Shown here: positions 1 through 64,000 of the stretch, one piece after another | How the letters are laid out: the number at the start of each line of letters is the position of its first letter | Position numbering within the stretch: position 1 is the stretch's first letter | Assembly (NCBI GenBank): GCA_035516255.1 | Contig: DATJAL010000047.1 | Location: 89,198 to 153,197 of the forward strand | Source of the DNA: Chitinivibrionales bacterium | GTDB taxonomy: Bacteria > Fibrobacterota > Chitinivibrionia > Chitinivibrionales > FEN-1185 | Length of the DNA: 64,000 nucleotides | Direction of reading: 5' to 3' | The notes under the pieces: generated by a model | What the model was told of the DNA's origin: nothing | What the model saw: the letters and a program-made list of their open reading frames with translations, nothing else | The model's database searches: none | Made by a program: the position numbers and the translations under genes

Positions 1-416
1 CTCTCGCGGAAGATGCGGATGAGGACGCGCGTGCCGCCGTTGAGAAAGATGAAAATGGCGAAGTTCAGGATGTAAATCGACCGCGGGTACCCGTGGAACC
101 TTCCGCTCAGCACGATCACGAACATGAACACGAGCGACGACAGGGCCGAGGCCTTCACGATGTCGATGAGGTCGTCGACGCTCACGTACCGCCAGATGCC
201 CTGGTACAGGTTGAACACGCCGGAAAAGACGAGCACGATCACGACGTTGACCGGAAGCGACAGCAGGAACGAGGGATAGTATTTCTGGCCGCCGAGGGTG
301 AAATCGAAGCGGAGCAAAAACGAAACGGTGAGCGCCGCGGCGGCGAACGCCGCGTGCATCAGGATGATGATGCCCAGGCGGTACTTGATGAGGGGACGAT
401 AAAGGGAAAAGGCCAT
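1..416 (-). CDS. PglF/CapD/WbpM-type nucleotide-sugar 4,6-dehydratase, N-terminal part only
   Basis: The first 138 codons are visible; the rest lies beyond the window edge. They form the membrane domain that precedes the catalytic SDR domain in the large PglF/CapD/WbpM dehydratases: hydrophobic segments near residues 13-35, 50-69, 88-104 and 112-128, with the family-like stretches LYQGIWRYVS (70-79) and YPRSIYILNF (110-119) and GGTRVLIRIFRE at the cut. Members convert UDP-GlcNAc to a 4-keto-6-deoxy sugar at the inner membrane. It lies 49 bp downstream of the PglE-type aminotransferase, which would use that product. The start is the ATG at 416. The catalytic domain cannot be seen, so the exact enzyme remains an inference from family and context. 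Confidence 0.85.
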   Translation of the reverse strand, partial: MAFSLYRPLIKYRLGIIILMHAAFAAAALTVSFLLRFDFTLGGQKYYPSFLLSLPVNVVIVLVFSGVFNLYQGIWRYVSVDDLIDIVKASALSSLVFMFVIVLSGRFHGYPRSIYILNFAIFIFLNGGTRVLIRIFRE

Positions 417-465
417 AGTATTGTTTTTCGGTCTGCCTGCGTTTACATCCGTGTCTTAAACTGTA

Positions 466-1605
466 TTATTTCACCAGCGCCTTGGCAACGGCTTTTGCAA
501 TCCTCGCAAGGTCGCTTTCGGCAAGGGCGGTGCCCGACGGCAGGCACAACCCGGTTGCAAAGAGCCTTTCGGAAATCCCGTTCGTAAACGACGGGCAGCG
601 CCTGAACACGGGCTGCAGGTGCATGGGCTTCCACAGCGGCCTGCTTTCGATGTTCTGTTTCTCGAGCGCGAGCCTGACATGGTTGGCGACGGCGGGCGAT
701 TTTTTTGGATCGATGGTGAGGCAGGTGAGCCACCGGTTGCTTGCGCCGTAGCCCGCCTCGGGCATGAACGACAAGCCGGGAAATGCCGACAGCGCATTGC
801 GGTAATAGTCGAAAATCTCCCGTTTCCGTTCTATTCTCTTTTGTAAAACAGTCAGCTGTCCCCTGCCGATCGCGGCGCAGATGCCGCTCATGCGGTAATT
901 GTACCCGATGCGCGAATGCTCGTAATGCGGGGCCCTGTCGCGCGCCTGGGTCGCGAAGAACCGCGCCCGCTCGACGAGCCTCTTGTCGCGCGACACGAGC
1001 ATGCCGCCGCCCGACGTGGTCACGATCTTGTTTCCGTTAAAGGAAAAAATTCCGATATGCCCCATGGTGCCCGTGCTTTTTCCCTTGTAGGTCGCGCCGA
1101 GCGATTCCGCCGCGTCCTCGATAAGCGCGACATCGTAGTGCCTGCATATTTTTATGATCGGGTCGAGGTCGGCGCTCTGGCCGTAAAGGTGCACCACGAC
1201 CGCCGCCTTGATCCTCTTGCCTTTTTTCCTCCTTGCTTTTATCGCGTGTTCAAGGAGCCGCGGGTCCATGTTCCAGGATTTCTCCTCGCAGTCGATGAAC
1301 ACCGGCGTCGCGCCCTGGTACACGATGGGAAACGCGCTTCCCGCAAACGTGAATGACGAACACGCCACCTCGTCGCCCGGGCCGATGTTTGAAAGCACCA
1401 TGGCCAGGTGCAGCGCGGCCGTGCCCGAGCTCACCGCCGCCGCGTGCCCGGCGCCGGTCGCCCCGCAGAATTCCCTTTCGAACGCGTCGACCTGCGGCCC
1501 GATGGGCGCGATCCAGCCGGAGGAGAAGGCGTCGTTGACGTACTTCAATTCCGTTCCGCTCATATGCGGTGGACTTAAGTAAATTCGCTTTGGTAAAGGT
1601 TTCAT
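466..1605 (-). CDS. pglE: PglE-type UDP-4-keto-sugar aminotransferase (DegT/DnrJ/EryC1/StrS family)
   Basis: This 379-aa protein is a PLP-dependent sugar aminotransferase. The Schiff-base lysine is K193 in FNGNKIVTTSGGG, the aspartate that contacts the pyridine nitrogen is D164 in IEDAAESLG, and SSGTAALH (59-66) is a phosphate-binding segment. The N-terminus (LSPPHMSGTELKY), the ATQAR and GYNYRMS stretches and the C-terminal ESRPLWKPMH and LPSGTA stretches match the Campylobacter PglE subfamily as I know it. PglE makes UDP-4-amino-4,6-dideoxy-GlcNAc, the step before N-acetylation to UDP-di-N-acetylbacillosamine. The neighbouring dehydratase, phosphoglycosyl transferase and GNAT acetyltransferase fit that pathway. 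The substrate itself is inferred. Confidence 0.88.
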   Translation of the reverse strand: MKPLPKRIYLSPPHMSGTELKYVNDAFSSGWIAPIGPQVDAFEREFCGATGAGHAAAVSSGTAALHLAMVLSNIGPGDEVACSSFTFAGSAFPIVYQGATPVFIDCEEKSWNMDPRLLEHAIKARRKKGKRIKAAVVVHLYGQSADLDPIIKICRHYDVALIEDAAESLGATYKGKSTGTMGHIGIFSFNGNKIVTTSGGGMLVSRDKRLVERARFFATQARDRAPHYEHSRIGYNYRMSGICAAIGRGQLTVLQKRIERKREIFDYYRNALSAFPGLSFMPEAGYGASNRWLTCLTIDPKKSPAVANHVRLALEKQNIESRPLWKPMHLQPVFRRCPSFTNGISERLFATGLCLPSGTALAESDLARIAKAVAKALVK

Positions 1606-2067
1606 GATGTTGATGGTAAATTAATTGATAAGAATATCTTTGTGGCTTTTTTTATCTCAAGTACTTCGGCATTTGCATGTTCTGCCGGGGGCGTCGCCCC
1701 CGAACCCCTACCTACTTTTCTTCTGCAGCGAAGAAAAGTAGGCAAAAGACGCCGCGCCCGCAGCGCCGCCTGATCCCTCGGCCGTCAGGCTGCTCGTGAA
1801 CTCGCCCGTAATAAAAACCATAAGATTAGCGGACTCAAACAGCACGAGCAGCTTCCTTCCGGCCTCAGGGGCAGCGCTGATGGCGAAAGAAAAAAACAGA
1901 ATCGGCAGCCATCCTTTAACCGGCGTTAGGCAGGACTAGAGGTCGCTCTGGAGAGCGATGCTGCCCGGCCCTCGCCAAAGGCATATAAGGGCCGTGGCAG
2001 CCCGAGCCGAAGGCGAGACCGGAAGGACGGCCGACCCCGCGTAGCGGGGAACGCCCATCTGTTTTTA
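1606..2067. other. Gene-free interval mostly occupied by structured repeat copy A
   Basis: These 462 bases between the pglE-like and pglC-like genes carry no credible coding sequence on either strand. About 70 bp of AT-rich spacer follows the pglE start codon side, and almost all the remainder is the structured repeat listed separately at 1676-2060. Confidence 0.8.
1676..2060 (+). repeat. Structured dispersed repeat, copy A (about 385 bp)
   Basis: This element aligns over most of its length with copy B at 3388-3858, in the same orientation. Shared parts include a GGGGGC hairpin at 1686-1702; a 13-bp stem with loop TGCAGC at 1711-1742; a GCCTGA/TCAGGC hairpin at 1768-1790; a long-range pair GCTGCTCGTG (1789-1798) with CACGAGCAGC (1843-1852); a GGCCCT/AGGGCC hairpin near 1970-1995; and a terminal CCCCGCG/CGGGG hairpin followed by GAACGC near 2035-2052. 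The conserved core around 1760-1860 is nearly identical in both copies. No open frame is shared by the copies. The orientation given is arbitrary, because it is not known which strand would be transcribed. Confidence 0.85.
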
Positions 2068-2700
2068 TTATTTATCAACTTCCACTAACCTCAACCACTT
2101 ATCCAGCGCAGGAACGACGGTAATCAAAATATATCCTATGTCCCTCCAGAAACTCCATTTTTCAAGGTACGCACTATTCAATGCCACCTTCTTCGGCCAT
2201 ATCACCGTGTCGTTGTAGTGCTTCGGATCGTCAACCGAGGCGAGGAGCTCCTCCTCGTTTTTGAAATACAGCGACGCCGGGCCGGTGATGCCGGGCCGCA
2301 GCTCAAGGACCCTGCGCGATGTTCCCTCGAGGCGGTCGGCGTACCCCGGCACGTCGGGCCGCGGCCCCACGAACGACATTTTCCCCACGAGCACGTTCCA
2401 CAATTGCGGATACTCGTCGAGCTTGGAGCGGCGCAGAAATTTTCCCGGCGGCGTGACGCGGGCGTCCCCTGCCGCCGTTATGGTGCCGCCCTTTTCCGCG
2501 CCGGTAACCATGGTGCGTATCTTGATGATATCAAAAGGTTCTCCAAGCCTTCCCACACGCTTCTGCCTGAAGAGCACCGGCCCCCTCGACGTCATCTTGA
2601 CGACAAGCGCAATGGCGCAAAACGGGACAAACAGCACGCAAAGCCCAAGCAGCGAGAAGACAAGGTCGAAGCAGCGCTTGAGGGGATTGTTCACGCTCAT
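2068..2700 (-). CDS. PglC-like small phosphoglycosyl transferase (initiating sugar transferase)
   Basis: This 210-aa protein transfers a phospho-sugar from a UDP-sugar to undecaprenyl phosphate, starting glycan assembly at the cytoplasmic face of the inner membrane. A hydrophobic re-entrant helix lies at residues 12-35. The catalytic Asp-Glu dyad is D95-E96 in SKLDEYPQLWNV, followed by MSFVGPRPD (108-116) and RPGITGPASLY. Its length is that of monotopic PglC-type enzymes, lacking the extra N-terminal membrane domain of WbaP/WcaJ. It overlaps the upstream GNAT gene by 4 bp (2697-2700), so the two are translationally coupled. The sugar is probably the bacillosamine-type product of the adjacent pglE and pglF-like genes, which is an inference. 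Confidence 0.9.
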   Translation of the reverse strand: MSVNNPLKRCFDLVFSLLGLCVLFVPFCAIALVVKMTSRGPVLFRQKRVGRLGEPFDIIKIRTMVTGAEKGGTITAAGDARVTPPGKFLRRSKLDEYPQLWNVLVGKMSFVGPRPDVPGYADRLEGTSRRVLELRPGITGPASLYFKNEEELLASVDDPKHYNDTVIWPKKVALNSAYLEKWSFWRDIGYILITVVPALDKWLRLVEVDK

Positions 2701-3338
2701 TGCGGTGCGCCCGAAAGGTGTTTTACATATTCGCTCATGACATTTTTATGATGCGTGAATGTTTTCTGTCGAGTAAATCCGCAAAACCGGTAAAATGCAT
2801 TGGCGTTGACATCCTGCGAAAACGTCACGGTCTTATATTCCGTCACTCCGGCGTGCATAAAATAACGTTCCATTTTCAAAACAAGCCGCTTGCCGATGCC
2901 CTGGCCCCGGTATTTTTCGTCAACCGCGATTGAAAGGAGCTCCGCGGAAATTGAATCGTCCTGTACCGCTTTGTCCCTATTGTCACCTGCATGAAAAGGA
3001 TACAGAAGCGTTTCCAGGATTTTCTTTACAACGGAAGGCCTGAATATATTGGGCAGCAGCAGCAATGCGAAAAGCCAGCCGCGGCGCAATACGATATGCC
3101 GGTACATCGCGCGGGTGTCAATGGCTGCTGAAATAAATCCCGCAGGATTTTTTTGTTCTGTATCATAGGCGACAAACACTTTTGAATAAGGCGATCTGTT
3201 GATGGAGTTGTATAATGCGGAAAGAAATGTTCGCCCCAGGTTTGAAATGAATCCTTTGGAAATACATTTCCTGTGCAATAAAGCGACGGCGGAAACCTGG
3301 GCCGGGGTGCATTGCTGAATGATAATTTTATTTTCCAT
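2697..3338 (-). CDS. GNAT-family N-acetyltransferase
   Basis: This is a 213-aa GNAT-fold acetyltransferase. The acetyl-CoA-binding motif VDEKYRGQGIGKRLV lies at residues 139-153, followed by the expected C-terminal FYRFCGF segment. I chose the ATG at 3338 over an upstream start at 3407, because the extension would run into the structured repeat and is not GNAT-like. Its stop overlaps the start of the phosphoglycosyl transferase gene. In Campylobacter the 4-amino group of the bacillosamine precursor is acetylated by PglD, a left-handed beta-helix enzyme. No PglD homologue is visible here, and this GNAT protein could do that step, as PseH does in pseudaminic acid synthesis. That role is inferred. 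Confidence 0.8.
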   Translation of the reverse strand: MENKIIIQQCTPAQVSAVALLHRKCISKGFISNLGRTFLSALYNSINRSPYSKVFVAYDTEQKNPAGFISAAIDTRAMYRHIVLRRGWLFALLLLPNIFRPSVVKKILETLLYPFHAGDNRDKAVQDDSISAELLSIAVDEKYRGQGIGKRLVLKMERYFMHAGVTEYKTVTFSQDVNANAFYRFCGFTRQKTFTHHKNVMSEYVKHLSGAPQ

Positions 3339-3869
3339 TTGTAACTTGGCCCATTTATGAACGCACATTATCTTACGCGGGGTTGCGCTAAGCGCCGGGG
3401 GCTCCACCCCCGAACCCCGGCCAAGGGTGCTCTGCAGCGAGCACCCTTGGAACCCACGCCGCGCCTCCAGCGCCGCCTGATCCTTCGGCCATCAGGCTGC
3501 TCGTGAACTCGCCCATAACAAAAACATAAGATTAGCGGACTCAAACAGCACGAGCAGCTTTTCTTCCGGCCTCAGGGTCGGCGCTGATGGCGGAAGAAAG
3601 AAACAAAACCGGCATAATTTCCTCTGTCCGGCGTTAGGCAGGACTGGAGCTTGGTCCCGACCAAAGGGAGGAAATAGACCCTCTGGAGAGCGATGCTGCC
3701 CGGCCCTCGCCGAAGGCATTATAAGGGCCGTGGCGGCCCGAGCCGAAGGACGACGACCCTTGTGACCCTTGGAAATCCCTGACGAGGGAGAAGCACCCGA
3801 AGGGGTGGACCGGAAGGACGGCCGACCCCGCGTAGCGGGGGAACGCGCGGATCTTTTTTATCTTTCCAA
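3339..3869. other. Gene-free interval holding structured repeat copy B
   Basis: The 531 bases between the GNAT gene and the GT4 gene contain no convincing gene. About 50 bp next to the GNAT start are unique sequence. The rest is structured repeat copy B. Open frames on the minus strand here (for example around 3492-3946) are rich in Pro, Ser, Arg and Gly, resemble no family I know, and arise from the GC-rich hairpins. Confidence 0.75.
3388..3858 (+). repeat. Structured dispersed repeat, copy B (about 470 bp)
   Basis: This is the longer of the two near-complete copies. Relative to copy A it has an extra stretch near 3765-3815 (including CCCTGACGAGGGAGAAGCAC) that also occurs in the partial copy near 38290. 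Its second hairpin (3421-3450) pairs CCAAGGGTGCTC with GAGCACCCTTGG around the loop TGCAGC. The corresponding stem in copy A has a different sequence but the same loop and pairing. The first hairpin is CGGGGG/CCCCCG (3396-3412), and the long-range pair is 3496-3505 with 3549-3558. Copies A and B are direct repeats bracketing the GNAT and pglC-like genes. Confidence 0.85.
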
Positions 3870-4994
3870 TCAAACAGCAATTTTAAGTACCCGTTTGTAA
3901 ATATCCACCCACAGATCAACAATCTTATTTTCATCAAAATGTTCACGTATGCGCTTGTGTCCTGCCTGCCCGTACTTTTCCCGGAGATTCTTGTCCAATG
4001 AGAGTTTCTTCAAGGCTTCGTTGAACGCATGCTGGTTACCATAGGGAACGAGAATGCCCGTTTCCCCGTTGACCACCAGCTCACTGGTGCCGACAACATC
4101 CGTGGCCACCACCGGCTTTTTGAGCGCCATTGCCTCCATGAGCCCGCGCGGGATGCCCTCCTTTTCCGACGCGAGCACCGCGACGTCGGCCTGCTTGACA
4201 AGCGCATGGATGAACGGCGTGTAGACGATCTTCACCGAGCGCTCGAGGTTCCGCACCGCGATGAGCCGCTCAAGGTCGGCGCGAAGCGCGCCCTTGCCCG
4301 CGATCACGCACTCGCTCGCCACCCCGGCCCTGTTGAGGAACTGCACCGCGTTGATGACCGTCTCGAGCCGCTTGACCGGCTCCAGCCGGGCAACGCAAAT
4401 GATTTTTGTTTTTCCCTGCGAGAACACCGGCCCGGCCGCGCCGCTTTGGGCCAGGGAGCTTTTTTCGATTTGGCCCGCGTCGACGCCGTTGCCCTCGAAG
4501 AACACCGGGCACCGTATCGACTTCATGCCTTTGAGCGCGTCAAAGTCGGTCCGGTTCTGCGACAGCACGGCCGACCGTATCCGGCACGCGCCGGTCTCCA
4601 GCACCTTGTAAAGGTTGTGCAGCGCCGTGCTCTGGCCATAAAAAAACGGGAGCCCGTGATAGGTGTGCACGCACGGCGTGCCGCAGAGCCGCGCGGCGAA
4701 CGCGCCCGCCATGCCGGCCTTGGCGGTGTGCGTGTGCACGATATCGTATCCGTTTTCTCTGATGACCGCCCTGAGCCTTATGACGGCCTCGATGTCCCGC
4801 CACGGCCGTATCGTGCGCGGTATGTCTATTGCGAAATGCCGCACCGCGGGAACTCGCGCCTCCTCCGGATCGGGCGACGAGGCAGCGTGGCACACGATAC
4901 CCTCACGGGTTGACAAAATGCGCAATTTGCCCGCGAGGATCGTGACGATGCTCTGAAAGGCGGTGGCCACGTGGAGGACTTTTATTTGTTTCAT
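3870..4994 (-). CDS. GT4-family glycosyltransferase (PglA-like)
   Basis: This 374-aa GT-B-fold glycosyltransferase has the family's C-terminal donor-site motif EX7E at E279 and E287 (SEKEGIPRGLMEAM), preceded by VARLEPVKRLE (201-211) where the nucleotide-sugar domain begins. The N-terminal domain has VHTHTAKAG (86-94) and HTYHGLPFF (110-118), typical of bacterial WaaG/PglA-type retaining enzymes. Such proteins add the second sugar to a lipid-linked sugar at the inner leaflet. Its place upstream of the GNAT, PglC-like, PglE and PglF-like genes mirrors the Campylobacter pgl cluster, in which PglA extends the bacillosamine-linked lipid. The acceptor and donor are inferred from that context only. 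Confidence 0.88.
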   Translation of the reverse strand: MKQIKVLHVATAFQSIVTILAGKLRILSTREGIVCHAASSPDPEEARVPAVRHFAIDIPRTIRPWRDIEAVIRLRAVIRENGYDIVHTHTAKAGMAGAFAARLCGTPCVHTYHGLPFFYGQSTALHNLYKVLETGACRIRSAVLSQNRTDFDALKGMKSIRCPVFFEGNGVDAGQIEKSSLAQSGAAGPVFSQGKTKIICVARLEPVKRLETVINAVQFLNRAGVASECVIAGKGALRADLERLIAVRNLERSVKIVYTPFIHALVKQADVAVLASEKEGIPRGLMEAMALKKPVVATDVVGTSELVVNGETGILVPYGNQHAFNEALKKLSLDKNLREKYGQAGHKRIREHFDENKIVDLWVDIYKRVLKIAV

Positions 4995-5015
4995 AATTAC
5001 TATTTATTTTTTGTT

Positions 5016-5172
5016 TGACATCTCGAGTTCGGCATTCGCTTCGACTGAATCGGTGGCGCCGCCCCCTCTCCTGTGGGAGAGGCAGCGTGGGGGTGAGGTC
5101 TGAACGACTAAAGCGATACTGCTATTTACCGTTTGATCTTTTACCCGCGAGGCGGGGGAACGCCCGGCTTTT
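5016..5172 (+). repeat. Shortened relative of the structured repeat plus a palindrome
   Basis: The start (ATCTCGAGTTCGGCATTCGC, about 5022-5041) resembles the sequence just left of copy A (ATCTCAAGTACTTCGGCATT, near 1650). The end has the same hairpin-plus-tail design as copies A and B: CCCGCGAGGCGGG then GGAACGCCCGG and a T-rich run. Between them is an unrelated palindrome, CCCTCTCCTGTGGGAGAGG (about 5063-5081). It looks like an internally deleted or composite copy. Confidence 0.5.
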
Positions 5173-5174
5173 TA

Positions 5175-7082
5175 TTATCTTATTAAAATTCTTTTTTGTA
5201 AAACCGCCTGCTCCCACACGATAAACATGAGCATCTGCCATAAAAACGACGAGTAGTCGCGCTTGCCGGCGATGTGCGCGGCGAAAAATTCCTCCACCGG
5301 AAGCCGCCACAGCCCGTACTGTTCGTAGCTGAACCCGGAATCGAACAGCCGCTCGGCAAGGTACTCCCTGAGCTCGCCCCTGAACCATTCGTCAAGCGGC
5401 ACGGAGAACCCGCGCTTGGGCTTGTCGATGATGAAGTCGGGAATCAGGCCGCGCGCGCTGTCCTTGAAGATCCGCTTGGTCCTGCCCGATATTTTCCACG
5501 GCGTGGGGAGCGAATTGGCAAACTCCACGAGCCGGTGGTCGAGGTACGGCACGCGCGCCTCCAGGCCGCAGGCCATTGACGCCTTGTCAAGCTTCTCCAG
5601 GTAGCAGTCGGCAAGCCACGTGCGCTGGTCGGCCACGAGCAGGCCGCGGCCGATGTCGCCCCTGCACGAATTGAAAATCTCCTCGTATTCGCTGTTGGCC
5701 GCCGCCGGCCCGCCCGTGAGCGCGCCGAAGTCCGCATCGCCGAGCGATTCGAGCCAGCGCGAATACCGCCTGATCTCGTCGCGCTCCGAAAACGCCTCCG
5801 CGATCTTCCGCAGGCGCCGCACCCGGGGCAGCAGCGGCGAGAGCGCCCCGACGCCCTTTACATACAGCGAAGACAGAAACGGGTGCTGGTGGTGCCACAG
5901 GTGCGCGCTGTAGCGGCGGTACCCGCCGAAGATCTCGTCGGCGCCCTCGCCCGAATGGCACACCGTCACGTACTGCCTGGCCAGCGTGCAGATGATGTAG
6001 GTGGGGAACGCCGCCGGGTCGGAAAACGGCTCGTCGTAATGCCACGCGAGCTTCTCGACCAGGTCGATAAGGTCTTTTGCCGTGGGCACGATTTCGTGGT
6101 GGATTGACCCGATCCGCTTGGCGATGTGCCGCGCCTCGTGCAGCTCCGAGTATTTCCCGCCCGCGGCCGCGTCGTGCGCGGGCGCGCCGGTGCCGAACCC
6201 CACCGAAAAGGTGTTCACCGCCGCGCCGTGGTTCTTCTGGATGAGCGAAACGAGCGCCGACGAGTCCACCCCGCCCGAAAGGAACGCGCCGAGCGGCACG
6301 TCGGAAATGAGCTGCATCCGCACCGCGTCGTTGATGAGCGCGGCGAGCTGCGATTTGCAGTCGTCGTAGGTCTTTCCCGTAAAGGCATGCCGGGTGTTCA
6401 ACGGGTCCCAGTAGCGCCGGGACGTTTCGGAGAAGTCCCCGCCCACCGCCACCCACGTTGCGGCAGGGACCTTGCGCACGTTGCCGAAAATGGTGTGCGG
6501 CGTCACCGAATGGCCGTAGGTGAAATAGTTTTGGAGCCCCCGGCCCGACAGCGACAGGTCGAAGCCGGCGGAAAAGAACGCCTTGCACTCGGAGGCCCAG
6601 CAGAACACGCGGTCGTCTTTGTAAACGTAGAGCGGCTTGATGCCCATGCGGTCGCGCGCCAGGTACAGGGTGCGCCCGCTTTTGTCCCACAGCGCGAAGG
6701 CGAACATGCCGTTGAGAACGTCGAGCACGGCGCCCAGGTCCCTGTTGCGGGGCAGCAGCGCCGCGCACAGCTCGAGCAGCGTCTCGGTGTCGGAGGTCCC
6801 CCTGAACGCAAAACTTGACAAATGCTCCTTCCTGATCTCCCGGTGGTTGTAGATCTCGCCGTTCAGGCACAGCACGTACCTGCCGCTTTGCGAGACCATG
6901 GGCTGGTGCCCGGCCGGCGACAGGTCGAGGATGGAGAGCCGGTTGTGCGCCATGTGGAAATTTTTGTCGGAAAAAACGCCCCGGTCGTCCGGACCGCGGT
7001 GCGCCATGGCGCCGCTCATGCGCAGCACGGCCTCCCGGTCGAAAAGGCCTTTTTTGTCGATGATGCCGAATATGGAGCACAT
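5175..7082 (-). CDS. asnB: AsnB-type glutamine amidotransferase / asparagine synthase-like enzyme (first of three)
   Basis: This 635-aa protein has an N-terminal class II glutaminase domain and a C-terminal ATP-pyrophosphatase synthetase domain. I start it at the ATG at 7082 because the second residue is then Cys, the obligatory N-terminal nucleophile (MCSIFGI); a longer frame starting at 7109 would bury it. The glutaminase motifs HRGPDD and CLNGEIYN and the PP-loop SGGVDSS (269-275) are intact. Classical AsnB makes asparagine from aspartate. Homologues inside polysaccharide loci, such as WbpS of Pseudomonas, amidate sugar carboxylates. Three copies in one locus favour the second role. It lies 7 bp beyond the end of the upstream membrane-protein gene. 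Confidence 0.9.
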   Translation of the reverse strand: MCSIFGIIDKKGLFDREAVLRMSGAMAHRGPDDRGVFSDKNFHMAHNRLSILDLSPAGHQPMVSQSGRYVLCLNGEIYNHREIRKEHLSSFAFRGTSDTETLLELCAALLPRNRDLGAVLDVLNGMFAFALWDKSGRTLYLARDRMGIKPLYVYKDDRVFCWASECKAFFSAGFDLSLSGRGLQNYFTYGHSVTPHTIFGNVRKVPAATWVAVGGDFSETSRRYWDPLNTRHAFTGKTYDDCKSQLAALINDAVRMQLISDVPLGAFLSGGVDSSALVSLIQKNHGAAVNTFSVGFGTGAPAHDAAAGGKYSELHEARHIAKRIGSIHHEIVPTAKDLIDLVEKLAWHYDEPFSDPAAFPTYIICTLARQYVTVCHSGEGADEIFGGYRRYSAHLWHHQHPFLSSLYVKGVGALSPLLPRVRRLRKIAEAFSERDEIRRYSRWLESLGDADFGALTGGPAAANSEYEEIFNSCRGDIGRGLLVADQRTWLADCYLEKLDKASMACGLEARVPYLDHRLVEFANSLPTPWKISGRTKRIFKDSARGLIPDFIIDKPKRGFSVPLDEWFRGELREYLAERLFDSGFSYEQYGLWRLPVEEFFAAHIAGKRDYSSFLWQMLMFIVWEQAVLQKRILIR

Positions 7083-7089
7083 GAAAGTA

Positions 7090-8361
7090 TTAGACCCGGC
7101 CCTGCGCAAAAGGTTTCACGACCCGATCCGTAAGTTCGCGGTAAAAAATGAACATGAAAACAAACGGCAGAAGTATGGTTTTTTCGCGGAGAATAAGGCC
7201 GACGTTGCCCGACATGAACGACAGTATCATGGTGAGCAGCACGATGTTGATCAAAAGGTATTTCTGGAACAAATCCGCCGTTGTGAACGTTTTTCTGTAT
7301 CGGTAAAGCAGGTAAAAGAAAAACAGGTTCGAAACAAAGGCCATTGCGTCCGCGCCGCCCCGGATTTGCCAGGGGAAAGGCGCAAAAAACAACAATATCA
7401 CATTCAATGCAATGCGCAGCGGTCGGAAAATGACGGTGGGGTCGTCTGTCATTGTTTCCCGTAACCCCGTTGCAGAACCTCCGTATGCGCCCATTCTGCT
7501 TGCGTTAACAAAAGAAGACTGCACGACCTCTACGGATACGTTACTTTGCATTGAGACACGGCGCACTACCATGGAAAAAATAAGGACCGCAGCAAGTGAT
7601 AGAACCACTGGAAAAATTAATTGGTATATCCCGCGAAGTCCTATGTTAGGAGTCCTTGCCTGGAACGCTCTCATCAACAAGGTAAAGCTGAAACCCGCCA
7701 ACATTACGGCAAAGAGGTGCGGCCGCAGCCGGTACATTACTATAAGCGTGGCAAGAATTGAAATGATATTGATGACTTTCCCCTTCTGGCCGCTTAGCGC
7801 TTTGGATGCGTTGTACACAAATATGCCGGTTAAAAAAAACATCGCGGAATCTTTCCCGAAAAACCTTCCCCACGCAAGAAAGTTCGGAAAACAAGTAAGG
7901 GTCCAGAAACAGATGAGATTGCGCGCGCGCAGGGCCTTGTTCCTAAAATCCATCCTGAGCATGAGCGTCTGCACAAAGAGCAGGCTGCCGATAAAACCAA
8001 GAGTACCAAACAGGACGTGGCACGCGGGCAAATCCAGACGGAGGTAATCGCGTAGCGGCCGCGCGAGAAACCACATGAATTCGGTTGCGGACATTTTCGC
8101 AAACAGGTTCCCTTTATAGGCAAGGCAGCCGTAGAAGTAGGTGATGTCGTCGGTGATGAACCCGTAGGTCAAATAGAAATACACCGCTATCCCGCCGAAA
8201 AAAACGGTGTTCGCCGTCACGGCCCAGAACAACTGTCCGCGCCAGAACGCGCTTTTCCAGAGCGTTGAGTTCCTGAAAATAGTGATGCAGCAAAAAAACA
8301 GGAGCGCGAGGCAGGCGACATAGGTGACGAGCGCGGCGCCCGAAAATTCAAATTTGTTCAC
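7090..8361 (-). CDS. Polytopic membrane protein, candidate Wzy-type polymerase
   Basis: This 423-aa protein has about ten to eleven hydrophobic segments, and I see no soluble catalytic domain. The pattern fits an oligosaccharide repeat-unit polymerase or EpsG-like protein of the inner membrane. A charged segment WGRFFGKDSAMFF lies near the middle, and a long periplasm-sized loop rich in Ser and Val (RRVSMQSNVSVEVVQSS) follows in the second half. It overlaps the upstream GT4 gene by 4 bp (8358-8361). Wzy proteins are too divergent to name by eye, so this assignment rests on topology and context. A second, more typical Wzy is encoded at 44546-45832. Confidence 0.65.
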   Translation of the reverse strand: MNKFEFSGAALVTYVACLALLFFCCITIFRNSTLWKSAFWRGQLFWAVTANTVFFGGIAVYFYLTYGFITDDITYFYGCLAYKGNLFAKMSATEFMWFLARPLRDYLRLDLPACHVLFGTLGFIGSLLFVQTLMLRMDFRNKALRARNLICFWTLTCFPNFLAWGRFFGKDSAMFFLTGIFVYNASKALSGQKGKVINIISILATLIVMYRLRPHLFAVMLAGFSFTLLMRAFQARTPNIGLRGIYQLIFPVVLSLAAVLIFSMVVRRVSMQSNVSVEVVQSSFVNASRMGAYGGSATGLRETMTDDPTVIFRPLRIALNVILLFFAPFPWQIRGGADAMAFVSNLFFFYLLYRYRKTFTTADLFQKYLLINIVLLTMILSFMSGNVGLILREKTILLPFVFMFIFYRELTDRVVKPFAQGRV

Positions 8362-9482
8362 GGACCCGCCTTCTTCACGGCCTTTTCGTAAACCCCGTAA
8401 TTCGTCGCGATCATGTTCTTGAGCGTGAATTTCGTAAGGGCCATCTCGTAGGCGTTCGCGACGATCCGCCCCCTGAGCACGGCATCGGTCTTGACAGAGG
8501 CGATGGCCCCAGCGATGCCCTCGACGTCGCCGTTCTTCACCAGAACGCAGTTTTCGCGGTGCGCGAGCAGGCCGGCCACCTCCGGGATGCCGCTCATGAC
8601 CACCGGCCGCTTCGCGACCATGGCCTCGAGCACCGAATTGGGAAACCCCTCGAACCGTGTGAGCAGAATGTAAACGTCGCCGTAGGAGAGAAACGGGAAC
8701 ACGTTCCGGCGCGCGCCGGTAAACACGACGTTTCGCGATCCGAACTCCAGCGCCTTCTGCCTGAAAAAATCGAGCCCCGTGCCCCCGCCCACCAAAACGA
8801 ACCGCAAATCAGGACAGACCTTTGCCACGCGCAGCAGGGTGATGATGTCTTTTTGCGGATAGCGCATGTTGCAGATGCTCACCACGCTGTATTTGCCGGC
8901 CGGGCTGAAGAACGCCGACTTGATTTTCGCGTCGATGAAAGCGGCGTCGTCGGGCTTTTTCACCGCGTTGAGCACTGCCACGACCTCCTTGGAAAGGCGC
9001 TTCTCGAGGTCGAGCTTTATGGCGGGCGAGTTGCAGGTGATGATCGTCGCCATGCGCAGCGAAAGAAGGTGGCCGGCGTTCCTCACCATCCTGCGGACAA
9101 GGGACTTCCTGAATTCATCGTGGATCTGCGAGTTGCGCACGCAGTACACAAAGGGCTTTTTGAGGACAAAGTTGCTTACGACGCCGAGCAGGCCGCCGTG
9201 CGGCATGAACGCCTGCACCACGTCTATGGTGTTGCGGTTTTTAAAGAGGAATTTTGCATACGCGACAATATTCCTGTACAAGGCGACGGGGTTTTTCGAC
9301 GCGAGGAGCACGAACACGGGTATGTTGTTTTTCCCCAGATCGGAAAGGTAATACCCGTTTATCAAGGACGCGACCACCGGCTCAAAGGAAAGGCCCTGGG
9401 CCGCCGTGTTCACGCATATCCTGGTGAAATTCTTCTCCGCGCCCCCGCGGTTGAGGCCCGTGATGCACATGAGCACCCTCAT
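8358..9482 (-). CDS. GT4-family glycosyltransferase
   Basis: This 374-aa GT-B enzyme begins with ICITG-like beta-strand sequence MRVLMCITGLNRGGAEKNF, whose GGAE turn is typical of GT4 N-terminal domains. The C-terminal half carries the EX7E donor motif in RFEGFPNSVLEAM near residue 280 and the phosphate-binding region around CNMRYPQKD. The ATG at 9482 overlaps the stop of the upstream asnB gene (ATGA). A longer open frame continues upstream, but it runs antisense-like through asnB in a different frame and is not protein-like. The gene also overlaps the downstream polymerase gene by 4 bp. It should add one sugar of the repeat unit; the specificity is not readable. Confidence 0.88.
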   Translation of the reverse strand: MRVLMCITGLNRGGAEKNFTRICVNTAAQGLSFEPVVASLINGYYLSDLGKNNIPVFVLLASKNPVALYRNIVAYAKFLFKNRNTIDVVQAFMPHGGLLGVVSNFVLKKPFVYCVRNSQIHDEFRKSLVRRMVRNAGHLLSLRMATIITCNSPAIKLDLEKRLSKEVVAVLNAVKKPDDAAFIDAKIKSAFFSPAGKYSVVSICNMRYPQKDIITLLRVAKVCPDLRFVLVGGGTGLDFFRQKALEFGSRNVVFTGARRNVFPFLSYGDVYILLTRFEGFPNSVLEAMVAKRPVVMSGIPEVAGLLAHRENCVLVKNGDVEGIAGAIASVKTDAVLRGRIVANAYEMALTKFTLKNMIATNYGVYEKAVKKAGP

Positions 9483-11353
9483 GGGGCCCTCCCCGCGAAA
9501 TTCTCCTCCCATTTGAGGAACACGTAGATCCTCCAAAAAAGAAAACTGCCGTATTTTGTTCCGAGGAATTTTTGGTCGTGGAACAGCTTTTTCACCGCGC
9601 CCATGGCGAACAGCCGTTCGAGCCCCGAGGGCCTTTCCAGGCGCGACGCTATCTCGTCGTGCAGCGCGTGGTTCACCCAGTGCCGCAGGGGGATGTCGAA
9701 CCCCTTCTTGGGCCGGTCGAAAAGCGCCTCGGGCACGTGCCGGCCCAGCATTTTCTTGAGAAGGTATTTTTTCCCGTGAGACGTCTTGAGCGCCTGCGGC
9801 ACCGTGTAGTAACTGTGTTCCACGAACCCATGATCGAGGAGCGGGTTCCTCACCTCGAGCCCGAACCGCATTGAGGCGCGGTCCACCTTGACAAGCACGT
9901 CGTCGGGCATGTAGCCCAAGAAGTCCCAGAGCATCCATTCGGTCTCTTCCGGCACGCGGCCGGTCTTTACTCCCGCGATGACGCCGCCGTTCCCCCGGTC
10001 GAGCGCGAAAGGAACCGCCGGCAGCGGGTTTGCGAGGTTCTGCCGGCAATCGAGAAACGACCGGTACCGCAGCGACTGCAGCTTGACCAGCGTGTCGAAA
10101 TTGAAAAGGCCGCGCGGCAGCAGCGCACCCGGCAATTGCCTCAACCAACGCGGAAGGCCGTAAAGCCGTTTGAGCTTCCTGAGATGGTCGTAGCGCGTAT
10201 AGCCGAAATACTGCTCGTCGCCGCCGTCGCCCGAAAGCGCCACCGTGATGTTCTCCCTTGCAAACCGCGAAAGCAGCAGCGTCGGTATCGCCGACTCGTC
10301 CGCGAACGGCTCGTCGAACGCGTCGGAAAAATACCCGAGCACGTCCATGAAGTCTTTTTCGCCGATGACGAGCCGGCGGTGCCTGGTGCCCAGGTGCGCC
10401 GCGATCGCCGCCGCGCTTTCGCTCTCGTCAAAGCGCGGGTCGGTGAACCCGATGGTGAACGTGGAGATTTGCTCCTTCGATTCCTTTGCCGCAAGGCTCG
10501 CCACGAGCGCCGAGTCTATGCCGCCGCTCAGAAAAACGCCGAGCGGCACGTCGCTTATCAGCCGCAGCCGCACCGCCGCCGACAGCGTATCGCCCAGCGT
10601 CCGGAGGACGGCCGCCTCGTCGCAGGGGAAATCCGGCGCCGGGATTTTTTCCTGCTCTATGCGCCACCAGCATTTCTTCTCCACCCTGCCGTCGGCGAAA
10701 ACGCGCATCCAGTGTCCCGGCGTGAGGCGGAGCACGCCCTCCGCGATGGTGGCCTCCCCGCCGATGTACCCGCGCACGAAAAACTCCTCCATGGCGGCAT
10801 CGTTGATGGAAAACCCGTTGCCGAAATAGGTGACGATGGGCTTGAGCACCGACGAAAACACGAACTCCCCGTTTTTCGAGCAATAGTACAGCGGCTTCAC
10901 GCCGACCCTGTCGCGCGCCAGGAACAGTTCCTTCTTGACAAGATCAACGACGGCGAACGCGAACATGCCGTCGAACAGGTCGAGGCATTTCTCCCCCATG
11001 TGAATATAGGCGTAAAGCAGCACCTCGGTGTCCGACCTGCTCTTGAAATCGATACGGTGCCGCCCGAGCAGCGTTTCCCGCACGCTTTCGAAATTGTAAA
11101 TCTCGCCGTTGAACACGATCCAGTACCTGCCGGTCGCGTCGGCCATGGGCTGCAGCGCCCGCTCAGAAAGGTCGATGATCGACAGCCGCGTGTGGCCGAG
11201 CCCTATCTCCCCCGCGTCTGAAGGCACGCCCGCCGCAAACACCCTGGCGCCGGTCGCATCGGGCCCGCGGTTCTTGATGTGCTTGCACATGTCAAGAAGC
11301 AGCGCAGAGGGCCTCCGGACGGAAGCGTTGAACCAGCCGGCTATTCCGCACAT
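9479..11353 (-). CDS. asnB: AsnB-type glutamine amidotransferase (second of three)
   Basis: This 624-aa enzyme starts MCGIAGWF, leaving Cys as the N-terminal nucleophile. The glutaminase motifs NRGPDATG (28-35) and FNGEIYN (81-87) and the synthetase PP-loop SGGIDSA (276-282) are present, with the later GDGGDEQYFGY segment typical of AsnB. It is the first gene of a tightly coupled set: its stop overlaps the GT4 start, which in turn overlaps the membrane-protein gene. Like the other two copies, it is more likely to amidate a uronic acid or another sugar carboxylate than to serve general asparagine synthesis, though this is inferred from context. The sequence upstream (11358-11398) is a run of TTGAAAAG-type repeats. 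Confidence 0.9.
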   Translation of the reverse strand: MCGIAGWFNASVRRPSALLLDMCKHIKNRGPDATGARVFAAGVPSDAGEIGLGHTRLSIIDLSERALQPMADATGRYWIVFNGEIYNFESVRETLLGRHRIDFKSRSDTEVLLYAYIHMGEKCLDLFDGMFAFAVVDLVKKELFLARDRVGVKPLYYCSKNGEFVFSSVLKPIVTYFGNGFSINDAAMEEFFVRGYIGGEATIAEGVLRLTPGHWMRVFADGRVEKKCWWRIEQEKIPAPDFPCDEAAVLRTLGDTLSAAVRLRLISDVPLGVFLSGGIDSALVASLAAKESKEQISTFTIGFTDPRFDESESAAAIAAHLGTRHRRLVIGEKDFMDVLGYFSDAFDEPFADESAIPTLLLSRFARENITVALSGDGGDEQYFGYTRYDHLRKLKRLYGLPRWLRQLPGALLPRGLFNFDTLVKLQSLRYRSFLDCRQNLANPLPAVPFALDRGNGGVIAGVKTGRVPEETEWMLWDFLGYMPDDVLVKVDRASMRFGLEVRNPLLDHGFVEHSYYTVPQALKTSHGKKYLLKKMLGRHVPEALFDRPKKGFDIPLRHWVNHALHDEIASRLERPSGLERLFAMGAVKKLFHDQKFLGTKYGSFLFWRIYVFLKWEENFAGRAP

Positions 11354-11357
11354 GAAA

Positions 11358-11398
11358 ACAAGAGTTGAAAAGTTGAAAGGTTGAAAAGTTGAAGGGAA
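11358..11398 (+). repeat. Low-complexity TTGAAAAG-type tandem words
   Basis: Four imperfect copies of GTTGAAAAG or GTTGAAAGG follow each other directly upstream of the second asnB gene. The same words recur near 20768, and in complement (TCAACTTTTCAAC) near 21765, 34600, 37150 and 39860. Confidence 0.7.
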
Positions 11399-11453
11399 AG
11401 CATGGGATGTCGATTCTTCTTCTATTTTCTACGCCGACAAATTTCGTTCCGTA

Positions 11454-12380
11454 TTACAGTTTAACGCCCGCGATGTTCCAGCGCGAAACGTGCATAAGAT
11501 CATGGGCGGTCATTCCCGATTTTTCCAAATGCCGGAGGCGCTCCGCGTCCTTTTCTATCATGGGCATGATAATCCGATCCCATTTATCGCACCATTGAAC
11601 ACCCTCGTAGGCATCGGAGAATGAATTGACCGGCTTCACATCGCCGCCAAACGATGCCGGCCGCAACTGGTTGATTTTGATTCCTGCTTTTTCAGCCGAT
11701 TGAACGATGTCCGCGGGCCATGCTGCGTTCAAATAGTCATGGCGTATTCGTTGCCCTGTTCCGCGCACATGCGCCCACGGATCAGAATCAATCACCGGCA
11801 TATGGCTTCCGCTCGGACAATAAAAATTATGGTATGTCATGTCGATGACACCGCCGGGCCTCAAAACCCTCGTGATTTCTTGCCAGAACAGGCGAAGATC
11901 ATTTACATGCTCCAGAACATCTTGGGAAATCGCGGCATCAAAAGAGCTGTCTGCAATCGGAAGTACTTTTCCGTTGTACGTCCTTAAATCAAGGGCCTTG
12001 TGGTTGATCTTAGCGCTAAAATGTTTCTCAATCTCCGTAAATTTCTGCCTCTCACGATACCATACCGCAGGGGTCTCTACGATCGCCCGCAACAAACCGA
12101 GCGACCGCATGTTGCCGATAAATTTTCTTCTCATGCCGTCCCGCCAGAAACACGACGCAATGTCCACGCCCGAGACCCGAAAACCTTCCAGCGATACTAT
12201 CGCCGTTCCCGGATACGCATAACCGCACCCGATATCAAGGATGGCGGAACCGGGCCGCAGATTGTTCTTTTTCATACGGTCGAGCCGGCCGAGGGAATAG
12301 TTCAGATAGTAATCCGGCCGGCGGCGCGCAAAGGTATTCTTCAAATATCCGGAGATCAGTCGCAGGCGCTTTGAAATCAT
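11454..12380 (-). CDS. Class I SAM-dependent methyltransferase
   Basis: This 308-aa protein has the Rossmann-like methyltransferase core with motif I ILDIGCGYAYPG (47-58), the acidic end of strand beta-2 in VSGVDIAS, and a Methyltransf_11-like motif SFDAAISQDVLEHV followed by RVLRPGGVIDMTYH. The insert between strands (about 75-130) is larger than in minimal enzymes. The C-terminal part (PASFGGDVKP, SDAYEGVQW) has no family I recognise. It is the first of a consecutive run of methyltransferase genes (11454-15324) in a glycan locus and probably modifies a sugar hydroxyl or carboxylate. The substrate is unknown. Confidence 0.85.
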   Translation of the reverse strand: MISKRLRLISGYLKNTFARRRPDYYLNYSLGRLDRMKKNNLRPGSAILDIGCGYAYPGTAIVSLEGFRVSGVDIASCFWRDGMRRKFIGNMRSLGLLRAIVETPAVWYRERQKFTEIEKHFSAKINHKALDLRTYNGKVLPIADSSFDAAISQDVLEHVNDLRLFWQEITRVLRPGGVIDMTYHNFYCPSGSHMPVIDSDPWAHVRGTGQRIRHDYLNAAWPADIVQSAEKAGIKINQLRPASFGGDVKPVNSFSDAYEGVQWCDKWDRIIMPMIEKDAERLRHLEKSGMTAHDLMHVSRWNIAGVKL

Positions 12381-12418
12381 AATGCCTTACACCGGCCGCA
12401 ACGGCGGCAAAACATTGC

Positions 12419-13243
12419 TCATCCCTTTTCCTTTACCCCGGCCACATAACCGGTGATAAACCGTTTTCCTTCCATGGCGCCGGCCATAAATGATGCGATG
12501 TTGTCAAGTACGGACAAAACGGCGTCCGCAACGATGGAAATATATCTCAATTGCCGGTACGGAGAGGCGCCGAAAACAAACGTCCAGTAATGGATAAAAG
12601 GCAGAAACTGCCCGCAAATCGTCTCCTTACGCTTTACGGACAGCCCTTTTTCGGACAAAAACCGGTCCGTTTCCTTTTCGTATTTGAAGTTATTGTGGTC
12701 CATTCCCGCGATCAAAGCCTTTAACCTGCGTGGGGAAAATTTGTTCATGAGGCGGTACGACAGCCCGTCATTATTGCATTCCGCCGCGATAAGCAGCGTG
12801 GCGCCGGGCCGGGCGAGTCGTTTTGATTCGTCAAGGAGGCCGGAGAATATGGCGTCGGTAATATGCGCCGTGAGATTGAACATGATGATCATGTCGAAAA
12901 ACGACGATGGATACGGGATCGTCATGCCGTCCCCGTATTCGAGCGCCTCGCGGTACCCCTTGCGCAGGGCCTGTTCCCGGGGAAAGCCCTTGATATCGAC
13001 GCCGTAAAACAAAACATTCTTCGCGCGCGCCAGATGCTGGCCCCAACCGCAGCCGATGTCGAGCACGGTGAAAGGACCTTTCGCCTTTGACAAAGCGTCC
13101 AGGCGGCGCGACAGAAACATTTCATTGCCGAGCCGCAGGGAAAGGAGCGTGCAGACAAGAGGGTTACGTAAGAGACCGGTATATGCAAAAAAACGCTGGT
13201 GGCTCTCCCCCCACTGAGGGGTGTGAGATTCCCAATATGCCAT
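12419..13243 (-). CDS. Class I SAM-dependent methyltransferase
   Basis: This 274-aa protein shows SAM-binding motif I VLDIGCGWGQHLA (60-72), the beta-2 region YGVDIKG and a post-motif segment FFDMIIMFNLTAHI. The last 60 residues contain hydrophobic stretches (QFLPFIHYWTFVFG and a helix near ADAVLSVLDNIASFMAG), so it may sit on the membrane. Its ATG shares one base with the stop of the next upstream gene (TAATG at 13243), indicating coupled translation. It probably acts on a lipid-linked or nucleotide sugar of this locus. No specific family is recognised. Confidence 0.82.
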   Translation of the reverse strand: MAYWESHTPQWGESHQRFFAYTGLLRNPLVCTLLSLRLGNEMFLSRRLDALSKAKGPFTVLDIGCGWGQHLARAKNVLFYGVDIKGFPREQALRKGYREALEYGDGMTIPYPSSFFDMIIMFNLTAHITDAIFSGLLDESKRLARPGATLLIAAECNNDGLSYRLMNKFSPRRLKALIAGMDHNNFKYEKETDRFLSEKGLSVKRKETICGQFLPFIHYWTFVFGASPYRQLRYISIVADAVLSVLDNIASFMAGAMEGKRFITGYVAGVKEKG

Positions 13244-13896
13244 TATGAATTCCTATTTACAAAGTGGCCGATTTCATACACGCTTCCGCTAAAAGGCACA
13301 CCGCCCTTCAGAGCCGTTATTTTCACTTCCGTCAACGCGCGCCGCGCCGCGCCGGACACATCGCGCTCCGAAGAAAAATGGTGCCTCCGGATATCGTAGC
13401 CGAGTATCAGGAAACAGATTTTCATGAATGCATTATTTGCCGGTACTCCGTAAACGACCTGCCCTTCTCTTTTTAGGACCCGCCGGATTTCGGAAAATGC
13501 CTTATCAAGTTCATATGGCTTAAGGTGTTCGAGGATGCTGATACAGAGAACGGTATCAAAGAACCCATCTGGATACGGCATCTCAAGTACCGAGCCGTTC
13601 CTGAGAAACGTTTCAATTTTATGCTTTTTAAAAAGCGCGCCGACGTCCGCTATTGAGGCCGTAAGGTCGAGCCCGTGCACTTCCTCATAACGGGAAGAAA
13701 GGTTTATAAACGCAAGCCCGCTCCCGAAGCCCACCTCCAGGACCCTGCCTCCGCCTTTGCATTCGTCAAGGCACAATTCGACGCGCCGGCGGTACAGCGG
13801 ACCCACAAAAGGCCAAAAATAAAACCGTATTGGGTCGTTGTTATCGACACCGGCATATTCCTTAAGTGGAAGCAGGCGTAGAGATTCGTTGGGCAT
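13243..13896 (-). CDS. Class I SAM-dependent methyltransferase
   Basis: This 217-aa minimal methyltransferase has motif I RVLEVGFGSGLAF (51-63), beta-2 VHGLDLTAS, and the Methyltransf_11-like segment FFDTVLCISILEHLKPYEL followed by RRVLKREGQVVYGVP. The start is 3 bp from the stop of the upstream fusion gene, and its stop overlaps the start of the following methyltransferase, so it belongs to a coupled run. It may modify a sugar or its lipid carrier. The substrate cannot be told from sequence. Confidence 0.83.
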   Translation of the reverse strand: MPNESLRLLPLKEYAGVDNNDPIRFYFWPFVGPLYRRRVELCLDECKGGGRVLEVGFGSGLAFINLSSRYEEVHGLDLTASIADVGALFKKHKIETFLRNGSVLEMPYPDGFFDTVLCISILEHLKPYELDKAFSEIRRVLKREGQVVYGVPANNAFMKICFLILGYDIRRHHFSSERDVSGAARRALTEVKITALKGGVPFSGSVYEIGHFVNRNS

Positions 13897-13899
13897 TAT

Positions 13900-15324
13900 C
13901 TATACGAACTTGATTTTGTTGAGCGCAAACGCCACCATTCTGATCAGCAGCATGCCGTGCCGCCATCTGCTGATGTTCGTTGTGCCGTATTTCCGCTCCT
14001 GATAGCGTATCGGCATGTCCACAATTTTCAAATTGAGGCGGGCGGCCCCGAATAAAAGGTCAAAATCGCCGAAAGGATCAAAATCCCCGAAATACCCCCT
14101 GTTTTTTGCAATTATCTCATAATCGGTCCGCCATAAAACCTTTGTCCCGCATAATGTGTCCTTTACAGGTTGGCCAAGCAGCCAGGAAAAAGCAAGGCCG
14201 AAAAATTTGTTCCCGAAAAAATTGAGCAATTGCATAGCTCCTTTTTCCAAAGGATACACAAGCCGCACGCCATTGATGAATTCGCCTTTCCCGGAAACGA
14301 TTGCATCATAAAATCTCACCAAATCTTCCGCGGCAACGGTCAAATCGGCATCAAGGACCATTAGGATGTCGCCCCTGGCCTGGGAAAATCCCAGCCTTAC
14401 CGCATCCCCCTTTCCTTTGCCGGTCTGCTTTAAAAGCCGGCACGGAATGGATGGATGGCGTTTCATGGCATCTTCGATTGCCGTATATGTCCGGTCTTTT
14501 GAATTGCCTTCCACAAAAATGATCTCGCTGTCGTTTTCGATCGCGGGCATGGTGGAGAAAATCCGTTCGATATTTCCCGCCTCGTTGCGCGCAGGCACGA
14601 CGACCGAAACCGAAGGGGGCCTGGAAAAGCGGACCGGCACATCGGGCCGCGCAACGATCATGTTGGTGAGGGCAAAGACGGAAAACGGCCAGATTTTAAC
14701 AAGAATTTTATTGCAGAATGGTTCGAGCACCTTTACCGAAAATGGGAATAAAACCTCTTGCCAGCTTCGGATCATTTCGAAACCGGCCAGGACAAGCAGG
14801 TTCGCAATGTCTTCGACGGTCAGCCAGTTCTGTTGAAGGTTTTTCCTTTTCATCCCAAACAATGAGGCCGCGCCGAGCGGCAATTCCCAAAGCCTGCTGT
14901 ATGAGTTTATAATTAAGCGCGTCTTTGGCGTGCATAACGGCGCCAGTCCCTGTAAAAGCTCCTGTACGTCCCATAGGTCGTTTACAAGATCGGAAAGAAC
15001 AATCGCGTCGAACGCGCCCTTCACCCCGAGGCGGTGGCCGTCGGCGCAAACGAACGTTATCTCAGGATGCTTTTTACGGGCAGCCAGCAACGTTTGCCGT
15101 GAAAAATCAACGCCGACCCCGATTGATGGCTTTACAGCCGCAATAAGACCGCCATATCCGCATCCTATTTCAAGCACGCGCTTGCCCGGAGGAATAAGAT
15201 AAGAATAGACTTTTCTCAGCCGTTTATGGTATCGCTTTCCGCCTTCGAGCCACGTCTTCCTCTTGGAGGCAAGGGCGTTCCAATGGCCCATTCTTTCGTT
15301 ACGATATGCCGTTACCGGATTCAT
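13900..15324 (-). CDS. Methyltransferase-GT2 glycosyltransferase fusion
   Basis: This 474-aa protein joins two enzymes. Residues about 1-225 are a class I SAM methyltransferase with motif I VLEIGCGYGG (50-59) and beta-2 GVGVDFS. Residues about 236-474 are a GT2-family domain like DPM1/polyprenol-phosphate glycosyltransferases: VVVPARNEAGNIE (241-253), acidic EGNSKDRT, and the metal-binding DAD at 325-327 (VLDADLTV), then DTLCGTKVLWR and a C-terminal RYQERKYGTTN. The frame is continuous, with no stop or overlap at the junction. The GT2 half should transfer a sugar from a nucleotide to a polyprenyl phosphate or growing chain, perhaps coordinated with methylation. That coordination is inferred. 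Confidence 0.87.
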   Translation of the reverse strand: MNPVTAYRNERMGHWNALASKRKTWLEGGKRYHKRLRKVYSYLIPPGKRVLEIGCGYGGLIAAVKPSIGVGVDFSRQTLLAARKKHPEITFVCADGHRLGVKGAFDAIVLSDLVNDLWDVQELLQGLAPLCTPKTRLIINSYSRLWELPLGAASLFGMKRKNLQQNWLTVEDIANLLVLAGFEMIRSWQEVLFPFSVKVLEPFCNKILVKIWPFSVFALTNMIVARPDVPVRFSRPPSVSVVVPARNEAGNIERIFSTMPAIENDSEIIFVEGNSKDRTYTAIEDAMKRHPSIPCRLLKQTGKGKGDAVRLGFSQARGDILMVLDADLTVAAEDLVRFYDAIVSGKGEFINGVRLVYPLEKGAMQLLNFFGNKFFGLAFSWLLGQPVKDTLCGTKVLWRTDYEIIAKNRGYFGDFDPFGDFDLLFGAARLNLKIVDMPIRYQERKYGTTNISRWRHGMLLIRMVAFALNKIKFV

Positions 15325-15346
15325 GATTGCCGTTTGTTGTGCAACC

Positions 15347-16801
15347 CTATTTCACATGATAACGCGATGGATTCTCAAAACGGTATTGATTGGCGATGGC
15401 ATGGTAGATTTCCGACTCGGTAAGGCCGGCTTTATTCTGCTCGGACAAATCCATGGCCTTGATGAAAAGCAGCTCTTTGTTTAACGGATATTTCTTAAGG
15501 ATATCCCTGTGGTCCTTGAAATTTGTATATATGGTCATAACAGCGCTTAACAGAATAAGAACCAGCCACAACCCCGCCAGACGCGCCCACCTGCGTTCCG
15601 ATGCGCCCCCTATTTTGAAATAGAGCGCAATTCCGAGCACCATCCAGAAGAGAACGTGGGGCACGGCGATAATCCTTCTGGTCGCTTCATTGAAAAAGAA
15701 AAACAAATTGTCATAGGGCCCGTCAAACGACGTTGTATACAAAGGATAAAGGCCGACGCTGATCACCGCTGCCGCAACGAACAGCGCAAAACAATAGTCC
15801 CCCAATTTTGCCAGTCGGGTATCCGTGCTTTTCTTCCGCATTTTTAACCATACCACAATGAGCGCATTGGTTTCAAGGAGGTACGCCACGAACATGACCA
15901 CCGAGACCATTGAAATCGGTTTTAAAAACACGGCTGAAAAATAGGCCCCGAGTGGAATGCCGTGCCTCAGCAGAAGATAGAGGCCCATTAATGGCGTTTT
16001 ACAAACCACGATAACGCCTATAACGCAGTTTATTATAAGAAGAAGCTTTCCGATATTCAATGTATCGACGGTTATTTTTTTCTTTAATAGGACAAAGGCA
16101 ATGACACAAACCAGAAAAAACGGCAGGAACATCTCCAATTCCCCAACATGACAAATGCCGCATAGCGCGAACAATGCTGTTCCGAGAAGGAAGCGAACGT
16201 ACCGGCGGACGCGGGTGGCTTCCGAAGGGACGAAGCACATCATGCCTGCAAAAAAGAAAAGCGTCGCGGCCCCGCGCGGGTACGGGACCTTCCACGTAAC
16301 AGTCCCGAAAAAAGCATTGTCAAAGGGAAACAGCCCGTGGAGAATAAAAATGGACGACGTCGCGGAAATAAGAAAAGCGGGAAAGAGAACGAAACGCAAT
16401 CGGCCGAACAGCAGCATGAGAACGAAAAACAGCGCCGCAATTCCCGCAAACGAGCATGCAAGGTTGGAGCAGAAAACACTCTGGAACGGGGAAACGAGCG
16501 GCAGCCGCTCGAACCTGTCCACAAGAAAGTTATTGGCAAAGTAATATTTGCTGTATTGCAGTCGGGAAAACGGATCGCCTAACCCGATTTCCGTCAGATG
16601 CGTCTTTATCGACCCGGTAAGGGGCACGTGCGCATAATTGGTTACGAACGATGCCGCACGGTAAAAACATTTGTCATCCGGATCAATGGCAAGGTCGGCA
16701 ATATGCAGCGCGGCAACGGTAAACAACGCAAGCGTAAGAAGGGACATGTCGAACAGGGCCCCGCCCTTGTCCGGGAGCAATGGTTGCATTTCCCTACCCA
16801 T
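15347..16801 (-). CDS. Polytopic membrane protein, possible GT-C glycosyltransferase or polymerase
   Basis: This 484-aa protein has about ten to twelve predicted membrane segments. A first extracytoplasmic loop after segment one contains DPDDKCFYRAASFV, with acidic residues placed as in GT-C enzymes, which use polyprenol-phosphate sugars on the periplasmic side. The C-terminus is a soluble tail of about 50 residues (KDHRDILKKYPLNKELLF onward). It sits beside the GT2-type fusion, which could supply a polyprenol-phosphate sugar. I cannot match it to a named family; a Wzy-like polymerase is the main alternative. The ATG at 16801 has AAGG about nine bases upstream. Confidence 0.6.
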   Translation of the reverse strand: MGREMQPLLPDKGGALFDMSLLTLALFTVAALHIADLAIDPDDKCFYRAASFVTNYAHVPLTGSIKTHLTEIGLGDPFSRLQYSKYYFANNFLVDRFERLPLVSPFQSVFCSNLACSFAGIAALFFVLMLLFGRLRFVLFPAFLISATSSIFILHGLFPFDNAFFGTVTWKVPYPRGAATLFFFAGMMCFVPSEATRVRRYVRFLLGTALFALCGICHVGELEMFLPFFLVCVIAFVLLKKKITVDTLNIGKLLLIINCVIGVIVVCKTPLMGLYLLLRHGIPLGAYFSAVFLKPISMVSVVMFVAYLLETNALIVVWLKMRKKSTDTRLAKLGDYCFALFVAAAVISVGLYPLYTTSFDGPYDNLFFFFNEATRRIIAVPHVLFWMVLGIALYFKIGGASERRWARLAGLWLVLILLSAVMTIYTNFKDHRDILKKYPLNKELLFIKAMDLSEQNKAGLTESEIYHAIANQYRFENPSRYHVK

Positions 16802-16847
16802 GTACTGCGCCTTTCGTGATCACGAGCAATCCCGTGAAATAAATTGT

Positions 16848-17570
16848 TTATTTTTTAGCGCCGATAAATAAAGATCCGGCTATTTCTTTCAGTAACGGTA
16901 TCTTTTCTAAAATGTCGCCGATTTTTTCCACGGCAGAGGCCAAGGAATCGGGAATGGCCGGGTGCAAAAAATCAAAAGGGACAACGGTAATTTCCCTGAA
17001 GTTCAGTCTAGCCAGTTTTTTCCTGATCGGCCCGGCAAAGAACGCGGTTTCATCCGGGGAATCGCCCAGCGCCCTTTTAATCGCGGGAATATTTTTTTGG
17101 ATGGCGATTTGCGGGTTGAGCATGTTCGGCTCCGCAAAAGCCATTGCCCCGCCCGGCTTTAATACGCGATATATGCCGGCCAGTGTTTTATCAATATCAA
17201 GATGGTGGAGTACCGATAGACCGACCACCGCATCCAGACTGTCGTCGGCAGATCCCGCAAGGGTCTCAGCATCGGCGATCTGGGTGAAAACGTTTCCGGT
17301 CTTTATCCTTTTTTTTGTCAATGCCAAAAATTCCGGGAAAATATCGGTGGCTGTTATTTCCGCCCCGGTTGCGGCAAGTTTTTCCGTCAACGTGCCGGAA
17401 CCGCATCCGATTTCCAAAACCTTCCGGCCGGCCCCGAGCCGGGCAAAATCAATGATCATTTCAGCCCTTCTATCCAACCTTTTCTTTCCGGCCAGGCCGG
17501 TCCGTCCCCAAATTTTTTCCGGGTTTACCATTATTTTTTTATCGTGCGCCAATTCGTTTTCTTTTATCAT
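16848..17570 (-). CDS. Class I SAM-dependent methyltransferase
   Basis: This 240-aa enzyme has motif I KVLEIGCGSGTLTEKL (50-65), the acidic beta-2 residue in ITATDIFPEF, and SLDAVVGLSVLHHLDIDKTL followed by RVLKPGGAMAFAEPN. That arrangement is typical of Methyltransf_11/25 proteins. The N-terminal HDKKIMVNPEKIWGRTGLAG is shared by many methyltransferases of O-antigen and lipid-linked sugar loci. It starts 3 bp after the stop of the upstream GT4. The acceptor is unknown. Confidence 0.84.
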   Translation of the reverse strand: MIKENELAHDKKIMVNPEKIWGRTGLAGKKRLDRRAEMIIDFARLGAGRKVLEIGCGSGTLTEKLAATGAEITATDIFPEFLALTKKRIKTGNVFTQIADAETLAGSADDSLDAVVGLSVLHHLDIDKTLAGIYRVLKPGGAMAFAEPNMLNPQIAIQKNIPAIKRALGDSPDETAFFAGPIRKKLARLNFREITVVPFDFLHPAIPDSLASAVEKIGDILEKIPLLKEIAGSLFIGAKK

Positions 17571-17573
17571 GGT

Positions 17574-18830
17574 TTATAAACCATTCGCGAGGGCCTTAAG
17601 CAGCGCCACGGCCCGGATGTCCCACGTGTGGTTGCGTTCCGCATAGTCAAGTATCTCCGGTTTCCAGGATTCGAGGCTGTCTCTCAGGAGGTAAAATTCA
17701 TCGATTGCCGAGGCGACCGAGTCCGGGGAAGGCGGGCACGCTACCACCCGGCCGAACTTGAACCTTCCTATTTCATTGATGTACGGGATGTCGGTGCATA
17801 TCATCGGCTTTCCCGCCGCGAGCGACTCGTAATACTTGATCGGGCTGAGTTGGTAGGTGTCAATCGTCTTGATGATGGGCACCGCATCGGACGCAAGGAG
17901 AAACGAAAACGCCTTTTCATGCGGCTGCGGCGGGAAAAAGAGCACCTGGTTTGCAAGGCCGAGTTCCTTCGCGAGCGCTTTGGTCATTTCCAGCGCGTCG
18001 CCGAAACCGACGATGATAAGCCGCAGGTCCGCCTTTTGGCGGCACCTGCTTATTCCCTTCAGTAAACAGTCAAGGCCGTCCCAATAGGTGAACGTGCCCA
18101 CGTGTGCCAGATAAAACGGGCCCGGGTCAAGACCAAGCTCCTTCCGCGCCGCGATTTTGTCCGTCGCCCTTGCGCGCCGTATCAAATCGCTCGATGCCGC
18201 GTTGGGAAGCACAAGCGCGCGGCAACCGGGAGCCAGACGGCGCGCGTACTCCCCTATTTTGTCCGTGGTGACCACGGTGAGGGACGACGAGGAAAAGATC
18301 CTCGCCTCGCTGAATCCGAGGAACCAAACGACAAACGGGTTTGTCCGCAACAGCCGGGTTATGAACTTCGTCTGATATCTCGAAACAAAACGGAGCTGGT
18401 CGATGGAAATATCATTATACTCGGTGACGAGTTTGACATGGTGCCGTTTAAAGACCTTTGCAAGCAACCATAGGATAAAATAGGTTGATAATAGTGAATA
18501 CCGCGTGTAAACGACGAACGCCGCTCCGGGACATTCATCAAACAGCCGCTTTACTTTCCGCACGATTTCCCTCAGTATCCGGTACCGGCGCAGCATCCTG
18601 CCCGCAACGGTGCGGGAAGCGGCCACGTCGATGTCGAGAAGAAAGGAGCCGGTGGTGTTGAGCGGAATTTTCGTCTCCGCAGCGGGCCCGCCGCCGATGA
18701 AAAACGTCTTTTCAAAACGGCCCGAACCGGCAAGCCCGTTCACGATGCCCGCGGTGTGCGTCCCGATGGCCCCGCGCTCAACCGAGCTTTCGCTGCCGAT
18801 GTAAATCAAAACAGGTTTTTCAGAGGGCAA
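17574..18830 (-). CDS. GT4-family glycosyltransferase (TTG start)
   Basis: This 418-aa protein is a GT-B enzyme with LPSEKPVLIYIGS at the N-terminus, GTHTAGIVNGLAG as the acceptor-domain glycine-rich turn, HVGTFTYWDGLD opening the donor domain and a C-terminal motif SPIKYYESLAAGKP. I propose TTG at 18830: a GGAAG sequence lies seven bases upstream, and translation would overlap the end of the upstream asnB by 11 bp. An ATG lies at 18953, deep within asnB, but its extension is Ser/Arg-rich and not GT-like. It probably adds one sugar of the repeat unit. Confidence 0.83.
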   Translation of the reverse strand: MPSEKPVLIYIGSESSVERGAIGTHTAGIVNGLAGSGRFEKTFFIGGGPAAETKIPLNTTGSFLLDIDVAASRTVAGRMLRRYRILREIVRKVKRLFDECPGAAFVVYTRYSLLSTYFILWLLAKVFKRHHVKLVTEYNDISIDQLRFVSRYQTKFITRLLRTNPFVVWFLGFSEARIFSSSSLTVVTTDKIGEYARRLAPGCRALVLPNAASSDLIRRARATDKIAARKELGLDPGPFYLAHVGTFTYWDGLDCLLKGISRCRQKADLRLIIVGFGDALEMTKALAKELGLANQVLFFPPQPHEKAFSFLLASDAVPIIKTIDTYQLSPIKYYESLAAGKPMICTDIPYINEIGRFKFGRVVACPPSPDSVASAIDEFYLLRDSLESWKPEILDYAERNHTWDIRAVALLKALANGL

Positions 18831-20766
18831 AGCGCTTCTTCCACAATGCGAAGTTGATGTACCGCCAGATCGTGGTGATCCCGGTTTTCTGCTGGCCGGC
18901 AACGAGGCCGTCCCAGTCTTTAGCAATCGAGTCGTAATCGATGAAATAATCAAGGCCCTCGCTTTTCATACGGGAAAGTATCTCGTCCTTTTTCTCCAGG
19001 ATCCAGTTGTATTCGGGGGTGGCAAACCCGATCTTGTCGGTGCGGCGCACGATCGCGTCCGGCACCACGCCGGCAACCGCCTTTCTCAACAGGAACTTGT
19101 TCCAGCCATCGTGTATCTTGTAAATGGACGGCACGCTAAACGTGTAATCGATGAGGTCGATGTCGTCGCTGAACGGCGTTCTTGACTCAATGGAAAACCG
19201 CATGGAGTTGCGGTCTTCGTACCAGAGCAGCTCGGGAAGGTGATGATTCATGGTATGAGCAAGCATTTTGTTTAGTGACATAAATGATGTTTGCTCTGAA
19301 TTTGGATTTCTGCATTTATTTGACCTAATGAAATCTTTTCCAAGATACCGCATTGCATGATGCTTTAATTCAGCAAATAATGATTTCCATATGAAATAAT
19401 ACGCAAAGAATGCAATTACTTTATTATTAATAGGAGTATACCGCAGATTACGGGATTCCAAGAAAAGTCTTTTAATTTCGGCATGTTTTATCAGATCAAA
19501 CGCAAAATTGGCGAAATAGTCCGCGTATCCCGTAAACAGCTCGTCGCCGCCCTGGCCGTCGAGCAGGACCTTTACCCCGTTCTCTTTCGCGATTTTCATC
19601 ACGCGGTACTGCGCGTAAATGCTGGTGGATCCGAACGGCACGTCCTGGTAATACACCAGGTCGTCCAGGTCGTCAAGGAGCGAGGCGGCGTCCGGAAAGG
19701 TCTTGTGCCACGTTGTTTTCGTGGCGTCCACCACGATTTGCGCCCATTTGCTCTCGTCAATACTATCGCCCGGATAGCACGCCGTGAACACCTTCTGCCG
19801 GTCGCCCACCGCGCCGATGGCCTCCTTCTTGAGATAATCGTTGACAATGCAGACAATCGACGACGAGTCCATGCCACCGCTCAGGCACGAGCCCACGGCA
19901 ACGTCCGAGCGCAGGCGCAGCCGCACCGCGTTGAACACCAGCCCGCGCACGCGCTCGTTGATTTCCTCGAATCTCTTTTCCTTGAAACTTTCCCATTTGT
20001 CGTTGGTCTCCAGGCTGTAATACGCCCATGTCTTAAATTCACCTGAGGCAAGGTCAAACGTAAAAGCATGGGACGGTTTTAATTCTTCAATGCCGCCGAA
20101 CATGCATTCATCGGGATTGTTCATCTGGTGCACAAGGTATTGGAACGCGGCCCTCTCGTTGATCCTCTTCTCCACAAACGGCAATTGCACAATGGCCTTC
20201 ATCTCGCTCGCAAACAAAAACCAGCCGTTCTTCAAATAATAATACATCGGCTTCACGCCGAACCTGTCGCGGCTGCCGAAAAGCAGGTCCTTTCTCTTAT
20301 CATAGATGACGAACGACCACATGCCGTTGAATTTCGCAAGACAATCCATGCCCCATTCAAGATAGGAATAAATAAGAACTTCAGTATCGCTTGACGTGTG
20401 AAACTTGTGCCCTTTTTTCTCAAGCTCGGCCCGGAGCTCGATATAATTGTAAATCTCGCCGTTAAAAACGAGCCACACGTTTTGGCCCCAATCGCTCATG
20501 GGTTGGTGCCCGGCGGGAGAAACGTCGATGATCGAAAGCCTGCGGTGGCCGAGAAAAAGCCGGGCCTTGCCGCTGAAATCGTCTATCGACCGGCCGGAAA
20601 CAGCGCTATCTTTTCCCACAAGCGCGTGCACGATCTTCTGCTGCAAGTCAACGCCGATATATCCCTCGTCGTCGGGACCGCGGTGGCGCAAAAGGTCGGC
20701 CATGGCCTTGATATGGGAAGGATCGACAGGAGAGCTTTTGTTAAAGATGCCGGCTATGCCGCACAT
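18820..20766 (-). CDS. asnB: AsnB-type glutamine amidotransferase (third of three)
   Basis: This 648-aa enzyme starts at the ATG at 20766, which leaves Cys2 as nucleophile (MCGIAGIF); a frame extending to 20853 runs through low-complexity repeats and is rejected. The glutaminase motifs HRGPDDEG and FNGEIYN, the PP-loop SGGMDSS and the later GQGGDELFTGY are intact. Bases 19260-19500, coding for the middle of the synthetase domain, are clearly AT-richer than the rest, which may reflect recombination with a foreign allele. As with the other two copies, amidation of a sugar carboxylate is a likelier role than general asparagine supply. Confidence 0.9.
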   Translation of the reverse strand: MCGIAGIFNKSSPVDPSHIKAMADLLRHRGPDDEGYIGVDLQQKIVHALVGKDSAVSGRSIDDFSGKARLFLGHRRLSIIDVSPAGHQPMSDWGQNVWLVFNGEIYNYIELRAELEKKGHKFHTSSDTEVLIYSYLEWGMDCLAKFNGMWSFVIYDKRKDLLFGSRDRFGVKPMYYYLKNGWFLFASEMKAIVQLPFVEKRINERAAFQYLVHQMNNPDECMFGGIEELKPSHAFTFDLASGEFKTWAYYSLETNDKWESFKEKRFEEINERVRGLVFNAVRLRLRSDVAVGSCLSGGMDSSSIVCIVNDYLKKEAIGAVGDRQKVFTACYPGDSIDESKWAQIVVDATKTTWHKTFPDAASLLDDLDDLVYYQDVPFGSTSIYAQYRVMKIAKENGVKVLLDGQGGDELFTGYADYFANFAFDLIKHAEIKRLFLESRNLRYTPINNKVIAFFAYYFIWKSLFAELKHHAMRYLGKDFIRSNKCRNPNSEQTSFMSLNKMLAHTMNHHLPELLWYEDRNSMRFSIESRTPFSDDIDLIDYTFSVPSIYKIHDGWNKFLLRKAVAGVVPDAIVRRTDKIGFATPEYNWILEKKDEILSRMKSEGLDYFIDYDSIAKDWDGLVAGQQKTGITTIWRYINFALWKKRFAL

Positions 20767-20993
20767 ATAAGAGAGTTGAAAGGTTGAATAGTTGAAAAGT
20801 TGACGAGCAGACGGGTAAACGGGTTGACGAGTTGAAGAGCCAAAAGCAAACATGTCATTGCGAGCCCTTCGGCAAGCTCAGGGCAGGTTTCACGAAGCAA
20901 TCTACCGTTGAAATTAAGAGTCGACGCGTTGGAGCGTTGATGCGTTAACAAATTGAATAGATGTTGACAGTTGACGGTTGACAGGTTACGACC
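20767..20993. repeat. Composite of low-complexity and dispersed intergenic repeats
   Basis: From left to right: TTGAAAGG/TTGAAAAG words (20769-20836); a TGTCATTGCGAG (about 20853) and CGAAGCAATCT (about 20893) pair, with CCTTCGGCAAGCTCAGGGCA placed between them; TTGACAGTTGACGGTTGACA words (20963-20982); and a hairpin ACAGGT-TACG-ACCTGT (20981-20996) touching the HEPN stop codon. Words like TGTCATTGCGAG...GAAGCAATCT are familiar dispersed repeats in many environmental bacterial genomes. Here one seems to be split by another repeat. Confidence 0.65.
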
Positions 20994-20996
20994 TGT

Positions 20997-21389
20997 TTAA
21001 AAAAGAGTTGACCGAATCAAAAACCTTCGCGCGATGACAAGGCCCCTGGAGGTTTCTTTTAACGAGGGAAGACCGACCGGAAGCGTGCCCATGCCGACCG
21101 GATATCCGGCGTCGATGTATGTATTGTCAATAAACTCAAGGTCCTCGTTGTCGGCAAACTGCGGCATTGATGGGACCGCTTGCCGTATGTCCGAGTGAAG
21201 CTTCAGCGTCGCATGAATCCTGGGAACATGCAGATCATGCTCCTCGAAAAGCGCCTTGATGCTTTTCTCGATGCACTGCTGACGATGATAGAGGACTATG
21301 CTGGAAATAGTATCGTCCGCCTGCAGTTTTTCCGCCGCGGCCAGGTCGCGGCCTGCAAACTCAATCCATGGCCTGGTCTTTTCCTTCAT
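20997..21389 (-). CDS. HEPN-domain protein, partner of the adjacent nucleotidyltransferase
   Basis: This 130-aa all-alpha protein resembles the HEPN family that pairs with minimal nucleotidyltransferases. Its first helices read WIEFAGRDLAAAEKL and VLYHRQQCIEKSIKALFEE, the latter being the family's signature helix. The ATG at 21389 overlaps the stop of the nucleotidyltransferase gene (ATGA). In type VII toxin-antitoxin systems the HEPN protein is an RNase toxin that the nucleotidyltransferase silences by adding AMP. The RX4-6H motif of active HEPN RNases is not obvious here: the region where the family usually has RYP reads AGYP. The protein may therefore be non-toxic or a diverged subtype. 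Confidence 0.8.
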   Translation of the reverse strand: MKEKTRPWIEFAGRDLAAAEKLQADDTISSIVLYHRQQCIEKSIKALFEEHDLHVPRIHATLKLHSDIRQAVPSMPQFADNEDLEFIDNTYIDAGYPVGMGTLPVGLPSLKETSRGLVIARRFLIRSTLF

Positions 21390-21718
21390 ATGAGCACGAC
21401 ACCGGTTTGCTGGACTTCCCTTATGAAATCGTTTTGGGTTTTCGTAACAGAGTCCCATTCGTCCCGCGTATACACGAGAACGTCAACAGGGACCTTTTCC
21501 CGCAGCGCAAGAAGCATGTTCGATATCCTCATCCGGTTGTCCAGCATTTCCGAATATGAACCCGAAATTCCTCTCTTTTTCAACACCACGATAAGGTCGA
21601 CATCACTCTCCTCGGTTTGTATACCCCTTGCATAGGAGCCGAAAAGAATGGCACGCAGGACCTCCTTGCTGCCGCGGAATGCGGCCATAATTTCATTTTT
21701 TACATCTGCGGGCGGCAT
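21386..21718 (-). CDS. Minimal nucleotidyltransferase (MNT), MntA-like antitoxin candidate
   Basis: This 110-aa protein has the defining MNT signature GSX10DXD, seen as GSYARGIQTEESDVD at residues 27-41, followed by LIVVLKK. The ATG at 21718 is preceded by GAGAGGGG at suitable spacing; a GTG two codons upstream is possible. In MntA/HepT pairs this enzyme polyadenylylates or AMPylates the HEPN toxin. It is co-transcribed with the HEPN gene through a 4-bp overlap. The pair is inserted between an asnB gene and a glycosyltransferase gene of the polysaccharide locus, flanked on both sides by low-complexity repeats, which suggests it arrived as cargo. Confidence 0.86.
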   Translation of the reverse strand: MPPADVKNEIMAAFRGSKEVLRAILFGSYARGIQTEESDVDLIVVLKKRGISGSYSEMLDNRMRISNMLLALREKVPVDVLVYTRDEWDSVTKTQNDFIREVQQTGVVLI

Positions 21719-21793
21719 ATGCACCCCTCTCCGATCGCGGTTGTTTGTCCGTAAAATAATTTCTCAACTTATCAACTCCTCAACTTTTAAACT

Positions 21794-22939
21794 TTATATC
21801 AGCCCCGCCACTATTTTCAGAAGCTTCTTCTTGTTTTCGTCCGCCGACAATTCGCGCGCGTGCGCGTGGCACCGGTTCTTGTAATATTCGATTTTCTCCT
21901 TTGTCAGCGCGCTGAGCTTCGCGGCCAGGTCCTTCGGGTCAAAGCTGTCCGCCACAACGCCGAGGTCGTATTTCTTAACGATCGCGGCCATTTCAGGCGA
22001 AGGGCCGATGGCAATGGCAAGGCGGGCCTGGATGAATTCGAAGAATTTGTTGGGAAGCGCGTGCTTGTAGTTGAAGTTGACAGGCTCCAGATAGAATAGA
22101 CCTATGTCATACTTGTTGATCGTTGATGGGATGTCCTTCATGGGAACCGGGGGAACAAATGAGATACGACGGTCGGCTTTCGCTTTCTCTTTGAGCCGTG
22201 CAAGATATTGCGGGGCCGTTGACACTAATATAAGATCCAGCGAATACCTTTCGTCAAGGTGCTCCATTATTGAGAACATGTCCTCCAGTTTCCTGCTTGC
22301 AATTGCGCCGCCATGGTGGACCATCCTTATAAGGCCGTCAGAAACATTAGAGGGTGCGCAGTCCGCATATTCAGTTGCATTTGTAATGACCTGCGGCCTC
22401 ACGCCGTAGCGCCCGTGGTACTCTTCGGCAATTCCATCGCAAACCGTGGCCATGGCTGATACTTTAGGGATGTATTTTCTACAAAGGTATTTCTTGTATG
22501 ACATGAGAAGCAACCGCCATAGAAATTTATCCTCGAACTCTAAAGGCGCAAATTCGTGCGCGTCGAAGAGTACAGGACAGCCCTTTGCTATACGCAAAGC
22601 AAGGGGCAGCGCGTCAATATCATTGGCAATGACCAAAGAAAAAGCTTCTTTTTGCAGCGCCTTCCAATCTACCGTCGCCTGAAATTCCCACAGCCCAAAA
22701 TGACGCCAATAATATGTCTCAAACAACATATATAGCTTTAAAAGGATGGCCTTTTTAATTTTTTCCAGAATGGTGCTTTGTCTGGTTTGTACGGGGAAAT
22801 ACCGCACATTTGCGATACCCGAATCGGACAAGCCCATGGTGCATACGTCGTAATTGTCTTTAAGAAAATTGATCTGGCGACTGACGCGTGGGTCGGAATG
22901 CAAATGGGAGAAGGAGATTATCAGTATTTTTTTCTTCAT
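21794..22939 (-). CDS. GT-B glycosyltransferase
   Basis: This 381-aa protein has a GT4-like N-terminal domain (ILIISFSHLHSDPRVSRQ, a pattern common in WbuB-type enzymes) and HEFAPLEFEDK where these proteins bind the acceptor. The C-terminal donor half is divergent: FYLEPVNFNYKHALPNKFFEFIQA replaces the usual EX7E motif, with E in FFEFIQARLAI. The family assignment is sound, but the sugar is unknown. It marks the start of the AT-richer part of the locus. About 105 bases of AT-rich spacer separate it from hisF upstream. Confidence 0.83.
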   Translation of the reverse strand: MKKKILIISFSHLHSDPRVSRQINFLKDNYDVCTMGLSDSGIANVRYFPVQTRQSTILEKIKKAILLKLYMLFETYYWRHFGLWEFQATVDWKALQKEAFSLVIANDIDALPLALRIAKGCPVLFDAHEFAPLEFEDKFLWRLLLMSYKKYLCRKYIPKVSAMATVCDGIAEEYHGRYGVRPQVITNATEYADCAPSNVSDGLIRMVHHGGAIASRKLEDMFSIMEHLDERYSLDLILVSTAPQYLARLKEKAKADRRISFVPPVPMKDIPSTINKYDIGLFYLEPVNFNYKHALPNKFFEFIQARLAIAIGPSPEMAAIVKKYDLGVVADSFDPKDLAAKLSALTKEKIEYYKNRCHAHARELSADENKKKLLKIVAGLI

Positions 22940-23045
22940 TGATAATAATAAAGGGAATGTTTTTTAAAACAGATAAAGATAATAAGGTTTACCGAGGAAC
23001 TTTAAATGCAGGAATAAACCTCACAATGTATCAATATTAATTTTT

Positions 23046-23807
23046 CTATGGGATTAGGTGTTCAATATCTTTCTTTTCAGGGTAGGTGATAAGAACCGCC
23101 CGGTGGGGCCCGTGAAATACAAAAAGACTCCCAGCCGCAACCGCAGATGCACCGCCATCTTTAACTGCTTTTGAAAAATCCTCTATCTTTCCCGCCCCGC
23201 CCAATGCGACGACTGGAATGGTTAGCCTACTGGTAATGTCCTTTATTCCCTTAACATCATATCCTTCATAAGTTCCATCACGGTCTACAGAATACAAGAT
23301 GATTTCGCCGGCGCCACGCTGCTGCACCTGCACGGCGTATTCATGTGCGGCAATGCGTTTAGGCTTCTTGTGAATATAATCAAATACTTGAAGGTGACCA
23401 ATGAGGTCTCTCTTCATGTCAATACATACCACAACACTCTGTGATCCGCAAATGTCTGCAGCCTTGGTAATAAATTCAGGATTGCTCAGAGCATAGGAAT
23501 CAATAATGACTTTCTCAAACCCCAGACTTAATATTTTCCGGACATATTCGAGATTGTTTATGCCTCCTCCATAGGCAAGAGGCATAAATGCTTCTTTACT
23601 AACTTGGTCAAGCAGATTAAAATTTGGAGGTTTTTTAAGCAGAGATGCTTCAATATCAATAACTGCCAGTTCATCCACTTCTTTGTCGTTAAATATCTTG
23701 ATTGCATTGATCGGATCGCCGACATAGGTTGCCTTGTTAAATCGTACCGTCTTTACAAGGCCACCGTTTTTTATCAAAAGCGAGGGGATAACCCTGGTTT
23801 TTATCAT
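23046..23807 (-). CDS. hisF: HisF-like cyclase/synthase subunit of a sugar acetamidino pathway
   Basis: This 253-aa TIM-barrel protein is a HisF paralogue: IPSLLIKNGGLVKT at the N-terminus with KTVRF, the AIDIEAS-like VIDIEAS, AYGGGINN and the C-terminal ALGGAGKIED phosphate-binding segment. It follows hisH and a WbpG-type amidotransferase with 2-bp and 4-bp junctions, the trio known from Pseudomonas B-band O-antigen loci. There, HisH2 releases ammonia from glutamine and HisF2 channels it, so that WbpG can turn an acetamido into an acetamidino group. No other his genes are present, so a role in histidine synthesis is unlikely. Confidence 0.88.
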   Translation of the reverse strand: MIKTRVIPSLLIKNGGLVKTVRFNKATYVGDPINAIKIFNDKEVDELAVIDIEASLLKKPPNFNLLDQVSKEAFMPLAYGGGINNLEYVRKILSLGFEKVIIDSYALSNPEFITKAADICGSQSVVVCIDMKRDLIGHLQVFDYIHKKPKRIAAHEYAVQVQQRGAGEIILYSVDRDGTYEGYDVKGIKDITSRLTIPVVALGGAGKIEDFSKAVKDGGASAVAAGSLFVFHGPHRAVLITYPEKKDIEHLIP

Positions 23808-23809
23808 GC

Positions 23810-24421
23810 TTAAAGTTCCACAAAGTTTTTGATTAGATTCAACCCGAATTTATGGCTTTTTTCAGGATGAAATTGCGTGGCGAAAATGTTTTCATGCTGA
23901 ATCGAAGAAACAAATTCAATGCCGTACGTGGTCGTTGTAAGAACATCCTCTTTGTTCGCACAATTTACATGGTAAGAATGAACAAAATAAAAGCGGGATT
24001 CCTCCTGCAAGCCCAACAACAACGGGGACGCCTTTTTTTGAACAACGGTATTCCACCCCATATGGGGTATTCTCAAATTGAGTTCCGATGAAAACTTGAA
24101 TCGAATTGTTTCAGCTTTTATCCAACCGAACCCGGGCAAGGTTCCCTCTTCACTACACAGGGTAATCAATTGTATCCCGAGACAGATGCATAAAATCGGT
24201 ATTTTATCCTCGCATACTCGTTTATTGAGCACATCGGCTATTCCAGTTTCCTTCAGCTTTTTCATGCCATTATCAAACGATCCAACGCCGGGAAGTATCA
24301 ATTTTGTTGCCCGAGTTATTGTTGAAAGATCGGAGGATATTTCCGAAGCACCTCCTGCTTTTCTTACCATGTTATGAAGCGAGCCGGTGTTTCCCATACC
24401 ATAGTCGATAACAACGATCAT
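23810..24421 (-). CDS. hisH: HisH-like glutaminase subunit
   Basis: This 203-aa class I glutamine amidotransferase has DYGMGNTGSLHN at the N-terminus, the nucleophile elbow LCICLGIQL with its catalytic Cys, and the His-Glu pair of the triad in FATQFHPEKSHKFG. It would hydrolyse glutamine and pass ammonia to the HisF-like partner encoded 2 bp downstream. Its ATG overlaps the stop of the WbpG-like gene by 4 bp. The gene neighbourhood supports a function in sugar acetamidino formation and not histidine synthesis. Confidence 0.9.
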   Translation of the reverse strand: MIVVIDYGMGNTGSLHNMVRKAGGASEISSDLSTITRATKLILPGVGSFDNGMKKLKETGIADVLNKRVCEDKIPILCICLGIQLITLCSEEGTLPGFGWIKAETIRFKFSSELNLRIPHMGWNTVVQKKASPLLLGLQEESRFYFVHSYHVNCANKEDVLTTTTYGIEFVSSIQHENIFATQFHPEKSHKFGLNLIKNFVEL

Positions 24422-25557
24422 GAAGTACTCTTTTCATTTCTGCGCAGAAACCGAATTATCCTGCGCCCCAGCGATTCAAACCATGTATCGTGATAATGCG
24501 GATAGTCCATATAGGTTTTAGGAGGCAATGTCATAATTTGTTCGAATTCTTCCCGCGATATTCCGAATTTATTGATAAGATAATGAATATCCTCTTCAAG
24601 GGCTTTTGCGGAATACAGAGGTTCTTTTATAATTTCAAGAGCCTTATCACGTGTTATCTGGCCCGCGCAAATCAGACTGGAAAGATGGGCTTTTCTTTTA
24701 TCATATCCGAATTTAGTCGGTAAAATGTATGATTGATAAATTTTTGTATAGTTCGATTCGTGATGCTTCTGGCCGTAATCCCTAAACCCAATTTTTTCCA
24801 TTAGATATTTTTTTGCTTTTTCCTTGTCATATTCGAGATAATCCAAGAAGCTTATCCATTCGATCTTTTTGACGAGACTGTAATAGTGTTGTTTGGTTCT
24901 GCTTCGATGAGGAAACGTTTTTAACGGCACGGTCCCAAAGATATGATGTACGCTTTTAATGTATTTCCAGTCGGAATGCCCTTGCGACCAAGCCCGAGGA
25001 AGAATCGATTCAGATGCAATGTTGACACCAGCGAGTATATACCGGACGTTCTTTTTGTCTGCTAATTGACATAGAATAGATACAATTGCATGATCGGAAG
25101 GTATTTCCGAATCGGGAGTGGAGGCCTTTAAAAAACTGAGCTGCAGGTCCTTGAATTCCTCCCAGTTGATGACATGGGTGAAAAGATCAATGTCCAGTTT
25201 CTTGCAGATGTTTTCTATATTTTTTACCGACAGTTCCGAGTCCCATCCGTTATCAAGATGCACCGCCAAGGGCCGTAGCCCCGACTCCTTTACTTTGTAA
25301 GCAACATAGCTGCTATCAACACCGCCGCTAAGGCCGATGATACAATCATATTTCTTGTTTCTTCCGCTTTGTTTAATTTTTGCGACAAGCTGCTCCAGAC
25401 ATTTTTGTTTTTCAGAAGGCGCCAGACAATAGGGCTTTGAATTCAATTGAGCAAAAGCGACCTTGCAATGATTGCAAATACCGGATTCATCAAATTGGAT
25501 GTCAGGGTCGGTGGTGTCCATGATACAACGATTACATATGAGATATGGCCGATTCAA
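24418..25557 (-). CDS. WbpG/PseA-type N-acetyl-sugar amidotransferase
   Basis: This 379-aa protein has an N-terminal Cys cluster, C8-X2-C11 and C28-X2-C31, probably a zinc ribbon, then the ATP-pyrophosphatase PP-loop LSGGVDSSYVAYK, and HLDNGWDSELS as in N-acetyl-sugar amidotransferases. With HisH and HisF it should adenylate the acetamido group of a UDP-amino sugar and replace its oxygen with ammonia. Known products include acetamidino derivatives of mannuronic and nonulosonic acids. Neither acid pathway is complete in this window, so the substrate sugar is open. The gene is AT-richer than the asnB part of the locus. Confidence 0.88.
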   Translation of the reverse strand: MNRPYLICNRCIMDTTDPDIQFDESGICNHCKVAFAQLNSKPYCLAPSEKQKCLEQLVAKIKQSGRNKKYDCIIGLSGGVDSSYVAYKVKESGLRPLAVHLDNGWDSELSVKNIENICKKLDIDLFTHVINWEEFKDLQLSFLKASTPDSEIPSDHAIVSILCQLADKKNVRYILAGVNIASESILPRAWSQGHSDWKYIKSVHHIFGTVPLKTFPHRSRTKQHYYSLVKKIEWISFLDYLEYDKEKAKKYLMEKIGFRDYGQKHHESNYTKIYQSYILPTKFGYDKRKAHLSSLICAGQITRDKALEIIKEPLYSAKALEEDIHYLINKFGISREEFEQIMTLPPKTYMDYPHYHDTWFESLGRRIIRFLRRNEKSTS

Positions 25558-25560
25558 AAT

Positions 25561-26514
25561 CTACCCCAAACTGTTTTTATTAAATGTATTAGTTTTTGAT
25601 CTAATTCCAAGGCGCCTTAATTGAATTGAAAATATCGCTTTGGTTTGCATAAGGTAATCATATACTAATCTGCAAAGCAGTATTGTCGCAACTGATAACG
25701 TAATAAAAACAGAACGCGTTCCCAGGTGAGCATACCTTACCGATTCATAAAATAGATTTATCTTTCGTAATTGGAATGAAAGGTAACTTACCAGAACCGT
25801 TTTAGAACCATCGGCGCTATGACGAGGCTTTCCTTTAAGATGAATTCTGTTGAACCATAAAGGCGATTCACCTACTTGAACATACCCTCCACACGCAAGG
25901 AAAAATACCAGCACAGGATAGGCACAATTCATTGGGATCTTTGAGTTTATCCACCACCAAATCGGTATCTTAATGTTTTTTATTAATTCTCTGCGGTGCA
26001 GCCCGTAAATAAACGCATCGTTATAGTAGTAACAGAATTTTGCTATTCGCAAAAAGGCGCTCTTGCCTGAATAATCGAAACTTTGAGTATGTCCGATTGC
26101 CTTGTTATCTTCATCGATATAAAGAAAGGGACAAAATGCGCTTGTGGCTTGCTCGTTGCGTTTTAAAGCATCAAACAATGTGCTAATAAATTTGCTATCC
26201 CACAGGTCGTCTGAAGCTGCCCACATAAAGAATTCTCCTGTCGCATGACTCAGGAGATACATAAAGTTAGCTTGCGGGCCGACATTTGCAGATTGTCTAA
26301 TATACCGAATTCGGCTGTCCTTCGCTGCGTACGCCTTGCAGATCTCCCCCGTTCTATCGGTTGAGGCGTTGTCGGAAATGATAAGTTCGAAATCTTCAAA
26401 CGATTGGGCTAAAAGAGAATCCAGGGCATGTGAAATATATTTCTCATCGTTGTACACCGGCATGCCAATACTAACACCGGGCAACTTTGAATTACTGTTT
26501 GTTTCCGAATACAT
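25561..26514 (-). CDS. GT2-family glycosyltransferase
   Basis: This 317-aa GT-A protein has the GT2 opening VSIGMPVYNDEKYI, the nucleotide-binding aspartate region LIISDNASTDRTGEI, and the metal-binding segment AASDDLW in place of DXD. A C-terminal hydrophobic helix (SVFITLSVATILLCRLVYDYL) may attach it to the membrane. I take the ATG at 26514; a TTG two codons upstream is possible. The start overlaps the end of the upstream wzx gene by 23 bp, consistent with one transcript. Specificity is not evident. Confidence 0.87.
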   Translation of the reverse strand: MYSETNSNSKLPGVSIGMPVYNDEKYISHALDSLLAQSFEDFELIISDNASTDRTGEICKAYAAKDSRIRYIRQSANVGPQANFMYLLSHATGEFFMWAASDDLWDSKFISTLFDALKRNEQATSAFCPFLYIDEDNKAIGHTQSFDYSGKSAFLRIAKFCYYYNDAFIYGLHRRELIKNIKIPIWWWINSKIPMNCAYPVLVFFLACGGYVQVGESPLWFNRIHLKGKPRHSADGSKTVLVSYLSFQLRKINLFYESVRYAHLGTRSVFITLSVATILLCRLVYDYLMQTKAIFSIQLRRLGIRSKTNTFNKNSLG

Positions 26515-28015
26515 ACTCAAGTCTCTTTTGTAGATTTATGAAGCCCAATACCCGTTGCCTGATATACGGTAATGAAACCACACATGCCGTTAGTGTAAGA
26601 GTTAATGCCGCACCGATTATAAAAAGCTCCGGCCATGCGCGTAAGTTACGGGGCATAAACCACCAGCACAATCCAGAAACAGCAAATGAGACCAAGAAAG
26701 GAAAGCCGATATCTACAAGATACCACTGCCGTAATTCTCCCTTTAATATCCGGTTGTGAATAATTGGAGCCGAGATCAGCATACAACCAAAATTTAGGGT
26801 TACCCAGGCCCACGCTGCACCGATGCCACCAAAATGGGTAGCCAGGAAAAAAATGGCCGGAACCAAAACGATAGCAGATAATAAATTCTGATAGAACCCG
26901 AGTTTCACCCATCCATGAGCAACAGTCATGTCATAGGGTATGCCCATCAAGCTGTTGAAAACCGAGCCCATGACCAATATGCTTGCAATAGGGTATGTCA
27001 TAAGGGCTATTGTTTCGTTTTGTGTCCACATGAATATCAATTTGTACGAAAACAATGCGATTATTGCAGATACAGGTAAGACAACCGCTGATACAAGCTG
27101 ACACCCTTGATGATAGAGTGTGCGCAGTGCTTTTTCGTCCCCCTTCGCCACGAGGGCCGAGAAACGCGGCAAGAAAGCGTTAAATATTGAAGAGCCAGAC
27201 ATCCTTGTGGCAATGTTGATTTGATTAGCGAGAGTATAATAGCCGAACATATTCAACGGAAGTATTTTGCTCAAGATCACTTTGTCAATTTGTGAAATGA
27301 GAAATGTGACGAATGCGGTCGCGCTCATTCCTGCTGTGAAGCGCCAGACCCTTCTGAGCAACCGGACATCAAAACGGACTAAACGTGTTCCTTGTGGCAT
27401 GTATTTCCAAAACATAATAGTAATAAAAATAACCTGCAAAATGCTAACAAATATCTGCCAATAAAAAAACGCGGTAAGCGTAGGAGAGATGATCCAAAGA
27501 ACCAGTATAGCGCCAACGCTGCGAAATGTGCCTAATGACGCCGTAAACATATTAAGAGATACTTGACGCTCAAGGCCCGACAGTCCCCCCGAGTACAAAC
27601 CAATAGGCCACTGCAGTGAGATTGTGATTCCCATGAGCACAATTGACTGCTGTACCACCTGGATTGAGACATTTTTAGCATTAACCCAATTTGTTGACAA
27701 CCAGGAGGCGGCAAAATATATCCCAATCCCGATAATGATGCCAACACACCAATACACAATCTCGAGCGTTCGAGCCAAGTCCCGCGATTCATCGGAACGA
27801 TCCGGATGCACTGAAAAGCGTGCCATCTCGCGATTCATGGTTGCGCTCAGCCCAAAGTCAAGAAGAGAAACAGTCGCTTGAATTGTTGAAAAAAAGCCGA
27901 TTAAACCATATGCCTCTATGCCGAGAAATGAGATATAGAAAGGAACAAAAATCAAACCGATCAGGAGTGACCACCCCTTGCCGAAGAAGTTTGCAAGGAC
28001 GTTATACTTCAACAT
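26492..28015 (-). CDS. Wzx-type lipid-linked oligosaccharide flippase (MOP superfamily)
   Basis: This 507-aa protein has about twelve to fourteen membrane segments and the N-terminal signature of polysaccharide flippases: NVLANFFGKGWSLLIGLIF, then FYISFLGIEAYGLIGFF and LLDFGLSATMNREMAR. Wzx proteins move undecaprenyl-diphosphate-linked repeat units across the inner membrane. It is one of two flippase genes in the window; the other is at 46924-48405. Their sequences differ clearly, so each may serve a distinct glycan. The gene ends within the start of the GT2 gene. Confidence 0.88.
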   Translation of the reverse strand: MLKYNVLANFFGKGWSLLIGLIFVPFYISFLGIEAYGLIGFFSTIQATVSLLDFGLSATMNREMARFSVHPDRSDESRDLARTLEIVYWCVGIIIGIGIYFAASWLSTNWVNAKNVSIQVVQQSIVLMGITISLQWPIGLYSGGLSGLERQVSLNMFTASLGTFRSVGAILVLWIISPTLTAFFYWQIFVSILQVIFITIMFWKYMPQGTRLVRFDVRLLRRVWRFTAGMSATAFVTFLISQIDKVILSKILPLNMFGYYTLANQINIATRMSGSSIFNAFLPRFSALVAKGDEKALRTLYHQGCQLVSAVVLPVSAIIALFSYKLIFMWTQNETIALMTYPIASILVMGSVFNSLMGIPYDMTVAHGWVKLGFYQNLLSAIVLVPAIFFLATHFGGIGAAWAWVTLNFGCMLISAPIIHNRILKGELRQWYLVDIGFPFLVSFAVSGLCWWFMPRNLRAWPELFIIGAALTLTLTACVVSLPYIRQRVLGFINLQKRLEYVFGNKQ

Positions 28016-28098
28016 AAAGCATTGCTAATATTATTGATGATCGTAGTTTTTAACAGAAAGAAAGATGTAGGAAAAGAAGTTCTTTTTAATAAGATTCC

Positions 28099-29226
28099 TT
28101 ATTTCCTGTAGAATTCGCAAACCCCACCAATCACCCTTTCAATATATTGCGGCTTCATGTTTGAATGTAACGGCAGCGTCAGCACCTCTTTTATCACACG
28201 GTCGGTCACGCTCATATCACCATGCCTGCTGCTTTTGTAGAAGGTATGCTTATGCACCGGCACAAAATGGATCCCCGTATCGATGTCCTTTGTTCTTAGA
28301 AAGTCAATAAGTTTTTCCCGCTTGCCGTCAAGTACTCTTAAACTGTAAATGAACGGAGAGACATTAGAGAAATCGGTTTGCGGCACCTTCACTCCTTCAA
28401 GAGACTTGAAGGCCTCATTGTACGCCTTGCATACGCGCCTACGGCTCTCAATGAACTCATCCACGCGCTTGATTTGCGAAATGCCAACACTTGCAAGGAT
28501 ATTGGTCATGTGGTAGCGAAAGCCCTGGCAAACAACGTCGTAATCCCATGCGCGCTGGTTCTTATACCGCAAGGTCGTATCTTTGTCAACCCCAAGAAGG
28601 CGCAAATGTCGCAGTTGCTCCATTTCCTTTTCAGAATTCACAACCACCGCGCCACCGTCTATCGAGGTAATCACTTTGACCGGGTCAAAGCTGAAGCATG
28701 CAATGTCGCCAAAACTCCCTATCTTCCTACCGTCGATAGTCGATCCAAAGGCGTGACAGCAGTCTTCCACCACCCTCAAGTTGTGTTTCTTGGCCAATTT
28801 GTATACCCCGTCAATGTCACAGGGGATGCCCGCAAAATGGAGCGGAATTATTGCCTTGGTCTTTTTCGTAATCAGCTCTTCCGCTTTTTCGCAATCAATG
28901 CCAAGGTTGTCATCGTTAATGTCGCACATCACTACCTGCCCACCTGTGGCTGTAATTGCCTGATGGTCCGCAACGTAATTGAACGACGGGGTGATTACCT
29001 CGTCGCCGGGCTTCACCCCGGCGGCAAGAAGGCCTATGTGCAAGGCGGATGTCCCGGTATTGGTGGCGAGGACTTTCCTTGTTGTCAAACCGATGTACCC
29101 GGCAACCCGGTCTTCGAACTCTTTTGTAAAGGCGCCCATGCCAAGCCATCCCACCTCGAAAGCGTCGGCAAGATGTTTGTGGGTGTCAGCGCTGATGTGG
29201 GGGACAAAGACGGGTATTTTTTCCAT
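28099..29226 (-). CDS. DegT/DnrJ/EryC1/StrS-family sugar aminotransferase
   Basis: This 375-aa PLP enzyme has phosphate-binding NTGTSALHIG (56-65), the cofactor aspartate D155 in VVEDCCHAFG and the Schiff-base lysine K184 in FSFDPVKVITSIDGG. It would aminate a keto group on a nucleotide sugar. It is not a PglE: the start PVFVPHIS and the FSFDPVK segment belong to other branches, such as perosamine or 3-aminotransferase types. It may act on a keto sugar from the CDP-glucose branch encoded just upstream, or on a UDP-sugar made elsewhere. A gap of 83 AT-rich bases separates it from wzx. Confidence 0.86.
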   Translation of the reverse strand: MEKIPVFVPHISADTHKHLADAFEVGWLGMGAFTKEFEDRVAGYIGLTTRKVLATNTGTSALHIGLLAAGVKPGDEVITPSFNYVADHQAITATGGQVVMCDINDDNLGIDCEKAEELITKKTKAIIPLHFAGIPCDIDGVYKLAKKHNLRVVEDCCHAFGSTIDGRKIGSFGDIACFSFDPVKVITSIDGGAVVVNSEKEMEQLRHLRLLGVDKDTTLRYKNQRAWDYDVVCQGFRYHMTNILASVGISQIKRVDEFIESRRRVCKAYNEAFKSLEGVKVPQTDFSNVSPFIYSLRVLDGKREKLIDFLRTKDIDTGIHFVPVHKHTFYKSSRHGDMSVTDRVIKEVLTLPLHSNMKPQYIERVIGGVCEFYRK

Positions 29227-29237
29227 CTGTATTTATC

Positions 29238-29978
29238 CTAATCTTTAACGCACTTGAGAAAACCGCCAGGTCCTACAGTAATTTGTAGTTTCGCTTCCAT
29301 GTCGGTATCAACTTGGAATCTATCATTTTTCTTTATGAATTCTTCAACCGCCGTCTTGGGGTTGTTCCCTTTGTCCCAAGGCCTGTCAGAAAAATATCCC
29401 TTGGGCATATCTTCTATGATTGTATCAAAAACAACCAAGTAGCTCCCTTTTTTCACCAATCCTGAATACAATTCCAATTCCTTAAATACATGTTCATGGG
29501 TATGATTTGAATCGAGTACTAGCAATATCTTCTTCTTGCCTTTGGCAAGATTATACACTTGTTTCGCTATTGTCTCATCAATGGATGATCCTTCAATCAT
29601 GATAATTCGCTTATAAAACTTGTGCCTTTCAATTTCAATTCTGTTATGATTACGGATATCTATATCTATGCCAAGTACCGTTCCGTTATTTCCCAGCAAC
29701 TCCAGCATTGAGGCGTAAAAGATCAACGAGCCACCATGAGCGATTCCCGTTTCAATGATAAAATCCGGCTGAACATTCCATATGATTTCCTGCATTGCAA
29801 CGATATCTTGTGGGAATTGTATAATAGGTCTTCCTAACCACGAGAAATTGTAGGAATACTTGTGGCGGGATGCTTCCGCAATCCACCTGTTAGACAATTC
29901 TTTGAGCGCTTTATCGTTTTTTAGCTCATTGATGTATGCAGATTTTTCTTTTTCAAAGTCAGAATTCATTCCAATCAT
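29238..29978 (-). CDS. Cephalosporin hydroxylase (CmcI)-family methyltransferase
   Basis: This 246-aa protein belongs to the CmcI family of SAM- and metal-dependent O-methyltransferases or hydroxylases, common in surface-glycan loci as rhamnosyl O-methyltransferases. Visible hallmarks are IQFPQDIVAMQEIIW, the SAM site FIIETGIAHGGSLIFYASML, the acidic VLGIDIDIR, and metal-site residues in LVLDSNHTHEHV. The ATG at 29978 overlaps the stop of the upstream methyltransferase (ATGA); a longer frame to 30029 is therefore rejected. It probably O-methylates a sugar of the repeat unit. Confidence 0.85.
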   Translation of the reverse strand: MIGMNSDFEKEKSAYINELKNDKALKELSNRWIAEASRHKYSYNFSWLGRPIIQFPQDIVAMQEIIWNVQPDFIIETGIAHGGSLIFYASMLELLGNNGTVLGIDIDIRNHNRIEIERHKFYKRIIMIEGSSIDETIAKQVYNLAKGKKKILLVLDSNHTHEHVFKELELYSGLVKKGSYLVVFDTIIEDMPKGYFSDRPWDKGNNPKTAVEEFIKKNDRFQVDTDMEAKLQITVGPGGFLKCVKD

Positions 29979-30769
29979 CCTTTTTTCTTCATAATAACCA
30001 TTTTTATCGGGCTCACGTCTCCAAGCCAAGGCAATCTTACTGCAAGTTTGTGAATATCATGGCTGTAGTCCGGCTTTTCATCGCGCATTTGACACATTGA
30101 AGAGTAAATAACTCTCGTTGCAAAATAGTAGGAACTTGAAAAGTTGCAAAATCTAACGCTCTCAAATAGTCTTTTCACCTTCTTACAAAACTCATCTTCC
30201 AGGAAAAACAAATTATGCCAGCGAACAGGAATTTCCGACAAACCCATCACACTTCGCATTTTATTCATGGCATTCTGTCCGTTTATAAAATTCTCTATTG
30301 CAATGAAATGTCCCCCCGGTTTTAGCAAAGACTCTATTTGTCGAATTGCATCATATTGCCTCTTGGCGGAATCAAGGTTGATCAAACATCGATCAGTAAT
30401 AATAGCATCAAACTTGTTGCCCCTGAAAATAGTAACTAGCTTTTCTACATTTCCAATTCTAAACTTTACATTGAAGAAGTCATTCTTTGAGTCCTCTAGG
30501 CTATGTCTTGCAGCCTTTATCATGTTCGAACTGTAGTCAACGCCAACAAATCGTATATTGGGAAATTTTTGGGCAATTCTCAAAGTAGAATAACCGTCAC
30601 CGCATCCAGCATCCAGAAGTGTTCCTCGTGAGATATGAATACCTTTAATAGCCTGAATCAAAGTGGCTATTTCTAGCTCCCGCAAGTACACATCATTGGT
30701 CGTAGCAGTGGGATTCAATGCGTTTTCTTTGGCTCTCTCATCCCAGTATTGTTTGATCTTCTTGTTCAA
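29975..30769 (-). CDS. Class I SAM-dependent methyltransferase (TTG start)
   Basis: This 264-aa protein starts LNKKIKQYWDERAKEN, typical of a methyltransferase subgroup found with NDP-sugar genes. Motif I is LLDAGCGDGYSTL, the beta-2 acid is in FVGVDYSSNMIK, and FDAIITDRCLINL precedes SLLKPGGHFIAIE. TTG at 30769 is the only possible start in the frame: it overlaps the upstream stop as TTGA, an in-frame TAG lies just upstream, and AAGGA sits nine bases before it. It probably modifies a nucleotide-linked or lipid-linked sugar. Confidence 0.84.
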   Translation of the reverse strand: MNKKIKQYWDERAKENALNPTATTNDVYLRELEIATLIQAIKGIHISRGTLLDAGCGDGYSTLRIAQKFPNIRFVGVDYSSNMIKAARHSLEDSKNDFFNVKFRIGNVEKLVTIFRGNKFDAIITDRCLINLDSAKRQYDAIRQIESLLKPGGHFIAIENFINGQNAMNKMRSVMGLSEIPVRWHNLFFLEDEFCKKVKRLFESVRFCNFSSSYYFATRVIYSSMCQMRDEKPDYSHDIHKLAVRLPWLGDVSPIKMVIMKKKG

Positions 30770-31305
30770 CCACTATTCCTTCCAAAAAGTTGGTATTCGC
30801 TGTCTTTCTTCGAAATAATTATCTGACTGGACAACCATTTTATCCCGATCTCAGGATCATCCCACCTCATCCCCCTCGCGCTCTCCTCATGATAATATTC
30901 TCCCATCATATAAAATACCTCAGCATCATCCTCAAGCGTCTGGAACCCGTGCGCGAAACCCTTAGGCACATAGAGCATGCTGTGGTTCTTCGCGCTCAGT
31001 TCGGCACCGTACCATTTCTTATAGGTGGGCGAATTTGGCCGAATATCCACGATAACGTCGAAGATTGATCCGCGTACGCAAGAGACTATCTTTGCTTCTT
31101 CATGCGGAGCGGCCTGGTAGTGCATGCCCCGGAGCGTGCCCTTTTTCTTGTTATAGGATATATTGCATTGGACGCAGGCGAAATCAATGCCGTGCTTCTT
31201 GAACTCATCTGTGCAGAACGTGCGCGCAAAAAATCCGCGCTCGTCCTCCACAGGTTCCAATTCAATGAGAAACGCTCCGGCGAGGCTTGTAGAAGTAAAC
31301 TTCAC
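30766..31305 (-). CDS. rfbC: RmlC/RfbC-family NDP-4-keto-6-deoxyhexose 3,5- (or 3-) epimerase
   Basis: This 179-aa cupin has the family signature ERGFFARTF, the catalytic base region GTLRGMHYQ, and YVPKGFAHGFQTL with the conserved histidine. I start it at the GTG at 31305, which overlaps the upstream methyltransferase stop as GTGA; upstream extension is not RmlC-like. RmlC epimerises C3 and C5 of dTDP-4-keto-6-deoxyglucose. Here it follows rfbF, rfbG and a C-methyltransferase, so a CDP-linked 4-keto sugar is the likelier substrate. No rmlA, rmlB or rmlD is present in the window. Confidence 0.88.
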   Translation of the reverse strand: MKFTSTSLAGAFLIELEPVEDERGFFARTFCTDEFKKHGIDFACVQCNISYNKKKGTLRGMHYQAAPHEEAKIVSCVRGSIFDVIVDIRPNSPTYKKWYGAELSAKNHSMLYVPKGFAHGFQTLEDDAEVFYMMGEYYHEESARGMRWDDPEIGIKWLSSQIIISKKDSEYQLFGRNSG

Positions 31306-32555
31306 GGTATGATCTCCAGCTGCGGTATTGCGACAACGAACTTCGCGCCCCATTCCTTTACAAACGCAATTTGACCCATAATTTCATCCTTAATATTCCA
31401 CGGCAAAACAAAAACAATATCAGGCTTTGTCTCCCGGATTCTGTCCGGAGAATAAATCGGAATGTGGGAACCCGGGAGAAACATGCCCTGTTTGTGGGGG
31501 TTTCTGTCTACGGTGTAGCCGATTAGGTCCGTGCCGATGCCGCAGTAATTGAGAAACGTGTTTCCCTTTGCCGGTGCTCCGTAGCCGGCGATTGATTTCC
31601 CTTTCTTTTTCGCGTCTTTCAGGAACGCGAGTGAATCCTGTTTTATTTTCTGCGCGCTTTTTTCGAACCTTTCGTATGTTTCACTTTTGTCCAGCCCATG
31701 TTCTGTTTCTTTTTCCGCGATCCGACCGACCGTTTCTTTTATGTCAAACCTCGGGCAATTGTTGTGCGCCGCGTACACGCGGAGCGATCCGCCGTGCGTG
31801 GGAAGCTCCTCCACGTCAAAAATACGGAGGCCGAATTCCTCGCACAGTGGAATCAGCGCCGTAAGGCTCAGGTACGAATAGTGCTCGTGGTAGATGGTGT
31901 CGAACTGGCAATCTTGAATCATCCGGAGCAGGTGCGGAAACTCGAGGGTTATCACGCCGTCGGGCTTGAGCGCCACGGGCAGTGCCTGTACGAACCCGCG
32001 GATGTCCGGGTTGTGGGCCAGCACGTTGTTACCTATTATCAAGTCGGCCATTTTCCCAGAGGCGGCTAGCCGGAGCGCGCAGGGGGCGTTGAAGAAGCAC
32101 ACGTCGGTGGGGATCCCCTGTTCCCGGGCGGTGCGGGCCGTCCCTGCCGCGGGCTCGATCCCGAGCACCGGGATGTTCTTCTCTTTGAAGTATTGCAGGA
32201 GGTACCCGTCGTTGCTGGCAATCTCAATCACCTGGCTTGAACCGGAAAGGCCGAGCCGTCTGGTTATCATGTCGGCGTAGCGTTTGCAGTGGTCGAGCCA
32301 CGTGGTTGAATACGACGAAAAATAGGCGTACGATTCGTTGAAGATGTTCGATGCCGTTTCGCATTCAGGCACCTGGACAAGATTGCATTTTTTGCAGTGG
32401 TAAACGTCAAGAGGATAGACTGGCTCCTCCTCGCTCAGGGCCTCACGCGTGACATACGCATTCGACAGCGGCTGTCTGCCGAGCGACATAAAAGGTCCGG
32501 GCAAAGGAGTCCTGCAGGCGCGGCAGAGAAGTTTTGAGATGTTGTTTGACAACAT
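31302..32555 (-). CDS. NovU/TylC3-type sugar C-methyltransferase
   Basis: This 417-aa protein has the three-part layout of zinc-containing sugar C-methyltransferases: an N-terminal Cys module with C11-X2-C14 and C54-X2-C57, a central SAM domain (VIEIASNDGYLLQYF, where the usual G-X-G-X-G is replaced as in this family; NNVLAHNPD), and a C-terminal domain with GYGAPAKGNTFLNY and VDRNPHKQGMFLPGS. Known members methylate C3 of 4-keto-6-deoxy sugars such as in novobiose and mycarose synthesis. With rfbF, rfbG and an RmlC-type epimerase around it, a CDP-6-deoxy-3-C-methylhexose is a reasonable product, by inference. Confidence 0.88.
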   Translation of the reverse strand: MLSNNISKLLCRACRTPLPGPFMSLGRQPLSNAYVTREALSEEEPVYPLDVYHCKKCNLVQVPECETASNIFNESYAYFSSYSTTWLDHCKRYADMITRRLGLSGSSQVIEIASNDGYLLQYFKEKNIPVLGIEPAAGTARTAREQGIPTDVCFFNAPCALRLAASGKMADLIIGNNVLAHNPDIRGFVQALPVALKPDGVITLEFPHLLRMIQDCQFDTIYHEHYSYLSLTALIPLCEEFGLRIFDVEELPTHGGSLRVYAAHNNCPRFDIKETVGRIAEKETEHGLDKSETYERFEKSAQKIKQDSLAFLKDAKKKGKSIAGYGAPAKGNTFLNYCGIGTDLIGYTVDRNPHKQGMFLPGSHIPIYSPDRIRETKPDIVFVLPWNIKDEIMGQIAFVKEWGAKFVVAIPQLEIIP

Positions 32556-32562
32556 AAGTCGT

Positions 32563-33639
32563 CTATTTCTTCTTGCCTATTCTCTTTTCGAAGGATCTAA
32601 TCCTCTCTGTCCTGTCCTTAAAAAGCTTTTCCCCACGGGCGTTTTCCATTGTCTTATATTCATCTACGGTATTCCTGATTGCTTCCCTGAATGTAAAGAC
32701 CCTTTTCCACCCAAGGGACTGGGTCGCTTTCGTACTGTTCAATTGTAAAAACATTGCTTCTTTCGATCTAGGCTTCCTAGGGTCAAGAAACTTGACGGTT
32801 CCTTTGCCCCATTCTGCCACAAGTTCGTTAACAAGTTCTTCAACCGTCCGGCTCTGGCCTGGTGATGACCCGAAATTCCAGGCGCCGGAGAAATCCCGTC
32901 CATACTCAGAAAGCGAGGCTCCCAAGAGCAGGTAACCATACAACGGCTCAAGAACATGCTGCCACGGCCGCACCGAATGCGGGTTTCTAATCACAATGGC
33001 ATTGCCACTTCTTAGCGCCCGGATGCAATCCGGCACAATGCGATATTGCGCAAAATCACCGCCGCCGATCACGTTTCCCGCGCGTGCCGAAGCCACTGCT
33101 GCATTGGAATTTTTCGCGAAGAACGACCGTACGTACGATTGTGTTATCATTTCAGCAGCCGCTTTTGAGCCACTGTATGGGTCATGTCCGCCAAGCGGAT
33201 CACTCTCTTTAAAGGCAGCGCCATGCTCAGGATTTTCGTAAACCTTGTCCGTTGTAATCACCACCGCGGCTTTTATTGATTTACAAGCACGAACCGCTTC
33301 CAAAAAATGCACCGTGCCCATTACATTTACGTCAAATGTTTCTACCGGATTTCTATAAGATTCCAAAACAAGCGGCTGTGCGGCAAGATGGAAAGCGAGA
33401 TCGGGCTTTGCGCTGCGCATGAGTTTTTCGAGCTTGCGCGTGTCCCGTATGTCTCCGTTCACATGTTCAATTTTCCGGGCCAGGGCACAGGCTTCAAAAT
33501 GCTCGCCTTTTTTCGCCGGAAGCGCGTACCCTATTATACGTGCGCCAAGCGAAAGGAGCCACAGGCAGAGCCACGACCCTTTGAACCCGGTGTCGCCGGT
33601 AATAAAAATTGATTTTCCTTTGTAAAAGTCTAGCGCCAT
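32563..33639 (-). CDS. rfbG: CDP-glucose 4,6-dehydratase
   Basis: This 358-aa extended SDR enzyme has the NAD-binding motif ITGDTGFKGSWL near residues 14-25, and YSGSKAAAEM as the catalytic YXXXK. Its FKGSWLCLWL stretch and AAQPLVLESYRNP are characteristic of CDP-glucose dehydratases. It converts CDP-glucose to CDP-4-keto-6-deoxyglucose. The ATG at 33639 overlaps the end of rfbF by 10 bp; an alternative frame start at 33717 lies inside rfbF and is not credible. Together with rfbF it provides the entry to a CDP-sugar branch. Confidence 0.94.
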   Translation of the reverse strand: MALDFYKGKSIFITGDTGFKGSWLCLWLLSLGARIIGYALPAKKGEHFEACALARKIEHVNGDIRDTRKLEKLMRSAKPDLAFHLAAQPLVLESYRNPVETFDVNVMGTVHFLEAVRACKSIKAAVVITTDKVYENPEHGAAFKESDPLGGHDPYSGSKAAAEMITQSYVRSFFAKNSNAAVASARAGNVIGGGDFAQYRIVPDCIRALRSGNAIVIRNPHSVRPWQHVLEPLYGYLLLGASLSEYGRDFSGAWNFGSSPGQSRTVEELVNELVAEWGKGTVKFLDPRKPRSKEAMFLQLNSTKATQSLGWKRVFTFREAIRNTVDEYKTMENARGEKLFKDRTERIRSFEKRIGKKK

Positions 33640-34406
33640 ACTTTCCAGAAAGCCTTGCCGGTGTTCCAAAGATCGTTCAGATAGTCCATGTCGCGCAGCG
33701 TGTCCAGACATGCCCAATGGCCGGTATGTTTCCAGACCATGAGCTCGCCTTCACGCGCGAGGGCCTCAAACGTTCCGCTTTCGAGGTCGCAGTCTTCGCA
33801 GTCGGAAAGCCGTTCAAAAATCCTGCGGTTCAATACCATGTAGCCGCCGTTGATGAATCCCGGCGCATCATTAGGCTTTTCGCTGAAACGGGTCACCTCG
33901 TCGCCGTTTATCTTAAGTTCACCGAAACGTGAGGCAATGTTCACACCGGTGAGCGTGGCGATTTTGCCGTGCTTCTGATGGAATTCGATGACGGCCTTGA
34001 TGTCGACGTCACAAAGCCCGTCGCCGTATGTCAAGCAAAAATCATCGTCGGATATGTATTTCTCAATTCGTTTGAGACGGGCGCCTTTCAGCGCTTTTTC
34101 TCCGGTATCTGCAAGTGTGACGCGCCAGCCGTCCTCATGGTGCGCTGAGTGGATCGAAGAGGAACGCGTTCCAAGTTCTATAGTAAAATCATTGTTCAGG
34201 TATTCGTAGTTGTAAAAGTATTCCTTTATCATCTTACCCTTGTACCCGAGCGCGAGCACAAAATCCTTTATGCCGTGATGTGCGTATATTTTCATGATAT
34301 GCCAAAGTATGGGTTGCGCGCCAACATCTACCATGGGCTTAGGCCTGAATTCCGTTTCTTCACGTAAACGGGTTCCCAAACCGCCGCACAGAATTACTGC
34401 TTTCAT
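33630..34406 (-). CDS. rfbF: Glucose-1-phosphate cytidylyltransferase
   Basis: This 258-aa nucleotidyltransferase has the sugar-nucleotide signature ILCGGLGTRLREET at residues 5-18, then FRPKPMVDVGAQPILWHIM with the substrate-binding lysine, and TYGDGLCDVD as metal site. Its length and the C-terminal HTGHWACLDTLRD are those of RfbF. It makes CDP-glucose from CTP and glucose 1-phosphate. It is the first gene of the CDP-sugar set and overlaps rfbG. The 375 bases upstream have repeats and a short relic, but no clear promoter. Confidence 0.95.
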   Translation of the reverse strand: MKAVILCGGLGTRLREETEFRPKPMVDVGAQPILWHIMKIYAHHGIKDFVLALGYKGKMIKEYFYNYEYLNNDFTIELGTRSSSIHSAHHEDGWRVTLADTGEKALKGARLKRIEKYISDDDFCLTYGDGLCDVDIKAVIEFHQKHGKIATLTGVNIASRFGELKINGDEVTRFSEKPNDAPGFINGGYMVLNRRIFERLSDCEDCDLESGTFEALAREGELMVWKHTGHWACLDTLRDMDYLNDLWNTGKAFWKVWR

Positions 34407-34453
34407 GTTCGTTCCTTTTCTATCATTTCTTATTAGTTTTGATTTCTCGCTGA

Positions 34454-34558
34454 TTATTTATTTCGAAGCATCCCCATCACCATGTTTTTCAATTCTTTTT
34501 TATACGCCTTCCCGCCCGCCCCGCCGATCACCGGCATTCTCTTCCCTTTCAGGTCCAT
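34454..34558 (-). pseudogene. Possible remnant of an NAD-dependent sugar epimerase/dehydratase
   Basis: This 34-codon frame begins with DLKGKRMPVIGGAGG, which resembles the first strand and glycine-rich turn of sugar-nucleotide epimerases (usually VIGGAGFIG), then jumps to a basic helix AYKKELKNMV that could be the far C-terminus of such a protein. An internal in-frame deletion would explain it. The match is short, so chance resemblance is possible. It may alternatively be a small gene of its own. Confidence 0.3.
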
Positions 34559-34589
34559 TGCGCCGTCCTCCCTTAAAAATCCGCGGTCA

Positions 34590-34770
34590 AATTTTCTTTC
34601 AACTTCCCGGCCCTTTTCAACCGTCGGCCTTTCAACTCCTCAACTTTTCTCCGCGTTCTCCGTGTCTCCGTGGTGTGTCTTTTTGTTTTGCTTTCAACGT
34701 TCAACTTCCAACTTTTTTTTTCTTCATCGACCGTCGACCGACAACCTTTTAACCAATCAACCCTTTATTC
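34590..34770. repeat. Low-complexity intergenic repeat cluster
   Basis: TCAAC-phased words (TTCAACTTCCC, TTTCAACTCCTCAACTTT, GTTCAACTTCCAAC) alternate with a TCTCCGCGTTCTCCGTGTCT word. The same two families recur near 36062-36150, 37135-37190, 38395-38457, 39780-40010, 41325-41466 and 50960-51040. Confidence 0.65.
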
Positions 34771-34781
34771 TTCATTGGGGC

Positions 34782-36023
34782 TCATCCCGGAAACAAGCAC
34801 CCTGCCGAAAGCGCTATGCAGTTGTCGCCGATGGTCCTGTTAGACGCGCCCCCATACAACACGATTGATCGTGCGAGCCGGTCCCGGCGTCCGCCGAGCG
34901 ACCCGGCAAAGGCGTCAAGGTTTTTTGCGTCTACGGGCATCACGGTTGAAGACGCTTTCATTTCACAGGCCACGATGCGGTCGTCCTTTTCGATAATAAG
35001 ATCAACTTCCTGGCCTCGATTGTCCCGCCAGTAATAGGCTTTTCTCCGTAACGGATCCATTGCGGTCCATGCATGAAAAGTCTGGAACAGCGCCTGCTCG
35101 AACCAAAGTCCCATGTCCGGTCTTTTTGGGATGTCGGCGGGGGATCTGAGGCCCGCGAGCCAGCCGGCGAGGCCGCAATCGTTCCAAAAAAGTTTTTTCG
35201 CCTTTACCAGTGATTTTGTCCGGTTGACCGCATACACGGGAAGACGGGAGATTTGATATCCCGCTTCGAGAAGATTAAGATACCGGTGGCATGTGGATTG
35301 GGGAATTGCCGCGTCACGGGCGATTTCGGATTGGTTGATGGGCCGTCCGGTACGCAGCGCCGCAAACCGCATCACTTTCTGAAAATCGGGCAACTGGTCG
35401 ATCTGGGAAATGTGGCGGAGGTCGCGCTCCAGATATGCCTGCACATAGCCGGTAAACCAGAAATCCCTGTCTTCGGATGAAGCGGCCGTCACTGAAGAAT
35501 AAAATCCCCCCTTGAGCAGCCAGGGGTGCCACTGGGGCGTTGAGCCCGGCCACTCGCGCGAGGAAAAGTCCGGCTCAAAAAGCCGGTCGATCAGTCCGGG
35601 CATTGCGGCATCGGAAACAAACTCAGCCGGGCAAAAGGGCATAAGCTCAAGGTACACCGCCCTTCCGGCCAGGCTGTCGGACACGGATTTAAGCAGCAGC
35701 ATGTTCGTTGAGCCGGTCAAAAGAAACGATCCGTTTTTCCTGAATGAATCCACGTACTTTTTAATGGACATAAAGATCCCGGTAGCACGCTGTGCCTCAT
35801 CGAAGGTGACCGGCGCGTCGGCAAAAAGTGACTCGGGGTTTTCATTCGCCTGGGCAAGTATTCCGAAATCATCAAACGAGCGGTATGCCCGCCCCCGGCC
35901 CGGCAAAAGGTCACGGACAAGCGTTGTCTTGCCGGATTGCCGCATGCCCGTAACAACGACGACGGGCATGGCCCCAAGGGCCTTTACGCAACGCCCCTCC
36001 ATCCATCTTCTGATTCTATTCAT
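34782..36023 (-). CDS. AAA+ ATPase with DUF4143 domain
   Basis: This 413-aa protein has the family's Walker A VVTGMRQSGKTTLVRDL (23-39), Walker B APVTFDEAQ, and the sensor segment FLLTGSTNMLLL. The C-terminal DUF4143 nuclease-like part contains EVDLIIEKDDRIVACEMKAS, with the E-V-D...E-X-K order of restriction-endonuclease-like folds. A winged-helix segment (NQSEIARDAAIPQSTCHRYLNLL) links the two. The function of the family is unknown; it is frequent in mobile and variable regions. Two palindromic 22-bp repeats overlap the start codon, which suggests autoregulation. It seems unrelated to glycan synthesis. Confidence 0.88.
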   Translation of the reverse strand: MNRIRRWMEGRCVKALGAMPVVVVTGMRQSGKTTLVRDLLPGRGRAYRSFDDFGILAQANENPESLFADAPVTFDEAQRATGIFMSIKKYVDSFRKNGSFLLTGSTNMLLLKSVSDSLAGRAVYLELMPFCPAEFVSDAAMPGLIDRLFEPDFSSREWPGSTPQWHPWLLKGGFYSSVTAASSEDRDFWFTGYVQAYLERDLRHISQIDQLPDFQKVMRFAALRTGRPINQSEIARDAAIPQSTCHRYLNLLEAGYQISRLPVYAVNRTKSLVKAKKLFWNDCGLAGWLAGLRSPADIPKRPDMGLWFEQALFQTFHAWTAMDPLRRKAYYWRDNRGQEVDLIIEKDDRIVACEMKASSTVMPVDAKNLDAFAGSLGGRRDRLARSIVLYGGASNRTIGDNCIALSAGCLFPG

Positions 36024-36059
36024 AGTGTGAATAAATTTAATTCATGGCGTGAATAAATT
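36018..36059 (-). promoter_or_regulatory. Tandem palindromic operator-like repeats at the ATPase start
   Basis: Two consecutive 21-22-bp units, ATTCATAGTGTGAATAAATT (from 36018) and ATTCATGGCGTGAATAAATT (from 36040), differ at few positions. Each contains the inverted pair ATTCA/TGAAT around a 5-base centre, and they are spaced about two helical turns apart. The first covers the ATG of the DUF4143 ATPase. This geometry suits binding of two repressor dimers, perhaps the ATPase's own winged-helix domain. Binding is inferred. Confidence 0.5.
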
Positions 36060-36061
36060 GT

Positions 36062-36148
36062 AAATAAGGCTCTTTTTGTCTCCGTGGTGAATCTTCTTCT
36101 TTGCGTTCTTTGCGAGAGGTTTTTCAACATTCCAACTCTTTTTTCCTC
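36062..36148. repeat. Low-complexity intergenic repeats
   Basis: The stretch contains TCTCCGTGGTGAATCTTCTT, TTTGCGTTCTTTGCGAGAGG and TTTTTCAACATTCCAACTC. These belong to the same word families as the other intergenic repeat clusters in this window. Confidence 0.6.
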
Positions 36149-36280
36149 TTAAACGAGCTCCCGCGGTGCCGTAATCACTTCCGCGTAAAAATCATTAAAA
36201 CGTTTTTCATCGACCGGCTCCCACAACTCTGGAAATGCGATTGATTTTGTCTTCACCGCTTTCGGCCCTTGTTCGACCAT
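36149..36280 (-). CDS. 43-aa microprotein directly after the peptidase gene
   Basis: A 43-codon frame starts (MVEQGPKAVKTKSIAF) immediately after the stop codon of the papain-like peptidase gene, with no intervening base, and ends ...AEVITAPRELV. The first ATG and the exact abutment suggest coupled translation. The product is soluble, has no Cys or membrane segment, and ends in an amphipathic stretch ELWEPVDEKRFNDFYAEVI. I recognise no family. It may be an inhibitor, a propeptide-like partner of the peptidase, or a non-functional frame. Confidence 0.5.
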   Translation of the reverse strand: MVEQGPKAVKTKSIAFPELWEPVDEKRFNDFYAEVITAPRELV

Positions 36281-37051
36281 TTACATTTTCTCCCCTCTTC
36301 TTATCGTCCAGAAATCGTCCGACAGCTCTCTTGACCCCAGGTATTCATACGGCATGGTGAAATACCCCTTGATGCCCCACGCGGGGCCCCACGAATTCCT
36401 GATGGTAAAGCGCTTGGCCGCGTCGTCGTAGCCCACGGCGAGAACGGCGTGTCCGCCCAGGCTGCGCTCGGTCGTCTTGGGCATGTTCACGATGCCGGTC
36501 TTTGCCACCTGCTGCGATTCGAACGATTCGTACACGGTGAAGCCGAACACGAACGGGAACCCGGTTGCCAGGCACGCGCGCATATGGTCTATGGTGTCGA
36601 GCCGCTGGTACGACGTGATCTGGTGCTGCGCGCCGTCCTTGTAGCACGCGGCCGAGGGCTTTGCCGTGAACTTCGATATCACGTAGGGCCATTTGGCTTC
36701 GGCGCAGCAGCCCTGCTTGGCCAGGGTCTTGATGCCGTCGCGGATCATGGCGCCCGAGTCCTGGTTCACGGTGTGTTCCAGGCTCCGCTCGTTGTAATAC
36801 ACGAAGAGCCTGCTCATCTGCACGGGCGCGAGCCTGTCTTTTTTCTCGAGCGCCTCGAGCGCGGACGTGAGCGCGTGCGCGGAGCAGGCGCCGAGCTGTC
36901 CCTGGTTTTCCACCGGCGGGCAGATGCCCTGCAGGTCGGCTTTTGGCGGCAGCGTTGCCGGCACCTGGTACACGAGGGAATATTTCACGTCGCGGGCGTC
37001 GGGCAGGTCTGGTTTCCAGCCGTACTTTCTGTACTTCGGTTTTGCGGGCAT
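36281..37051 (-). CDS. Papain-like (C1 family) cysteine peptidase
   Basis: This 256-aa protein has every papain active-site element: oxyanion-hole Q50 and nucleophile C56 in ENQGQLGACSAHAL, catalytic H201 in GGHAVLAVGYDD, and N219 in RNSWGPAWGIKGYF. There is no signal peptide and only a short basic N-terminus (PAKPKYRKYGWKPD), so it appears cytoplasmic unless exported by another route. Related bacterial proteins begin similarly with YGWKPDLPDARD. Its place inside a glycan locus, followed at once by a 43-aa frame, is unusual. The substrate is unknown; maturation or regulation of a locus protein is only a guess. Confidence 0.9.
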   Translation of the reverse strand: MPAKPKYRKYGWKPDLPDARDVKYSLVYQVPATLPPKADLQGICPPVENQGQLGACSAHALTSALEALEKKDRLAPVQMSRLFVYYNERSLEHTVNQDSGAMIRDGIKTLAKQGCCAEAKWPYVISKFTAKPSAACYKDGAQHQITSYQRLDTIDHMRACLATGFPFVFGFTVYESFESQQVAKTGIVNMPKTTERSLGGHAVLAVGYDDAAKRFTIRNSWGPAWGIKGYFTMPYEYLGSRELSDDFWTIRRGEKM

Positions 37052-37134
37052 TATTCCTCCTTCATGATAATTTTATATGGAATTAAAAAGGGTGTTGTTA
37101 CTTGTTATAAGCAAATTCAAGAAAAATCCGGGCG

Positions 37135-37190
37135 CCCCGCCGTCAACTGTCAACAGTCAATTTTTTCTCAACTCCTCAACCTTTCAACCA
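37135..37190. repeat. Low-complexity TCAAC-phased repeats
   Basis: The words GTCAACTGTCAACAGTCAAT and CTCAACTCCTCAACCTTTCA lie next to each other just beyond the wecB stop codon and partly overlap its last codons. Confidence 0.6.
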
Positions 37191-38262
37191 GTATCTTCAC
37201 GATTTTCTCAGCCGCCTTGCCGTCCCCGTACTCGGCGATGGTTTTCCGCTTTTTGTTTGGCCCCGTCATTTTTTCCACTGCGTCAAGCACCGATTCCACG
37301 GTCATGTCTTTTGGGGTCCTGTTCCACCCGGCGGCCACGGTCTCCACCCATTCGGTCTCGGCGCGCAGCGTGACGCACGGCACCTTGTGGAAATACGCCT
37401 CCTTCTGCACGCCGCCCGAGTCGGTCACGATGAGCTTGGCGCCGCTTTCCAGGCGGACCATGTCGAGGAACCCGGCGGGCCCGGTCACCGTTATTTTTTT
37501 CAAAAATTTTCCGAGCCCGAACGAGCCTACCATCTTTTTCGTGCGCGGGTGCATGGGGAAGACCACGGGAACATCGGAGGCGATCCGGTCCAGGCTCGCG
37601 AGGATGCCCGCGAGCGCCGCCTTGTCGTCGGTGTTTTCCGCCCGGTGCACGGTGACGAGGACATATTCCCGGGGCGCCAGGCCCAGCGCGTCCAGAACGG
37701 CGCTCCCTGCCTTTGCCTTTTTCGCGAACAGGACCGCAGCGTCGTACATCACGTCTCCGGTGTTGAACACGTTGCGGGTGATCCCTTCCCGTTTCAAATT
37801 GGCGGCCGCGGTTTTCGTGGGGCAGAAGAGAAAGGTTGACAAATGGTCTGCAACCACCCGGTTGATCTCCTCGGGCATTTTCCTGTTGAACGAGCGGAGG
37901 CCCGCCTCCACGTGCCCGACCGGCACGTTCAGCTTTGCCGCTGCGAGCGCGCCCGCGAGCGTGGAGTTCGTGTCGCCGTAAACGAGCACCGCGTCGGGCT
38001 TTTCGGAAACGAGAAGCGGCTCGAGCCGCTTGAGCATTTCGCCGGTTTGTCCGCCGTGGCCGGCGCTGCCCACCTCCAGGTTGTGCCGCGGCGCCGGGAT
38101 TTCCAGCTCGTCGAAAAACACCTGCGACATGTTCGCGTCGTAGTGCTGGCCCGTGTGCACCAGGATTTCTTCCACACCGCCGTGCTTTTTAAACGCCCGC
38201 GACACGGGCGCGGCCTTGATGAACTGCGGCCGCGCGCCGATGATGGTGATGATTTTTTTCAC
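37168..38262 (-). CDS. wecB: UDP-N-acetylglucosamine 2-epimerase (non-hydrolysing)
   Basis: This 364-aa protein interconverts UDP-GlcNAc and UDP-ManNAc in the cytoplasm. Its landmarks are IIGARPQFIKAAP (7-19), HTGQHYD (36-42), VYGDTNSTLAGALAA, GHVEAGLRSF, and the C-terminal TDSGGVQKEA that binds the diphosphate. The length is usual for WecB. No UDP-ManNAc dehydrogenase (wecC) is seen here. UDP-ManNAc could serve as a donor directly or be oxidised by an enzyme encoded elsewhere. The last codons merge into a low-complexity repeat run, which codes for the C-terminal VERLRS. Confidence 0.94.
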   Translation of the reverse strand: MKKIITIIGARPQFIKAAPVSRAFKKHGGVEEILVHTGQHYDANMSQVFFDELEIPAPRHNLEVGSAGHGGQTGEMLKRLEPLLVSEKPDAVLVYGDTNSTLAGALAAAKLNVPVGHVEAGLRSFNRKMPEEINRVVADHLSTFLFCPTKTAAANLKREGITRNVFNTGDVMYDAAVLFAKKAKAGSAVLDALGLAPREYVLVTVHRAENTDDKAALAGILASLDRIASDVPVVFPMHPRTKKMVGSFGLGKFLKKITVTGPAGFLDMVRLESGAKLIVTDSGGVQKEAYFHKVPCVTLRAETEWVETVAAGWNRTPKDMTVESVLDAVEKMTGPNKKRKTIAEYGDGKAAEKIVKILVERLRS

Positions 38263-38285
38263 TGAATTTTCTCTATGAATTGAAT

Positions 38286-38392
38286 AAAGGGCCCGGCGTT
38301 CCCCCGCTTCGCGGGGCCGGCCGTCCTTCCGGTCTCGCCTTCGGGTGCTTCTCCCTCGTCAGGGATTTCCAGGAGGGGCCACAAGGTCCGGT
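38286..38392 (-). repeat. Partial copy of the structured repeat, 3' end, inverted
   Basis: Read on the minus strand, this matches the end of copy B: AAATCCCTGACGAGGGAGAA, then CACCCGAAGG, CCGGAAGGACGGCCG, and the CCCCGCGAAGCGGGG hairpin with GGAACG. The rest of the element is absent. It lies between wecB and the GT2 gene, in the opposite orientation to copies A and B. Confidence 0.75.
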
Positions 38393-38457
38393 TTCTTTCT
38401 TCTAATTTTCAACTTCTTCTCCGTGTCCTCTGTGTCTCTGCGGCCATCATCTTGCCT

Positions 38458-39156
38458 TCAATGCGTGAGCAGGTTGTACTTTACAATACACCACAACGCC
38501 CTCACGCCGTCCAGCACGCCGATCTTCTTTCCCTCCTCGTAGGTGCGGCCCGAATACGAGATGCCCACCTCGTACACCCGGCAGCGCAGCCGCGCGACCT
38601 TCGCGGTTATTTCGGGCTCGAACCCGAAACGGTTTTCCCTGATTTTGATCTTGGCGATGATTTCCCTGCGGAACATCTTGTAGCAGGTCTCCATGTCGGT
38701 GAGGTTCATGTTGGTGAACACGTTGGAGGCGAACGTGAGGAACCGGTTGCCGAGGTAATGGGAATAATACAGCACGCGGCGCTCGTCCGTGGTCATGAAG
38801 CGCGAGCCGTACACCACGTCGGCCCTGCCGTCCAGGATGGGCCCCAGCAGCTTGCCGTATTCGTCGGGGTTGTATTCGAGGTCGGCGTCCTGCACCACCA
38901 CCACGTCGCCGGTCGCATGGGTAAACCCGGTGCGCAGCGCGGCGCCCTTGCCCATGTTTTTTTCGTGGCGCAGCACCTTCACGCGCTGGTCCTTCACGGC
39001 CGCGAGCGCGTCGGCGGTGCCGTCGGCCGAACAGTCGTCCACCACGATCACCTCGCGGTCCACGCCCGGCGGCAGGGGCGCGTTAAGCACCCGCGAAAGC
39101 AGCGGGGCGATGGTGCGTTTCTCGTTGTAGCAGGGAATGACGATGGAGAGCATCAT
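38458..39156 (-). CDS. GT2-family polyprenol-phosphate glycosyltransferase (DPM1-like)
   Basis: This 232-aa enzyme has the compact GT-A fold of dolichol- or polyprenol-phosphate hexose synthases: [30 protein letters not shown], the metal-binding [28 protein letters not shown] and the C-terminal [17 protein letters not shown]. It has no C-terminal membrane segments. It should load a sugar on undecaprenyl phosphate for use by a periplasmic GT-C enzyme. The ATG at 39156 overlaps the stop of the YdcF-like gene. A likely consumer is the polytopic protein at 15347-16801, but that link is speculative. Confidence 0.88.
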
Positions 39157-39761
39157 GGCTGATCCCACGTGAAGAAGTAATAAATGAATTTCTGGAATTC
39201 AAGGAACGCCGCGCGCCGCAGCGGGCCGTACATCCACCAGGTCTGGTAGGTGTGCCGCGTCACGCCGTAACGGTCGTAGGGCACCGGAAGATAATAGAAC
39301 CGGCAGCGGTCGCCCTTGTATTTGCGCGTAATTTCCATGCGGATCCTGCGCATGTGGAACGGCGTGCTCACGAGCCCGATGGCAAGCGGCCGGGCCGCCG
39401 AATAGTCCCCGCCGTCCGCGATTTTGCTTTTGGCCCAGCCCGCGATGTACCACGCCTCCGAGTTCGTGTTGCGGCACGTGTCGACGATGTAGATTCTCGA
39501 AGTGTCAAGGCCCTTTTTCCCAAGCGGGCCGGCGATTTTCTTTGACGGGTAGCTGATGAGCCACTGCGAGCGCGGATACCGGCTGAACAGCTCCTTCGAA
39601 TAGATGATCCGGGCCGTCTCGCCGGCAAAGGTGAACACCGCGTCGAGCGACGGCGGCAACGGGTCGCTCACCACGAGCCACAGGGCGAGGTTGCAATAGG
39701 CGTACGCGGCGACGGCCGCGGCGACGGCCGCGCTGGCGATGACGAGCCAGGATTTTTTCAT
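39153..39761 (-). CDS. YdcF/SanA-like DUF218 membrane-anchored protein
   Basis: This 202-aa protein starts at the ATG at 39761, giving a signal-anchor of about 20 residues ([19 protein letters not shown]). The periplasmic domain shows the DUF218 pattern: [27 protein letters not shown], the conserved [14 protein letters not shown] and [15 protein letters not shown]. Members such as ElyC and SanA influence envelope polysaccharide and peptidoglycan precursor metabolism, but their biochemistry is unsettled. It is the first intact gene of the leftward glycan locus and overlaps the GT2 gene by 4 bp. Confidence 0.82.
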
Positions 39762-39779
39762 TTTGACCGACAGAAAGGG

Positions 39780-40010
39780 CACCCGGAAAGTAACAAAGTG
39801 ACAAAGATGCAAAGTGACAAAGTATAAAACTCAACAGGCATATTTTCTAAACCTCTCAACTCCTCGACTTTTCAACTATTCAACTGCTTATCTGTGTCCT
39901 CCGTGTCTCTGCGGCAAGTCTTTTTTTCAACTCGTCAACCCGTTTGCGCGTCTGCCCGTCTGCGCATCCACGCATTTACGCATCAACGCTCTAACGCTTT
40001 AGCTCTTCGA
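39780..40010. repeat. Low-complexity intergenic repeat cluster (four word families)
   Basis: Adjacent families: AAAGTGACAAAGATGCAAAG (about 39796-39815); CTCAACTCCTCGACTTTTCA and AACTATTCAACTG (about 39858-39890); CTGTGTCCTCCGTGTCTCTG (about 39892-39911); and CGCGTCTGCCCGTCTGCGCA followed by CATTTACGCATCAACGC (about 39945-39995). Each word family occurs in other intergenic gaps of this window. Confidence 0.65.
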
Positions 40011-40020
40011 GCTTTCATTT

Positions 40021-40219
40021 TCAACATATTGAATGATGGAATCGGCAAGTGATGAAATGCCGCTGAAGCGCTTTGAGTGAATTTTCAACGAGTTGCTGGA
40101 CATGAAATCCTATGACGTCGTCCGCCACGTCCTTGTCCATCGACAACTTCTCTACCAGGACCGCGTCTTGCCGAGCTTTCCTGACAAGCAAACGCGCAAA
40201 ATCAATGTTTTTTTTTCAT
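40021..40219 (-). pseudogene. Relic HEPN-domain gene (frameshift in poly-A, truncated)
   Basis: Translating minus from just after a run of nine A residues gives NIDFARLLVRKARQD and then GFHVQQLVENSLKAL, the helix signature of MNT-partner HEPN proteins. The ATG at 40219 is followed by the A9 run; with eight A the start would be in frame with the HEPN sequence, with nine it meets a stop after five codons. After LKAL the similarity ends and the frame stops at 40021, about half the usual length. The homopolymer slip could be real or an assembly error. Confidence 0.65.
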
Positions 40220-40382
40220 ACAGAACTTTCCCTTCTTTCAGGATGCTGTTGAAGAGAGTCCCGGACACCTCGCCCCACTCGTGGAATACCTGGGCGCTGT
40301 GGACGACGATGTCAACCGGTATCCTGAGCGGGCTTAGGGCACGCCTGAGCCTTACCGCCTCGGTTTTTTTTTGTGCGTACAA
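40152..40382 (-). pseudogene. Relic minimal-nucleotidyltransferase gene, C-terminal part
   Basis: The frame contains LRRALSPLRIPVDIVV, then FHEWGEVSGTLFNSIL and KEGKVLYEK, the C-terminal half of a minimal nucleotidyltransferase. The GSX10DXD catalytic part is missing; sequence upstream of AQKKTEAVRL is not homologous. The frame reads through into the HEPN relic because of the same A9 run: with one A fewer it would stop at KKH and overlap the HEPN start, the normal design of such pairs. It is thus a decayed relative of the intact pair at 20997-21718. Confidence 0.65.
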
Positions 40383-40718
40383 ACTCCGCCCCCGTCGGCG
40401 GTACTTTAAAAAAAGTCCTGCCCTCCTTTAGATGCAACCTTTGAATGTCTAAAATCCAATCCCGCGCTTAAGCGGGCCTGCTTACAATATTATATATATG
40501 AATTATGTCTGTCAAAAGAAACCCAAAAAAGAAAATCAATCCGCCGGATCCTTTTTAGTCTTTAAACTTCCAACTTTCAACCCGGCGCCCTTGCCTCTCT
40601 CATCAACAGGTAAAATACTCAATTATACCACGGATAAGATATAATACATTCAATCCCGATTAATTTCAACAGTAAAATCAATATCTTGCGGGAGGCATGT
40701 TAAGGAAGGCCCTCTTAT

Positions 40719-41270
40719 TTAAGTAACGGGCTTAACCATGGACGCGTCAATGCTCATCGAGGCCTGGCCAAGACCGGTCACCGACAGAAATAGCCTGTCT
40801 GATTCCTGCACTCGTGAAATGGTTCCGGTGAGGCCGCAAAGCGGGCCGGCTATCACCGTCACCTGCGTCCCCAGAGGATACGAAACCGTCACCGGCTCGA
40901 GCTGCACGCCCTGTTCGATGGCCAGGTAGATCTGGGTGAGCTCGTCCATGAACCTTTTCTGGTATTTTATGGGGATGATCGACACGACGCGGCCGGTGCG
41001 GTACACGCCCTGCACGAGCGTGTCCCTGCTGCAGAAACTGATGTATCCCGGGAACAGCGGCAGGATGGATTTGCGCGGCTTGTTGTTGTCCTTGCGCCGC
41101 GTCACGTGCGTCACGAGCGGCAGGTAATATTCGATGGCGGCCTTGACGAAATCGAAGGCGATGGCCTTTTCCTGCCGCGGCTTGACTTTTGCGACCCACC
41201 AGGGGTCCGCCGCCTCGGTGATGGGGCGCGCCGGGAACCGTGCCGGCGGGTTTTCGTCCACTCGTTTCAT
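40719..41270 (-). CDS. Specialised NusG/RfaH/UpxY-like transcription antiterminator
   Basis: This 183-aa protein has an NGN domain (about 22-125), beginning DPWWVAKVKPRQEKAIAFDF and including LPLFPGYISFCS, and a C-terminal KOW domain (LGTQVTVIAGPLCGLTGTIS). The general NusG gene would normally lie beside secE and rplK, which are not here, so this is a paralogue of the loader type. Such proteins ride with RNA polymerase to let it read long, poorly terminated operons, commonly capsule or O-antigen operons. It lies directly upstream of the roughly 40-kb leftward glycan locus. I found no obvious RfaH-type ops element; the recruitment signal is unknown. Confidence 0.88.
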   Translation of the reverse strand: MKRVDENPPARFPARPITEAADPWWVAKVKPRQEKAIAFDFVKAAIEYYLPLVTHVTRRKDNNKPRKSILPLFPGYISFCSRDTLVQGVYRTGRVVSIIPIKYQKRFMDELTQIYLAIEQGVQLEPVTVSYPLGTQVTVIAGPLCGLTGTISRVQESDRLFLSVTGLGQASMSIDASMVKPVT

Positions 41271-41279
41271 GATGCCTTA

Positions 41280-41476
41280 CAATATAATAGAAGGGGCGTT
41301 CCGCGGCTCCGCCGCGGCGGCCGTCAACTGTTAACTGTCAACCTGTTTTTCCGGCCCTTCCCCGTGCCCTCTGTGCCTCGGCAGCTATCTTGTTTTTGCG
41401 ATCTTTGCGCTCTTGGCGAGAAACTCTTCTTTCTCCGCGTTCTCTGTGTCTCCGCGGCTGTCTTGCTTCGCTCCAG
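41280..41476. repeat. Intergenic palindrome and low-complexity repeats
   Basis: A GC-rich palindrome, CCGCGGCTCCGCCGCGG (about 41299-41315), preceded by GGGGCGTT as in the ends of the structured repeat, is followed by CGTCAACTGTTAACTGTCAA and then by CTTTGCGCTCTTGGCGAGAA and TCTCCGCGTTCTCTGTGTCT words up to the pyrE stop codon. No gene is seen. Confidence 0.6.
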
Positions 41477-41477
41477 C

Positions 41478-42149
41478 CTAAACGCCGTACTCGGCCCTGT
41501 ACTTATCGATGCGCGCCTTCATGGCGTCGTCGATGACGACCTTTTTGTCAAGCTCGCGGTGGTGAAGAAACGCCACGATCTCCTCTATGGTGACGATGGC
41601 GGCCGCGGCCATGCCGAGGCCGCCGGCCGCCTCCAAAAGCGCGCTTGCGCCCGACCGGCCTTTTTCCATCCTGTCAACCGATACCACGAGCCCGCGCAGC
41701 GCGGCGCCGGCAAAGGCCGAAAGGACGGCCGCCGATTCCCGCACCGACGTGCCGGCCGTTATTACGTCGTCCACGATCACGATGTTGTCGCCGGCCGCGG
41801 GCTTGTGCCCGATGATGGTGCCGCCCTCCCCGTGGTCCTTTGCCTCCTTGCGGTTGAAGCACACCGAAACGTCGTGGCCGAACGTCCTGCTCAGCGCAAC
41901 GGCCGTGCTCACGGCGAGCGGGATGCCTTTGTAGGCCGGCCCGAACAGCACGTTGAAGTCCTTTCCCAGCTTTGCCAGAATTGCCTGGGCGTAGAATTCC
42001 CCCAGTTTCGCCATCTGGCTGCCGGTCTGGTAGTTGCCGGTGTTGATGAAGTACGGCGTCTTCCTTCCGCTCTTGGTGGTGAAATCGCCGAAGGTCAGCA
42101 CCTTGGATTTTACCATGAAGGTGATGAAGTCCTGCTTGTATTGTTCCAT
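41478..42149 (-). CDS. pyrE: Orotate phosphoribosyltransferase
   Basis: This 223-aa enzyme of pyrimidine synthesis joins orotate and PRPP to give OMP. The PRPP-binding motif IVIVDDVITAGTSVRES lies near residues 123-139; the flexible catalytic loop is in FNRKEAKDHGEGGTIIG, and FINTGNYQTG supplies the N-terminal orotate contacts. The length fits PyrE. It is a housekeeping gene upstream of the NusG-like gene and probably not functionally tied to glycan synthesis. Confidence 0.95.
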   Translation of the reverse strand: MEQYKQDFITFMVKSKVLTFGDFTTKSGRKTPYFINTGNYQTGSQMAKLGEFYAQAILAKLGKDFNVLFGPAYKGIPLAVSTAVALSRTFGHDVSVCFNRKEAKDHGEGGTIIGHKPAAGDNIVIVDDVITAGTSVRESAAVLSAFAGAALRGLVVSVDRMEKGRSGASALLEAAGGLGMAAAAIVTIEEIVAFLHHRELDKKVVIDDAMKARIDKYRAEYGV

Positions 42150-42174
42150 GAATGCTCCTTATTGCTTCAAGATA

Positions 42175-42275
42175 AATTAAAGAAGCGGGCGTTCCCCTCG
42201 CCTTCGTGAGAACTCAGGCTCGGGTCGGCCGGCAATGTGCGCCGACACACCCTTCGGTCCGCCTAACGCGGTGAA
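42175..42275 (-). repeat. Degenerate fragment related to the structured repeat
   Basis: Read on the minus strand it contains GCGTTAGGCGGACC, then GGCCGACCCGAGCC and GAGGGGAACGCCCGC, which recall parts of copies A and B (GGCGTTAGGCAGGA, GCCCGAGCCGAAGG, GGGGAACGCCC) but in a different order and with poor hairpins. The relationship is tentative. Confidence 0.35.
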
Positions 42276-42318
42276 TCTTGTTTTGCTTCCAACGTTCAAC
42301 TGCCAGCCTTCATCTATC

Positions 42319-43116
42319 TCATACCTCAACCGTCATCCCGTCATACGCGAATTCCATCCAATCATCCAGCTTTTTGCCGTCCAATTGGTAATGGATGTCA
42401 TGGCTCATGTGGATAAAACGGCACCGCCTGGGTCCGATCTCCCGCGCCAGTTTCATGCTCTGATCCAGGACAAGATGGCTTGCATGCTCCTTGGTTTCAC
42501 GAAGGCAGTTTACAATAAGGATATCAAGTCCGGCCAGCACTTCCTGCGCTGGGAAGCGGGGCGATTTGAGGTCGGGAATATAGGCGAGGCCGCCGATCCT
42601 GAAACCAAGGCACCCGGCAAGGCCGCCGTGCTCCACGGGCAACGGGAAAACTTTTTTTTCAAACAGCATGAACGGGCCGGAAATCGGATTCAAGGCTATC
42701 CGGGGAATGCCGCCGCCCCAAAAGGCGTTCGGGTCGAAAATATAGGGAAACGAACTCCGTATGCCGGCCATGCTTTCGGGAGAGCCGTAAAAGTCAAGCG
42801 GGTTCTCCCTGCGGGTTGTGTAGGAGCGGATGTCCGGAACGCCGCCGATGTGATCCGCGTGGCAATGGGTGATGAGCACCGCGTCAAGTTTCGGGATCCT
42901 TTCCCGGAGTGCCTGCTGCCGGAAATCGGAGGACACGTCAACCAGCACGTGCCGGCCGCCGTATTCCACGAGAATCGACGACCGCGTCCGCGCGTGTTTC
43001 GGGTCAATGCTCGACAGCCCGCACACGCCTTTCGGGCATTGCGCGAAATTGCCGAGCATGCAGTCGATGGAGGGCACGCCGTGGGAGGTGCCGGTTCCAA
43101 GAAAGGTTATTTTCAT
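42319..43116 (-). CDS. PhnP-like metallo-beta-lactamase-fold phosphodiesterase
   Basis: This 265-aa hydrolase has the metal-binding HCHADHIGG motif (84-92), an N-terminal FLGTGTSHGVPSIDC as in PhnP proteins, Cys residues in FAQCPKGVCGLSS, the metal ligand pair in IPDLKSP and NCLRETKEHASHL, and a final HMSHDIHY. PhnP-type enzymes cleave cyclic phosphodiesters, for instance in phosphonate breakdown or nucleotide repair. I use the ATG at 43116; a TTG three codons upstream is weaker. It is divergent from wzz; the 193-bp gap between should hold promoters for both. Confidence 0.85.
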   Translation of the reverse strand: MKITFLGTGTSHGVPSIDCMLGNFAQCPKGVCGLSSIDPKHARTRSSILVEYGGRHVLVDVSSDFRQQALRERIPKLDAVLITHCHADHIGGVPDIRSYTTRRENPLDFYGSPESMAGIRSSFPYIFDPNAFWGGGIPRIALNPISGPFMLFEKKVFPLPVEHGGLAGCLGFRIGGLAYIPDLKSPRFPAQEVLAGLDILIVNCLRETKEHASHLVLDQSMKLAREIGPRRCRFIHMSHDIHYQLDGKKLDDWMEFAYDGMTVEV

Positions 43117-43309
43117 AGCAGGCAAGGGGGAAAACCGCTGTTGACCGAGCTTGTTGACCGGATACTTTTTACGAGAAAATACGTTTGGTAAAGTATGCTC
43201 GTGAACTATTTTTTACCTCCGGCAACCGTGTGCGGTCGCGGCGTGCCGGCACGCTAATAAACAAGTTGCCAAATCGTACTTATTGCACAACCTAAGCCCG
43301 GAACATGCG

Positions 43310-44497
43310 ATGGATGAGCCAAAAAAAATAGGCCTGCTCGACCTGCTGATCATTCTCCTCGAGCGAAAGTGGTTTTTTATCATTTCGATGCTCCTGTTCT
43401 GCGCGGCAGGGGTGATCATAAGCATGGTTTCCGCCAAATACTACACCGCAACGGCCGTGATCATGAAGCCCGAACAGAAACTCCCCTCGGGCATTGGCTC
43501 GCTGCTCGGAAAGGAGCTGCCGGTTTCAGGGCTCCTCAAATCCATGGACCTCGGCGGCGCGGATGTGGACAATTTCCTGAGCATCCTGCAGAGCGGCCGG
43601 CTCGCGGGAAAAGCGGTTGACCGGTTCAACCTCGTCCATTACTACGGATTTGATAAACTGAAAAAATATTACCCCGAAGACGTGGTGAAGCGGTTCCACA
43701 AAAGCGTCAAGGTTACGGAAGACAAATACGAGAACATCGAAGTGTCGGTGGTCGACTCGAGCCCGGCAATGGCGGCCGCCGTTGCCAATTTCATTGTGTG
43801 CGAGCTCGACACCATCACCTATCAGCTGGGAAAGGAGAGCGCGCGGAATTCACGGATTTTCTTTGAAGACCGCCTCGCACTAATCAAGCGCGACCTCGAT
43901 TCCGCCTCAAAGCAATTCACCAAATACCAGACCGAGAACAATTACATCGAGCTCGAACAGCAGACGAAATCCTCCATTGAGGCGCTCGCCCAGTTCGAGG
44001 CGCAGAAAATGACGATCGACCTCGAGATCGCCCAGTTGCAGAGCCAGTTCGGCGCCAGCAACCAGCGCGTGAGCGAACTGCAGCGGCAGAAAGGCGTTAT
44101 CGAGCGCAAGGTCAACGCGTACATGACCACGGGCGGCGGGAACCTCATCATTTCGCTCAAGGACGCTCCCCAAAAGGCGGTGCAGTACGGCTACTTGCTC
44201 CGCGATGTGAAGACCCAGGAGGCGCTCTACGAATTCGTCCTTCAGCTGTATGAGCAGGCCAAGTTCTCCGAGGCCAACAACGTGCCGACGGTGCAGGTGC
44301 TCGACGACGCCGGGACGCCGCAGAAAAAGACTAGGCCCAGGCGCTCGATCATCTGCATGCTGTTCTTTTTCGTAGGCTTTGCCCTTACGTCAACCTATCT
44401 CGCGGCGGACAAATGGCTGGGCGTCCAAAAACAGAACGGTACCCCGTTCTACAGAAAATTCAGCCGCGCCCGCGAATTGCTGATGTTCTGGCGGTAA
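43310..44497 (+). CDS. Wzz-type polysaccharide chain-length regulator
   Basis: This 395-aa inner-membrane protein has a first membrane segment at about residues 22-42, a large periplasmic domain rich in coiled coil (around 195-270, EQQTKSSIEALAQFEAQK and similar), and a C-terminal membrane segment (CMLFFFVGFALTSTYLAA). That is the architecture of Wzz/PCP1 proteins, without a tyrosine-kinase domain. It would set the modal chain length with Wzy. I start at the ATG at 43310 (MDEPKKIGLLD); a TTG at 43283 is less likely. It opens the plus-strand run wzz-wzy-GT4. Confidence 0.86.
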   Translation: MDEPKKIGLLDLLIILLERKWFFIISMLLFCAAGVIISMVSAKYYTATAVIMKPEQKLPSGIGSLLGKELPVSGLLKSMDLGGADVDNFLSILQSGRLAGKAVDRFNLVHYYGFDKLKKYYPEDVVKRFHKSVKVTEDKYENIEVSVVDSSPAMAAAVANFIVCELDTITYQLGKESARNSRIFFEDRLALIKRDLDSASKQFTKYQTENNYIELEQQTKSSIEALAQFEAQKMTIDLEIAQLQSQFGASNQRVSELQRQKGVIERKVNAYMTTGGGNLIISLKDAPQKAVQYGYLLRDVKTQEALYEFVLQLYEQAKFSEANNVPTVQVLDDAGTPQKKTRPRRSIICMLFFFVGFALTSTYLAADKWLGVQKQNGTPFYRKFSRARELLMFWR

Positions 44498-44545
44498 CGG
44501 CGGGCCCGAAGGGCGGTCTCTCCCTTAAGTCAACGGCGAACCTCC

Positions 44546-45832
44546 ATGACGTTTTTCTACCTGTCCATTCTCCTCGTCACCGTCCTGTCGGCGTACTATT
44601 ACAAAAAAGACCTGCTCTCCCCGGTCCGCCTCTATATCTGCATGTACAGTTTTCTCCTCGCCGTCAACTCATTGAAGCTGAGCGATTTTCAGACCGAATG
44701 GTCGCCCACCACCCACCTGTTCTTCTGGGGCGCCTCGGGGCTGTTCGTCGCGGGCTGCTGCATCATGCTGCTCGTCAACCGGGCCAACAATCCGCTCGGC
44801 CCGGCGGATTTCGGGTTCGTGAAAGCCTCGCTGGCTTCGGACGCGCGCCGCATCGACTGGAAATGGTTTTTTCTCGTCTGGATGTTCTGCTCGGCCGTTT
44901 TTCTGATGGGCTATGCCGCGTCGTTTGCCATCAGCGGCGTCGTGCCGCTGCTGAGCAAGAACGCCGACAAGGCGCGCCTCGCCTTTTTCGACGCAAATCC
45001 GTTCGCCAACATCGGCATTTTCTTCGGGCCGCTTTCCCTCATTCTCGCCGTCGAATTTTTGTTTTTCGCCGCACCCGGCTCGCGGCGCAAATGGACCGTT
45101 GTTGCCGTTTCATGCGCGGTGCTGCTGCTCTACAGCACCATTGTCACCCGCATAGATCTTTTCAGGGTCATCCTCTTCGGCCTGGTCATTTATCATTACG
45201 GTAAAAAGAGGCTCTCGTTCGCCCAGTTCTTGTACGCGGTCGGATTTTCTGTGGTGTTTTTTCTCATCTTCTTCTTTCTCAGGATAAAGTACGACACCCT
45301 TGGCGTGTTCGCGAATTACACCAAGCTCCACATTCCCAAGGGGATGTTCTGGACCGCCAACATGTACACATATCTTGTCAACAACTTCTGGAACCTCGAC
45401 TTCGCATTCCGAAAATTTGTCGACGGCTCGTTCGTGTATCCGCGGGGATACGGATTCAGCCTTGCGCGGCCGCTCCTCTTCCTTGCCCACCTGGAGCCGG
45501 CGATGCTCAAGACCTGGGGGTTCGACTCGATCATGAACGAATCGATTGTCAAGGTAAAAGGGTTCAACACGATAGCGTACGTCTGGCATTTTTACAAGGA
45601 TTTCGGCTCGTTCGGTGTTTATTTCCTGCCGCTTTTCTTGGGCATGCTATGCACCGTGTTTTATGTGAACACCCTCTACCGGCCGACCCTGTTCCGCATA
45701 AGCCTGTGGTGCATTTTCGCGAGCTTCATCCTGCTCAGCTTTCACGGGCCGCTCTGGGAACTGTGGTTCGTTTATGTCAACATTCTGTTTCTTGCGATCG
45801 CCCATAAGCAAATCAAGCTTGCCACCGGGTAA
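44546..45832 (+). CDS. O-antigen/oligosaccharide repeat-unit polymerase (Wzy-like)
   Basis: This 428-aa protein has about ten to twelve membrane segments and a large extracytoplasmic loop in the second half (about 260-340: ANYTKLHIPKGMF, FVYPRGYGFSLARPLL, INTIAYVWHFYKDFG-like region). That loop pattern, including FNTIAYVWHFYKDFGSFGVY, is typical of the oligosaccharide repeat-unit polymerase family. It joins repeat units at the periplasmic face, controlled by Wzz encoded 48 bp upstream. It is a stronger Wzy candidate than the protein at 7090-8361. Confidence 0.85.
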   Translation: MTFFYLSILLVTVLSAYYYKKDLLSPVRLYICMYSFLLAVNSLKLSDFQTEWSPTTHLFFWGASGLFVAGCCIMLLVNRANNPLGPADFGFVKASLASDARRIDWKWFFLVWMFCSAVFLMGYAASFAISGVVPLLSKNADKARLAFFDANPFANIGIFFGPLSLILAVEFLFFAAPGSRRKWTVVAVSCAVLLLYSTIVTRIDLFRVILFGLVIYHYGKKRLSFAQFLYAVGFSVVFFLIFFFLRIKYDTLGVFANYTKLHIPKGMFWTANMYTYLVNNFWNLDFAFRKFVDGSFVYPRGYGFSLARPLLFLAHLEPAMLKTWGFDSIMNESIVKVKGFNTIAYVWHFYKDFGSFGVYFLPLFLGMLCTVFYVNTLYRPTLFRISLWCIFASFILLSFHGPLWELWFVYVNILFLAIAHKQIKLATG

Positions 45833-45844
45833 GGACGTTCCGTC

Positions 45845-46942
45845 GTGATCACCATTGCCTATGACCATCAGTTTTTCTCCATGTTCGGCTATAGCGGCAT
45901 CACCCGCTATCACTACGAAATCATCGCGCGCCTGATTCACGACCCTGGGGTGGCTGTTTCGCTCTACATGGGATGGCATAAAACCATGTTCAATTACGCG
46001 CGCTTCAAAAAACAATATGCGCATTTCTTCGGGCTCAGGCGTCCGGCCATTCCCCGCACCACCCGCCTGTTCAACGCGCTGAACGAGGCGCTGTTCCCTC
46101 TGTTTCTCGCGCGGTCGCGCCCGGCGGTTTACCATCAGACCTATTACCGGTATTACGCCCCCGCGTACAAGGGAAAACGGGTGCTTACCTTGCACGACAT
46201 GACCTACGAACTGTTTCCTGAACGGTTCTCGCCTCAGGATCCCGCCATCCGCGACAAGCGGCAATCCATCGACCGGGCCGACGCGATCATCGCGGTATCG
46301 GTGTCCGCGAAAAACGACCTCGTCAGGCTGTGCAATATCCCGCCGGAGCGCGTCACCGTCATCTACCACGGCAATTCGTTGACGGTGACGCCCCGGGACA
46401 AGCCGCCCGTCAACGGCCCGTACATTTTATACGTGGGGCAGCGGGTGCCGCATAAAAATTTCCCGGTATTGCTCAAAGCGTACTGCAACTCGCCCCGCAT
46501 ACACCGGGAGTTCGGCCTGTTGTGCTTCGGAGGCGATCCGTTTACAGAAGAGGAAAAGCAGGTGCTCGCGCGGCACGGGCTTTTAAACCGCGCATTCCAG
46601 ACGGCCGGAAGCGACGAGCTGCTCGCCTCGTGCTATACCGGCGCTTCGCTCCTCGCCTACCCATCGCTCTACGAGGGGTTCGGGCTTCCCCTGATCGAGG
46701 CCATGCATTACGGCTGCCCGGTGGTCTCAAGCAACGCCGGCTCGCTCGCGGAAATCGGGGGAAAAGCGGCGGAGTATTTCGACCCGAACAGCGCCGACGG
46801 ATGCGCGGCGGCGATGGAACGTGTCCTTTTTGACGCCCCTTTACGCAACGGAATGATCGAACGGGGACGGCTCAGGGAGAAGGAATTCAGCTGGGACGCC
46901 TGCGCATCGCAGACGCTGGCGTTTTACAAATCCCTTTTGTAG
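45845..46942 (+). CDS. GT4-family glycosyltransferase
   Basis: This 365-aa GT-B enzyme begins ITIAYDHQFFSMFGYSGITRYHYE, with the acceptor-site turn of mannosyl/rhamnosyltransferases of the GT4 type. The donor domain has LYVGQRVPHKNFPVLLKA and the EX7E motif in YPSLYEGFGLPLIEAM. Start is the GTG at 45845, 12 bp after the wzy stop. Its end overlaps, tail to tail, the last 19 bp of the convergent wzx gene. It belongs to the wzz-wzy set. The sugar is unknown. Confidence 0.88.
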   Translation: MITIAYDHQFFSMFGYSGITRYHYEIIARLIHDPGVAVSLYMGWHKTMFNYARFKKQYAHFFGLRRPAIPRTTRLFNALNEALFPLFLARSRPAVYHQTYYRYYAPAYKGKRVLTLHDMTYELFPERFSPQDPAIRDKRQSIDRADAIIAVSVSAKNDLVRLCNIPPERVTVIYHGNSLTVTPRDKPPVNGPYILYVGQRVPHKNFPVLLKAYCNSPRIHREFGLLCFGGDPFTEEEKQVLARHGLLNRAFQTAGSDELLASCYTGASLLAYPSLYEGFGLPLIEAMHYGCPVVSSNAGSLAEIGGKAAEYFDPNSADGCAAAMERVLFDAPLRNGMIERGRLREKEFSWDACASQTLAFYKSLL

Positions 46943-48405
46943 AATGCCCCGCCCGGCAGCCGGGCGCGTACAAGGACGAGTATCTCTGCGGCAAGAGAAT
47001 CTTTGAGGCAGAGGAGGATTCCGATATAAATGCCTCCGCCCGCAACGGCGGCAACGAAGAGGGCGGCAAGATTGTTGCGCACCGCCAGCGTCACGATCCA
47101 CACCACAAGCCCCATCACCGCGCTCGCGCACAGGTAAGCAAGCGAGCGACGGCCGAAAAATCTGAACGCCAAATACCGTTTCCCCCCGAGAATAATGAAA
47201 AATGCAAGCGTGGTCGTTTCGGCACAAACGGTGGCGACGGCCGCACCGTTGTGCTGGTAGAGCGGGATGAGCCACAAGTTGACGCAGATGTCAATCACGG
47301 CCGCCACAAAAGTCGCCTGGAACAGAATCTTCTCCCCGCCGTGGGGAAACAGGATCTGGAGCCCCACGAAATTCGAAATGCCGATGATGAGCAGAATGGG
47401 CATCGCGATGCGCATGGTGAGCACCGACTCGGCGAATCCCTTGCCCGCGAGAACGGCCATCACCTGTGGCGCGAGTAAAAACAGCGCCGTGACAAGAGGG
47501 AACCCGATAAAAAAGATGAAACAGAGCGACTTCTCGGCTACGCGCCTGTAGTCGGCGATCATGTTGTTTTCGAGGTAATAGGAAATCCGCGGGATGAGCA
47601 CCATCCCCATCGCAGTGATCAGGCCCACGGCGATGCGGTCGACCCTGAGCGCAGCGTTGTAGAACCCCACGAACTTATCGCCTGCCCAGAACCCCAGCAT
47701 CATGCTGTCGAGGTACAAATAGATGCTCACCATGAGCGTCGAGCTGAACAGGGTGAGAACGGGCCTCACGTGCCGCAGCGGCGCGATGCCTGCCAGCGTG
47801 AACTTCACCCGGCGCGCCCCCTGGACCATGCCGACCGCCGCGGCCCCGGCAGTCGAAAACACGCTCGCCGCCGCATACCACAGGTAGTCGGAACGGGTCT
47901 TGACAAAGGCAAATAACAGTACGAGCGCCGCCCCTTTGATCGTGATGCTGCGCAGCGTGATGTTCCGGTAGTTTTCATACCCCTGGAAGAGCCATTCGAT
48001 GGTGAACGTGTTGGCGACAATGTTGACGCCCACGATGCAGAACAGCGGCAGGTCGCAGCGTATCCGGGGCACGGACACCAGCGTTATTGCGTACAACAGT
48101 GCGGAAAGCAGTGTGGAGCACCCGTTGATGATGAAAAGCTCCGAAAAAACCGCGTTAAGGTTCTCGCGGTTCGCGCGTGCCTTGGCGATCTCGCGGGCGC
48201 CATAGAGTGGGATGCCGAGGCACGCAAGAAGCATAAAATAGCCGGCGAACGACGAGGCGAACGCTACCTTGCCGAACATGTCCGGGCCCAGGATGCGGGA
48301 AACATAGGCAAAGGAGACGAGGGGATACAGGACGTTGACCACGCTCTGCAGGGAATTATAAACGTAGTTTTTCTTGACAGAAGGAATTTTATACCCGAGG
48401 TTCAT
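46924..48405 (-). CDS. Wzx-type flippase (MOP superfamily), second copy
   Basis: This 493-aa protein has about fourteen membrane segments and the N-terminal signature NYVYNSLQSVVNVLYPLVSFAY with SRILGPDMFGKVAFA, as in RfbX/Wzx flippases. The ATG at 48405 is preceded by GGGAAGG at good spacing; an upstream extension to 48438 is not needed. It would flip lipid-linked repeat units for the wzz-wzy set on the other strand. Its 3' end overlaps the GT4 gene's 3' end by 19 bp, so the two transcripts are partly antisense. Confidence 0.88.
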   Translation of the reverse strand: MNLGYKIPSVKKNYVYNSLQSVVNVLYPLVSFAYVSRILGPDMFGKVAFASSFAGYFMLLACLGIPLYGAREIAKARANRENLNAVFSELFIINGCSTLLSALLYAITLVSVPRIRCDLPLFCIVGVNIVANTFTIEWLFQGYENYRNITLRSITIKGAALVLLFAFVKTRSDYLWYAAASVFSTAGAAAVGMVQGARRVKFTLAGIAPLRHVRPVLTLFSSTLMVSIYLYLDSMMLGFWAGDKFVGFYNAALRVDRIAVGLITAMGMVLIPRISYYLENNMIADYRRVAEKSLCFIFFIGFPLVTALFLLAPQVMAVLAGKGFAESVLTMRIAMPILLIIGISNFVGLQILFPHGGEKILFQATFVAAVIDICVNLWLIPLYQHNGAAVATVCAETTTLAFFIILGGKRYLAFRFFGRRSLAYLCASAVMGLVVWIVTLAVRNNLAALFVAAVAGGGIYIGILLCLKDSLAAEILVLVRARLPGGAFYKRDL

Positions 48406-48464
48406 GGCTGAACCTTCCCTGCCGCACGCCGAGGCCAACGCCGGCCTGCGGCGCAGTGCCGGTT

Positions 48465-48497
48465 AAAAAAAAAGAGCAAGGATGTAGCACCTTGCTC
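48465..48497 (-). terminator. Intrinsic terminator after rpmA
   Basis: On the minus strand an 8-bp stem GAGCAAGG/CCTTGCTC with an 8-base loop is followed by nine T residues. It lies about 60 bases beyond the rpmA stop and ends the rplU-rpmA transcript before it reaches the wzx gene. Confidence 0.9.
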
Positions 48498-48556
48498 CTG
48501 CGAGGTTCGTTGTGACGGCGCCATGGCGATGCAGACAACCATGTTGCCGCCCTATG

Positions 48557-48811
48557 TCAGGCCGTGATGATATTGACCGTTTTGCGGTCCTTTGCGCCGG
48601 TACGGAACTGCACAATCCCGTCCGCAAGCGCAAACAGCGTGTCGTCTTTTCCCTTGCCCACGTTGAGCCCGGCATGAATGGCCGTTCCCTTCTGGCGCAC
48701 GATGATGTTGCCCGCCAGCACTTTCTCGCCGCCGTATTTTTTGACGCCGCGGTACTGGGGGTTGCTGTCCCGTCCGTTGACGCTGCTGCTGCCGCCTTTT
48801 TTATGTGCCAT
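48557..48811 (-). CDS. rpmA: 50S ribosomal protein L27
   Basis: The 84-aa sequence begins [17 protein letters not shown] and includes [13 protein letters not shown] and GNIIVRQKG, all diagnostic of bacterial L27. The N-terminus lacks the cleavable extension seen in Firmicutes. L27's N-terminal tail reaches the peptidyl transferase centre. The gene follows rplU by 36 bp, in the usual bacterial order, and is closed by a strong terminator. Confidence 0.97.
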
Positions 48812-48847
48812 TAATTATCCTTTGCAATCTGAGGTGCGCGGCCGTTG

Positions 48848-49159
48848 TCAGGCCGAAATCGACACTATCTGCAGCGTGGTATGCAGCTGCCGGTGCCCGG
48901 TTTTTTTCTTAAAGGTCTTTCTGCGCTTCTGTTTCATGATGAGGACCTTATCGCCCTTGATATGATCAAGAACCTTTGCTTTCACCACCGCGCCGCTTAC
49001 CAGCGGGTTACCGATTTTCACCGCGGCGCCGTCACCCACCATGAGCACCTTTTCAAGTGAAATTTCACTCCCCTTTTCCGCGGCGATCCGGGGAACTCTT
49101 ATGGTGTCGCCCTGGGATACCTTGAACTGAAACCCGTCCTGCTCAACGATCGAAAACAT
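48848..49159 (-). CDS. rplU: 50S ribosomal protein L21
   Basis: The 103-aa product matches L21: [18 protein letters not shown] at the N-terminus, a [17 protein letters not shown] core, and the signature [17 protein letters not shown] near the C-terminus. I use the ATG at 49159, which has AGGAG in front; a frame extending to 49213 is not L21-like. L21 binds 23S rRNA domain I. Promoter-like sequence and a large palindrome lie upstream. Confidence 0.96.
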
Positions 49160-49255
49160 TGCCTTACTCCTGCTTTGACTGCCGTTTTGGCCCTCTGAGG
49201 CCTTTTTTCTCAATAGGAAAGTCCTTAATATACTTGTTTGGCGGAAAATGAGGCA

Positions 49256-49284
49256 ATAATATAAGATAGATCAAATACTGTCAT
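49256..49284 (-). promoter_or_regulatory. Sigma-70-like promoter of rplU-rpmA
   Basis: On the minus strand, ATGACA (-35, 49284-49279) and TATTAT (-10, 49261-49256) are separated by 17 bases, about 95 bases upstream of the rplU start codon. Each box matches the consensus at five of six positions. The site lies just past the large palindrome that would end rng transcription. Confidence 0.55.
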
Positions 49285-49290
49285 GTGAAA

Positions 49291-49350
49291 TAAATAAAGA
49301 TCCGGGCGCTCCGCCGGCTTTTGGCGGCGGAGCGCCCGGATCTTTATTTA
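49291..49350. terminator. Perfect 26-bp inverted repeat, probable bidirectional terminator
   Basis: Both arms (49291-49316 and 49325-49350) are exactly complementary over 26 bases around an 8-base centre, with a GC-rich core (CCGGGCGCTCCGCCG) and AT-rich outer ends containing AAAGA/TCTTT. It begins 9 bases after the rng stop. Its core resembles the GGGCGTT/CCGC ends of other intergenic palindromes here. It probably ends rng transcription; a longer T-run is missing, so efficiency is uncertain. Confidence 0.7.
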
Positions 49351-49359
49351 GAATCAAAT

Positions 49360-50898
49360 TTATATATATTTCGCCGTGATCGCCTTGGTCGCGCCCTTGG
49401 GATAAAATTCGTAATCGTCCTGGTCAAGGTCCTCGTCCTTGGTGACGGTGAGCCTGAAATTGTGCTCCTGTTCAAGCTTCCTGAGCATCTGGTTGTTTTC
49501 CCGGGAAAGATATGCGGCGACGGCCGGGTTCACCGCGAGCATGAGCTCGCGCGGCGTGTCGTGGGAATCGGCGCGGTTGAGCCACCGGTCGATGCGCGCC
49601 GTGACCGTGGCGGGCGAGAACACCCATCCGAGGCCGTTGCAAACGTTGCACACGTCGGTGTACAGCTCCTGGAGCTCAGGGCGAACGCGCTTGCGCGTGA
49701 TCTCCATGAGGCCGAATTTCGAAAGCGTGGTGAACGCCGTCGTCGTGGGGTCGGCGCGCAGGAGCCTGCGCATCTCGTCCTCCACCTTCCTGCGATGGTC
49801 TGCCTTCTGCATGTCGATGAAGTCGATCACGATGATGCCGCCGATGTCGCGGAGCCGAAACTGCCGGGCGATCTCGTGCGCCGCCTCCATGTTGGTCCTG
49901 AATATCGTCTCCTCGAGGTTGTGCTTGCCCACGTTGCGGCCCGTGTTGACGTCGATGGCGAGCAGGGCCTCGGCATGGTCGAAAAGGATGTAGCCGCCGC
50001 TCTTGAGCCACACCTTGCGCTTGAGGGAAAGCTCGAGGTCCTTCTCGATGTTGAATTTGTCAAACAGCGGCGTCTTGTCACGGTAGTGCAACACCCGGTT
50101 GCACAGGTCGGGAGACACCGAACGCAGGTACGACTGGATCTCGGCAAAGTCGTCGTCCTGGTCAACGTACACCTCGGCGACTTCCTCGGAAAGAAGGTCG
50201 CGGATCACCCTCGTGGTGATCCCCATCTCGCGGTACACCAGTTTGGGGGCCGTCCCGGCGAGCGCCTCCTCCTGCGCCTTACGCCATTTGTCAATGAGCG
50301 ACTGCATCTCCTTGACAAATTCGGGCTCCTCCACCCGGAGGCCGATGGTGCGCACGATAAACCCGACCCCGCGCGGCTTGAGCGCGGCGATCAGCTTCTT
50401 GAGTTTGATGCGTTTCTTGTCGTCGCTGGTTTTTTTCGACACGCCGATGAAGTCCGCGTCGGGCACCAGCACGAGGAACCTGCCCGCGAGGCTGATCTGC
50501 GTGGTCACCTTGGCGCCCTTGGTGCCGATGGGCTCCTTCAAGACCTGCACCAGGATTTCCTGCCCCTCCTCCAGAACCTTTTCGATGGGGATGCGCACCA
50601 CTTTCCTGCGCTTGCTTTTCGCCTGGTCCATGTAACGCTCGGCAAGGGAGTCCCCCTCCTCCAGCAGCAGCGAGGGGTCCACGTCCGATGCGTGCAGGAA
50701 CGCCGCTTTCTCGAGGCCGATGTCCACGAACGCGGCCTGGATGCCGGGAAGGATTGAAACGATTTTCCCCCGGTAAATGTTTCCCACGAAGCGGATGCTG
50801 TCGGGACGTTCCACCACGAGCTCAACGACATGGTCGTTGTCCAGCAGCGCGACGCGTTTTTCGGTGGGAGTTGCGGTGAAAAGAATTTTTTTTGCCAT
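49360..50898 (-). CDS. rng: Ribonuclease G/E family endoribonuclease
   Basis: This 512-aa enzyme has an N-terminal S1 RNA-binding domain (about 36-125: GNIYRGKIVSILPGIQAAFV), the RNase H-like catalytic part with metal ligands in LLAIDVNTGRNVGK and IIVIDFIDM, and the zinc-link CNVCNGLG. Its size matches RNase G, not full RNase E, as no long unstructured tail follows. It cleaves single-stranded A/U-rich RNA, maturing 16S rRNA and degrading mRNA. It often lies next to rplU-rpmA, as here. Confidence 0.93.
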   Translation of the reverse strand: MAKKILFTATPTEKRVALLDNDHVVELVVERPDSIRFVGNIYRGKIVSILPGIQAAFVDIGLEKAAFLHASDVDPSLLLEEGDSLAERYMDQAKSKRRKVVRIPIEKVLEEGQEILVQVLKEPIGTKGAKVTTQISLAGRFLVLVPDADFIGVSKKTSDDKKRIKLKKLIAALKPRGVGFIVRTIGLRVEEPEFVKEMQSLIDKWRKAQEEALAGTAPKLVYREMGITTRVIRDLLSEEVAEVYVDQDDDFAEIQSYLRSVSPDLCNRVLHYRDKTPLFDKFNIEKDLELSLKRKVWLKSGGYILFDHAEALLAIDVNTGRNVGKHNLEETIFRTNMEAAHEIARQFRLRDIGGIIVIDFIDMQKADHRRKVEDEMRRLLRADPTTTAFTTLSKFGLMEITRKRVRPELQELYTDVCNVCNGLGWVFSPATVTARIDRWLNRADSHDTPRELMLAVNPAVAAYLSRENNQMLRKLEQEHNFRLTVTKDEDLDQDDYEFYPKGATKAITAKYI

Positions 50899-50959
50899 TG
50901 ATCTTATGTTCCTCGGATTTATTGAAAAGTTAGGGGTTACCTCAGTAACCGCAAAGAAA

Positions 50960-51040
50960 ACAAACAGTTAAAAGTTGAAAGTTAAATGCTGTGTTTTCAC
51001 TTTCAACTCTTTTCTTCGTTTCTCTGCGGTGATGTTTTCT
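50960..51040. repeat. Low-complexity repeats with an imperfect hairpin
   Basis: GTTGAAAGT and ACTTTCAAC (about 50974 and 50999) form a 9-bp inverted pair, followed by TTCGTTTCTCTGCGGTGATG, a word of the family seen in other gaps. It lies between sprA and rng and could weakly terminate sprA transcription. Confidence 0.5.
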
Positions 51041-51045
51041 GGGCG

Positions 51046-54000
51046 TTACGGGTTAAACCGTATTTCAACCGTCAAAGAGAAAATATGTGATGTCGTTGTC
51101 TGGGAAAGGTCCTTTTTTTGCGAACCGGTGTAGGAGAGCTGGCCGGTGATGTTGTCGGTGAAGTCGTAGGAGGCGTGCGGTGAGAGGCTCATCACGGTTG
51201 AATTGGCCGATTCGGTCGGTTCCGCGCCTCCGGTCGCGGTCTTGGTGACGTCGGTGCCGTAGTCCGCATCCAGACCGGTGACCAGCCTGCCTTTCATGGG
51301 AATGGTCCACATCAGTATTTTAAGCTCGTTCACGCCCCCGGATTTGCTGACCTCATATTTGATCCCGAGTTTGTAGTCGTTGTCCATGGTCTCCTTGTAG
51401 CTGTTGTTGGCGTCGCTGGCGGCCGCGTTCTGATTCATTCGGTTCGTCTCGGTGCTCCTTCCCCATGTCCACGATGCGTTGGCGTTGACCGGCCATCGCT
51501 TGAGGGTCCCGTCGACGCCCACGACCGGCGAAAACTTGAGCGCGTCGGTCGTGGTCCAGTTCATGTTGGAGGCGGTACCGTTCACGCGGAGCTTTTTCTG
51601 GTAGTTGCACGAACTCGAGATCTGCAGCCCCTGCACCTGCTGGGCCAAGAGCGGAATCTTGCCCAGAAGCCCCGACTTCATCGACACGGAAAAATCGGGG
51701 AACGTGAAGGTCGTGTCCTTTGCCGTCGTGTCGGGCCGAACCAGGTATTGCCTGCTCCATCCCAGCCTGATGTCGGTGAATTGAATGTCGATGGGGTCGG
51801 GCAGGTTGAAGCTCGTGCTCAGGGAATAGTTCATGCTGCTCGTGCGCGTGTCGTACTGCTCCAGGTTCGCCGCAGTCCTGCGGAAATTCATGCCGCCGAA
51901 CGCGTTGTCGTCCATGTTGCCCGTCACCACGTCCCAGGCATTACGTCCCGACAGCCCGAACTGGTAGCCGAGAAACTTCCCCTGGGTGATGCCACGGCTG
52001 CGCAAAAGCCCGACATCGTAGTCATCGTTGAGCAGTGAAGACTTGGCGCTGTAGTCGAACTTGACGCTGTTGAAGGCGATCTTGTTGAGCGCGTCCTCAA
52101 TGGACTTAAAGACCTTCGCCATGGCCTTGTAATTGGCGAAACCGTCGGCGAAGTTCTTGAAGAGCGAGGCGAGCGTGAGCGTGCTTGACAAATGGAATGT
52201 CGCGTCGGAGGTGAGGTTCTGGTAGGGCGTCGGGTCGTTGGTCATGAAGTTCGCGTTCTGCTTATAGTTGGCCGAATAATCGAACGAATGGCTGAGCCAG
52301 TCGAGAAACGACGGGTCGAACCGCAGGGTCATGCCCTGGGTGCGCGCGCGCTCGCCGTACAGAACGCCGTAATGCCCCCACGCCGTGTCCATCTGGGCGA
52401 TGTTGTTCGTCAAAAACGACCACCACGACTTCTGCAGGTCGAGCCGCGAAACATCGTTGTCGAGGTTCCTGGAGGTCGACAAGTTGTACGAGAAATTGAG
52501 GATATTGATGGGGTCGTAGACAAGGTTCATGCGGTGGTCAAGCTCGAGCCTCTTGGCAACCGTGGTGTCATAGGTCAGGCCCTTGATGGTGATGTCTTTC
52601 GAATACGTCACCTCCGCCACGTCAAAGGTCAGCGTCGTGGGCAGATAACTGAATTCGTAGTTCTTTATTCTCTCGGGCAGCCACAGCAGCTTGGATTGCT
52701 CAAAGGGCTTGAACTTGTAGAACCGTGGCTCAAGCGTAGGGTTCAGGTTGTATTTGAGTATCCCGTGATATGAGTCGAGGAACTCCTGGTCGAGTACGTC
52801 CGCGCCTCCCTCCGACTCCTTACGCTGTCCCTGGCCGGTCTGCACGGTCTTGAATGAGGCCGATAAATCGACCGCCGTCCGGTCGAGCGTCATATTGATG
52901 AACGGGTTTTTCGACTGTGATTTCTTGGCGTACCCGGTCCACCAGTCGCGCTGGAACGTCCGGGTCTGGAAATGCCGCGAGTCAGTGGAAGGGCCCTGGA
53001 AGTTCGTACCGAGCAGCATGTTCAGCGCGTCCTGGTACATTTCCAGCAGGCCGTCGCTTCCGCCGTTGGGCAGGTTCAGGTAAATATCGGAACCGGGTTT
53101 GATCTGCGGCCGCATGAGCGACCCCGTGAACCGCGTCCCCAGGGGGATGTTGACCCCCCATCGCTCGGGCAGGAACTTGTCCACGTCCCAGTCCACGCTG
53201 AAATTCATTGACAGCTGGGAATTGGCAAGGCCCGTCTGGTTGTCGGTCATGCGCCTGAAGCTGCCGTCCTGGTAATCGACCCCCAGGCTCAGGTTCATGA
53301 AATCGGCCCACTTGGTGGTCAGCTGCAAACGCGCCGCCCAGCCGCTGAGCGGTTTGATGCCCGACACCTTCATTTCGTCGATCCAGAGCTCGCCGTTCAG
53401 GGGAGGGCCCGTGGCCGACGAATCGCGCATGACGCCCATGGCCATGTAGGTGATGTTGGCAAAACTGGGGGACCGCCCCTTGGGCGAGCGCACGGTGAAA
53501 ATGTTCGTGCCCGACTGGACGCTCGCGTCGAGCGCCACGGTGTCGCTCAGCTCCCGCTGAAAGCTGAGCTTCATGTCGGAAATCTCCCTGAGGCTTATGT
53601 TCATCTGCCGCCAGCCCTTTACCGAAAGCTGCATGCGCGACTCGTAATACGTCGAATCGTCGGTGCCGAACCGGAGAAAGTACCAGAACCCGGTGCGACC
53701 CGTCGTGTCGTTATGCACCAGCACCGACAGGTTGTCGTAGCTCGAGAGGTTGAGCGGCTGAAACGCCATGCTGCGCTCTACCAGCGCCGTGTCGCCCGCG
53801 TTGATGTTTTTGTAGACGAGGTCCAGCGACGATTCACGGGCAAGGTTGCCCTGTGCGTCGGTGAGCCGGTATACGCCGGGCGGCAGGTCGTGGCCGTAGC
53901 TTTTCGCGTTGTCCTCCGTGTTCACCGTGGACACGGCCAGCTTCACTTCATGCGAGGAATCGGCGTGCACCGCCGGCACTTCGAGCCACTGGTTTCCCAC

Positions 54001-57000
54001 AAACTGGATGCGCGCAAACTGGATCGTGTTTTCTTTCGACCGTTTGGCGTTGCCGATATTCGTCCACCAAATCCTGATGTATTTGATGTCGTTCCATTTG
54101 GGCGATCCGAACCGCTGGCAGATCCCCGTGATCGTGTCGTTGAGCGGCACCCGGTACAGATGCCACCGAGGTTCCGGGAGCCTCTTGCTTTCGTTGGCCA
54201 CGGAGTCGCTTACCTGGTAGTTGTTTGCGTTGGAACGGAGAAACACCGAGTCGTTCTGCTTGCCGAAATCGATGAAACGCCTGAAATAATTTTCATCGTT
54301 AACCCGTTGGAACCCGTCGCCGTTGAGGTCTTCGGTGTTGAGGTAGCCGTCGCGCTCGGTGCCGTTTACAAAACGGTAATTGCCCTCGTCGCCCTTGATG
54401 GTGATATCATACGATTTGTAATTGTCCTTTGACGGGTCGCCCGGAATTCCCGGGGTTCCCGAAGGATACGCCAACCATGGGTCGTTGATTTCGTGCCCTT
54501 TGGCGTCCGTAAGCCAAACATTGTGGCCCGCAGCCATGGTCGCCGCCGTATCGCGCATATAGCACCACAGGGTATCCCACCCGGTTTTGGCAGCATTGGG
54601 AACGCAGTAGAATTCGTCTTTGTCAACACGGTGGTCGAGACCTATGTTGAGGCTGTCGCACAGGACGCCGGTGTTATGCTTGTCTTCCAACATTAACGAA
54701 TCGTAAGGCGGCCCGCCATCCAGAGACACGGCCTCGCTCACCGTTCCGAGGTCTATGTACATCCTGCCGCCGCCCGTGTCTCTCGCCCAGAATTCAAGGT
54801 ACTTGTCCTTTTCCCTGTTTGTTGTGCCGGACGGAAAGTAGGTCATGATGCCCGCCCACGGGTTTGCGGTGGAGTCGTACCGGCTCCGGTAGGGATTGGT
54901 GTCCGGCGGCGCCATCTGTGCCACCCAGTTGAGCGTGGGCTCGTATTTGTCGGCCTGCGTCTGGTTATTGCAGTCCGTGCAAGAGTCAAATATGTTGGTT
55001 TTCAATTCCTGCGCGTCGCCCAGCGGCGCGTACCAGTACTGGATCCACGCAGGCGGGTGATGCAGGAGCGAGTCGTTCGTGGCCGCGGAGTCGTTGTACG
55101 TCACCCAGGGCGTCGGCGGCGACGCCTGATACCAGGTCGCCTGCGACAGACCCATAGGGTAGGTTTCCTTGCTGCTTTCAAAATCGTCGATGTATGCCTG
55201 GCCGTCGGTGTTCGGGTTGGTGATGCTGTGCGCCACCTCCGCTTCGAAGGTCACCGTCGATTTCGCGGCCGTGGACACGAGCGGCAGAAGGTTGACCGCC
55301 TTGGTCATCCATTCCGGCTCGACGTCGATGGCCATGTTCATGTCGAGCAGCAGCTTGGAATATGGTTCCTGATTGATTTTCGGGACTGCATCGCGCGATG
55401 AGGCGTCCTGCCACAGCACGCTGGCGCCGATGAACGACTTGTCGCTGAAGAAAGGCAGTTTCATCTCGCCGCGCGCGCCGAGAAACACCTTTTGGTTGGG
55501 CGTGAACTGCGACTCGCTCTGGTATTCCACCTCGATCTTGTCGGCCGACTGCGCGTTCTTCGAGATCAGGTCCACCTGGCCCAGCTGGTAGTCGATGATG
55601 TAGTCCTTGCCGCGTTCGAGCCGGGGGCCGCTGGTGCTTCCCACCCTGAGCACCTCGGTGCCCTCCATCACGCTGCCGAACCCCAAGGTGAACGTGGTCT
55701 TTCTTGACGAACCGGACATCGTTATGAGGAATTTCTTCGTGACGTTGTCGAAATCAACTCCCGTCTTGCGATAGATGTCGTGGTTGGCGTTGTCGGGGCC
55801 GAGCGCGTCGTTCGAAAACGGCTCGTTGCCGCGCGTGCCGTTCTTGCCCTTGAATTGGACGGGAAGGATGATGAGGTTGTTGATGTTGTCGAAGATCTGT
55901 TGGGTGTTGGAGTAGGGATTGCCCTTGTCGTCGGTGAGCCCGAGAATTTCAGAAAAATACGTGTTGTTAACTTTGTCGATGTTCGTGTCCGGAAGCGCCT
56001 TTGTCACCCGCAGGCGGAACTTTGACGCATCGAACCCCTGCGGCAACATGTATATATTGCGCCACATCAGGGGGAAGGTGGCATTCGTGGAGTCAAAGTC
56101 GTGCAACTTGAGGATCCACAGGGTGTCGGTGGCGCTCGTGCTGTTCAGCGCATTGAAGCCTTTTTTAATTACCCTTGGGCCGCTGGTTTGCAGGTAAATA
56201 CCGATGTCGTCGAGCGCGTTGTCGATGGTGATGCTGTCGAACCTGATCGAGCCCTCCTTGGGATCGAGATAATATTCATGGTTCTGCCTGAGATATTTAA
56301 AAGCCTGGCGCGACGACCCGATGAACCTGTATATGTCGGATGTTGAATTGCTGGTGTTGGACGCGCTGGCCTGCTGCCTGATCTTGTCGTTCGACAGCCA
56401 CACCTGCAGCGATTCCACAACGGGCGTGCCGGTGGAATCACCGAGGTAACGGTTGAGATACACGGTGTCGAGAAAGAATTTTTTGTTCCTGATGAAATCC
56501 TTTTCGCTGATCTGCGTGCTCGATTCGCCCTGGCCCGATGGATACAGCGTCGCCTTCTGCGACTCGCCCTCCTCGATGCTCGCGACCCCGGTGAGGGCGA
56601 GCGGCCCGAGTTTGGATTTCACGTTGAGCCCGAACAGCCCCTGGTGGCCTCCGGAATATCCCGACAGCTGCGTGCTCGGCATCTCGAAGCTCGTGGCGCC
56701 CGCGCTCACCTGCTGCACGATCTCGTCCTCGAGCTCGTCGCCCTCGCCCTTGTATTCTATCTTGAAGTTCTTGAGCGGGTTTTCAACCTGGTCGACCTGC
56801 TTGGTGGTGCCCTTGATGTTGAGATTGATGAGCCGACCCACGCTGCCGGTGATGGAAAACTGGTTTTCCTGGTCGAACACGAGCCCGTTGTTCGGCCGCG
56901 TCTGCACGTTGGATGCCTGCAGGTCGGTCTTGCCGGTTTCGTAGGAGACGATGATCTTCTCGTAGCCGCTTATCGAGAGCCGCGGCGGGTCCTTTCCCAA

Positions 57001-57447
57001 AATGCGCTGCGCCCACGAAGGGTACTGCACCGGCAGCTCCCATGCCAGCGCCGCCAAAAGGTTCTTTTTCTTTTCGGCCGAAGTGGCGAGGGCGGTGAGG
57101 GCGCTCTTGTACCACAGCGACAGGAGGATGGCGCGTCTCCTGCTTTCCAGATAGGAATCGAGCTCGTCGTAGCGGTACTGCCAGACGACGATGTTGTAAT
57201 TTTTCTCGGCGCGCTCAAACGAAACCTCGCGCTTTTCGAAATCGATCACCTCGCGGTCTTCAAACAACGTGGATTTGTTTTCAAGCAGGGCGGGCCGCTC
57301 CTGAAAGAGAATGCTGGGAGGCACCGGCTCCTCGCTGAGCGGATGGAAAAGTTCTATCTCGGGCGGCCGGGACCGCACCGCCTGCGCCTGCACCGCTGCC
57401 GCCGCCCAGAGTGCGATGCAAACAAAGGCTGCGGCGGTACGGACCAT
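51046..57447 (-). CDS. sprA: SprA, outer-membrane translocon of the type IX secretion system
   Basis: This 2,133-aa protein forms the giant beta-barrel through which type IX cargo crosses the outer membrane. I start it at the ATG at 57447, giving a signal peptide (VRTAAAFVCIALWAAAAVQA); a start at 57552 would add 35 basic residues. SprA landmarks are ISGYEKIIVSYETGKTD, the repeated SprA_N-type parts with FLDTVYLNRYLGDS, EDFESSKETYPMG-like IDDFESSKETYPMGLSQ, DEMKVSGIKPLSGWA, and a last strand LTVEIRFNP ending in F-N-P. It is only slightly shorter than Bacteroidota SprA. No other T9SS gene is evident nearby, except perhaps the FGE-fold protein upstream. Confidence 0.93.
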   Translation of the reverse strand: MVRTAAAFVCIALWAAAAVQAQAVRSRPPEIELFHPLSEEPVPPSILFQERPALLENKSTLFEDREVIDFEKREVSFERAEKNYNIVVWQYRYDELDSYLESRRRAILLSLWYKSALTALATSAEKKKNLLAALAWELPVQYPSWAQRILGKDPPRLSISGYEKIIVSYETGKTDLQASNVQTRPNNGLVFDQENQFSITGSVGRLINLNIKGTTKQVDQVENPLKNFKIEYKGEGDELEDEIVQQVSAGATSFEMPSTQLSGYSGGHQGLFGLNVKSKLGPLALTGVASIEEGESQKATLYPSGQGESSTQISEKDFIRNKKFFLDTVYLNRYLGDSTGTPVVESLQVWLSNDKIRQQASASNTSNSTSDIYRFIGSSRQAFKYLRQNHEYYLDPKEGSIRFDSITIDNALDDIGIYLQTSGPRVIKKGFNALNSTSATDTLWILKLHDFDSTNATFPLMWRNIYMLPQGFDASKFRLRVTKALPDTNIDKVNNTYFSEILGLTDDKGNPYSNTQQIFDNINNLIILPVQFKGKNGTRGNEPFSNDALGPDNANHDIYRKTGVDFDNVTKKFLITMSGSSRKTTFTLGFGSVMEGTEVLRVGSTSGPRLERGKDYIIDYQLGQVDLISKNAQSADKIEVEYQSESQFTPNQKVFLGARGEMKLPFFSDKSFIGASVLWQDASSRDAVPKINQEPYSKLLLDMNMAIDVEPEWMTKAVNLLPLVSTAAKSTVTFEAEVAHSITNPNTDGQAYIDDFESSKETYPMGLSQATWYQASPPTPWVTYNDSAATNDSLLHHPPAWIQYWYAPLGDAQELKTNIFDSCTDCNNQTQADKYEPTLNWVAQMAPPDTNPYRSRYDSTANPWAGIMTYFPSGTTNREKDKYLEFWARDTGGGRMYIDLGTVSEAVSLDGGPPYDSLMLEDKHNTGVLCDSLNIGLDHRVDKDEFYCVPNAAKTGWDTLWCYMRDTAATMAAGHNVWLTDAKGHEINDPWLAYPSGTPGIPGDPSKDNYKSYDITIKGDEGNYRFVNGTERDGYLNTEDLNGDGFQRVNDENYFRRFIDFGKQNDSVFLRSNANNYQVSDSVANESKRLPEPRWHLYRVPLNDTITGICQRFGSPKWNDIKYIRIWWTNIGNAKRSKENTIQFARIQFVGNQWLEVPAVHADSSHEVKLAVSTVNTEDNAKSYGHDLPPGVYRLTDAQGNLARESSLDLVYKNINAGDTALVERSMAFQPLNLSSYDNLSVLVHNDTTGRTGFWYFLRFGTDDSTYYESRMQLSVKGWRQMNISLREISDMKLSFQRELSDTVALDASVQSGTNIFTVRSPKGRSPSFANITYMAMGVMRDSSATGPPLNGELWIDEMKVSGIKPLSGWAARLQLTTKWADFMNLSLGVDYQDGSFRRMTDNQTGLANSQLSMNFSVDWDVDKFLPERWGVNIPLGTRFTGSLMRPQIKPGSDIYLNLPNGGSDGLLEMYQDALNMLLGTNFQGPSTDSRHFQTRTFQRDWWTGYAKKSQSKNPFINMTLDRTAVDLSASFKTVQTGQGQRKESEGGADVLDQEFLDSYHGILKYNLNPTLEPRFYKFKPFEQSKLLWLPERIKNYEFSYLPTTLTFDVAEVTYSKDITIKGLTYDTTVAKRLELDHRMNLVYDPINILNFSYNLSTSRNLDNDVSRLDLQKSWWSFLTNNIAQMDTAWGHYGVLYGERARTQGMTLRFDPSFLDWLSHSFDYSANYKQNANFMTNDPTPYQNLTSDATFHLSSTLTLASLFKNFADGFANYKAMAKVFKSIEDALNKIAFNSVKFDYSAKSSLLNDDYDVGLLRSRGITQGKFLGYQFGLSGRNAWDVVTGNMDDNAFGGMNFRRTAANLEQYDTRTSSMNYSLSTSFNLPDPIDIQFTDIRLGWSRQYLVRPDTTAKDTTFTFPDFSVSMKSGLLGKIPLLAQQVQGLQISSSCNYQKKLRVNGTASNMNWTTTDALKFSPVVGVDGTLKRWPVNANASWTWGRSTETNRMNQNAAASDANNSYKETMDNDYKLGIKYEVSKSGGVNELKILMWTIPMKGRLVTGLDADYGTDVTKTATGGAEPTESANSTVMSLSPHASYDFTDNITGQLSYTGSQKKDLSQTTTSHIFSLTVEIRFNP

Positions 57448-57535
57448 GGCTTCGGCGTTTCTCCGGTGCACAATGGCGGGGGAATGCCCGCCCGCGGGCG
57501 CCGCGGTCGTGACCGGCCGGACCGCGGCCGGCTTG

Positions 57536-58693
57536 CTATTGCGGCGCCGCATCTTTGCAGCACCTGAACCCTACTGGATTATGACGGTTCTGGGGATAAT
57601 AGCTGTAGTGCACCTCGAAACAGCTGCTGTGCGGGCCGCTCTCCCAGAATCCCCCCTTTACATTGTAGAACTGGGGATTCCTGTCCGACCTCGTGTTGGT
57701 CCATTCCGCGCGGTTGCCGGCCATGTCGTACACCTCGAAGTACCCGCGGCACTCCGGCTTGCTTCCCGACGGACGCGCCGTGGAATCGTGGGACACGCAG
57801 GCATGCGGCTCATAGGTCGCCCCGTAGGGATACTTCCACCCGTAGGGCCCGGTGCAGGCCAGGGTCCATTCGTCGGTGGCGCAGAGACGCTTGCCCGCCG
57901 CCGTGCACGAATCCACGGCGTTGTACAGTGAAATAAACGAGAGCGGCATGGCACCGAGCCGGTTGGGCCACTCATATTTGTCAATGCAGAACGTCACGGC
58001 TCCGACCTTTATGTATTCCATGTCCTTCGGGCAGAACCGGGATGTCTCCTCGGGCTTGATATCATAGTGCTCCTCGCGCTCCTCCATGCTGTTGCCGCAG
58101 GAATCGTGCGCCCGGAAATACAGCGTGGTGCTTGACGCGATGCGGATGGTGTCGCCCGCGTAGGTTTTCCAGGGTCCGGCGCTGTCCTGCTTCCACTCGA
58201 TGCTGCACGGTTTTGTGGACGCAAAGGTGACGCTGATGGCTTTGCGGTGAAGCCCGCCCGACGGATCGGGATACACCCACGGCGCCACGGTGTCGCCGGC
58301 GCATAAGCCCAGTGTCGCGGCTTGAGACGTGTCGGTGCGGGATGTGTCTTCGGTTTCCTGCGCGGTATCGGCGCTTGTCGCCGTGTCGGCCCGTGGAACG
58401 GCGCGCGAGGTTTCCCGTTTGGCGGAAATATATGCGGCGCTCGTTTTAGTGGGAACACGCGCTGCATTCGTCTCGGCAGGGGCCGTTGCGCTCGGCGGCA
58501 CTCCCGTATCTCTTGACACTCGCATAGTTTCCATTTTTTGCTGCGCCGCCGGCTCCCCCTGCTTTGCCGGCTGCATCACCCCGGGATGGCTGGTTCCCCG
58601 GTTTCCCCGCATCAGCAAGAAAACCAGGATGATACAAATCACCACGATTACGCACAGGATAATTAAATTATTCCTCTTTTTTTTAGAATTCAT
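57536..58693 (-). CDS. Membrane-anchored FGE/SUMF1-fold protein, possible GldJ/GldK-like
   Basis: This 385-aa protein has an N-terminal membrane anchor (NLIILCVIVVICIILVFLLM, about 9-28), a long Thr/Ser/Ala-rich linker (30-125), a small beta-sandwich-like domain (about 130-215, SVTFASTKPCSIEWKQDS, TTLYFRAHDSCGNS) and a C-terminal formylglycine-generating-enzyme fold (about 220-385: VTFCIDKYEWPN, GKRLCATDEWTLAC, VYDMAGNRAEWTN, NPVGFRCCKD). Its end precedes the preferred sprA start by 88 bp. T9SS components GldJ and GldK/PorK also have this fold but are lipoproteins; this one lacks a lipobox. A T9SS role is an inference from adjacency. Confidence 0.8.
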   Translation of the reverse strand: MNSKKKRNNLIILCVIVVICIILVFLLMRGNRGTSHPGVMQPAKQGEPAAQQKMETMRVSRDTGVPPSATAPAETNAARVPTKTSAAYISAKRETSRAVPRADTATSADTAQETEDTSRTDTSQAATLGLCAGDTVAPWVYPDPSGGLHRKAISVTFASTKPCSIEWKQDSAGPWKTYAGDTIRIASSTTLYFRAHDSCGNSMEEREEHYDIKPEETSRFCPKDMEYIKVGAVTFCIDKYEWPNRLGAMPLSFISLYNAVDSCTAAGKRLCATDEWTLACTGPYGWKYPYGATYEPHACVSHDSTARPSGSKPECRGYFEVYDMAGNRAEWTNTRSDRNPQFYNVKGGFWESGPHSSCFEVHYSYYPQNRHNPVGFRCCKDAAPQ

Positions 58694-58725
58694 ACAGTAA
58701 TAGTCGCCGGTCCTTCACGCCGTGA

Positions 58726-59547
58726 TCATTCCTCCGAGGAATTTTCTATCGCAGCAAGCACCTTGAGCGCGTCAAGCGTCTCCCGCGCGTCGTGCACGCG
58801 GAACAGGCGCGCGCCGGCGCGGCGCGCGGGCGCCAGCGCGGCGAGGCTGCCGGCGAGCCTTTGGTCCGCGTCGCGGCCGGTGACGCGGCCCACGAACGAT
58901 TTCCTCGACAGGCCTACGCATACGGGATACCCGAGTTCCACCAGCTCGCCGAGCCGCTTCAGCAGAACCAGGTTGTCCTCGAGCCGCTTCGCAAACCCGA
59001 TGCCCGGGTCGATGATGATATTTTCCCCCTGCACGCCGGCGCCGGCAAACGCGGCGACCCGCTCCAGAAGCTCGGCCTTTACTTCCGCGACAACGTCGCG
59101 GTACTGCGGCTTGTCCTGCATGGTGGCCGGCGTCTCCCTGCTGTGCATGAGGATCACCGGACAGCCCCGCTGCGCCGCAAACCTCGCCATGGCGGGATCG
59201 AACCTGCCCGCGCTGACGTCGTTGACCCAGGTGGCGCCGGCCGCAAACGCCCGCGCCGCGACCGCCGATTTCCTGGTGTCCACGCTTACGGGCACGCCTG
59301 CTTTTGCCGCCAGCGCCTCGATCACCGGCAGGATCCTCCTGCATTCCTCGTCCGCGGCCACGGGCGCGGCGCCGGGCCGCGTCGATTCTCCCCCGATGTC
59401 AAGGATGTCCGCGCCCTCGGCGGCGAGCGCGCGACCGTGCGCGATCGCGGCGTCGGCGGACGCATAGCGTCCCCCGTCGAAAAAAGAATCGGGCGTCACA
59501 TTGACAATGCCCATGATCACGAAGGTTTTCTGCAACAGCGGATGCAT
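58726..59547 (-). CDS. folP: Dihydropteroate synthase
   Basis: This 273-aa TIM-barrel enzyme joins p-aminobenzoate and hydroxymethyl-dihydropterin diphosphate in folate synthesis. Both signature segments are present: MGIVNVTPDSFFDGG (12-26) and DILDIGGESTRPGA (47-60), followed by SVDTRKS, the pterin contacts IIIDPGIGFAK and GLSRKSFVGR. It lies between ftsH and the FGE-fold gene; tilS-ftsH-folP is a common bacterial order. A strong terminator separates it from ftsH, although read-through is likely as no clear promoter is seen. Confidence 0.95.
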   Translation of the reverse strand: MHPLLQKTFVIMGIVNVTPDSFFDGGRYASADAAIAHGRALAAEGADILDIGGESTRPGAAPVAADEECRRILPVIEALAAKAGVPVSVDTRKSAVAARAFAAGATWVNDVSAGRFDPAMARFAAQRGCPVILMHSRETPATMQDKPQYRDVVAEVKAELLERVAAFAGAGVQGENIIIDPGIGFAKRLEDNLVLLKRLGELVELGYPVCVGLSRKSFVGRVTGRDADQRLAGSLAALAPARRAGARLFRVHDARETLDALKVLAAIENSSEE

Positions 59548-59585
59548 ACCGTATTCCCGTGCGGTGCACGCGCGAGGCCGCGCGT

Positions 59586-59617
59586 AAAAAAAGGGACGGC
59601 ACGAGTGGTGCCGCCCC
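59586..59617 (-). terminator. Intrinsic terminator between ftsH and folP
   Basis: On the minus strand a 10-bp stem GGGGCGGCAC/GTGCCGTCCC (one G-U) with a 5-base loop is followed by seven T residues, 23 bases past the ftsH stop. It should end much of the ftsH transcript. Confidence 0.88.
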
Positions 59618-59639
59618 GCAGCTGAGCGTCCGCCGGCGT

Positions 59640-61739
59640 TTATGGGACCGGCGTTTCTCCCGTTCCGCTTCCCGGAGCGGACGCGCCCGCGCCGCCGGCG
59701 TTTTCAGCGGACGCGCCGGCCGCGGCTGCGGCATGCGCCTTTTCCGCGTCGGCGGGCTTCTTGACAAGGGAACGCGTCTTCTTCGGCGACCCGATGGGAA
59801 GCCCCTTAATGGCCTTCATGATGTCTTCCCTGTCAAGCAATTCGTATTCGAGCAGCGCGGCGGCGAGCCTCTCGAGCTCCTCGCGGTGCTTGGTGAGGAT
59901 GTCCTTCGCCCGGATGTACTGTTCCTCGACGATGTTGCGCATGAGGCCGTCGATGACCTCGGCGGTCTTTTCGGAGTAATCGCGGTGCCGGTTGAACTCC
60001 CTGCCCAGGAATATCTGCTCGTCCTTCTCGCCGTAGGAAAGCGGGCCGAGCTCACTTGACATTCCATAATCGCAGATGAGCTTGCGCACGATATCGGTCG
60101 CCTGCTTGATGTCGTTGGCCGCGCCGGTGGTCATGGTGGAAAACACGAGCTCCTCGGCGACCCTGCCGCCCATCATGATGCAGATCCGGTCGATGAGAAA
60201 GTCCTTGGTGTAGCTGTGCTTATCCTCGCCCGGCAGCGAGAACGTGACGCCCAGCGCTCTGCCGCGGGGGATGATGGTCACCTTGTGCAGTGGGTCGGCC
60301 TCTTTACAATAGAGATTGCAGATGGCGTGCCCCGCCTCGTGGTAGGCGGTCTTCCGCTTCTCGTCGTCGGACAGCACCAGGCTCTTGCGTTCCACGCCCA
60401 TGAGCACCTTGTCCTTCGCTTCCTCAAAGTCAAGCATGGTGACCTTTTCCTGGCCGAACCGCGCCGCCATGAGCGCGGCCTCGTTCACCAGGTTGGCGAG
60501 GTCGGCGCCCACGAACCCGGGCGTGCCCCGCGCGATGGTGAGCAGGTCGACGTCGGCCGCGAGCGGGATGTTGCGCACGTGCACCTTGAGGATGCCCTCG
60601 CGCCCCTTGATGTCGGGCACGTCCACCACGATCTGGCGGTCGAACCGGCCGGGACGCAGCAGCGCGGGGTCGAGCACGTCGGGACGGTTGGTGGCCGCCA
60701 TGAGGATCACGCCGGAGTTCACCTCGAACCCGTCCATTTCGACCAGGATCTGGTTGAGCGTCTGCTCGCGCTCGTCGTGGCCGCCGCCGAGGCCGGCGCC
60801 GCGCTGCCTGCCCACCGCGTCTATTTCGTCAATGAAGATGATGCAGGGGGAATTGCGCTTGGCGGTGTCGAACAGGTCGCGGACGCGCGACGCGCCCACG
60901 CCCACGAACATTTCCACGAAATCGGAGCCGCTCATGGAAAGAAAGGGAACGCCCGCCTCCCCCGCAACGCAGCGGGCGAGCAGGGTCTTGCCGGTTCCGG
61001 GCGGGCCCAGCAGCAGCACGCCCTTGGGGATCTTCCCGCCCAGCCGCTTGAATTTGTGCGGGTTCTTTAAAAACTCAATGATTTCCTCGAGCTCTGCCTT
61101 TGCCTCATCAAGCCCGGCCGCGTCGGCAAAGGTGTTCTGGGGACGGTCCATGGGCTGCAGCTTGGCCCTGCTCTTGCCAAACGAGAAAATGCCCTTCTGG
61201 CCCGATTGCATCTGGCGCAGCATGAACATCCAGAGGAGGATCATGGGCAGGAGCCAGAACAGGTTTCCCCAGAGCATTTCGCTCCAGTTGAATTTTTCCG
61301 GCAGAAAGGAATACGGGATGCCGCGGCTGTCCCATTCCTTGAGCATGGACGATTCGAGAAAGGGCAGGACAACGGTGAACGCCTTGGCTCCGCCCGCCTG
61401 CTTCTGCGTTACCTTTGTCAGCACGGCGGGATCGGTGACTTCGCCGCGCAGCACCGCGCGGTTTATCCCCTTGAGCGAAATATCCATCTTGACGATTTTT
61501 GCGTCAGGGGCAGCGACAAGAGCCTGAAATTGGGTGTACGTGAGGGCCTGCTCGCGCGCCTGGCCGTTGTCCTGCAGGAATTTCAACCCGAAAACCAGCA
61601 CAATGGCCACTATCAGCCACACGGCAAAGGTGCGCGACGGCATCTTCAAATTCGGGTTTTTATTGCCTTTACCGTCCGCTTCGCCCGTGCGTTTTCTCGT
61701 GGTCTTTTTCTGCGGTCCGGCGGATTTTTTATTATCCAT
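59640..61739 (-). CDS. ftsH: ATP-dependent zinc metalloprotease FtsH
   Basis: This 699-aa inner-membrane protease has two membrane segments (about 38-56 [18 protein letters not shown] and 157-174 [16 protein letters not shown]), an AAA+ domain with Walker [12 protein letters not shown], Walker [10 protein letters not shown] and the [17 protein letters not shown] second region of homology, and the zinc protease motif HEAGH in [11 protein letters not shown]. Proteolysis removes unassembled membrane proteins and regulators. The C-terminal tail (from about 665) is unusually rich in Ala, Gly and Pro, possibly disordered. Confidence 0.97.
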
Positions 61740-61811
61740 TTTCTACAACCAAACCCTCCTGAAGCATTCTTTACAATATTATTTTGGACAAACAAAGTGA
61801 AAATACATCCT

Positions 61812-63191
61812 TCAGCCTGCCGGCTTGCAGGAAATCTTCACTGCCTTTCTTGTCGACGGGGTGATCCTGAACCGATGGCCGATACGCTGGCCCGGAATCC
61901 AGACGATTTCGCCGGCTTTTTCAGCCATAACACCTGTCGAATGCCTTTCCTGCATCCGGATGCCCTGTTTTTTCAAAAATTCATTGACATCCACGAATTT
62001 CCTTCCGCCGAACGGCCAGAACTTTTCTCCTTTTTTCCAAGAGCGGAAAACAAGGTTTTTGGTCAAAGCGTCCGCATCAAGCCAGGCCGTCATGGGGTCG
62101 GAAAAAGAGATCTTCCTTTCAGGTTTGATTTGATGTCGCGAAATGACGAATTTACAATTCTTCCCACGGCATCTTGTGGTGCCGTTTGTTTTAAGCTCGA
62201 CATGAAAATCATCGCTTTTCCCTGAACTTTCTTTTTGAAAAAAATCAAGCTCGTTTTCTCCGCACTTGTAACGCCACCCGCCGGGGAGAAGAAAAACCCC
62301 GTTTGATCTGAATTGATGTTTTACGATATCGTCCAAATGAACTGAATCAAACCTGATTTTTTTGTCCCTCAAAAACGTTGCCAGCGCTTCAGCCCCGATC
62401 GTTTCGTCCTTAAAACCCGCTTTTTTGACTAAAAACCGGGTTGCGCCACGTGAAAATACGTGCTTGCTGATCCATTTATTAATGAGTGGCCGGATAATCT
62501 CCGTGATTGCCCGGGCATTTTCGGCAATCGAGCAAAGACGTTCCAATGCCCCCGGTCCTTTTTTTCCCAGCAACGGAATGAATTTGTGCCTCACCCAGTT
62601 TCGCGTGAAGGAAATATCAGCGTTGGTGGCGTCTTCCCTGAAACCAAGTTTTTTTTCTGCAAGCCATTCTCTCAAATCGCTTTTGCCAATTGTCAATAGC
62701 GGACGCATGATGCGGTTTTCCCGCGCGGGCAGAATGCCGCCGAACCCATGAAGCCCGCTTCCCCGCATGATCCGCATCACCACGGTTTCGGCCTGGTCGT
62801 TCATGGTATGCGCCGTTGCAAGGTACCGGTAGCGGCCCTTTTTAAGCACGCGGTCGAAAAAGGCATACCGCCGGTTGCGCGCCCACTCCTCCACCCCGCT
62901 TTCCGGAATATCTTTTCTGTCAATCTCCTTGAGGTGAAAGGCCACGCCGGCATCGCACGCGATGCGACGTACGAACGCCGCGTCGCGCTCCGAATCGCGG
63001 CCGCGCAGCCGGTGGTTGACATGCGCGATTCCGAGCCGCGTGATGCCGAGCCTGCGCTTCAGGGCGAGCAGGACATAAAACAGGGCGACCGAATCGCTGC
63101 CCCCGCTTACCGCGACGCAGACGCTGCTGCGAGAAACGCAATGCCGATGCCAGAATTTTTCAACCGATGTAAAAAGGTCTTGCTGCCGCAT
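61812..63191 (-). CDS. tilS: tRNA(Ile)-lysidine synthase
   Basis: This 459-aa enzyme converts C34 of tRNA-Ile(CAU) to lysidine, so that it reads AUA. The N-terminal PP-loop ATPase motif is VAVSGGSDSVALFYVL (27-42), followed by the tRNA-binding signatures AHVNHRLRGRDSERDA and TAHTMNDQAETVVMRIMRGSGL, and NADISFTRNWVRHKFIPLL. The C-terminal substrate-binding and TilS_C domains (from about 230) match full-length E. coli-type TilS in size. It precedes ftsH by 72 bp. Confidence 0.94.
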   Translation of the reverse strand: MRQQDLFTSVEKFWHRHCVSRSSVCVAVSGGSDSVALFYVLLALKRRLGITRLGIAHVNHRLRGRDSERDAAFVRRIACDAGVAFHLKEIDRKDIPESGVEEWARNRRYAFFDRVLKKGRYRYLATAHTMNDQAETVVMRIMRGSGLHGFGGILPARENRIMRPLLTIGKSDLREWLAEKKLGFREDATNADISFTRNWVRHKFIPLLGKKGPGALERLCSIAENARAITEIIRPLINKWISKHVFSRGATRFLVKKAGFKDETIGAEALATFLRDKKIRFDSVHLDDIVKHQFRSNGVFLLPGGWRYKCGENELDFFQKESSGKSDDFHVELKTNGTTRCRGKNCKFVISRHQIKPERKISFSDPMTAWLDADALTKNLVFRSWKKGEKFWPFGGRKFVDVNEFLKKQGIRMQERHSTGVMAEKAGEIVWIPGQRIGHRFRITPSTRKAVKISCKPAG

Positions 63192-63230
63192 ACAAAGCAG
63201 GATTCGGGAAGGGAAATTGAGGGAAAAAAG

Positions 63231-63304
63231 TGCCAGCGCAGAGATTCGAACTCCGGACTCATGGATTATGATTCCATTGCTCTAACCAACTGAGCTACGC
63301 TGGC
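63231..63304 (-). tRNA. tRNA-Met (anticodon CAT)
   Basis: The 74-base minus-strand sequence folds as a standard cloverleaf: acceptor GCCAGCG/CGCTGGC, D arm GCTC-AGTTGGTTA-GAGC, anticodon arm ATGGA-ATCATAA-TCCAT with CAT at positions 34-36, variable loop GAGTC, T arm CGGAG-TTCGAAT-CTCTG, discriminator A. CCA is not encoded. The base-paired 1-72 position rules out initiator tRNA. The overall sequence resembles elongator Met. tRNA-Ile2, the TilS substrate, has the same unmodified anticodon and cannot be completely excluded. Confidence 0.93.
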
Positions 63305-63425
63305 ATTTTTCATTCAGAAAATCAACCAACAAATTACGTGACGGGAGGCAGGGTTGTCAATGTAACCGTTTGTGAGAGCCCAACAAGGATTATAATTCCT
63401 CATTACTATTGCCTTATTCCAATAA

Positions 63426-64000
63426 AACGAGTATTCCGGCAAAACGACCACGGCGAAAAATATCTGCTTTCCCGGAAAAACCGGTGAACTGGAACGTTAT
63501 TTGACGTGGGACGCCGGCGAAGACAGGCACCGTATCATGAAGGAGGATTTTCCAAAGGGCCCCGGCCCGTTGGTGCTTGACGAAGTGCACAATTACTCCC
63601 GGTGGCGCCAAGTCATCAAAGGGCTCTTCGACAAACGGGGTCATGAGCTGCGGATTCTCGTTACGGGAAGCGCAAGGCTCGACCATTACCGCCGTGGGGG
63701 GATTCCTTGCAGGGCAGATACCATTTTTACCGCCTGCTTCCTTTCACACTTGCCGAGCTTGCACCTCCCTCACGCTCCACGCTCATGGACCTTTTCACGT
63801 ATGGCGGATTCCCCGAGCCGTTTCTTTCGGCATCGGAAAAAGAAAGCACACGCTGGAGCGGAGAATACCGCACCCGCGTTGTGCGGGAAGACCTTCGCGA
63901 CCTTGAACGGGTCGATGATATCAATCTCATTGACCGGCTTTCGCTGCGGCTGCCGGAACTTGTCGGCTCGCCGCTTTCCCTCAATGCGCTCCGCAAGGAG
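63426..64000 (+). pseudogene. Frameshifted AAA+/DUF4143 ATPase relic, 5' truncated and cut by window edge
   Basis: Three-frame reading gives a P-loop remnant SGKTTTAKNI (from 63435), YLTWDAGEDRHRIMKEDF, Walker B PLVLDEVHNYSRW and the sensor ILVTGSARLDHYRRGG. At a run of six G (63696-63701) the frame shifts; after one added base it continues DSLQGRYHFYRLLPFTLAEL and FTYGGFPEPFLSASE, typical of DUF4143 ATPases. An in-frame TAA at 63423 lies just before the P-loop, so the N-terminus is also lost. It is a different subfamily from the intact ATPase at 34782-36023. The gene may be dead, or the G run may be misassembled. Confidence 0.75.

Follow-up and report, generated by a model that had tools for sequence, protein, structure and literature searches.

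The 64,000-nucleotide stretch of a Chitinivibrionales genome analysed here (the window) contains intergenic sequences that share a core and carry entirely different stems around one and the same loop. They raise the question of whether a fold is kept while its letters change and, if so, whether the folded strand is read as RNA or as DNA. The original prediction had proposed an undescribed structured element of either kind. The reading preferred here, at a probability of about 0.5, is a non-autonomous mobile element that is recognised as a folded single strand and whose inserted copies decay.

Copies A and B and their modules

What had been described as one repeat at 1676-3858 consists of two copies, A (1684-2055) and B (3394-3847), and two genes between them, coding for a sugar transferase (2068-2700) and a GNAT acetyltransferase (about 2697-3407). 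Both copies are intergenic, are oriented opposite to their flanking genes and lie in a surface-polysaccharide region (DegT aminotransferase, sugar transferase, GNAT acetyltransferase, glycosyltransferase, asparagine synthase). They are 84% identical across the element's first 221 bases. The 43 places that blastn finds for copy B in the window's own genome (G000), together with matches in relatives, show that each copy has two parts: a 5′ module, about 220 bases long, with all the features first described, and a 3′ module, structured in its own right, that is also found solo. The 5′ module comprises two hairpins, numbered 1 and 2, and a long irregular one (the core), and in many copies an A-rich linker joins hairpin 2 to the long hairpin. 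An asymmetric internal loop in the core, AACTC opposite TCRRACAG, is nearly invariant. All helices of the original description are found in A and B (Table 1): the perfect hairpin-2 stems around TGCAGC that differ between the copies, hairpin 1, and the remaining helices including the long-range pair GCTGCTCGTG/CACGAGCAGC, which is P3.

Table 1. Positions in the window of the parts of copies A and B and of further fragments.
Feature	Positions	Strand	Details
Copy A hairpin 1 (CGGGGGC/GCCCCCG)	1684..1702	+	Same position in other copies
Copy A hairpin 2	1711..1742	+	Arms 1711-1723 and 1730-1742; loop TGCAGC 1724-1729; 13 bp, perfect
Copy A core long hairpin	1761..1886	+	Outer helix 1761-1770 to about 1870-1880, then P2, P3, P4; R1 match; covariation
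Copy A mini-motif	1789..1852	+	P3 1789-1798/1843-1852 (long-range pair); loop AACTC 1799-1803, TCAAACAG 1835-1842; P4 inside; R2 E=3.1e-14; covariation
Copy A 3′ module (GCGTT ... AACGC terminal helix)	1923..2055	+	15/30 predicted pairs changed on both sides, 10 copies
Copy B hairpin 1	3394..3412	+	
Copy B hairpin 2, class II stem	3421..3450	+	Arms 3421-3432 and 3439-3450; loop TGCAGC 3433-3438; 12 bp, perfect
Copy B core long hairpin	3468..3593	+	R1 match; covariation
Copy B mini-motif	3496..3558	+	P3 3496-3505/3549-3558 (long-range pair); loop AACTC 3506-3510, TCAAACAG 3541-3548; R2 E=6.5e-14
Copy B 3′ module	3631..3847	+	With insert of about 60 nt (about 3750-3809), missing in A
Further 3′ module fragment	38283..38386	-	87% identity to B, about 105 bases
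3′-end fragment of a 3′ module	5144..5181	+	84% identity to B

In the window's genus the 3′ module (GCGTTAGG...GGAACGCC) usually follows a 5′ module, and it is often found alone or behind other repeats. Its ends are paired (GCGTT/AACGC, with compensation); no terminal inverted repeats are defined for the 5′ module. Most 3′ modules of G000, including that of copy B, have a near-identical insert about 60 nt long (ACGACGACCCTTGTGACCCTTGG...GGGGTGGA, 3750-3809 in the window), in place of which copy A has CGAGA. Since this insert is near-identical and missing from A, it seems to have spread recently.

Copies are often truncated, mosaic or nested. A nested mini-element (TGTCACTTCCGTTCC...TTTGCCCTG) lies within the 5′ arm of hairpin 2 at three loci (L043, L046, L143), at L143 additionally between P1 and P2, and related sequences are present at L107, L124 and L131. 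One locus of genome G021 (L166, 933-2786) is a mosaic array of about 1.85 kb, mostly non-coding, with CACACGCCCCC...GGGGGTCGTGTG units. A second structured intergenic repeat of like habit is found at three loci of G000 (L010, L023, L029) and at one of the sister genome (L300). Its layout is CCTGG-stem-CTTCC-stem-GGTGATC-stem′-CACACCCC. Some copies have GGTGCAG/CTGCACC as the outer stem; another has CCCCCGG/CCGGGGG.

Covariation and the reach of the fold

Among 28 distinct copies of hairpin 2, anchored solely on the CAGC of the loop with no search for hairpins, 76% of cells are Watson-Crick as against 43% after shuffling. The covariation score is 0.65, compared with 0.21 ± 0.02 in 300 shuffles (maximum 0.30) and at most 0.34 in slid registers. 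Twenty-two of the 43 pairs of the core are changed on both sides, with a score of 0.190 (shuffled 0.085 ± 0.008; slid at most 0.053). The mini-motif, aligned in 25 sequences from six genomes and several families, has changes on both sides in 15 of 16 pairs and a score of 0.625 (shuffled 0.185 ± 0.021; slid at most 0.199), and in the same alignment the unpaired AACTC and most of TCRRACAG are invariant. The pairs changed on both sides in ten copies of the 3′ module (Table 1) include the terminal helix, where GCGTT/AACGC becomes GCGCC/GGCGC. In these counts the A1 and A3 rows were chosen for their similarity, the sequences are related to each other, and cells stand for sequences, not events; the slid-register controls are the answer to the relatedness of rows. 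Two marks of a structured RNA are present: covariation that exceeds the controls, and unpaired bases that are conserved.

The replacement of a whole stem between A and B had been taken as evidence of a selected fold. By sequence, hairpin 2 of A and that of B belong to separate, discrete classes whose linkers differ as well, and the contrast between A and B alone might therefore be a module swap. The decisive evidence for a kept fold is compensation base by base within each class, and for each helix that was tested covariation lies far beyond both kinds of control, shuffled and slid. The two classes with their different linkers, like the nested inserts in the hairpin-2 arm of a few copies, would also suit unrelated palindromes inserted around a common core, or chance. 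This explanation is extremely improbable in view of site-by-site compensation within each class and of a hairpin 2 that is equally placed in relatives of other families and phyla. The original prediction had itself named two findings that would speak against it, further copies without covariation and unrelated palindromes around the core, and neither occurred: the collection of copies and the covariance models that it called for raised the evidence of covariation as copies were added, and the hairpin with the varied stem is equally placed in nearly every intact copy.

Covariance model R1 (148 positions, 43 pairs, built from 21 copies) matches the core at 19 places in G000, at 24 in G001, a sister genome of the same genus (fen_1185), and, among 101 relatives searched, at 17 places in five more genomes from other genera or families of the same order (6, 5, 3, 2 and 1), counts that include a few weak or antisense-duplicate places. 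Model R2 is limited to P3, the internal loop and P4; at E <= 0.001 it finds the motif in six of 168 genomes of the phylum, all from a single order. Run on 31 diverse genomes and on 151 from the order to which Thermomonas belongs, it gives only weak, coding-like matches, and an exact 22-mer scan of genome contigs gives no match. The gapped pattern GCTCGTGAACT...CTCRRACAGC has 38 matches, of which only three, all in fen_1185, are convincing relatives. Nearly all the others look like chance matches in coding sequence, and an intergenic-looking match in a member of the Proteobacteria (L068) is unconvincing on inspection. Plasmid and phage searches with the window copies yield no match to the window modules; with gammaproteobacterial copies only the hairpin-2 stretch is matched.

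A presumed likeness of the window element to proteobacterial repeats was the lead for searching 369 Gammaproteobacteria with the pattern AACTCGN{8,38}CTCRRACAG, the reversed pattern serving as control. Some genomes stand out, with pattern-to-control matches of 11:0 (G499), 9:1 (G427), 6:1 (G404) and 7:0 (G441); other genomes have chance matches in coding sequence. The gammaproteobacterial copies have the same anatomy, that is, hairpin 2 with a covarying pseudoknot, an A-rich linker and a long hairpin with an AACTC/TCRRACAG-type loop. In 20 distinct copies this anatomy is borne out by features that the search pattern does not include: P4 has 2.95 of 4 pairs against 1.70 ± 0.20 with swapped partners (0/1000), and the longest flanking helix is 8.3 against 4.8 ± 0.35 (0/1000). 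R2, trained on the window's phylum only, has six matches at E <= 3e-4 within 26 kb of gammaproteobacterial loci, two of them antisense to the listed copy. In G427 the core is present and no such hairpin 2 is found upstream. At two G427 loci (L250, L251) and on G499 contigs, two cores stand inverted and facing each other about 185-280 nt apart, resembling a REPIN pair.

Downstream of hairpin 2 the gammaproteobacterial copies have CCAAAAGAAA, and the loop of the hairpin pairs with the stretch after it (TGTCC/GGACA, TGCTC/GAGCA, TGGCC/GGCCA, GTGTCC/GGACAC). Pseudoknot pairs in the window's order are CCAGGGC/GCCCTGG, CTGGCCC/GGGCC and CGGCG/CGCCG. For 21 diverse copies, whose loops were tabulated by hand, the mean longest match is 4.5 against 3.2 ± 0.2 with loops swapped (0/2000). 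The candidate pseudoknot of copies A and B is only 3 bp, and the evidence for this helix comes from relatives. The hairpin-2 unit also occurs in records from Pseudoalteromonas, Aeromonas, Burkholderia, Pasteurella and Ilyobacter (Fusobacteriota), with distal domains that differ where they were read. It can be suggested, tentatively, that a superfamily of pseudoknotted modular elements extends across phyla (Fibrobacterota, Gamma- and Betaproteobacteria, Fusobacteriota) with a single-strand-based mobility enzyme of its own, unrelated to REP/RAYT, MITEs and integrons.

Pairing could also be maintained by mutation with neither selection nor function, if one arm of a palindrome is rewritten from the other by template switching. 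Such a process would be expected to yield perfect new stems without an excess of G-U pairs, and the hairpin-2 stems are indeed long and near-perfect. However, it leaves unexplained the invariant unpaired loops, the separate covarying helix of the pseudoknot and the conservation of a multi-helix architecture between phyla, and it is quite improbable.

Orientation, vacant sites and the proposed recognition of a single strand

A structured RNA selected at each locus would tolerate G-U above A-C at its paired positions. No such preference is seen in the well-paired copies, where the ratio of G-U to A-C is 26:33 (89:91 overall); the genome's own tRNAs, treated in a similar manner, give 32:1 (Fisher p about 1e-7 versus the element). 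Because G-U and A-C are equally frequent, the copies are not maintained individually as RNA, and this narrows the proposed choice between an RNA and a DNA element. By heuristic gene calls, eight copies are co-directed with their flanking genes, 12 are opposed, five lie between convergent and two between divergent genes; the fixed orientation to a flanking gene that marks a cis-regulatory UTR is absent. Three of four orthologous sites checked are vacant in the sister genome. Between clpP and tig, the sole comparison with synteny on both sides, G000 has a 3′ module and G001 has none; the sites after rplS (5′ module) and ntrC (3′ module) are vacant in G001, where the downstream genes differ too. 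At the fourth site both sister genomes have a 3′-type module, so that either some copies are old or this site is a hot spot. Wobble parity, the occurrence of both gene orientations and the site differences between sister genomes together argue against an RNA that is kept up locus by locus.

A family of functional non-coding RNAs would consist of transcribed copies whose fold, with its pseudoknot and internal-loop motif, binds a protein or a ligand. Functional RNAs typically have pseudoknots and unpaired bases that do not vary, the fold is conserved between phyla, and single copies fold more stably than shuffled sequences (z -3.5 and -6.6). Such a family is nevertheless unlikely, as the G-U excess that is so marked in the genome's own tRNAs is missing, copies occur in both gene orientations, their distribution across genomes is patchy with vacant sites, and truncated or mosaic copies are numerous. 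The strand-neutral wobble ratio, the two orientations and the intergenic location of copies would fit a site in DNA, a cruciform or hairpin bound by a nucleoid protein, gyrase or recombinase and kept in place for chromosome function. That explanation is quite unlikely, since a pseudoknot and a strand-specific conserved loop misfit a symmetric double-strand cruciform and the distribution is patchy by the strict model.

The unpaired motif is specific to one strand, and only a single strand can form the pseudoknot; given that no G-U excess is found, ssDNA is somewhat favoured over RNA as the recognised form. In the preferred reading of a non-autonomous mobile element, an enzyme would recognise the single strand in its folded state, be it ssDNA or RNA, during copying or movement. 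The fold would be selected in the propagating lineages and inserted copies would decay free of selection, a decay that would leave no G-U excess. A working RNA in the active lineage would be served equally well by the internal loop, conserved as it is, and by the pseudoknot. Counted in favour of the mobile element are dispersed multicopy occurrence, covariation with conserved unpaired bases, the pseudoknot, an anatomy shared across phyla, strand-neutral wobbles, the lack of orientation bias, presence and absence at orthologous sites, and truncated, mosaic and nested copies. Counted against it are a 5′ module with ends not fixed to the base and no defined target-site duplication or terminal signature, the failure to find a linked transposase in G000, the 3′-type module shared at one of the four orthologous sites, and the fact that the clpP-tig case concerns a 3′ module.

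Comparison with known elements

The element proves undescribed in Rfam release 15, as predicted, for window copies and distant relatives alike. At the gathering score the window returns only a tRNA, positions 1600-3900 return a single chance miRNA match at E up to 10, and thirteen gammaproteobacterial loci return nothing above gathering. No description of the motif sequences or of such families turned up in the open-access papers searched; a subscription journal may carry one. A shape that survives wholesale stem replacement and reaches distant phyla, and that has a near-invariant internal loop together with a pseudoknot that covaries, is yet missing from the standard library of RNA families. 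In many genomes it is probably unannotated or masked by spurious hypothetical ORFs, and it raises the question of which enzyme or host factor reads the internal loop, as DNA or as RNA.

Integron attC sites and the end hairpins of IS200/IS605 are recognised as folded ssDNA, with stems that vary and unpaired bases that are conserved. The element shares the second trait, may share the first, and differs in size and architecture. Its 3′ module has GTTAGG with no matching RYYYAAC box seen, and identity with attC was considered and dropped. A hammerhead ribozyme (CTGATG...GAAA) was also dropped, no stem II being found.

REP, REPIN and BIME sequences are mobilised by RAYT (TnpA_REP) transposases, for which the folded single strand is the recognised form (PMC3116915, PMC6006769), and REPs measure 20-40 bp and carry GTAG/CGTC tags (PMC3733652). 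Like them, the element is dispersed, intergenic, hairpin-forming and mosaic. Unlike a REP palindrome of 20-40 bp, its 5′ module has about 220 bases with several helices, and a 3′ module, a pseudoknot and an internal-loop motif are added to it. G000 has two Y1 (RAYT-like) transposase genes (L101, L102), one of them flanked by a different REP of its own, CGACCTTCAGGTCGGG. The element is absent from the flanks of both, and RAYT was rejected as the mobiliser, neither transposase having a link to the element.

The stem-loop-containing repeat (SLS) families and small mobile sequences of the ERIC/RU type are dispersed folding repeats that are non-autonomous and MITE-like (PMC2267715, PMC2229807). The element is likewise a dispersed folding repeat, but these families are defined by sequence similarity within a genome, whereas its shape is conserved where its sequence is not; the words 'compensatory' and 'pseudoknot' are both absent from the text of the SLS paper. 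The beta-proteobacterial repeat element (BRE) of Bordetella is a GC-rich dispersed intergenic repeat with mobile features that overlaps partially with an sRNA (PMC3110155). At about 75-91 bp and often in tandem it is unlike the element, from which it is set apart by description and not by sequence. SLS, ERIC and BRE are not shown with an architecture of this kind, and the element is filed broadly with the dispersed folded repeats of bacteria.
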